Source: a virus. Taken from it: a stretch of DNA of 20,047 nt. How positions within the stretch are numbered: position 1 is the first letter of the stretch; each line of letters opens with the position of its first letter. Shown one piece after another: positions 1-20,047 of this stretch. The stretch is from the IMG/VR virus record IMGVR_UViG_3300026519_000079, positions 1 through 20,047 of that record. The stretch is one strand, 5' to 3'. The translations under genes and the position numbers were made by a program. The notes under the pieces are model-generated. The model saw nothing but the letters and a program-made list of their open reading frames with translations. It ran no database searches and was not told the DNA's origin.

Positions 1-612
1 GCCAAGGGCGCACTGGTGCCGATCGAGATGATCAAGCCCGAGCATACGATGGAAGACGACGTGGTGCGCGCCATCATCCATTTTGCGCGCGAGCTTTCGG
101 CAGAGATCGCGCGGTTTCGCGGGCATACAATGACGGACCTCGGCGTGTTTGATGCCATACTGGCCGATGAATATGGCGCAAAAAAGGGAGGTCCGAAGGG
201 CAACCGGACCTATACCAGCTTCGACGGCTGCCTGAAGGTGACCGTGCAGGTTGCCGATTTCATCGACTTTGGCCCGCAGTTGCAGGTGGCAAAATCACTG
301 GTTGACGAGTGCCTGATCGAATGGGCCGCTGATGCCCGCCCAGAAATCCGCGCGGTTATCACCAATGCTTTCAGCACAGACAAAGAAGGCAAAATCAACC
401 GCACGGAAATCTTCCGGCTATTGCGCTTGGATATCGGTGATGAACCACGCTGGAGCAAGGCCATGGAGGCCATTCGCGATGCGATGCGGGTGACTGGCTC
501 CAAGGAATATTTGCGCTTTTACGAGCGCGCCAAGCCCACTGACGGCTGGCAGCCCATTACCATTGATCTGGCCAAGACGGCCTCCCACACACTGACCTCT
601 GAAAAGGACTAG
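1..612 (+). CDS. DUF3164 family Mu-like phage protein (5' partial)
   Basis: The reading frame is open from the first base, and the residues before the first possible start (AKGALVPIEMIKPEH) look like the usual N-terminal part of DUF3164 proteins, so the gene begins left of the window; 203 residues are visible. DUF3164 proteins are found in the early region of Mu-like phages, usually downstream of the transposase genes A and B. Their biochemical role is not established. Family-like features are the YGAKKGGPKGN segment followed by a TSFDG motif, the LVDECLIEWA helix, the TDKEGKINRTEI stretch and the GSKEYLRFYER motif near the end. The stop at 610-612 lies four bases before the HU-like gene, so the two are probably cotranscribed. 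The GTG at 16 is likely an internal codon rather than the start. Family assignment is firm; function is unknown. Confidence 0.88.
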   Translation, partial: AKGALVPIEMIKPEHTMEDDVVRAIIHFARELSAEIARFRGHTMTDLGVFDAILADEYGAKKGGPKGNRTYTSFDGCLKVTVQVADFIDFGPQLQVAKSLVDECLIEWAADARPEIRAVITNAFSTDKEGKINRTEIFRLLRLDIGDEPRWSKAMEAIRDAMRVTGSKEYLRFYERAKPTDGWQPITIDLAKTASHTLTSEKD

Positions 613-616
613 GACC

Positions 617-910
617 ATGCAAAAGAAACGTCTGAACAAAGCCGATATTGCCGCCATCGCGCAGGAGCGCATGCAGCTTGACACTGTGCAAACCGAGATC
701 GCCATGATGGAGGTGTTCGCCGCGATGCGGGCGGCTCTGGCCGAGGGCAAGGAGGTTTATATCGAAGGATTTGGCCTGTTTGAGCCTTTCCAGCGCAAGG
801 CGCGCAATTCCCGCAATCCGTCAACCGGTGAAACCTTTGTGACGCCAGCCAAGATCGTGGCGAAGTTCAAGCCCGCCAAGAAGCTGCGGGACGCCCTGCT
901 GGAAACATAA
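617..910 (+). CDS. HU/IHF-family DNA-binding protein
   Basis: A 97-residue protein of normal HU length. HU and IHF proteins bind and bend DNA as dimers. In Mu-like phages a phage-encoded copy may help transposition complexes, replication or regulation, but that is inference here. The N-terminal part (LNKADIAAIAQERMQL) fits the helical dimerisation half. The second half carries the HU signature: EGFGLFEPFQRKAR, then RNSRNPSTGE, which keeps the proline that intercalates into DNA at the tip of the beta arm, then KFKPAKKLRDALL at the C-terminus. The ATG at 617 is preceded by AAAAGGA at 602-608 and by AGGA at 611-614. It follows the DUF3164 gene by four bases. A pair of small hairpins lies directly downstream. 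Confidence 0.93.
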   Translation: MQKKRLNKADIAAIAQERMQLDTVQTEIAMMEVFAAMRAALAEGKEVYIEGFGLFEPFQRKARNSRNPSTGETFVTPAKIVAKFKPAKKLRDALLET

Positions 911-915
911 GCGAA

Positions 916-953
916 ACCGCCTTTCGGGGCGGTCATGCCAGCGTGGCGGCTGG
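916..953 (+). other. two tandem small RNA hairpins after the HU-like gene
   Basis: ACCGCC (916-921) pairs with GGCGGT (928-933) around a six-base loop, and CCAGC (938-942) pairs with GCTGG (949-953) around another six-base loop. Neither is followed by a T-run, so these are not standard intrinsic terminators. They fill most of the 75-base gap between the HU-like gene and the gene at 986. They could protect mRNA ends or attenuate transcription; the sequence does not decide this. Confidence 0.45.
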
Positions 954-985
954 TGTCTGATGAGCAGCCAAACAGGAGAGAGATT

Positions 986-1429
986 ATGACGTTTACATTA
1001 GCAAGACCTGTTCCGCAGGCGAAATATGGCACAGGTATCAGCTGCCGAACTGTCGTGAGAAAGGACGGCGTGGTGTCGTTCGTTTTGACAATGACAGGCC
1101 TCTTCCAGACGGATAATTTCGGAAAGAATATCGCAAATAAACCTATCGTGATTGAGATCGGGCGGGCCGCCGATTCCGGGCTAATGAAACTGAAACTGGC
1201 TGACGATGGCGAATCTGATTTGATCGCAACAAAATCCATGAAAGCGAGCGCGCGCGTAAAATGCCGCGCTTGGGACACTCTGGGCAAAGAAGCACATAAG
1301 ACAGCATCCTGCAAACTGGTGGATACGTTTGATGGTGATATTACCATTCGCCTTCCGGATTGGGCGAATGCGCAATCAAGAATGGAGGCCGAATTTGGCC
1401 TGAAGGCACAGAAAAAGGATGTGGCCTGA
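986..1429 (+). CDS. hypothetical protein, unrecognised (147 aa)
   Basis: I do not recognise this protein. The ATG at 986 is chosen because CAGGAGAG (973-980) gives a good ribosome-binding site five bases upstream; the frame is open further back to 935, but without such a site. The product is soluble, with no signal peptide or membrane segment. It has beta-strand-like alternating stretches (VVSFVLTMTGLF, KPIVIEIGRA, LMKLKLADDG, DGDITIRLPD) and a lysine-rich end. Its base composition looks more AT-rich than its neighbours, with unmodified codons such as AAA, ATT and TTT common, suggesting later acquisition by the phage. Its stop overlaps the gemA start by one base (TGATG), so it is translationally coupled to gemA and lies in the same middle-region transcript. 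A DNA-metabolism or regulatory role would be a guess from position only. Confidence 0.75.
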   Translation: MTFTLARPVPQAKYGTGISCRTVVRKDGVVSFVLTMTGLFQTDNFGKNIANKPIVIEIGRAADSGLMKLKLADDGESDLIATKSMKASARVKCRAWDTLGKEAHKTASCKLVDTFDGDITIRLPDWANAQSRMEAEFGLKAQKKDVA

Positions 1430-2064
1430 TGGCCCACCCTTATGCCAAAATCCATGTCGCGGCCAAGCAGCTTGGCCTTGATGAGGATGACCAGCGCGCG
1501 CTGTATGAGCGCGTGACCGGCGAGCGCAGTTTGCGGGCCATGAGCCGCCCGCAAATTGCCGCTGTGAATGACGAGTTCATCCGGCTGGGATTTAAGCCCA
1601 CGCGCAGCAAGCGCAAGGGGGATTTGACCGGACCTTATGCGCCCAAAATGCGGGCGCTGTGGATGGCGGGGTATAACCTTGGCGTGGTGCGCACCCGCAC
1701 CGACAAAGCGATGATCGCGTGGACCTATCGCCAGACCCAGATCGAGCACCTGAACTGGCTGCGCCACCCCGAGGACGCCAACAAGGCGATTGACGCCCTG
1801 AAGCTGTGGATGCGCCGCCAGACCGGCTGCCCGCATCTTTACACCCAGACCGCTGCCAACTGGCCGCATGGCTGGCAGCGCTTCAACCCCAGAGTCCAAG
1901 TGATCTTTTGCCAGTGGGATATTTTGCAGCGGGCGGGCACGGCTCCGGCCAACACGCTTTATGGCCACCTGCGGGCGGCGGGCTACCGCGCGATGGAGGA
2001 GGATGACAAGCCCAAGCTGTGGCAAATTCAGGCCGATCTGGGCAAGCTGGTGAGGGCAATATGA
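1429..2064 (+). CDS. gemA: GemA-like regulatory protein (DUF1018, Mu gp16-like)
   Basis: A 211-residue protein of the DUF1018/GemA family. In phage Mu, GemA is an early protein reported to change host gene expression and DNA topology-related functions. The N-terminal half matches the family: KIHVAAKQLGLDEDDQRALYERVTG, then RSLRAMSRPQIAAVNDEFIRLGFKP. A central segment with GPYAPKMRALWMAGYNLGVV and a WLRHPEDANKAIDALKLW region follows, also typical. The start is the ATG at 1429, which overlaps the previous stop by one base; an upstream in-frame start at 1360 lies inside the preceding gene and is less likely. The 3' end overlaps the methyltransferase start as ATGA at 2061-2064. The family call is strong; the effect on this host is unknown. 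Confidence 0.88.
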   Translation: MAHPYAKIHVAAKQLGLDEDDQRALYERVTGERSLRAMSRPQIAAVNDEFIRLGFKPTRSKRKGDLTGPYAPKMRALWMAGYNLGVVRTRTDKAMIAWTYRQTQIEHLNWLRHPEDANKAIDALKLWMRRQTGCPHLYTQTAANWPHGWQRFNPRVQVIFCQWDILQRAGTAPANTLYGHLRAAGYRAMEEDDKPKLWQIQADLGKLVRAI

Positions 2065-2660
2065 GCTGGTTTTGGCAAGGACTGAAAATGCTGCGTTACG
2101 GCGTGATCTATGCCGATCCGCCGTGGTCATTCGAGACCTATTCTCAAAAGGGCAACGGGCGGGGCTGTGCGTATGACACCATGAGCCTTGAGGAGATCAG
2201 CGCGCTGCGCGTGGCCGACTTGGCCGCGCCGGATTGTATGTTGGCGATGTGGGTGACTGACCCGTTCTTGGAGCAGGCTTTCGGGGTTCTCGACAGCTGG
2301 GGATTTCAATATAAAACTGTGGGTTTCACATGGGCAAAAACCGCCAAGCACCTGCCCGAGCAGCTCGACACCGACAAGCTGTCGAGATATTTCCCGATTG
2401 GCACCGGCCACCACACCCGCGCCAATCCGGAAATGTGTCTGTTTGCCACGCGCGGCGCGCCCAAGCGGCTGAATGCCTCCACGCGCCAGTTGATACTGGC
2501 CCCGCGCCGCGAGCATTCGCGCAAGCCAGACGAGGCCAGAGAGGCGCTCGAGAGGCTTTATAGAGGCCCACGGGTGGAGCTGTTTGCCCGCCAAAAGGTC
2601 AAGGGCTGGGCCGCGTGGGGGAATGAAACCGGCAAGTTCGAGGTGCTGTCAGATGGCTGA
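2061..2660 (+). CDS. MT-A70 family adenine methyltransferase
   Basis: A 199-residue S-adenosylmethionine-dependent methyltransferase of the MT-A70 family. Bacterial and phage members methylate adenine at N6 in DNA. The catalytic DPPW motif is at residues 19-22 (VIYADPPWSF). It is followed by family-typical stretches: AYDTMSLEEI, a hydrophobic strand ending in MWVTDP, GFQYKTVGFTWAK, TGHHTRANPEMCLFATRG, and the C-terminal REHSRKPDEARE then PRVELFARQKVKGWAAWGNE. The length is normal and no key residue is missing. The start is the ATG at 2061 overlapping the gemA stop. No restriction enzyme gene is adjacent, so this is an orphan methyltransferase. It probably protects phage DNA from host restriction, a role that Mu gives to Mom. 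The target site cannot be read from the sequence. Confidence 0.92.
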   Translation: MSWFWQGLKMLRYGVIYADPPWSFETYSQKGNGRGCAYDTMSLEEISALRVADLAAPDCMLAMWVTDPFLEQAFGVLDSWGFQYKTVGFTWAKTAKHLPEQLDTDKLSRYFPIGTGHHTRANPEMCLFATRGAPKRLNASTRQLILAPRREHSRKPDEAREALERLYRGPRVELFARQKVKGWAAWGNETGKFEVLSDG

Positions 2661-3042
2661 ATATGTGAGCCTGACCACGCTTTGCGAGATCGTAGATGAT
2701 GGACCAGCCCTGCGGCTGGTTTCTGCGCATGGTGGCCGGCGTGTTTATGTGCCCGGCAAGCTGACCGATGACCATGATCTGGTAAAGGTGATGGGCTACG
2801 AGGCCGCGCTGGCGCTGGTGCGCTATTTCTCCAAGGAGGAGACCGGCGGGGTGGAGATCGAGCTGCCGATGGGGCCAACCGGTGTGTTTGGCCAATATCG
2901 CCGCCGCCTTGCCAAGGCCGTGGCTGAAGGTGGCTCGGAGCAGGATATTGCGCGGCGTGTGGGCGTGCATGGCCGCACCGTGCGGCGCGAACGGCGGCGG
3001 CAACGCCAAGAGGTTGACCCAAATCAGGGAGATTTGTTTTGA
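2653..3042 (+). CDS. Mor/C-like middle/late transcription activator
   Basis: A 129-residue protein, about the size of Mu Mor and C. These activators bind a dyad-symmetric site upstream of promoters with poor -35 boxes and recruit RNA polymerase. The N-terminal half resembles the Mor dimerisation region: GGRRVYVPGKLTDDHDLVKVMGYE, AALALVRYF, then a GGVEIELP strand. The C-terminal half has a helix-turn-helix pattern: GGSEQDIARRVGVHGRTVRRERRR, with a strongly basic recognition helix. The ATG at 2653 overlaps the methyltransferase by eight bases. It is the only regulator in the window and lies just before the late operons, so it is the best candidate for binding the palindromes at 3827 and 11248. 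I cannot tell whether it combines the Mor and C roles. Similarity to Mor is by pattern, so confidence is moderate. Confidence 0.72.
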   Translation: MAEYVSLTTLCEIVDDGPALRLVSAHGGRRVYVPGKLTDDHDLVKVMGYEAALALVRYFSKEETGGVEIELPMGPTGVFGQYRRRLAKAVAEGGSEQDIARRVGVHGRTVRRERRRQRQEVDPNQGDLF

Positions 3043-3239
3043 GCGATATCCACCCCTGTTTTGAATGCAAGCTGACTGAGTGTGACGATAAAAGCCCGCG
3101 CTGCCGGTTGCGGCGCTGCATGGCGGATTTCGAGTATCACCGCCGCCGCAAGCTGCCGGTGCCGCCCCGCTTGCGGGAACAATACAACATCGCTCGAAAC
3201 GAGCTTTACCCTCGGCCATCGCGCCGAAAGGTTGGATGA
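3039..3239 (+). CDS. small cysteine-rich protein, possible zinc-binding (66 aa)
   Basis: The start is a TTG at 3039 that overlaps the previous stop as TTGA and has AGGGA (3026-3030) at good spacing, so reinitiation after the activator gene is likely. Five cysteines cluster in the first 27 residues: C7-X2-C10-X4-C15-X6-C22-X4-C27, a layout that could hold a zinc ion or form a small knuckle. The rest is basic and proline-rich (EYHRRRKLPVPPRLREQ). No known domain is recognised. It could bind nucleic acid or a protein partner; the location between the Mor-like activator and the Fic gene suggests a small middle-region accessory function. Confidence 0.7.
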   Translation: MSDIHPCFECKLTECDDKSPRCRLRRCMADFEYHRRRKLPVPPRLREQYNIARNELYPRPSRRKVG

Positions 3240-3251
3240 AAGGATAAAGTT

Positions 3252-3827
3252 ATGACTGATATTGGGAGAATTATTGAAGGTTTACGGACAGCGGCATTGG
3301 ATAATGCGCGCGCCGCTTTCTATCCAGATGGACCCGTGGTGATAACGGGCGGAAATTACCTTTATGATTTCGTAAAAGAAAGCAATCTGATTGAGGGCAT
3401 TCAGCGCGACCCCACACTTCCAGAAGTGCAAGCCCATCTTGACTTGATCAGCGGCGATGACATTTCCGCTGACAAGCTGAAAGCTTTCGTTGATGTTATT
3501 CAGCCCGGGGCCAAACTGCGTATGGGTACAAATATGAATGTGCGGGTGGGCGCTCACCGTCCAATCTCTGGCGGGCCGCAGGTGATGATCCAGCTCAACG
3601 AGATATTGAGCGACATTCGCACCTCGCACCCTTTCGAAATTTACTGCCGCTATGAAACCCTGCACCCGTTTATGGATGGCAATGGCCGCTCTGGCCGTGC
3701 ACTGTGGCTGGGGATGATGATCCAGAAGCTGGGCGAGCTCCCAAGGTCTTTTCTGAAGACGTTCCATTATCAGGCGCTGGCGATGCATGACCGCCGTCAG
3801 AAATTACGCGACTCAACCGCCAATTAG
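3252..3827 (+). CDS. Fic-domain protein (putative AMP transferase), with N-terminal inhibitory motif
   Basis: A 191-residue single-domain Fic protein. Fic enzymes usually transfer AMP, or another nucleotide-derived group, from a nucleotide to a hydroxyl on a target protein. The core motif HPFMDGNGRSGR at residues 138-149 is complete: catalytic H138, acidic D142 for Mg binding, and R146/R149 for phosphate binding. Upstream, SNLIEG at residues 44-49 fits the inhibitory pattern (S/T)xxxE(G/N), with E48 as the glutamate that blocks ATP; an inhibitory helix N-terminal to the core in the same chain is typical of class II Fic proteins. VRVGAHRPISGGP at 97-109 fits the target-binding flap region. The ATG at 3252 has AAAGGA seven bases upstream. 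Codon use looks more AT-rich than its neighbours, suggesting a recently added moron gene. The stop TAG runs into the late operator. The target is unknown. Confidence 0.9.
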   Translation: MTDIGRIIEGLRTAALDNARAAFYPDGPVVITGGNYLYDFVKESNLIEGIQRDPTLPEVQAHLDLISGDDISADKLKAFVDVIQPGAKLRMGTNMNVRVGAHRPISGGPQVMIQLNEILSDIRTSHPFEIYCRYETLHPFMDGNGRSGRALWLGMMIQKLGELPRSFLKTFHYQALAMHDRRQKLRDSTAN

Positions 3828-3842
3828 GACAGCTGTCCGGTT
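3825..3842. promoter_or_regulatory. putative late operator/promoter element upstream of lysis genes (Plys-like)
   Basis: TAGGACAGCTGTCCGGTT contains the perfect 12-bp palindrome GGACAGCTGTCC (3827-3838). Exactly the same 18 bases occur at 11246-11263 before the capsid operon. In Mu the C-activated late promoters Plys and PI occupy the same two places and use a dyad activator site. No convincing -35 box follows, as expected for an activator-dependent promoter, and no -10 box could be assigned with confidence. The probable ligand is the Mor/C-like protein at 2653-3042. Confidence 0.65.
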
Positions 3843-3872
3843 GTATTCCTGAATGTAAGAAAGAGTAGCTTC

Positions 3873-3902
3873 GAGCCAGACAATGGCACGGGGCTTTTTT
3901 TT
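3873..3902 (+). terminator. weak terminator-like hairpin with T-run before the endolysin gene
   Basis: AGCC (3874-3877) can pair with GGCT (3892-3895), extended by a G-T wobble, and eight T bases (3895-3902) run straight into the endolysin ATG. The stem is only four to five pairs with a 14-base loop. It might end part of the middle transcript or attenuate late transcription, but it lies downstream of the presumed late operator, so late RNA would have to read through it. Confidence 0.25.
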
Positions 3903-4769
3903 ATGCAAGTATCTCAACGACTGACTAAATTTGTGGCGGCGGAGGAAGGCGTGGTGACGCGCGCGTATCGGGACCCCGTGGGGATTTTAACGATCGGGGT
4001 CGGGCACACCTCGGCGGCGGGTGCGCCAGAGGTCGTGGTGGGCATGACCATCACGCGCGAGCAGGCGTTTGACATCCTGATGGTGGATTTGCGCAAGTTC
4101 ATGGCGCGCTGCGAAACCGCCATGCCCCGCGCGATGGATTTCGAGATTGAAGGCGCAACTTCGTTTGATTTTAACACGGGCGCAATCCACAAAGCCAGCT
4201 GGGTGAAGTTCTGGTCGGTAGGTGATGACAAGCAGGCGCGGGGGCGGTTTTTGCTGTGGAACAAAGCGGGCGGCAAGCGGCTGCGCGGGCTGGCGGCACG
4301 GCGGGAGCGCGAGGCGGATATCATCTTTTTGAACAAGTGGCCGGGTGGAGGCAATGATGCTAGCACCTCCAAGTACGACCCCGATCTAGCGCTACAGCTT
4401 ATTGAACTAGGTCACCTTCGTAGGCTACCCGACGCGCCAAAGAGCCTCCGCCAATTTGGCGCTTCAGATGTTGTGAGCGCTGTGGAGGCATTTCAGGTGA
4501 AACACAATCTTGTGGCGGATGGCATCGTCGGCCCCGCCACGCGCGCAACCTTGCAGCGGACCTTGGCGGCCAAGCGGGCCACCCGAGCCAGCGGGGCTGC
4601 GGGGCTTGCAACGGGTGGTGGCACTTTGCCACTAGATTCGATCAACAGCACCACGGCGCTGGCCATTTCAGCAAGTGTGATCGTGGCGGGCCTGTTGCTG
4701 GGCTGGGTCTATCGCAACCGTGGCCGCTTGTTTGGCATCCGCGCAAAAATCACAGATGGAGAGGTTTGA
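3903..4769 (+). CDS. endolysin: GH24 lysozyme with peptidoglycan-binding domain and C-terminal membrane segment
   Basis: A 288-residue muralytic enzyme that cleaves the glycan strands of peptidoglycan at host lysis. Residues 10-150 are a GH24 (T4 lysozyme-type) domain with the catalytic triad spaced E15-x8-D24-x5-T30, then SFDFNTGAIHKASW and WNKAGGKRLRGLAARRERE, both typical. Residues about 185-225 form a PG_binding_1-like repeat (VEAFQVKHNLVADGIVGPATRATLQ). Residues about 251-270 are one strongly hydrophobic helix followed by YRNRGR, so the enzyme probably sits on the inner membrane. There is no N-terminal signal. Around 4360-4450 codon use changes (CTA, AGG and similar), which suggests the C-terminal half was joined on by recombination. 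The start at 3903 has only a weak ribosome-binding site. It is the first gene of the lysis operon. Confidence 0.92.
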   Translation: MQVSQRLTKFVAAEEGVVTRAYRDPVGILTIGVGHTSAAGAPEVVVGMTITREQAFDILMVDLRKFMARCETAMPRAMDFEIEGATSFDFNTGAIHKASWVKFWSVGDDKQARGRFLLWNKAGGKRLRGLAARREREADIIFLNKWPGGGNDASTSKYDPDLALQLIELGHLRRLPDAPKSLRQFGASDVVSAVEAFQVKHNLVADGIVGPATRATLQRTLAAKRATRASGAAGLATGGGTLPLDSINSTTALAISASVIVAGLLLGWVYRNRGRLFGIRAKITDGEV

Positions 4770-4957
4770 TGGAACACCTTAAACGCTTCCTGACGCCCAA
4801 AGTGCAGGGCCAAGTGCGCCACATTTTGTCGGCCATTGGCGCGGTTGTGGCCCAGAATGGCTATGCCTCGGCGGACAAGGTCGAGCTGTGGATCGGCGTC
4901 GTTATGGCGCTGATGGGGCTGGGCTGGAGCTGGTTTGCGCCGGAAAAAGCGCCATGA
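4769..4957 (+). CDS. small holin (Pam3-gp28-like)
   Basis: A 62-residue membrane protein. Holins gather in the inner membrane and open at a set time to release or activate the endolysin. The segment VRHILSAIGAVVAQNGYASA, then KVELWIGVVMALMGLGWSWF, resembles the Pam3-gp28 family of putative holins, with an amphipathic or hydrophobic first helix and a clear second transmembrane helix. The ATG at 4769 overlaps the endolysin stop (TGATG) and is preceded by GGAGAGG at 4758-4764; the TTG at 4766 is a poorer alternative. Position directly after the endolysin supports the call. The stop overlaps the next start as ATGA. Confidence 0.78.
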   Translation: MEHLKRFLTPKVQGQVRHILSAIGAVVAQNGYASADKVELWIGVVMALMGLGWSWFAPEKAP

Positions 4958-5193
4958 GCTGGCTGCTTTGGCTCAAGGGTTCCAAGCTTGCCCGCTGGAC
5001 CGGCTTTGCCATTTTGGCCACGGCGCTACTGAAGGTGCTGGAAGCCATGGGCGCTCGGCGGGGTAAAGCGGAGCTGATGGCCAAGCAAAACGATCAGCGG
5101 CTCAAAGAAACACAATTTGCAAAACAGGACTATAATGATGCGAAATCTCAAACGGACGACGATCTGGCTGACCGCCTTACTCGCGATCAGTAG
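4954..5193 (+). CDS. putative inner-membrane spanin (Rz-like)
   Basis: A 79-residue protein with one N-terminal transmembrane helix (about residues 15-34, WTGFAILATALLKVLEAMG) and a charged, helix-prone tail (AELMAKQNDQRLKETQFAKQ). This is the layout of an inner-membrane spanin, which bridges the periplasm to an outer-membrane lipoprotein and fuses the two membranes at the end of lysis. Sequence identity with known Rz proteins is not obvious, and it is shorter than most. The call rests on topology, on its place after the endolysin and holin, and on the lipoprotein gene that starts inside it in another frame at 5135, the usual Rz/Rz1 arrangement. The start at 4954 overlaps the holin stop. Confidence 0.65.
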   Translation: MSWLLWLKGSKLARWTGFAILATALLKVLEAMGARRGKAELMAKQNDQRLKETQFAKQDYNDAKSQTDDDLADRLTRDQ

Positions 5194-5362
5194 CTGCGCG
5201 CCTGCGCTGGCTGAATTCTGCGATGTGGCACAAGGCCCGATCCAGTTCAACAGTGCCGAGGCAGTGCCGCAGTTGCTCAGCCTTGGCGAGCGCGATGCGC
5301 TGGAGAAGATTGACGCCAACAACCGCGTGGGCGAGCGCACATGCGGGTGGGTGGTGCAATGA
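5135..5362 (+). CDS. putative outer-membrane spanin lipoprotein (Rz1-like)
   Basis: A 75-residue predicted lipoprotein. The basic start MMRNLKRT is followed by the hydrophobic stretch TIWLTALLA and a lipobox-like ISSC, with C21 as the lipidated residue after signal peptidase II cleavage. The mature part has two cysteines and the pattern FCDVAQGPIQF ... IDANNRVGERTCGW, which is seen in many small phage proteins in this position. ACAGGA at 5124-5129 serves as ribosome-binding site for the ATG at 5135; an ATG follows directly at 5138. The first 59 bases lie inside the putative Rz-like gene in a different frame. It would act with that gene's product in outer-membrane disruption. The stop overlaps the DUF2730 start (ATGA). 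Confidence 0.72.
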   Translation: MMRNLKRTTIWLTALLAISSCAPALAEFCDVAQGPIQFNSAEAVPQLLSLGERDALEKIDANNRVGERTCGWVVQ

Positions 5363-5703
5363 TACCGGACACAATTAAGGAATGGGGCGGGGCCATGGCT
5401 GTGGTGTTTTCCATCGGCGGCATTATCTATTCGTGGCTAACGCGGCGCAGCAAGGAAAACACCGAGACCATTGCCAAAATGGGCGAGGATATTTCCGGGC
5501 GCCTGAAGGTCATTGAAAAGAAGCTGATCGCCGATGATCGGCGGATCCAGCACCTTGAGGACAATTTCAAGCACCTGCCAACCAAAGAGCAGATTTCCGA
5601 GCTGAAGGTGGCGCTGACACAGGTCAGCACGACCGTTGATAGCACAAACCGCACGATAACACGGATGGAAACCGATATCCGTGAATTCAGAAAGACCAAG
5701 TGA
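5359..5703 (+). CDS. DUF2730 family protein (Mu gp25-like)
   Basis: A 114-residue protein with one N-terminal membrane helix (AMAVVFSIGGIIYSWL) followed by a long predicted coiled coil from about residue 35 to the end, rich in charged heptads (SGRLKVIEKKLIADDRRIQHLEDN). This matches DUF2730, the family of Mu gp25, which always lies between the lysis genes and the DNA packaging genes. Its function is not known. The start at 5359 (ATGATA) overlaps the preceding stop; the in-frame ATG at 5341 would overlap the lipoprotein gene by 22 bases and is less likely. The stop overlaps the next ATG. Confidence 0.82.
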   Translation: MIPDTIKEWGGAMAVVFSIGGIIYSWLTRRSKENTETIAKMGEDISGRLKVIEKKLIADDRRIQHLEDNFKHLPTKEQISELKVALTQVSTTVDSTNRTITRMETDIREFRKTK

Positions 5704-6005
5704 TGAACGAGATAAACGACATTGTGGCTGCCGAGCGCGCCAAGCTCAACATCTTGCTGGCGCTGCATGAGGAGGCTTCCTACAGCTCCAACGAGCAGCT
5801 GTTGCAGGCATGGCTGGATGCCACCGGCGGTGTGCCCGTGGCGCGCGCCTTTGTGCGCCAGTGCCTGCTGGAGCTTGAGGAACTGAGGGCGGTCAAGATC
5901 AAGGTGGCAGGTGAGTTGATGATTGCGACCATCACAGAGGCGGGGCAGGAGCATGTGCAGGGCCGCGCCATCATCAAGGGCGTGTTGCGCCCGCCGGTGC
6001 TGTGA
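5703..6005 (+). CDS. Mu gp26-like protein, winged-helix type
   Basis: A 100-residue protein placed as Mu gp26 is, between the DUF2730 and DUF3486 genes. The central part (LLQAWLDATGGVPVARAFVRQCLLELEELRAV) reads as a helix-turn-helix followed by a beta wing (KIKVAGELMIATITEAGQEHVQG), which is why such proteins are often labelled ArsR-like. It is more likely to help DNA packaging than to regulate transcription, but that is inference from position. Start and stop both overlap their neighbours by one base or more (TGATG at 5701-5705 and 6003-6007), so translation is coupled. Confidence 0.72.
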   Translation: MNEINDIVAAERAKLNILLALHEEASYSSNEQLLQAWLDATGGVPVARAFVRQCLLELEELRAVKIKVAGELMIATITEAGQEHVQGRAIIKGVLRPPVL

Positions 6006-6604
6006 TGGCGGCGGCGCGACGGCTAAAAGGGCGGGGGCGACTGTCGTCGATTGATCAGCTGCCCGAGGAATGCTCGGAGCTGATTGCGTGGGCCAATCAG
6101 GAGCTCGCAAAGCGTGAGCGCACCCAGCTAGAAATATATATGGAATTCGTTGGTAAGCTTGACGACATCCAGCGCGTGCACAATCTGGAATTTACCACCC
6201 CCTCCAGCTCGGCGTTTAACCGGTATTCGATGCGCCAAGCGGCCATGATGCGCCGCTTGGAAGACACCCGCTCCATTGCCAAAACCATTTCAGAGCGCTT
6301 TGACGCCGAAACGTCGGATGATCTGACCTTGATGGCGGCGGAAGCAATCAAGTCTCTGGTGTTTGAACTGCTGGAAACGGGCGGCGAGGCGGGGATCAGC
6401 CCCAAAGGCGCGATGGAGCTGGCCAATGCACTGCGCGCGGCCACCGCCGCCCAGTCGGTCAGCTCGGAGCGCCGCCGCAAGGTGCAGGCGGAGTTTGATG
6501 CTGGCGCGGAAGCCGCGATCGAGAAAGTGGCCAAGGCCAAGGGCTGGACTGCCAAAACCGCCAATGCCATCAAGGCTGAAGTGCTGGGAGTGAAAGCAAA
6601 ATGA
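6005..6604 (+). CDS. DUF3486 family protein (Mu gp27-like, probable small terminase)
   Basis: A 199-residue, mostly helical protein of the DUF3486 family. The family marks include the N-terminal RGRLSSIDQLPEECSELIAWA, which resembles a helix-turn-helix DNA-binding region, the TQLEIYMEF segment, and SSSAFNRYSMR. Its place directly before the large terminase is the reason gp27-like proteins are considered the small terminase subunit, which recognises phage DNA and loads it on the motor. For a Mu-like phage this would select the prophage end for headful packaging. The ATG at 6005 overlaps the previous stop; the stop overlaps the terminase ATG (ATGA). Confidence 0.88.
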   Translation: MAAARRLKGRGRLSSIDQLPEECSELIAWANQELAKRERTQLEIYMEFVGKLDDIQRVHNLEFTTPSSSAFNRYSMRQAAMMRRLEDTRSIAKTISERFDAETSDDLTLMAAEAIKSLVFELLETGGEAGISPKGAMELANALRAATAAQSVSSERRRKVQAEFDAGAEAAIEKVAKAKGWTAKTANAIKAEVLGVKAK

Positions 6605-8214
6605 CCGGCCCTATTGATAAGCAGCCGCTCGGTGAGGTGATCGGGAATTTGCCGCCTGATCTGTCTGGCGTCGATATTTTGCTCCCCTATCAAAAAGACC
6701 TGCTGGAAGCGACCGCGCGCTCCAGTTTGGTGGTCACTGATAAAAGCCGCCGAGTCGGTATGACATGGGCGGCGGGGGCTGATGCGGTTCTCACCAGCGC
6801 CTTACAGCGCTCTGAGGGCGGGCAGGATACCTTCTATCTGGGCTATAATCTTGATATGGCGCGGGAGTTTATTGATACCTGTGCTGAATGGGCCAAAGCC
6901 TTTGCCGAGGCCTGCTCGGATGTGGAGGAGATGATATTCGAAGATGAAGGCGAAAAGGGCGAGCGGTTGTCGATCAAGGCGTTCCGTATTACCTTTGCCT
7001 CGGGCTTCCAGATACAGGCGCTGTCCAGCAATGCGCGCTCCCTGCGCGGGCGGCAGGGCTTTGTGATCTTGGACGAGTTTGCCTTCCACGATGATGCCCC
7101 CGCGCTGCTGAAGGCCGCGCTGGCGCTCTTGATCTGGGCAGGCCGTGTGCTGGTGATCTCCACACATAATGGCGACGACAACCCCTTTAACGAGCTAATT
7201 CAGGAGGTGCGCGAAGGGCGACGCCCCGGCTTGATTGTGCGGGTCACTTTTGAGGATGCGATTGAACAGGGACTATATCGCCGAATTTGCCTGGTAAAGG
7301 GGATCGAGTGGAGCGCGGAGGCTGAAGCTAAATGGGCGGAGGAAATCCGTGGGTTTTACGGCTCGAATGCCGAAGAGGAGCTGGACTGTATCCCCTCAAA
7401 AGGCACAGGCGCGTGGTTGACATCGGCCCAGATCGAGGCGGCGATGGATGAAAGCCTGCCGGTGTTGCGGATTGAGTGTCCCAAGGGCTTCGAGATGGAG
7501 CCGGAGGCGGTGCGAAAATCCTTTGTGAATGACTGGATCGAAGAACACCTCGAGCCGGTGATAGAAACATTGAGCAAGAACAACAAACACGGTTATGGGC
7601 TGGATTTCGGCCGTTCTGGTGACCTTTCGGTTATGGTGCCGATTGAAGAACTGCCTGATTTACGCATGCGTGTGCCTTTTGTTATCGAAATGCGCAACGT
7701 GCCGTTTCGCCAGCAGGAGCAGCTGGCATTTTATACGGCAGACCATTTGCCGAATTTTGTTGCCGGCAAGCACGACGCGCGCGGCAATGGTCATGCTTTG
7801 GCGGAATTTGCACAGCAGCGCTACGGCGCGCGGGTCGAGGCTGTGATGATGACCCAAAAGTGGTATCTGGAGAATATGCCGCCCCTGAAGGCCGACCACG
7901 AGGACCAGAATATCAGCTATCCAAAGGACGCGGACCTCAAAAACGATATGCGCGTGGTGGCGGTGGTGCGGGGCATCCCGATGGTGCCGGAAGGCAAATC
8001 CAAAGGGGCCGATGGTGGCCAGCGCCACGGTGATTTTGCGGTGTCTCTGGCCTTGGCCCGCGCCGCCATCAAGGGTGAGTGGCATGAATACGGCTACCGC
8101 GCGGCCTCTGGTGACAGGCGGGCCGAACAGAAACGGCATTCGTTTCGGCGGGGCGGGGCCAATGACATATTTAGCAAAGCTCTGAATGGGGCCCGCATTC
8201 GCGGAGGACTTTGA
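6601..8214 (+). CDS. large terminase subunit (Mu gp28-like)
   Basis: A 537-residue packaging motor with an ATPase and a nuclease domain. In the ATPase part, VVTDKSRRVGMTW at residues 44-56 is the terminase-type Walker A loop, and FVILDEF at 154-160 is Walker B with D158 and catalytic E159. VISTHNGDD near residue 182 fits the coupling motif. The nuclease domain begins near residue 331 with YGLDFGRSGDLSV, where D335 is the probable first metal ligand, and the late segment HGDFAVSLALARAA supplies another acidic residue. The length is normal for Mu gp28 relatives. It pumps DNA through the portal encoded next door and cuts it when the head is full. Both ends overlap or abut neighbouring genes. Confidence 0.94.
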   Translation: MTGPIDKQPLGEVIGNLPPDLSGVDILLPYQKDLLEATARSSLVVTDKSRRVGMTWAAGADAVLTSALQRSEGGQDTFYLGYNLDMAREFIDTCAEWAKAFAEACSDVEEMIFEDEGEKGERLSIKAFRITFASGFQIQALSSNARSLRGRQGFVILDEFAFHDDAPALLKAALALLIWAGRVLVISTHNGDDNPFNELIQEVREGRRPGLIVRVTFEDAIEQGLYRRICLVKGIEWSAEAEAKWAEEIRGFYGSNAEEELDCIPSKGTGAWLTSAQIEAAMDESLPVLRIECPKGFEMEPEAVRKSFVNDWIEEHLEPVIETLSKNNKHGYGLDFGRSGDLSVMVPIEELPDLRMRVPFVIEMRNVPFRQQEQLAFYTADHLPNFVAGKHDARGNGHALAEFAQQRYGARVEAVMMTQKWYLENMPPLKADHEDQNISYPKDADLKNDMRVVAVVRGIPMVPEGKSKGADGGQRHGDFAVSLALARAAIKGEWHEYGYRAASGDRRAEQKRHSFRRGGANDIFSKALNGARIRGGL

Positions 8215-8216
8215 AC

Positions 8217-9752
8217 ATGAGAAAACCAACCTTGCTCGACCGTTACGGTCGCCCCGTAAAGCGCGCCGCTCTGAAGAAAGAGCACGCCGCAGCCCAGACA
8301 GTGGGCGTGCGCTCGCCCACCACCGGCCACCCCGCCGCTAACATTGACCCGACCCGCATGGCCTCCATCCTGCGCGAGGCTGAAAGCGGCCAGCCGTTGC
8401 AGTTTTTGGAGCTGGCCGAGGTGATGGAGGAGCGCGATCCGCATTATGCCGCCGTGCTGGGCACCCGCAAGCGCTCTGTCAGCCAGATTGATATCACGGT
8501 GGATGCGGCCAGTGACGAGCCGCACCACGCGGCCCATGCCGATATGGTGCGCGACTGGCTGAAGCGCGACGAGCTTTCCGACGAGATTTTCCATATGATG
8601 GATGCGGTTGGCAAAGGCTTTTCTATCACCGAGATTATTTGGGATACCTCGACCGGCCAATGGCAGCCGCAGCGCTTGGAACACCGCGACCAGCGCTGGT
8701 TTACCTTTGATCGGGTGGATCTGCGCACACCGTTGTTGCGCACCGAAAACGGCTATGAGCCGCTCCAGCCCTTCAAATATATAAACACGGTGATTTCGGC
8801 CAAATCCGGCCTGCCCATTCGCGGTGGGACATCGCGGATTGGGGCGTGGGGCTGGATGTTCAAGATGTTCACCCAGCGGGATTGGGCGATATTCACCCAG
8901 AACTTTGGCCAGCCGATCCGCGTTGGCAAATACCAGAACGGCGCGACCGAAGAGGATAAGGAGACCCTGTTTAGAGCGGTGCAGAACATCGCGGGCGATT
9001 GCGCGGCCATCATGCCGGCAAGCATGGACATCGAGTTTATCGAGGCTGTGAAACTCGGTAGTAGTTTGAGCCTTTACACAGATCGATCTAATTGGTTGGA
9101 CCAGCAAATGTCCAAGTTGGTCTTGGGCCAGACCACGACTACCGATGCTATTTCGGGCGGGCACGCGGTAAGCCAGGAACACCGGCAAGTGCAGGAGGAT
9201 ATAGAGCGCGCCGATGCCAAGGTGATATCCGGCACGCTCAATCGCGATCTTGTTCGGCCGTGGATCGACCTCGAATTCGGGCCACAAAAACTCTACCCGC
9301 GCATTGTCATTGCGCGGCCCGAGCAGAAGGATGTGCAGCTGATCGTGGAATCGGTGGAAAAGCTGGTGCCGCTGGGGCTGAAGGTCTCGACCGCAACCAT
9401 GCAGGGCCTGTTGGGCCTGCCGGAGACGGAAGCCGGGGAAGAGCTGCTCGGGGTGAGCGCGCCTGCACCTGAACTGCCAATGCCTGCCCCGCAGGTTTCG
9501 CTTCAGGCCGCCCAAAGTGGCGCGAAAACGGTGGCGGAGCAGTTGGCGAAAGATGCCGCCGATATTGCCGAGGCTCCGGCCACGGCGATGATTGACACGG
9601 TGCGCAAATTGCTGGGCGAGGTCAAAACGCTGGAAGAGTTCCGCGACCGGCTGCTGGAGCTGGACCAAAGCATGAGCGAGGCCGATTTGGCAGAAGCACT
9701 TCGATTGGCTATGGTATGGGCAGAACTCACCGGGGAGCGTGACCTTGCCTGA
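8217..9752 (+). CDS. DUF935 portal protein (Mu gp29-like)
   Basis: A 511-residue DUF935 protein, the portal of Mu-like phages. Twelve copies form the ring at one capsid vertex through which DNA enters and leaves. Family-like segments are LEAVEMEERDPHYAAVLGTRKRSV-type helices (AEVMEERDPHYAAVLGTRK), GKGFSITEIIW, LEHRDQRWFTFD, WMFKMFTQRDWAIFTQNFGQP and LVLGQTTTTDA. The C-terminal 80 residues are alanine/glutamate-rich and probably flexible or helical. GGAGG at 8203-8207 lies nine bases before the ATG at 8217, which is preferred over the TTG at 8211 that overlaps the terminase stop. The 3' end overlaps the MuF gene. Confidence 0.94.
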   Translation: MRKPTLLDRYGRPVKRAALKKEHAAAQTVGVRSPTTGHPAANIDPTRMASILREAESGQPLQFLELAEVMEERDPHYAAVLGTRKRSVSQIDITVDAASDEPHHAAHADMVRDWLKRDELSDEIFHMMDAVGKGFSITEIIWDTSTGQWQPQRLEHRDQRWFTFDRVDLRTPLLRTENGYEPLQPFKYINTVISAKSGLPIRGGTSRIGAWGWMFKMFTQRDWAIFTQNFGQPIRVGKYQNGATEEDKETLFRAVQNIAGDCAAIMPASMDIEFIEAVKLGSSLSLYTDRSNWLDQQMSKLVLGQTTTTDAISGGHAVSQEHRQVQEDIERADAKVISGTLNRDLVRPWIDLEFGPQKLYPRIVIARPEQKDVQLIVESVEKLVPLGLKVSTATMQGLLGLPETEAGEELLGVSAPAPELPMPAPQVSLQAAQSGAKTVAEQLAKDAADIAEAPATAMIDTVRKLLGEVKTLEEFRDRLLELDQSMSEADLAEALRLAMVWAELTGERDLA

Positions 9753-10968
9753 TCCAAAACCGTTTGGCGTCCAGCCGCTGGATGCAATTGCCTTTCTGAA
9801 GAACAAGCTGAATGTGCCGACCGCTCGCTGGAATGACATTTGGCAGGATATGCACGGCGCGGCCTTCATGGTGGCGGGGGCGCAAAAGGCGGCGCTGATC
9901 GAGGATTTCCATGCGGCGGTGACCTCGGCAATCGAGAACGGCTCCACGCTGGCCACGTTTCGCAAAGACTTTGACCAGATCGTGGCCAAGCATGGCTGGG
10001 ATTACAACGGCAGCCGCAACTGGCGTTCCAAGATCATTTATCGGACCAATATGGATATGGCGCGGTCAGCGGGCCAGTGGGCGTCTATCCAGCGCACCAA
10101 AAAGAGCCGGCCATATATCCGATATGATGCCGTGATGGATGGCCGGACGCGGCCACAGCATAGAGCGTGGAATGATATCGTGCTGCCTGTCGATCATCCC
10201 TTCTGGCAGACACATTACCCGCCGAACGGCTGGTTATGCCGCTGCCAGCCGCGCAGCCTGTCGGAGCGCGATCTCAAACGGCAAGGGTTGAAGGTCTCTG
10301 ATGACCCGAAGATTATCTGGGAAGATCGGGAGGTAAAGAGGGGTGATCAGATTGCCACCATTCGCGTTCCTCAAGGTATTCATTCCGGATTCGCATATAA
10401 TCCGGGCTTGGCGGGTTTTGGCCGAGGCCCGAATGCCGATGCCTTGGCCCGCTGGGGGTATATGGACCCGTTAGATATTCCCGGTGCTCTTACCGCCAAA
10501 GAATACGGCGATCTTAATTTGGAGCAGGCAGGCTATCGCATGATGCCTATAGCCAAAACCCAAGAACAGGCCCACGATATTTTGCGGGAGGTCATCGGTG
10601 GTGAAGAGGCTGTTTTTATAGACCCGACAGGAAGCCGAATACGCGTGACGCAGGCTTTGGTCGATCACTTTTGGCAAAATAATGACCCCGCAAAAATGAC
10701 GCGCGAGCGGTTTTTCGGGTTGATCCCGGACTTGATAGAAAACCCCGCCGAAATCTGGGTGGGGTTCGCGCGATCAAATGTGACCCGCCAAGTTTTTTTG
10801 CGGCGCAGGTTTGTCAAATTCATCAAGCTCGACAAAAGCCGCACTTTGATTATGGTGGCCGACGAGGTGCATGGGGAATGGCTAGGCGTCACATTTTACC
10901 ACGGCAAAAAGAGCGCTCTGAAGAATGCGCGGATTGGTCTGAGGATATATAGTAGGGATGGGAACTAA
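9745..10968 (+). CDS. MuF minor head protein fused to a C-terminal PBECR2-like nuclease domain
   Basis: A 407-residue, two-part protein. The N-terminal 180 residues are the Mu F / SPP1 gp7 head morphogenesis domain: IIYRTNMDMARSAGQW, then YDAVMDGRTRPQHRAWND and PFWQTHYPPNGWLCRCQP. This minor head protein sits near the portal. The C-terminal part, about residues 270-405, resembles PBECR2, one of the nuclease domains of the Barnase/EndoU/colicin/RelE fold described as fused to MuF: DPTGSRIRVTQALVDHFW, RFFGLIPDLIENPAEIWVGF, RRRFVKFIK and TFYHGKKSALKNARIGLRIY. Such MuF fusions are known as phage-delivered toxins or polyvalent proteins. The TTG at 9745 is chosen because GGGGAG (9732-9737) sits seven bases before it; the GTG at 9739 is an alternative two codons longer. 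The toxin part looks more AT-rich than the head part. No immunity gene is recognised nearby. Confidence 0.85.
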   Translation: MPDPKPFGVQPLDAIAFLKNKLNVPTARWNDIWQDMHGAAFMVAGAQKAALIEDFHAAVTSAIENGSTLATFRKDFDQIVAKHGWDYNGSRNWRSKIIYRTNMDMARSAGQWASIQRTKKSRPYIRYDAVMDGRTRPQHRAWNDIVLPVDHPFWQTHYPPNGWLCRCQPRSLSERDLKRQGLKVSDDPKIIWEDREVKRGDQIATIRVPQGIHSGFAYNPGLAGFGRGPNADALARWGYMDPLDIPGALTAKEYGDLNLEQAGYRMMPIAKTQEQAHDILREVIGGEEAVFIDPTGSRIRVTQALVDHFWQNNDPAKMTRERFFGLIPDLIENPAEIWVGFARSNVTRQVFLRRRFVKFIKLDKSRTLIMVADEVHGEWLGVTFYHGKKSALKNARIGLRIYSRDGN

Positions 10969-11297
10969 GGCAACCGGCTCTGCCCCGTCGCACCGGTGCA
11001 CTTGTAGGGAACCGGCCCAAGCGCCTCCGAGCAGCCCAAATATAAGTCGAATGACCCAAAATTCAAGCCCCGCTCTTTTTGCCCCGTGGAGGCGGCGGCT
11101 TGCGCCACCAGCCACACTCCCCCGAATTTTGCGCGCATAGCCGTTCTTAGCGCTCTTATTCGGCTCTTAGTGGCCTTTGGGGCGCGGCGGCGCGGGGTAA
11201 ATTGCAGGCTAGCGGCTTGTTTGGATGATTTGGGGAAATATCCGATAGGACAGCTGTCCGGTTAGATCGGGATATCCGCTTGGGCCAGTTTAGGCCC
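10969..11297. other. 330-base gap between MuF-nuclease gene and capsid operon
   Basis: I see no convincing gene on either strand; the short open frames here have unnatural composition and no ribosome-binding sites. It holds a 10-bp palindrome GCACCGGTGC (10990-10999), three near-repeats G(C/T)TCTTA(G/T) at 11143-11150, 11152-11159 and 11163-11170, a five-pair stem AGCCG/CGGCT around the first two of these repeats (11139-11143 with 11161-11165 approximately), the late operator at 11246-11263 and a hairpin over the protease start (11281-11298). No T-run terminator was found. Confidence 0.6.
11246..11263. promoter_or_regulatory. putative late operator/promoter element upstream of capsid genes (PI-like)
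   Basis: The 18 bases TAGGACAGCTGTCCGGTT are identical to those at 3825-3842, including the perfect palindrome GGACAGCTGTCC (11248-11259). The element lies 35 bases before the protease ATG, the position of the C-dependent promoter PI of phage Mu. Flanking sequence differs between the two copies, so what is conserved is the protein-binding site rather than a larger duplication. A TATCCG at 11273-11278 could serve as a poor -10 box. Confidence 0.65.
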
Positions 11298-12395
11298 ATG
11301 GCAAAAGGTAAAGCAACATGTTTCAGCGGCAGCATCGCACTTCAGGCTTCGGGGCTTCCCGAGGTCACCTCGGGCGTGGTGCCCGAGTGGATTCATATTC
11401 TGCCCGCTGGCGCGGCGCGCACGGTTGATGGCCGTGGCCCCTACATCGCCAAAGACCCCGGCAAGATTATCGCCGCTTCCATGCAGGAGAGCGGCGGCAA
11501 GATCGTGGTCGATGAAAACCACGCCACCGACATTGCCGGCAAGGCCGGATTGCCTGCCCGTGCGGCGGGCTGGGTGGTTGGCTTGCAATCCCGTGCAGAT
11601 GGCATCTGGGCGCAGGTCGAATGGACGAAAGAAGGAGAGGCGCTGCTTTCGGAGAAATCATATCGCGGCGTGTCACCGGTCATCGTCCACGATGAAGCCA
11701 ACGAGGTGCTGCGCATTTTGCGTGTCAGCCTGACCAATAAACCAAATCTGCGCGGCATGGTCGCGCTTCACTCCCAAACCGAAATGGAGACTATCATGGA
11801 CCTGAGTGCCCTGATTGAGCTGTTGGGCCTTGAGGAAGGCGCAACAGAAGAGGACGTGACGGCAGCGATCAAAAAGCTGTCGGACGCGAAAGGACAGGCC
11901 ACGGAGCCGGATGGCGACGAGGCTGCCATGCAGTCGGCGCTGTCGGACATCGCCAAGAAGCTGGGGGCGGGCGTGAAGCCCGAAACCACGGCGATCTGCT
12001 CGGCGCTGGATGCGGTGCTGGACCCGAAGGCCAGTGTGCCGATGGCGGCGTTCACGGCGTTGCAGACCGAATTTGCAGCCCTGCAATCCGGCCTTGGCCG
12101 CAAAGATGCCGAGGGGGCCGTGGATGCCGCCATCAAGGCAGGCAAGCCCGGCGTGAAGCCGATCCGCGATCAATATATCGCCATGCACATGCAGGATCCT
12201 GAAGGCACGCAAAAGCTGCTGGACGCTCTGCCAAGTATCACCGGTGGCGGCCCGAGCGGCATCACAGCGCCACAATCCGCCGATGGTAATGGCCTGACGC
12301 CCGCGCAGGGTGAGGTTGCGGCCATGCTGGGCGTCGATCCCAAGGCATATGCAAAAACCCTCGCGGCTGAAGCCGCCAAGCAGGAGGCGCTCTAA
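11298..12395 (+). CDS. Mu I-like capsid maturation protease (with in-frame scaffold region)
   Basis: A 365-residue protein of the Mu-like protease I family. It cleaves the scaffold during head maturation. The first 175 residues are the protease part: VPEWIHILPAG, GRGPYIAKDP, IVVDENHATDIAGKAGLPARAAGWVVGL, WAQVEWTKEGEALLSEKSYRGVSPV and LRVSLTNKPNLRGM, all close to the family pattern. From about residue 167 it becomes helical, alanine- and glutamate-rich and charged, the scaffold part. The ATG at 11298 is used because homology-like residues start soon after, but it lacks a good ribosome-binding site and its A lies in a hairpin; a TTG at 11280 is possible. It is the first gene of the capsid operon. 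Confidence 0.9.
   Translation: MAKGKATCFSGSIALQASGLPEVTSGVVPEWIHILPAGAARTVDGRGPYIAKDPGKIIAASMQESGGKIVVDENHATDIAGKAGLPARAAGWVVGLQSRADGIWAQVEWTKEGEALLSEKSYRGVSPVIVHDEANEVLRILRVSLTNKPNLRGMVALHSQTEMETIMDLSALIELLGLEEGATEEDVTAAIKKLSDAKGQATEPDGDEAAMQSALSDIAKKLGAGVKPETTAICSALDAVLDPKASVPMAAFTALQTEFAALQSGLGRKDAEGAVDAAIKAGKPGVKPIRDQYIAMHMQDPEGTQKLLDALPSITGGGPSGITAPQSADGNGLTPAQGEVAAMLGVDPKAYAKTLAAEAAKQEAL
11796..12395 (+). CDS. nested scaffold protein (Mu Z-like), internal in-frame start
   Basis: Within the protease gene, GGAG at 11786-11789 lies six bases before an in-frame ATG at 11796. Starting there gives a 199-residue protein beginning MDLSALIELLGLEEGATEED that contains only the helical, acidic, alanine-rich scaffold part and shares the protease stop. 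In Mu, gene Z is made in this way from the 3' half of gene I and serves as the internal scaffold around which the major capsid protein assembles. The good ribosome-binding site exactly at the domain boundary supports the same arrangement; expression is not proven. Confidence 0.72.
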   Translation: MDLSALIELLGLEEGATEEDVTAAIKKLSDAKGQATEPDGDEAAMQSALSDIAKKLGAGVKPETTAICSALDAVLDPKASVPMAAFTALQTEFAALQSGLGRKDAEGAVDAAIKAGKPGVKPIRDQYIAMHMQDPEGTQKLLDALPSITGGGPSGITAPQSADGNGLTPAQGEVAAMLGVDPKAYAKTLAAEAAKQEAL

Positions 12396-12802
12396 TGGCT
12401 GCTCTGACCAAAGGCCGTAATACGCCGTTTCGCACGGGTGAGGCCCGTAACTTTCCCGTGGCGGCCTCTGCCGTGATCTATGCCGGGGCCATGGTGGCGC
12501 TGAATGCTACTGGCTATCTGGTGCCCGCCAGCACCTCGACGACCTTGAAGGTGGTGGGGCGCGCGGAATCTAACGTGGACAATTCCGCCGGTGGCAACGG
12601 CGCGCTGAGCTGCGAGACCCGCACCGGCATCTTCCAATTTGCCAACTCTGCGGCGGCGGACCTGATTGCCCGCGCGGATATCGGCGCGGATTGCTACGCG
12701 GTGGATGACCAGACGGTCGCCAAAACCAACGGCACCAATACCCGCTCGATCGCGGGCAAAATTTTTGACGTGGACGCACAAGGCGTCTGGGTCCAGTTCT
12801 AG
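12395..12802 (+). CDS. head decoration / capsid cement-like protein
   Basis: A 135-residue, beta-rich protein lying between the scaffold/protease and the major capsid gene, where many phages encode the small protein that stabilises the capsid surface. Features are the N-terminal RNTPFRTGEARNFPVAA, IYAGAMVALNATGYLVPAS, KVVGRAESNVDN, TGIFQFANS, CYAVDDQTVAKT and the end DAQGVWVQF; this pattern of a short barrel with a G-x-F-x-x-A/N strand and a VDD turn is common in capsid cement-like proteins of Mu-like phages. AGGAGG at 12382-12387 precedes the ATG, which overlaps the upstream stop by one base (TAATG). Role inferred from position and pattern. Confidence 0.72.
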   Translation: MAALTKGRNTPFRTGEARNFPVAASAVIYAGAMVALNATGYLVPASTSTTLKVVGRAESNVDNSAGGNGALSCETRTGIFQFANSAAADLIARADIGADCYAVDDQTVAKTNGTNTRSIAGKIFDVDAQGVWVQF

Positions 12803-12814
12803 GAGGGCTGAAAC

Positions 12815-13708
12815 ATGGAATTGACGTCACAAAATCTCGACGCGCTTCGGGTTGGGTTCAACACAGCCTTCCAAGCCGGGCTTGGTCAGCACGAGAGCCA
12901 ATATGGCCGCATCGCAACCACAATCAACTCGACCGACCTCTCGGAGCGTTACGGCTGGATGGCCAATTCGACCGGCTTGCGCAAGTGGGTCGGGGACCGC
13001 GTGGTGAAGAACCTCGCCGAATATGACTATGAGGTCAAAAACGAGGTCTGGGAAGAAACCATCGCGGTTGATAAATACCATATCGAATTTGACCGGCTTG
13101 GCACTTATGCCACCCGCTTCCAGATGATGGGCCAGAATGCGGCGGCTTTCCCTGACGAGCTGGTGTTCAGCTTGCTGAAAGCCGGTTTTTCATCCAACTG
13201 CTATGATGGCCAGTTTTTCTTTGATACCGACCATCCGGTGCTGGATAAAAATGGTGATGCGCAACCGGTTTCCAATATGGCGGCAGGGGCGGCCACGCCT
13301 TGGTATTTGTTGGCCACAAAGCGCCCGATCAAGCCGCTGATTTATCAGACGCTGAAGCCGTGGGAAATGGTTTCCATGGATGCGCCCACGGATGCCAACG
13401 TGTTCAACCGCAAAGAATACGTCTACGGCACCGAAGGCGCTTCCAATGCCGGATTCGGCTTCTGGCAGACGGCCTTTGGCTCCAAACTGGCCCTTGATGC
13501 CACAAACTACGAAGCCGCGCGCGGCGCGATGATGGGCTTCACGGGGGATGGCGGCAAGCCGCTGGGCATCACGCCTGACTTGCTGGTGGTGCCTCCAAGC
13601 CTTGAAGGCGCGGCGCGGCGCATTGTCGGCAACGAGCTGACCGGCGGCGGCAATACCAACGAATGGTATAACACCGCAGACGTGCTCGTTGTGCCGTGGC
13701 TGGCATAG
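12815..13708 (+). CDS. major capsid protein (Mu gpT-like)
   Basis: A 297-residue protein of the Mu gpT major head subunit family, the main building block of the icosahedral shell. The N-terminus LTSQNLDALRVGFNTAFQAGLGQ, the segment STDLSERYGWMANSTGLRKW, GDRVVKNLAEYDYEVKNEVWEETI, and FFFDTDHPVLD are typical of the family. The C-terminal part contains a GITPDLLVVPPSLEGAARRI strand-helix motif common to HK97-fold capsid proteins. The length is normal. AGGAGGG at 12801-12807 is a strong ribosome-binding site for the ATG at 12815, fitting the high amounts needed. Confidence 0.94.
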   Translation: MELTSQNLDALRVGFNTAFQAGLGQHESQYGRIATTINSTDLSERYGWMANSTGLRKWVGDRVVKNLAEYDYEVKNEVWEETIAVDKYHIEFDRLGTYATRFQMMGQNAAAFPDELVFSLLKAGFSSNCYDGQFFFDTDHPVLDKNGDAQPVSNMAAGAATPWYLLATKRPIKPLIYQTLKPWEMVSMDAPTDANVFNRKEYVYGTEGASNAGFGFWQTAFGSKLALDATNYEAARGAMMGFTGDGGKPLGITPDLLVVPPSLEGAARRIVGNELTGGGNTNEWYNTADVLVVPWLA

Positions 13709-13721
13709 GGAGGGCTGACCT

Positions 13722-14105
13722 ATGGCACGTAAACTGACCTCAAAGCAAAAGGTCGAAGCCGCTAAAAAGCGGGCCGCGAAAGAGGCGGAAGCCGAGGCCG
13801 AAAAGGCCGAGGTGAAACCCGACGAGATCCGCGCTGGGGGTGCGGACGAAGGCGCGGCCGCAGGGAATGGTGACGGGCAAGCGGATGCTGGGTCCGCCCC
13901 CGAGGAAAACCAAAAACCTGCGGCCAAGCCGAAGGCCACGCCTAAAATGGTGTCCGTCAAAACCGCACGCGGGGTAAAATCCCGCTATCGCGCGGGGTTG
14001 GTATTCGGCCCGGAGCCGGTTGAAATCCATCTGGCTGATCTCAGCGAGGATCAGCTCGAAGCTCTGGATGCAGACCCGTCATTGGTGGTGCAGTTGGGGG
14101 AATAA
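13722..14105 (+). CDS. Mu gp35-like protein (HI1506-type)
   Basis: A 127-residue protein following the major capsid gene, the place of Mu gp35. The first 75 residues are low-complexity, rich in Ala, Lys, Glu and Pro, probably an extended or helical arm. The C-terminal 50 residues (RGVKSRYRAGLVFGPEPVEI, then DLSEDQLEALDADPSLVVQL) match the small folded domain of gp35/HI1506 proteins, which occurs in many phages between capsid and connector genes. Function is not known; a role in head completion is inferred from position. AGGGAGGG at 13707-13714 precedes the ATG. Two stable hairpins follow the gene. Confidence 0.8.
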   Translation: MARKLTSKQKVEAAKKRAAKEAEAEAEKAEVKPDEIRAGGADEGAAAGNGDGQADAGSAPEENQKPAAKPKATPKMVSVKTARGVKSRYRAGLVFGPEPVEIHLADLSEDQLEALDADPSLVVQLGE

Positions 14106-14119
14106 CCTCACCACCAAAA

Positions 14120-14180
14120 GGCCGGTTCTCTTGCCAGCCCGGCCCGCAAGCAGATCTGCCGCAGGCCTCTCCTGCGGCAG
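14120..14180 (+). other. two strong RNA hairpins between gp35-like and DUF1320 genes
   Basis: GGCCGG (14120-14125) pairs with CCGGCC (14139-14144) around 13 bases, and CTGCCGCAGG (14156-14165) pairs perfectly over ten bases with CCTGCGGCAG (14171-14180) around a five-base loop. No T-run follows the second stem, so it is not a normal intrinsic terminator. The structures fill the only sizeable gap inside the structural operon, just after the capsid genes. They could partly end transcription or protect the 3' end of capsid mRNA. Confidence 0.6.
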
Positions 14181-14208
14181 GTCACCCACCCAAACCGGAA
14201 TTTGAATA

Positions 14209-14637
14209 ATGGCTTATGCAAATCTCACAGGGCTGACGGCGCGTATTGGCGAAGATACGCTGATCGAGCTATCTGACCGCGCCACGCCGCCATCGGCCGC
14301 AGTGGACGTGACCGTGATTGATGCGGCACTGGCCGATGCGGATGCGCTGATTGATGGCTATCTGTTCGGGCGCTACGCCCTGCCGCTGGCCGCGGCACCG
14401 GCGCTGATTGTCACCTTGGCGGAAGCCGTGACCATTTATAAGCTCTACACCGTCAGCGCGCCCGAGCGCGTGGAGGCCGATTATCGCGATGCCCTGAAGG
14501 CGCTGGAGAAAATCTCCAAGGGCGAGATCAAGATCAATGCGGCGGGTGTGGAGCCTGCCAGCTCCGGCGGCTCGGGTGTGCAAAGTTGCGACCGCAAGCC
14601 GGAAATGACCCGTGACAATATGGGGAGCTTTATCTGA
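14209..14637 (+). CDS. DUF1320 family protein (Mu gp36-like head-tail connector)
   Basis: A 142-residue DUF1320 protein. The N-terminus AYANLTGLTARIGEDTLIELSDR, then VIDAALADADALIDGYLFGRYALPL and IVTLAEAVTIYKLY, is the family pattern, an all-helical fold like other head-tail connector proteins that bind below the portal. The C-terminal part around residues 105-142 (INAAGVEPASSGGSG and RKPEMTRDNMGSF) matches the conserved end of the family. The ATG at 14209 lacks a strong ribosome-binding site and follows the hairpin pair. Its stop overlaps the next start (TGATG). Confidence 0.92.
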   Translation: MAYANLTGLTARIGEDTLIELSDRATPPSAAVDVTVIDAALADADALIDGYLFGRYALPLAAAPALIVTLAEAVTIYKLYTVSAPERVEADYRDALKALEKISKGEIKINAAGVEPASSGGSGVQSCDRKPEMTRDNMGSFI

Positions 14638-15146
14638 TGTCTGGCGTGCGCATTGAACTGACGGGCGCAGACGCGGCCATTGCCAAGCTTTCCCAGGCCG
14701 AGGCGGCGCTGGGAAATCCGCTGTCGATGTATCAGGATATCGGCGCAGCAATGGTTGAGTCGACCCGTCGGCGTTTTGACGATGGCACGGGGCCGGATGG
14801 CAGCCCGTGGCCGATCTCGCTGCGCGCCCAGTTCGAGGGCGGCAAGACGCTGATTGATAGTGCGGCGCTTAAAGGCTCGATCACCCATATCGCCGCCACC
14901 GATCAGGTGGAGTGGGGCACGAATATGGATTACGCGGGCACGCACCAGTTTGGCGCAACCATTACCCCGAAATCCGCCGACGCGTTGCGATTCAGCATTC
15001 CGGGCATTGGGTTCATCACTGTCCAGTCCGTTACTATTCCCGCGCGCCCCTTCATTGGGCTGAATGACGAGGACGAGGCCGAGATCGAGCGCATCGCTGA
15101 TGATTTTCTTTCGAACGCTTTGGGGGAGATTGGCCGTGCAAATTGA
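14637..15146 (+). CDS. virion morphogenesis protein (Mu gpG-like)
   Basis: A 169-residue protein of the phage virion morphogenesis family (Mu gpG), needed for completing heads and joining tails. The signature is clear: IGAAMVESTRRRFDDGTGPDGSPWPISL, then TLIDSAALKGSITH, VEWGTNMDYAGTHQFGA, and IPARPFIGLNDEDEAEIERIA. In Mu this gene lies directly after F and before I; here it has moved downstream of the DUF1320 gene, as in other siphovirus-type Mu relatives. The start overlaps the upstream stop, and its last 11 bases overlap the tail terminator gene. Confidence 0.93.
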   Translation: MSGVRIELTGADAAIAKLSQAEAALGNPLSMYQDIGAAMVESTRRRFDDGTGPDGSPWPISLRAQFEGGKTLIDSAALKGSITHIAATDQVEWGTNMDYAGTHQFGATITPKSADALRFSIPGIGFITVQSVTIPARPFIGLNDEDEAEIERIADDFLSNALGEIGRAN

Positions 15147-15567
15147 TGATCTCATCACCCGCCTGAAGGCTGCTGTTGCGGAATTTCAGGGGCGGGTTGA
15201 AGGGGCGGCCGAGTTGGCGGCGCTGGTCAAGGCTGGCCGCGCGCCCAACCGCACCCCGAGCGCTTATGTGCTGCCACTCGGCATTGTTGCCAAGCCAGCA
15301 GACACCGCCACCGGCGTGCATCGCCAGCTTTATACCGAGACATTCGGCGTGGTGATTGTCCTGACGGTTGCCAATGACGCCACCGGGGCCAAGGGCCTGC
15401 CCAAAATCAACGTGCTGCGCGATGCCGTCATTCAGGCGCTTGCAGGGTGGCAGGCGGCGGGGGCTTTTGAGGCTCTTAGCCTGCGTCGCGCAGCGCTGAA
15501 AAGCATGACCAAAGGCACAATCACATTGCAGGTGGATTTTACCACCGATGACTATTTGAGGATCTGA
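15136..15567 (+). CDS. tail terminator protein (gp37/DUF1834-like)
   Basis: A 143-residue protein. The GTG at 15136 is preferred because GGGGGAG (15122-15128) is well placed; an in-frame start further upstream would lie deep inside the gpG-like gene. The sequence has an N-terminal helix (DDLITRLKAAVAEFQGRVEGAAELAALV), PSAYVLPLGIVAKPA, a beta hairpin (YTETFGVVIVLTVAND), and a second helix (PKINVLRDAVIQALAGW), then LQVDFTTDDYLR. This alpha/beta layout and the gene position before the tail tube fit phage tail terminator proteins, which cap the tail and offer the surface for joining the head. Confidence 0.78.
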   Translation: MQIDDLITRLKAAVAEFQGRVEGAAELAALVKAGRAPNRTPSAYVLPLGIVAKPADTATGVHRQLYTETFGVVIVLTVANDATGAKGLPKINVLRDAVIQALAGWQAAGAFEALSLRRAALKSMTKGTITLQVDFTTDDYLRI

Positions 15568-15569
15568 GC

Positions 15570-15716
15570 ATGAAACATCCACACACCGGCGGAAGCTACA
15601 TCCGCGACCCAAAAACCGGCAAGCTGGCGCTGCAAAATGCGACCGCGCAGCCAGACCCGAGCGCCAAAAAACCAGCGCCGGTCAAGCCGCCCGCAACCAA
15701 AAAGGGGAATAAGTGA
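15570..15716 (+). CDS. small basic Pro/Lys-rich protein (48 aa), DUF2635-like N-terminus
   Basis: A short gene with ATG at 15570, GAGG at 15558-15561 as ribosome-binding site, and a stop that overlaps the tail tube ATG (TGATG at 15714-15718). The first half, MKHPHTGGSYIRDPKTGKLAL, has the RDP-x-TG pattern seen in DUF2635 proteins (Mu gp38), which lie in the same place between the tail terminator and the tail sheath or tube genes. The second half is proline, lysine and alanine only in large part (PSAKKPAPVKPPATKK) and probably unfolded. Real coding is supported by the precise fit between its neighbours; function is unknown. Confidence 0.7.
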   Translation: MKHPHTGGSYIRDPKTGKLALQNATAQPDPSAKKPAPVKPPATKKGNK

Positions 15717-16663
15717 TGCCCGAGCCAATCAAATGGGATTCAAAAGTGGTGCTGGCCAAGCTGGAGGCAACGTATGGCGTCGACCCGGCCCCCACGGGCG
15801 CGGCCAATGCAATCGAGCTGAAGAATGTGGCTTTCAACCCGATGGAAGGCTCCAGCGAGACCCGCGATTTCGAGCGCGCCTATCTTGGCGGGCAGAGTGA
15901 AATTCCCGTTGGGCTCTATTCCAAACTGTCCGGCGAAGTGGAGCTGGTTGGTTCCGGCACCGCTGGCACCGCGCCCGCATGGGCCCCGATTATGCGCGCC
16001 CTTGGCATGGCCGAGGTGATTGTGGCGGCAACGTCTGTCACCTATAACCCGATCAGCTCTGGCATGGACAGTGTGGCTATTTATTTCTGGATCGGGGGCA
16101 CGCGCCATGTGATGCTGGGCTGCCGGGGCACGGGCTCGATCGAGATCAATGCCCAGAAAATTCCGGTGCTTAAATTCACGCTGACCGGCACATTCGCGGT
16201 GCCAACCGAGCTTGCGGTGCCGGTGACTGACTATACCGCCTTCAAGGCGGCGCTGGTGGCAACCACCACCAACACGCCTGTGTTCACCGTTGACGGCGTG
16301 TCTATGGTGCTGAGCGCCTTTGCCTTTGATCTGGGGAACGATGTCCAGCAGCGCTTGCTGATCAACCGTGAAACCATAATCATTGTGGATCGAAACGAGG
16401 CTATTTCGGCGAAGGTTGAAGCTGTGCCGCTGGATGTGCTTGACCCGTTCACCATGGCAAATGATCCGAACAAGCGCCTTGCGGTCAATATCACCCACGG
16501 GACAGCGGCGGGGCTGACAACGGCAATCGCCGCGCCGAATTGCCAAATGGCGCGGCTTTCCGGCTACGAAAACAGCCAGAAAATTCTGGAATGGCCGCTG
16601 AAAATGAAGCCGCTGCCCAATTCCGGCGCCGGCAATGACCAGTTCACCGTCACTCTCACATAA
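15716..16663 (+). CDS. siphovirus-type tail tube protein
   Basis: A 315-residue structural protein. It lies directly before the tail assembly chaperone and tape measure genes, where the major tail tube gene is expected. It is beta-rich, with paired strand repeats (EIPVGLYSKLSGEVELVGSG; IPVLKFTLTGTFAVP) and a C-terminal half that repeats the pattern (VFTVDGVSMVLSAFAFDLGN), consistent with a duplicated tube fold. The N-terminus has the common tail tube opening of IKWDSKVVLAKLEATYGVDP. There is no sheath gene before it, so the tail should be non-contractile, unlike Mu. The ATG at 15716 overlaps the small upstream gene. Confidence 0.85.
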   Translation: MPEPIKWDSKVVLAKLEATYGVDPAPTGAANAIELKNVAFNPMEGSSETRDFERAYLGGQSEIPVGLYSKLSGEVELVGSGTAGTAPAWAPIMRALGMAEVIVAATSVTYNPISSGMDSVAIYFWIGGTRHVMLGCRGTGSIEINAQKIPVLKFTLTGTFAVPTELAVPVTDYTAFKAALVATTTNTPVFTVDGVSMVLSAFAFDLGNDVQQRLLINRETIIIVDRNEAISAKVEAVPLDVLDPFTMANDPNKRLAVNITHGTAAGLTTAIAAPNCQMARLSGYENSQKILEWPLKMKPLPNSGAGNDQFTVTLT

Positions 16664-16674
16664 GGATATTCCAT

Positions 16675-17001
16675 ATGTTCAAACTCGTTCCTGCCACCTT
16701 CAAGCATGAAGTCACCATCAAAGTGCCTGTGGATGGTGGCTTTGAAAAACAAACCATCGACGTGACATATATTGCCCTGCCGATATCCGAGACCGAGGAG
16801 CTTTTGGAGGGCGACCGCGATGGCATGAAGGCCTACGTGCGTAAAATTGTGCACCGCATGGACGGCGTAATCGGTGAAGATGACGAGGTGCTGGAGTGGA
16901 ATAATGATCTGGCGCGCCAGTTGCTTGATGTGCCTTTTGTGTTCACCGCCGTTCTGGATGGCTATCGCACGGCGCTGAATGAGGCGCGGGTAAAAAACTA
17001 A
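16675..17001 (+). CDS. tail assembly chaperone (gpG-type, short product)
   Basis: A 108-residue protein in the lambda gpG position, between the tail tube and tape measure genes. Such chaperones coat the tape measure protein and bring tube subunits to it. The sequence opens with a strand-rich region (KHEVTIKVPVDGGFEKQTIDVTYIALP), followed by helices (ISETEELLEGDRDGMKAYVRKIV; NNDLARQLLDVPFVFTAVLDGYRTAL), which fits the phage tail assembly chaperone family. It ends ...GTA AAA AAC TAA, and the last codons form a slippery site leading to the longer frameshifted product. The ATG at 16675 has AAGGA at 16663-16667. Confidence 0.86.
   Translation: MFKLVPATFKHEVTIKVPVDGGFEKQTIDVTYIALPISETEELLEGDRDGMKAYVRKIVHRMDGVIGEDDEVLEWNNDLARQLLDVPFVFTAVLDGYRTALNEARVKN
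16992..16998 (+). promoter_or_regulatory. programmed -1 ribosomal frameshift site A AAA AAC
   Basis: In the zero frame the codons read GTA AAA AAC TAA, so A AAA AAC has the exact X XXY YYZ phase for simultaneous slippage, immediately before the stop. After a -1 shift, reading goes on at CTA (16998-17000) and stays open to the stop at 17355-17357. A possible stem CCGAGG (17002-17007) with CCTTGG (17024-17029), including one G-T pair, lies three bases downstream. Confidence 0.87.
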
Positions 17002-17357
17002 CCGAGGCGGCGCGGCACTGGGCCCTTGGCGGGTCAGCTGACCATACCGAGGCGCTGGCTGACCTTGAGCGGATGGGCGCGCCGCCCGAGGTGATTGCGG
17101 GTTTTATCGCCGACAAAGAGCGCGATGAGAGATTTGGCATATGGCCGGAAAACTGGAACGCCGCCCGCGCCTTTCTTGCCAGTGCCACCCAGTGGCGGGT
17201 GGCTGTGGGCATGAGTGGTGGCGGGCGCATCGGCTTTGATTATGCGGGCGTTTGCGCCGGGCTGAAAATGGAAGGGCTGGACCTTAGCCCGGAAGATTGG
17301 GCCGGATTTCGCCACATGGAAATAGCGGCGCTCAATGCGCTAAATGAGGGACAATAA
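16998..17357 (+). CDS. DUF1799 frameshift extension of the tail assembly chaperone (gpGT-type)
   Basis: This 119-residue frame is probably translated as a C-terminal extension of the 108-residue chaperone after a -1 shift at 16992-16998, giving a 227-residue fusion like lambda gpGT. It is open from the slip site, and there is no good independent ribosome-binding site; an ATG at 17073 would cut into the conserved N-terminal part. The sequence LTEAARHWAL, then GIWPENWNAARAFLASATQWRVAVG and GRIGFDYAGVCAGLKMEG, matches DUF1799, a family often encoded here. The T-type extension normally binds the tape measure protein. The stop overlaps the tape measure start (TAATG). Confidence 0.85.
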   Translation, partial: LTEAARHWALGGSADHTEALADLERMGAPPEVIAGFIADKERDERFGIWPENWNAARAFLASATQWRVAVGMSGGGRIGFDYAGVCAGLKMEGLDLSPEDWAGFRHMEIAALNALNEGQ

Positions 17358-19501
17358 TGGCGCTTAATGTTGGCATGGTGATTTCGGGTGACACGTCTGA
17401 TGCCCAGCGGGAGGTCTCCCAGCTGACGGAAAAGACGCGGAAATTCGGCAATACCACCGATGCTGCCAACGCGGAAGCCAGCCGTAGCTTCAAGCAGCTG
17501 AAGGCGTCAATTGATCCGGTTTTTCGGGCAGAGCTGAACCTGAAACGCACGCAGGACTTGCTCACCAAGTCAGTGCGTGAAGGCGTGGTCACACAAGCTG
17601 AAGCAACCAAGATGATGCAGCAATATACCGCTGCTACAAAGAATGGGGCCCTCGCCCAGGGCCAGATGTCGCGCCGGATGTCGAGCGGTGTGTCCTCGCA
17701 GCGGCGCATGGGCCTTGCCGTCCAAAACAGTTCATACCAGTTTGCCGACCTTGCTGTTCAGATGGGCGGAGGCGTGGATACGATGCGGGCGGTCGGGCAG
17801 CAATTACCACAGCTTCTAGGCGGCTTTGGGATACTCGGGTCGGTTATGGGTGCCGTGGCGGCTGTTGGTATAACAGTATACAATATGATGTCGGCCACCG
17901 CTGATGCAGCCGAGAAGACAGATGACAAGGTCATTTTACTGAGCGAGTCTTTAGCGGCGCTCAATACGGTCAGCGGGGAAGTCACTACGCAAATGCGTGA
18001 AGGCTTGGTGGAGGCCTTCGGGGGGAGCGCCGCCGCAGTGGAATCCTTGCTGGAGGCGCTGAAGGCCGAGCGGTTTGATCGGGCGATGGCCCCAGTGCGC
18101 GACACGATCGACGATGTGATTGATCAAACACGGCTGCTTTCCGACATTATACCTTTAGTTTACAATACGGATTTGGCGGCTGCTCTGCCAACGTCAGTAT
18201 TAGAGCGGCATAAAGAGCTAATTTCCGAGAATGTAGGCCTCGCGCTTAGTTTAAGCACCGAGAACGAAAACCTTCTGACCTCGCTGAATGCCATTGGTGA
18301 CGCAAAAGGGCCCGACGATCTGGTCGAAAAACTGGCGACGGCGCGGATGGAGGCCGAGCGGTTTTCCGGACCGGTCGCGACAGCGGTAATCTCCGGCCTC
18401 GATGAGATGGCCATCGAGGCGGGCGTTTTGGAACAGGTGATGAGCCGTGTTTCGGGCCAAGGTGAGCGCTTGGCAGCGGCGTTCCAAAATGCACAAGCAG
18501 AGAGCTTTTTGTTTTCACGGCGGTTCGCTGATGAAGAAGCGCTGATGAACATGCCGCTGACAGTAGACCCCCGCAACCGCCCTCGCAACACACCGATGCG
18601 CCCAACTGGCGGGGGTGGCCGCGCCTCCAGCACCGCTGACAAACAGGCTGCGGCGCTGAAAAAACTAACCGACGGTTTGCAGCTCGAAATCGACCTGCTG
18701 GGTGAGTTGGACCCGGTCAATCAGGAAATGCTCAAGCTACGCGGGCAGCTCAAAGGTGCAACCGAAGCCGAAACGGAGGCGGTCCGAGCGCTGATCGAAA
18801 CCCGCAACGAAGAGCGTGACGCGCTTGATCAGCACATTTCCCAGCTTGATAACTGGCGGGACGGGGCGCGCAGCATTTTTGATATGATTGTCGAGGGTGC
18901 CCGCCAAGGCACCAGCGCGGTGGATATTCTTCTTAACGTGCTCTTTGATCTGGGTTCCAAGCTCACCAGCATGGCCGGTGATAGCTTGATAGACGCGCTT
19001 TTTGGTAGTTCTGGCAGTGCGGGTGGCGGCGCAATCGGGGGCGGGCTTTCGGATTTCTTCGGCAGTATTTTCAAGTTCGCGAATGGTGATATATTTGACA
19101 GCCCGACGCTTTTTGGCTTTGGCAACGGTCAGCTCGGAGTAATGGGCGAGGCGGGCCGCGAGGGCGTGGTGCCGCTGGAGCACAGCTTCGGCGACGGGAT
19201 TGGCGTGCAAATCGGCGACCGTGAAACCGCGCTGCCGCTCACCCGTCTTAAATCCGGCAAGCTCGGCGCGGCTATCCAGCCCTTTGCCAACGGCGGGGCT
19301 TTTGGCGGGATCGCCTCCTCTCGTCCAACCGCGAGCCAATCTGCCAGTTTTGCGGCAGACAGCCGCACTACGGCCGGTTCGGGCGTGGTTAACAATTTCT
19401 GGTCCATTCAGACCGACAATCCAAAATCATTTGCGGAAAGCCGCGCCACCACCGCGCGGGCCGCCAACCGCCTGATGGGCAGCCTCGGGAGGCACTCATG
19501 A
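17357..19501 (+). CDS. tail tape measure protein
   Basis: A 714-residue protein that sets tail length and is ejected with DNA. The N-terminal part is long-helical and charged (TEKTRKFGNTTDAANAEASR), followed by one hydrophobic segment near residues 152-176 (GGFGILGSVMGAVAAVGITV), which may enter the host membrane during DNA injection. The central part is predicted coiled helix; residues about 430-500 contain a KQAAALKKLTDGLQLEIDLL helix common in this family. The C-terminal part is glycine-rich and ends with a tape measure signature (GQLGVMGEAGREGVVPLEHS). At the usual 0.15 nm per residue the tail would be roughly 100 nm long, which is inference. The central section at about 17900-18300 is more AT-rich than the ends, a sign of mosaic exchange. 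Confidence 0.92.
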   Translation: MALNVGMVISGDTSDAQREVSQLTEKTRKFGNTTDAANAEASRSFKQLKASIDPVFRAELNLKRTQDLLTKSVREGVVTQAEATKMMQQYTAATKNGALAQGQMSRRMSSGVSSQRRMGLAVQNSSYQFADLAVQMGGGVDTMRAVGQQLPQLLGGFGILGSVMGAVAAVGITVYNMMSATADAAEKTDDKVILLSESLAALNTVSGEVTTQMREGLVEAFGGSAAAVESLLEALKAERFDRAMAPVRDTIDDVIDQTRLLSDIIPLVYNTDLAAALPTSVLERHKELISENVGLALSLSTENENLLTSLNAIGDAKGPDDLVEKLATARMEAERFSGPVATAVISGLDEMAIEAGVLEQVMSRVSGQGERLAAAFQNAQAESFLFSRRFADEEALMNMPLTVDPRNRPRNTPMRPTGGGGRASSTADKQAAALKKLTDGLQLEIDLLGELDPVNQEMLKLRGQLKGATEAETEAVRALIETRNEERDALDQHISQLDNWRDGARSIFDMIVEGARQGTSAVDILLNVLFDLGSKLTSMAGDSLIDALFGSSGSAGGGAIGGGLSDFFGSIFKFANGDIFDSPTLFGFGNGQLGVMGEAGREGVVPLEHSFGDGIGVQIGDRETALPLTRLKSGKLGAAIQPFANGGAFGGIASSRPTASQSASFAADSRTTAGSGVVNNFWSIQTDNPKSFAESRATTARAANRLMGSLGRHS

Positions 19502-20047
19502 GCGCGTTTCTGGACACGGTGATTTTCCCCACAGAAATTTCCGAAGGCTCCACGGGTGGGCCGGATTGGCCTGCGGATGTGGCCACGTTGGCCTCGGGCT
19601 TTGAGGAGCGCGTGACGACATGGTCATCGCCGCTGCGGATGTATGATGCCAAATGGGGCGTGCGCACCCGTGACGAGCTTTATCAGGTGCTCAATCTATA
19701 TCACGTCGCGCATGGGCGGCTTTACGGGTTTCGCTATCTCGACCCAACGGACTTCCAAAGTGGCTCCCCGCTCTCGATCCCCAGTCATTTGGACCAAGCA
19801 CTAGGCACCGGTGATGGCGTGGCCACCAGCTTCCAGCTCGTAAAGACCTACAGCCTCGCAGGCGCACCCGATATGCGCCGCGATATTAAAAAGCCGTTTG
19901 GGACCATCCTGATCGGGGTGGATGGCGTGGATACGCCCGCTGGCTGGACACTGGATGCCGCCACCGGCCTTGTCACCTTTGATGTGGCTCCGGTCTTAGG
20001 CGCGGTTTTGACGTGGGGCGGGCAGTTTCATGTGCCGGTGCGCTTTG
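19498..20047 (+). CDS. DUF2460 distal tail protein (GTA gp12-like), 3' partial
   Basis: The first 183 residues are visible and the frame runs off the right edge. The sequence matches DUF2460: FLDTVIFPTEISEGSTGGPD, SGFEERVTTWSSPLRMYDAKWGV, and HGRLYGFRYLDPTDF, then FQLVKTY and GVDGVDTPAGWTLDAATGLV. DUF2460 includes ORFg12 of the Rhodobacter capsulatus gene transfer agent and many alphaproteobacterial siphophages, where it forms the distal tail ring that joins the tube to the tip. GGGAGG at 19487-19492 precedes the ATG, which overlaps the tape measure stop (ATGA). The next genes outside the window should be GTA g13- and g14-like tail tip genes if the module is intact; this is a prediction. Confidence 0.93.
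   Translation, partial: MSAFLDTVIFPTEISEGSTGGPDWPADVATLASGFEERVTTWSSPLRMYDAKWGVRTRDELYQVLNLYHVAHGRLYGFRYLDPTDFQSGSPLSIPSHLDQALGTGDGVATSFQLVKTYSLAGAPDMRRDIKKPFGTILIGVDGVDTPAGWTLDAATGLVTFDVAPVLGAVLTWGGQFHVPVRF

Follow-up and report, generated by a model that had tools for sequence, protein, structure and literature searches.

Comparison of the two late operons of this Mu-like phage with those of its relatives suggests, at a probability of about 0.9, that one late activator of the Mor/C family, encoded at 2653–3042, has two identical 18-mers as its operators and switches both operons through them. The window, as we call the whole stretch of DNA analysed, is an entire IMG/VR record of 20,047 bp and represents part of a phage genome; the activator, Fic-like, endolysin and I genes, both 18-mers and both candidate -10 elements lie on its plus strand. 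A dimer of the activator would bind the dyad GGACAGCTGTCC about 44 bp upstream of each transcription start, at the -35 position, and is predicted to activate rather than repress. Once bound, the protein would recruit or activate the RNA polymerase of the host at a -10 element that is weak in both promoters (TAGCTT in Plys and CAGTTT in PI). Two operons, one for lysis and packaging from 3.9 kb and one for the capsid from 11.3 kb, would thereby be turned on together. The original prediction, which had taken the two sites for activator operators of the counterparts of Mu Plys and PI, is supported by the recurrence of the sites in other phages, by their fixed spacing to a -10-like hexamer and by a spelling that is coupled to the activator.

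The two sites and the genes around them

The 18-mer TAGGACAGCTGTCCGGTT is present, letter for letter, at 3825–3842 (candidate late operator 1, O-lys) and at 11246–11263 (candidate late operator 2, O-I). No third copy exists in the 20,047-bp window at up to three mismatches, where shuffled sequences predict 0.01. The 12-bp core of both copies is a perfect dyad (3827–3838 and 11248–11259), while the sequences flanking them are unrelated to each other. The earlier description of identical copies, a perfect dyad core and unrelated flanks was thus exact. The only further match to the dyad in the window at up to two mismatches is GGTCAGCTGACC (17032–17043), which carries two mismatches and is intergenic among the tail genes, between an ORF ending at 17001 and an ORF starting at 17073; 0.77 matches of this type are predicted by chance in the window.

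Genes near the sites form a Mu-like set that comprises GemA, an MT-A70 methylase, the activator, a Fic-like insert, lysozyme and the F and I proteins. The activator gene (2653–3042) is C-like and a relative of Mor/C (phrog_836, late transcriptional activator, E = 7e-20), with a C-terminal helix-turn-helix. Between it and the lysis operon lies a Fic/DOC-like gene at 3252–3827 (Pfam Fic, E = 1.2e-5), an insertion with the appearance of a moron, and the first 18-mer opens on the TAG stop codon (3825–3827) of this gene. Placement of the first copy ahead of the lysis genes, as originally described, therefore holds with the qualification that the insert separates it from the activator gene. The first gene of the lysis operon encodes the endolysin (3903–4769; Pfam Phage_lysozyme, E = 5e-24). 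On the capsid side, the F-like head protein (9739–10968) has a C-terminal PBECR2 RNase/toxin-like domain (Pfam E = 1.3e-22), and the I gene (11298–12395) encodes the Mu-like protease/scaffold (Pfam Mu-like_Pro, E = 1.5e-57).

Recurrence of the paired sites in other phages

Relatives were collected with an alignment of portal proteins as bait, which retrieved 160 loci. A single-protein search of viral contigs with the window activator gave zero relatives, a search of viral contigs for the exact 18-mer gave zero matches, and the sequences of a five-activator alignment were too diverged for use as a query. The dyad is present in L089 (portal 79% identical) at 5596 and 13066 and in the more distant L016 (portal 56% identical) at 1774 and 9803, in each case at the places homologous to those in the window, and L092 carries two close variants of it. 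In the related loci, 2.49 Mb in all, occurrences of the 12-mer are confined to the window, L089 and L016, two in each, against an expectation of 0.15. Copies scattered within genes of the relatives, which the original prediction had named as evidence against itself, were looked for and not found. L089 has TTGGACAG at both of its sites and the window has TAGGACAG at both, which indicates that the flanking base has changed jointly.

A similar arrangement extends over a much wider set of phages. Profiles placed the activator and I genes in 94 loci, and a dyad common to the gap behind the activator and the gap before I exceeds the 95% level of shuffled sequences in 72 of these mostly partial loci and the 99.9% level in 57. 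Five more loci (the window, L089, L016, L092 and L025) were paired under a wider search, because their lysis-side site is at a greater distance downstream of the activator gene; no convincing pair was obtained in the other 17 of the 94. Shuffles were used as the null for this search, since an earlier null of random cross-phage pairs was too conservative, operators being common to related phages. Site spelling varies among phages. The named phages RS1, ThpP1, RhkP1 and PeaP1 each carry a paired motif of their own, and a motif common to both places is likewise seen in D3112, YPCBV-1 and related gammaproteobacterial contigs. A third site was found in none of 77 loci, including the full genomes L003, L004 and L006, the other loci and the window being partial. 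In Rhodovulum P1 and Pelagibaca P1 (L005 and L006), both late promoters carry CCCCCGAAAC..CATCCCC followed by GTGGCAC or ATGGCAT; no clear dyad is seen in these operators, and it is possible that they are read in a different mode.

The suggestion that the sites define the late regulon of a new Mu-like group survives as regards the regulon, but one group with one operator does not describe it: the operators fall into at least 13 classes and are widespread, and the window operator appears to be one spelling among these. Judged by its genes and sites, the regulon is a Mu-type C regulon, a kind of system already known from Mu.

Promoter architecture and the start of the I gene

Alignment of the promoters on the dyad centre reveals a hexamer, (C/G)AT..T, at +32 to +37 in both, with an unconserved intervening spacer. 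An A at +33 together with a T at +37 is present on the lysis side in 33 and on the I side in 31 of 50 non-redundant phages (binomial p < 1e-32), and the same pair reaches at most 12% at other offsets outside the dyad and the edge. In the window, the candidate -10 of PI, CAGTTT (11286–11291), lies precisely 32–37 bp past the dyad centre. The candidate -10 of Plys, TAGCTT (3866–3871), lies 33 bp past the centre and so misses the family register by 1 bp, whereas the TAGCTT of L016 is precisely in register. If the hexamer is the -10 element, the dyad centre would fall at about -44 and the dyad would take the place of a -35 element; an ordinary sigma-70 promoter was found in neither of the two window gaps. 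An inverted repeat, TGGGCC-AGTTTA-GGCCCA (11281–11298), covers the candidate -10 of PI, ends at the I start codon and is mostly retained in L089.

For the I gene, the most likely start codon is ATG 11298 rather than TTG 11280 of the ORF list. An in-frame ATG of the I gene is located 42–47 bp past the dyad centre in 47 of the 50 non-redundant phages, and the I start given in GenBank for RS1, ThpP1 and PeaP1 is that ATG. A Shine-Dalgarno core precedes only one of 47 I genes, compared with 24 of 47 lysis-side genes, and in the window the -10-like hexamer is situated about 7 bp ahead of the ATG (11286–11300). The I transcript is therefore probably leaderless, its predicted start coinciding with ATG 11298; this is the simplest reading of the ATG position and the missing Shine-Dalgarno core.

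Correspondence between the operators and the activator

The spelling of the I-side operator tracks the activator gene 8 kb away and not the neighbouring I gene. Operator distance is correlated with activator distance (Mantel r = 0.60; partial 0.58, p = 0.001); no such correlation is seen for the distance of the adjacent I protein (partial -0.02). Mantel tests overstate significance for related sequences, but a count on trees agrees in direction. Thirteen changes on the activator tree account for the 13 classes of I-side operator, where 12 is the minimum and shuffling gives 35; the I tree requires 20. Ranked by helix-turn-helix, the activators nearest to that of the window (L089, L105, L097, L016 and L092) all come with (G/T)GACA..TGTC on the I side. 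The association of residues with bases gave no clean recognition code.

A dyad by itself does not identify the dimer that binds it, and the sites could be operators of another regulator, either a phage repressor or a host factor. The CI-like repressor gene lies outside the window, and the comparison of operators with regulators covered the activator and the I protein. We consider another regulator very unlikely, as the spelling tracks both the gene of the activator and the helix-turn-helix of that protein; widely differing spellings among phages of one host family, Rhodobacteraceae, are at odds with a host factor. It is also conceivable that the dyads are intrinsic terminators that end the upstream operons, since a GC-rich inverted repeat with a T tract behind it is seen in many of the relatives (for example GCCCCCAAACCGTTGGGGGCGTTTTT in L162). 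However, the window dyad has neither a loop nor a T run, no terminator-like site on the plus strand coincides with either copy, the two copies fold no better than shuffled sequences (z = -1.0 and -0.25), and TTTT occurs there in only 12–16 of 50 phages. Terminators would moreover not be expected to match in spelling across 8 kb, to track the activator or to hold a fixed distance to a -10 element, and this explanation was rejected as scarcely plausible. That the window contains just two copies would suit a repeat that arose by chance or by a small, recent duplication. We regard such an origin as practically excluded: shuffles predict 0.01 copies, and the relatives L089 and L016, which refute it, retain the two copies at the two homologous places while the flanks are unrelated. 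Recognition by the 2653–3042 activator remains the reading that we adopt.

The activator and the late system of Mu

Mu C and Mor themselves match phrog_836 (E = 2e-11 and 1e-10), and hhalign against Mu C/Mor gives a probability of 94 (E = 1.3e-7) and aligns the C-terminal halves in register. Pfam Mor is matched by 20 of 56 relatives, the window protein being below its threshold, and the family profile matches the Mor chain 1rr7 weakly (E = 0.008). The AlphaFold monomer model of the activator has a mean pLDDT of 89.9. A PDB fold search with it returned helix-turn-helix matches only; the best Mor/C matches were non-significant (TM 0.29–0.31), which might be expected if the family is an intertwined dimer. 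By these profile comparisons, the 2653–3042 protein is a diverged Mor/C homologue. It has two GG-x3/4-(Y)-x-P units (27–34 and 64–72) where Mor/C have one, a possible internal duplication; by inspection, the extra GG-x3-Y-x-P unit, which Mu C lacks, is near the N terminus.

In Mu, the C protein recognises a dyad at four promoters, Plys, PI, PP and Pmom (PMC4287176); two of these, Plys and PI, have 10 bp in common, a spacer with a T stretch and a -10 that departs from the consensus (PMC4461284). As in the Mu C system, a homologous activator is encoded just ahead of the lysis genes, and dyad operators precede the lysis and I genes, upstream of a non-consensus -10. Unlike Mu with its four sites, two are found here, and the 77 loci yielded no further sites of the PP or Pmom kind. 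The operator spelling is unrelated to that of Mu, and Mu I has a purine-rich leader, whereas the I gene here is apparently leaderless. A second Mor-like protein, as in Mu, was not found in RS1, ThpP1 and PeaP1, and no Mor-to-C middle tier is therefore seen in these phages; RhkP1 has one weak second match. It has been stated that vB_ThpS-P1 and vB_PeaS-P1 lack the Mor transcription activator (PMC5488378). Both have the gene order and capsid genes of the window and a paired late motif each, and our analysis indicates, contrary to that report, that they do possess a diverged relative of Mor/C together with its two sites.

A candidate clamp-binding tail

The last five codons of the activator (3025–3039) encode QGDLF, a candidate motif for binding the beta sliding clamp. 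A loose form of this tail, Q..[LM][FLI] or a six-residue variant near the C terminus, is present in 98 of 103 activators; the background in long ORFs is 5%. In the 68 activators that are less than 60% identical, Q is found in all and L in 65, and the linker from the helix-turn-helix to the tail varies from 7 to 49 residues. Five- and six-residue forms both occur (QLDLF, QLDLPF, QMPLPL). In B23 and L075 the tail reads QADMF, which is also the E. coli Pol III alpha motif; in Mu C it is QPDLF and in D3112 QSTLF. The pattern corresponds to the published beta-clamp motif (PMC11139829, PMC5371812). On the other hand, Mu C activates in vitro in an assay whose listed components do not include the clamp (PMC4461284). 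This activity counts against reading the tail as a clamp motif, as do the G at position 2 of the window tail and the presence of the strict form (Q-aliphatic-x-[L/M]-[F/L] or six-residue) in only 46 of the 103 activators. The literature searched, which leaves out most subscription papers, contains nothing that ties Mor or C to the clamp. We propose tentatively, with the balance slightly against it, that the activators carry a clamp motif and that host clamps on freshly replicated DNA would help them, coupling late transcription to replication. Late transcription of T4 proceeds through gp33/gp55 and the sliding clamp gp45 (PMC7892883). The proposed system would resemble gp33/gp55, purely as an analogy, in that DNA-bound late factors bear a C-terminal clamp-binding motif on a linker; it would differ in its proteins, which are unrelated to those of T4, and in the candidate partner, here the beta clamp of the host.

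Significance

A two-copy repeat of one contig has led to a defined late regulon for Mu-like phages that infect Alphaproteobacteria, a large set that is for the most part unstudied and includes members reported to lack the activator. The approximately 13 operator classes with their cognate activators are a ready set for studying how a helix-turn-helix activator reads DNA, and could be used for building orthogonal activator/promoter pairs. For transposing phages, the tail motif offers a direct test of a possible tie between late transcription and replication; a second testable point is that the transcript of the capsid operon is apparently leaderless.

Follow-up and report, generated by a model that had tools for sequence, protein, structure and literature searches.

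Background

Known Fic enzymes include bacterial toxins, injected effectors and, as found lately, anti-phage defence proteins; the histidine of their core motif acts as a base and a loop binds the phosphates of ATP. In these enzymes the glutamate of a further motif, (S/T)xxxE(G/N), blocks productive ATP binding (PMC10628234). In FICD this glutamate is also required for deAMPylation (PMC10628234, PMC13327609), so that an invariant glutamate may reflect its use as a brake or an additional activity of the enzyme. Sofic, a class II Fic protein, acts as a single-protein anti-phage defence (PMC12249575). The Sofic of E. coli has the inhibitory helix and is toxic all the same, a second protein of 47 aa, AS1, being its neutraliser (PMC12249575); a class II motif is therefore no guarantee of restraint. 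A Fic protein of C. difficile is described, in work cited in PMC10628234, as able to AMPylate without regard to its inhibitory motif.

The window, by which is meant the whole stretch of 20,047 nucleotides analysed here (positions 1 to 20,047 of IMG/VR virus record IMGVR_UViG_3300026519_000079), comes from a Mu-like phage and carries a fic gene on the plus strand at 3252..3827. The reading that we favour, with modest confidence, is that this gene encodes an accessory, compact class II AMP transferase which is regulated by its own helix and acts on a host protein or a host defence protein in the middle phase.

The Fic protein of the window

The gene starts with an ATG, preceded by the ribosome-binding-like AAAGGAT, and encodes a 191-aa mini Fic protein of class II type, recognised by Pfam, a family alignment and an AlphaFold core model. 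The Pfam Fic model PF02661 reaches 26.5 bits (cut-off 24) and matches 23 core residues, so that by itself the annotation would be marginal. The intact core announced by the original prediction is there: HPFMDGNGRSGR occupies residues 138-149 (codons 3663..3698), and both the motif HPFx[D/E]GN[G/K]R and the Fic fold that define Fic/Fido proteins are found. The enzyme probably attaches AMP to proteins.

N-terminal to the core, on the same chain as in class II proteins, residues 44-49 (codons 3381..3398) read SNLIEG, the predicted inhibitory motif, which ends a modelled helix at residues 34-47. Shuffling residues 1-137 produces the pattern (S/T)xxxE(G/N) in 8.2% of cases; a match in one sequence is thus weak evidence and relatives are needed to weigh it. 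Between the two motifs lies a conserved stretch at residues 88-107 (..LR....NVRVG.H.P..GG; codons 3513..3572), which hhalign places on G..R...V.I....P of cellular class II Fic proteins and which may be the flap.

Relatives of the protein and conservation of the inhibitory glutamate

In a scan of viral contigs the window protein matched 31 loci, about 23 of which align over most of the length at 35-52% identity, and a profile scan gave 80 further loci. Ten residues are invariant in all 87 distinct, divergent sequences of the family alignment (A2): S44, I47, E48, R90, H138, P139, D142, G145, R146 and R149. As the search patterns of the profile scan contained the inhibitory motif, an extra scan was made with a C-terminal profile only (patterns D[GC]NGR[ST]GR and FL[HQ]x[FW]YY). 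The inhibitory glutamate is kept in 74 of the 75 distinct members gathered in this way, counting two rows (SFIVES and SFVIES) that are overlapping regex matches in sequences reading ESN.IE by eye. The sole member seen with a changed glutamate (L347) has aspartate instead, in SNEIDG, and offers a natural test case. The inhibitory glutamate is thus as constrained as the catalytic histidine, and the earlier assignment of SNLIEG to the class II pattern stands, being backed both by these members and by the profile register described below. Seven independent pairs of closer relatives with usable values gave dN/dS of 0.05-0.40; the family is under purifying selection, and on these values, together with the intact core, the reading as a decayed gene is rejected.

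The window protein is slightly unusual within its family, as judged from Tyr131 and His172, where 84 of the 87 members of A2 have histidine and tyrosine, respectively; this counts against the preferred reading. A separate sublineage, seven of the 87 rows (L137, L148, L158, L166, L173, L186 and L187), has DCNGR for DGNGR; its motif is HPF(T/S)DCNGRSGR, with cysteine in place of the first glycine of the nucleotide loop. In another member (L010) the C-terminus of the fic ORF diverges from the family past the core in a frameshift-like manner.

A profile of cellular class II proteins was built from 29 Fic proteins and compared with the phage profile by hhalign (probability 99.5, E 2e-22). One alignment placed ESNLIEG over TSNAIEG and HPFMDGNGR over HPFMDGNGR, both motifs being in register. 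An HMM search of solved structures likewise aligned ESNxIEG on HSNKIEG of the C. difficile Fic protein. The whole-protein fold model had a pLDDT of 88.9 with a floppy N-terminal extension, and the AlphaFold core model (residues 33-179) reached a pLDDT of 96.7 and a pTM of 0.91. Foldseek matched it with probability 1.00 to FICD, SoFic and CdFic (TM 0.5-0.68 by query length). The comparison with class II structures that had been proposed as a check thus came out in favour of class II: FICD and SoFic top the fold search and fit across the whole core (SoFic TM up to 0.66), the Fic protein of M. marinum reached TM 0.68, and the class III protein NmFic fits worse (TM 0.35-0.48). These alignments support homology of SNLIEG to the class II inhibitory motif. 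By analogy with the solved class II proteins E48 would contact R149 in the nucleotide pocket, and the enzyme is predicted to be restrained through SNLIEG.

Position in the genome of the window phage

The middle genes run in the order GemA, MT-A70 methylase, late activator, a Cys-rich 66-aa ORF and fic. The Mor/C-like late transcriptional activator lies at 2656..3042 on the plus strand (PHROG 836, E = 1e-19 on the longer ORF 2584-3039; the ATG at 2656 was picked by eye). It is followed on the same strand by the 66-aa ORF (3039..3239), which ends 12 bases from fic, in the same operon, and is not an obligate partner of it. Downstream of fic an intrinsic terminator closes the middle operon at 3867..3902, also on the plus strand, with a stem-loop at 3867-3895 and then T8 (RNA fold -15.4 kcal/mol, z = -4.7); a stem-loop of this kind also stands at the equivalent place in RcapMu. 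The first late gene, an endolysin (3903..4769, plus strand; PF00959, PHROG 7), marks the site in relatives without fic. Gene order and this strong terminator confirm the earlier view that fic closes the middle region. From this layout fic is most likely expressed in the middle phase, after induction and before lysis and assembly.

The palindrome GGACAGCTGTCC at 3827..3838 overlaps the fic stop codon. Three copies of GGWCAGCTGWCC are present in the window (3827, 11248 and 17032; 0.00 expected), each ahead of a late gene block, and the first shares one base with fic, the last of the stop codon. The palindrome is likely the operator of the late activator, and the position of fic right before it is as the original prediction had it. 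No copy turned up in the relatives searched, and we regard the palindrome as a candidate operator private to the window phage.

The base composition of fic had been called foreign. It is mildly low (GC 52.3% against 58.8% for the window; GC3 0.58, the second lowest of 24 genes), and to that extent the statement holds, but in relatives the GC of fic tracks that of the phage (mean difference -0.004), so that the claim was overstated and the case for a recent foreign origin is weak. A function-unassigned ORF at 935-1429, between HU and GemA, has a GC3 of 0.55, the lowest of the window; it matched no family in Pfam or PHROGs and is another candidate accessory gene.

Three cultured Mu-like phages of Rhodobacterales, RcapMu, RS1 and RcWaterboi, share the middle and late gene order of the window phage and have the lysozyme directly after the late activator, with no fic between. 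Viral scans with single proteins (late activator, terminase, lysozyme and the Cys-rich ORF) gave no matches, the queries being exact peptides from a divergent phage. With a terminase profile, from which RcapMu and RcWaterboi were left out for their unrelated terminase, 80 Mu-like loci were selected, 56 of which reach the fic region. The fic family was found in none of the 80, including none of the 56 that span the region. What relatives carry at this place had been named as a check, and the answer is that fic is an accessory, non-virion gene of the middle operon; a virion gene or a core gene of Mu-like phages is rejected by its absence from 56 of 56 spanning relatives and, at the same place, from the three cultured phages. 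Given the relatives without fic and the terminator downstream of it, the gene has been gained, or else retained, in the stretch that runs from the activator to the close of the middle operon.

Neighbours of fic in other phages

The surroundings of fic are not conserved. Across 89 loci the most frequent neighbour family, a DNA methylase, occurs in only seven, and no conserved small ORF was found within 350 bases of fic. This agrees with the earlier claim that no separate antitoxin is needed, as no linked one is seen in these loci; the neutraliser AS1 of E. coli Sofic and the second role of the glutamate in FICD nevertheless limit that claim and the self-restraint it rests on. The 66-aa ORF was considered as an antitoxin and ruled out, since a homologue (43%; L210:2778-2951) lies in a Mu-like locus without fic. 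This ORF has five cysteines and no family match, and is possibly a small zinc-binding middle protein.

By simple gene calls, fic and the gene upstream of it share a strand in 64 of 88 loci, with a median gap of 4 bases. Many relatives adjoin replication genes (helicase, primase, DNA polymerase, exonuclease or ribonucleotide reductase). A few members, such as those of L120 and L145, lie near structural or integrase genes and count against the explanation that we prefer.

On one viral contig (L114:381-959; IMGVR_UViG_3300048586_000914) a gene for a LuxI-type autoinducer synthase (PF00765, E 5e-22) stands directly upstream of a fic gene of the family. The two share an ATGA stop/start overlap, so that a quorum-signal synthase is apparently coupled to fic there.

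Distribution of the family

Among 50,697 phage records one member was found, UFK26723.1 of Roseobacter phage RDJL6, annotated as a hypothetical protein, and among 72,556 plasmids none. In 399 genomes drawn from one phylum the seed genome alone has a member. Among the matches listed in the bacterial genome scan one is a close member, in a gammaproteobacterial MAG (L033) whose contig could be of phage origin. In Pfam, PHROGs and NCBIfam no model covers the family from end to end; PHROGs 5978 and 11900 match the core and were rejected as larger Fic families of unknown function. The compact family thus looks restricted to phages, occurring across very different ones and almost never in bacteria. 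Class II Fic proteins are a known kind, and it is the compact, phage-restricted and partner-free family that appears undescribed in the sources searched. No paper on a phage-encoded Fic protein modifying a host protein was found in the open literature library, itself an incomplete collection.

Tyrosine integrases scored above the cut-off in two of 19 family-bearing records and serine recombinases were found in none of 20; as these contigs, up to 199 kb long, may be fragments, the counts show a tendency and are no proof of a lytic life. Transposing phages do without integrases of either type. Integrases being scarce among the phages examined, a role during infection is favoured. The original prediction had left two roles side by side, modification of a host protein in favour of lytic growth and action in lysogens against other phages; of the two, the former fits this distribution better.

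Proposed function and alternative explanations

In the reading that we prefer, the enzyme would be made from the middle transcript, after the onset of the lytic programme and before the lysis and head genes. It would very probably take AMP from ATP and attach it to a hydroxyl group on a host protein or a host defence protein, H138 serving as the base and the loop D142-GNGR-xxR149 binding the nucleotide. SNLIEG, at the end of its helix, would set E48 against R149, the second arginine of the motif, and E48 would either hold the enzyme off or turn it to the removal of AMP, until it is released by the target, the dimer state or the nucleotide supply. With such a built-in switch no antitoxin gene would have to travel along, and a single gene could move freely between unrelated phages as a cassette for host takeover or counter-defence.

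The protein might instead serve as a prophage-borne defence, made in the lysogen, that responds to infection by another phage by AMPylating an essential host protein and so aborts the infection, as Sofic does. Being Mu-like, the window phage is probably temperate, and the SoFic model is the best PADLOC match of its protein (5e-8) and matches all 26 members scanned. That match, however, spans only 26 core residues, and fic lies in an operon read after induction, ahead of a terminator. Moreover the low integrase counts and the long contigs do not suit such a role, and a defence gene would be expected in bacterial genomes, yet the seed genome was the only one of the 399 genomes of its phylum to have it. 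Defence of the lysogen is therefore unlikely.

Another explanation, to which we give similarly little credence, is counter-defence: the invariant glutamate would be catalytic and the protein a deAMPylase that strips off the AMP put on by host Fic toxins or Sofic and so undoes abortive infection. Fic domains of FICD and EfFic do remove AMP, the glutamate being essential in FICD (PMC10628234, PMC13327609), and in Fic-1-AntF Glu28 of the antitoxin is critical for removal (PMC13327609). In addition, the best fold matches are to FICD, including its deAMPylation complex with BiP, the glutamate is as conserved as the catalytic core, which is more than a mere brake needs, and a narrow distribution among phages would suit an arms-race gene. 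Against this, the glutamate is also invariant in the cellular class II set (A4) and its conservation does not discriminate; furthermore, no host Fic target is linked to the phage enzyme and no phage deAMPylase was found in the literature library searched. It is equally doubtful that the widespread, phage-restricted minimal family as a whole consists of AMP removers or bifunctional switches which cancel Fic- or Sofic-based abortive infection.

Lower still do we rate a Fic fold with another chemistry (transfer of UMP, phosphate or phosphocholine), or a cysteine-variant sublineage put to another use. Fic folds are known for other transfers and the DCNGR variant does occur in the family, but the AMPylation core of the window protein is canonical and complete, with no changes of ANK or Doc type. 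A class I-like toxin restrained by an antitoxin on another chain, or a decaying gene, is largely refuted and very improbable indeed: small bacterial Fic proteins are mostly parts of FicTA modules (PMC8401265) and the 66-aa ORF lies directly upstream, but here the inhibitory motif is on the protein's own chain, that ORF has its homologue in a relative without fic, no partner is conserved in the 89 loci, and the core is intact with dN/dS well below 1 in relatives.

If the self-regulated class II transferase that we favour is real, a compact class common to unrelated phages would make up a new group of enzymes by which phages act on host proteins, in a family that has no dedicated model and only one cultured member. 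This phage mini Fic protein could also be a minimal model of class II autoinhibition. The gene is small and single, its candidate residues for mutants with loss of function (H138) and with release (E48) are clear, and a cultured pair exists in RDJL6 and Roseobacter denitrificans, which makes AMP transfer and removal directly testable.

Comparison with known systems

The phage family has HPFxDGNGRxxR and an N-terminal helix with (S/T)xxxE(G/N), in the same order as the class II proteins of known structure (CdFic 4x2e, SoFic 3eqx, FICD/HYPE 4u04 and CbFic2 8cil). It differs from these cellular proteins in size (about 150 aa against 230-400), in the distance from the inhibitory motif to the core (about 96 residues against 113-155), in the lack of a winged helix, TPR or other extra domain, and in its restriction to phages. 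Identity in fold alignments with cellular class II proteins is about 17-22%. From the FicTA modules of class I it is set apart by an inhibitory motif on the same chain and by the lack of a conserved neighbour.

Sofic is, like the window protein, a class II Fic encoded by a single gene, and the PADLOC SoFic model matches the core of the latter. Sofic is nevertheless a model of 361 positions whose C-terminal domain is needed for its toxicity (PMC12249575), and the NCBIfam SoFic model NF046030 gave the window protein only 23.9 bits against a cut-off of 550, matching residues 133-170 alone, which falls far short of the full-length Sofic model.

Other phages also have a Fic core encoded in their genomes, namely TP901-1 (ORF56), the Streptococcus Javan phages and the Fusobacterium phage Fnu1. 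Their proteins match in the core only (E 0.03-0.8), that of Fnu1 with a weak fold match (E 0.06), and fall outside this family. The one cultured member is UFK26723.1 of RDJL6, which is 40% identical to the window protein over 83% of the latter and 47% identical to a hand-written family consensus; RDJL6 is a Chi-like siphovirus of another lineage than the window phage, and its fic gene adjoins an exonuclease.
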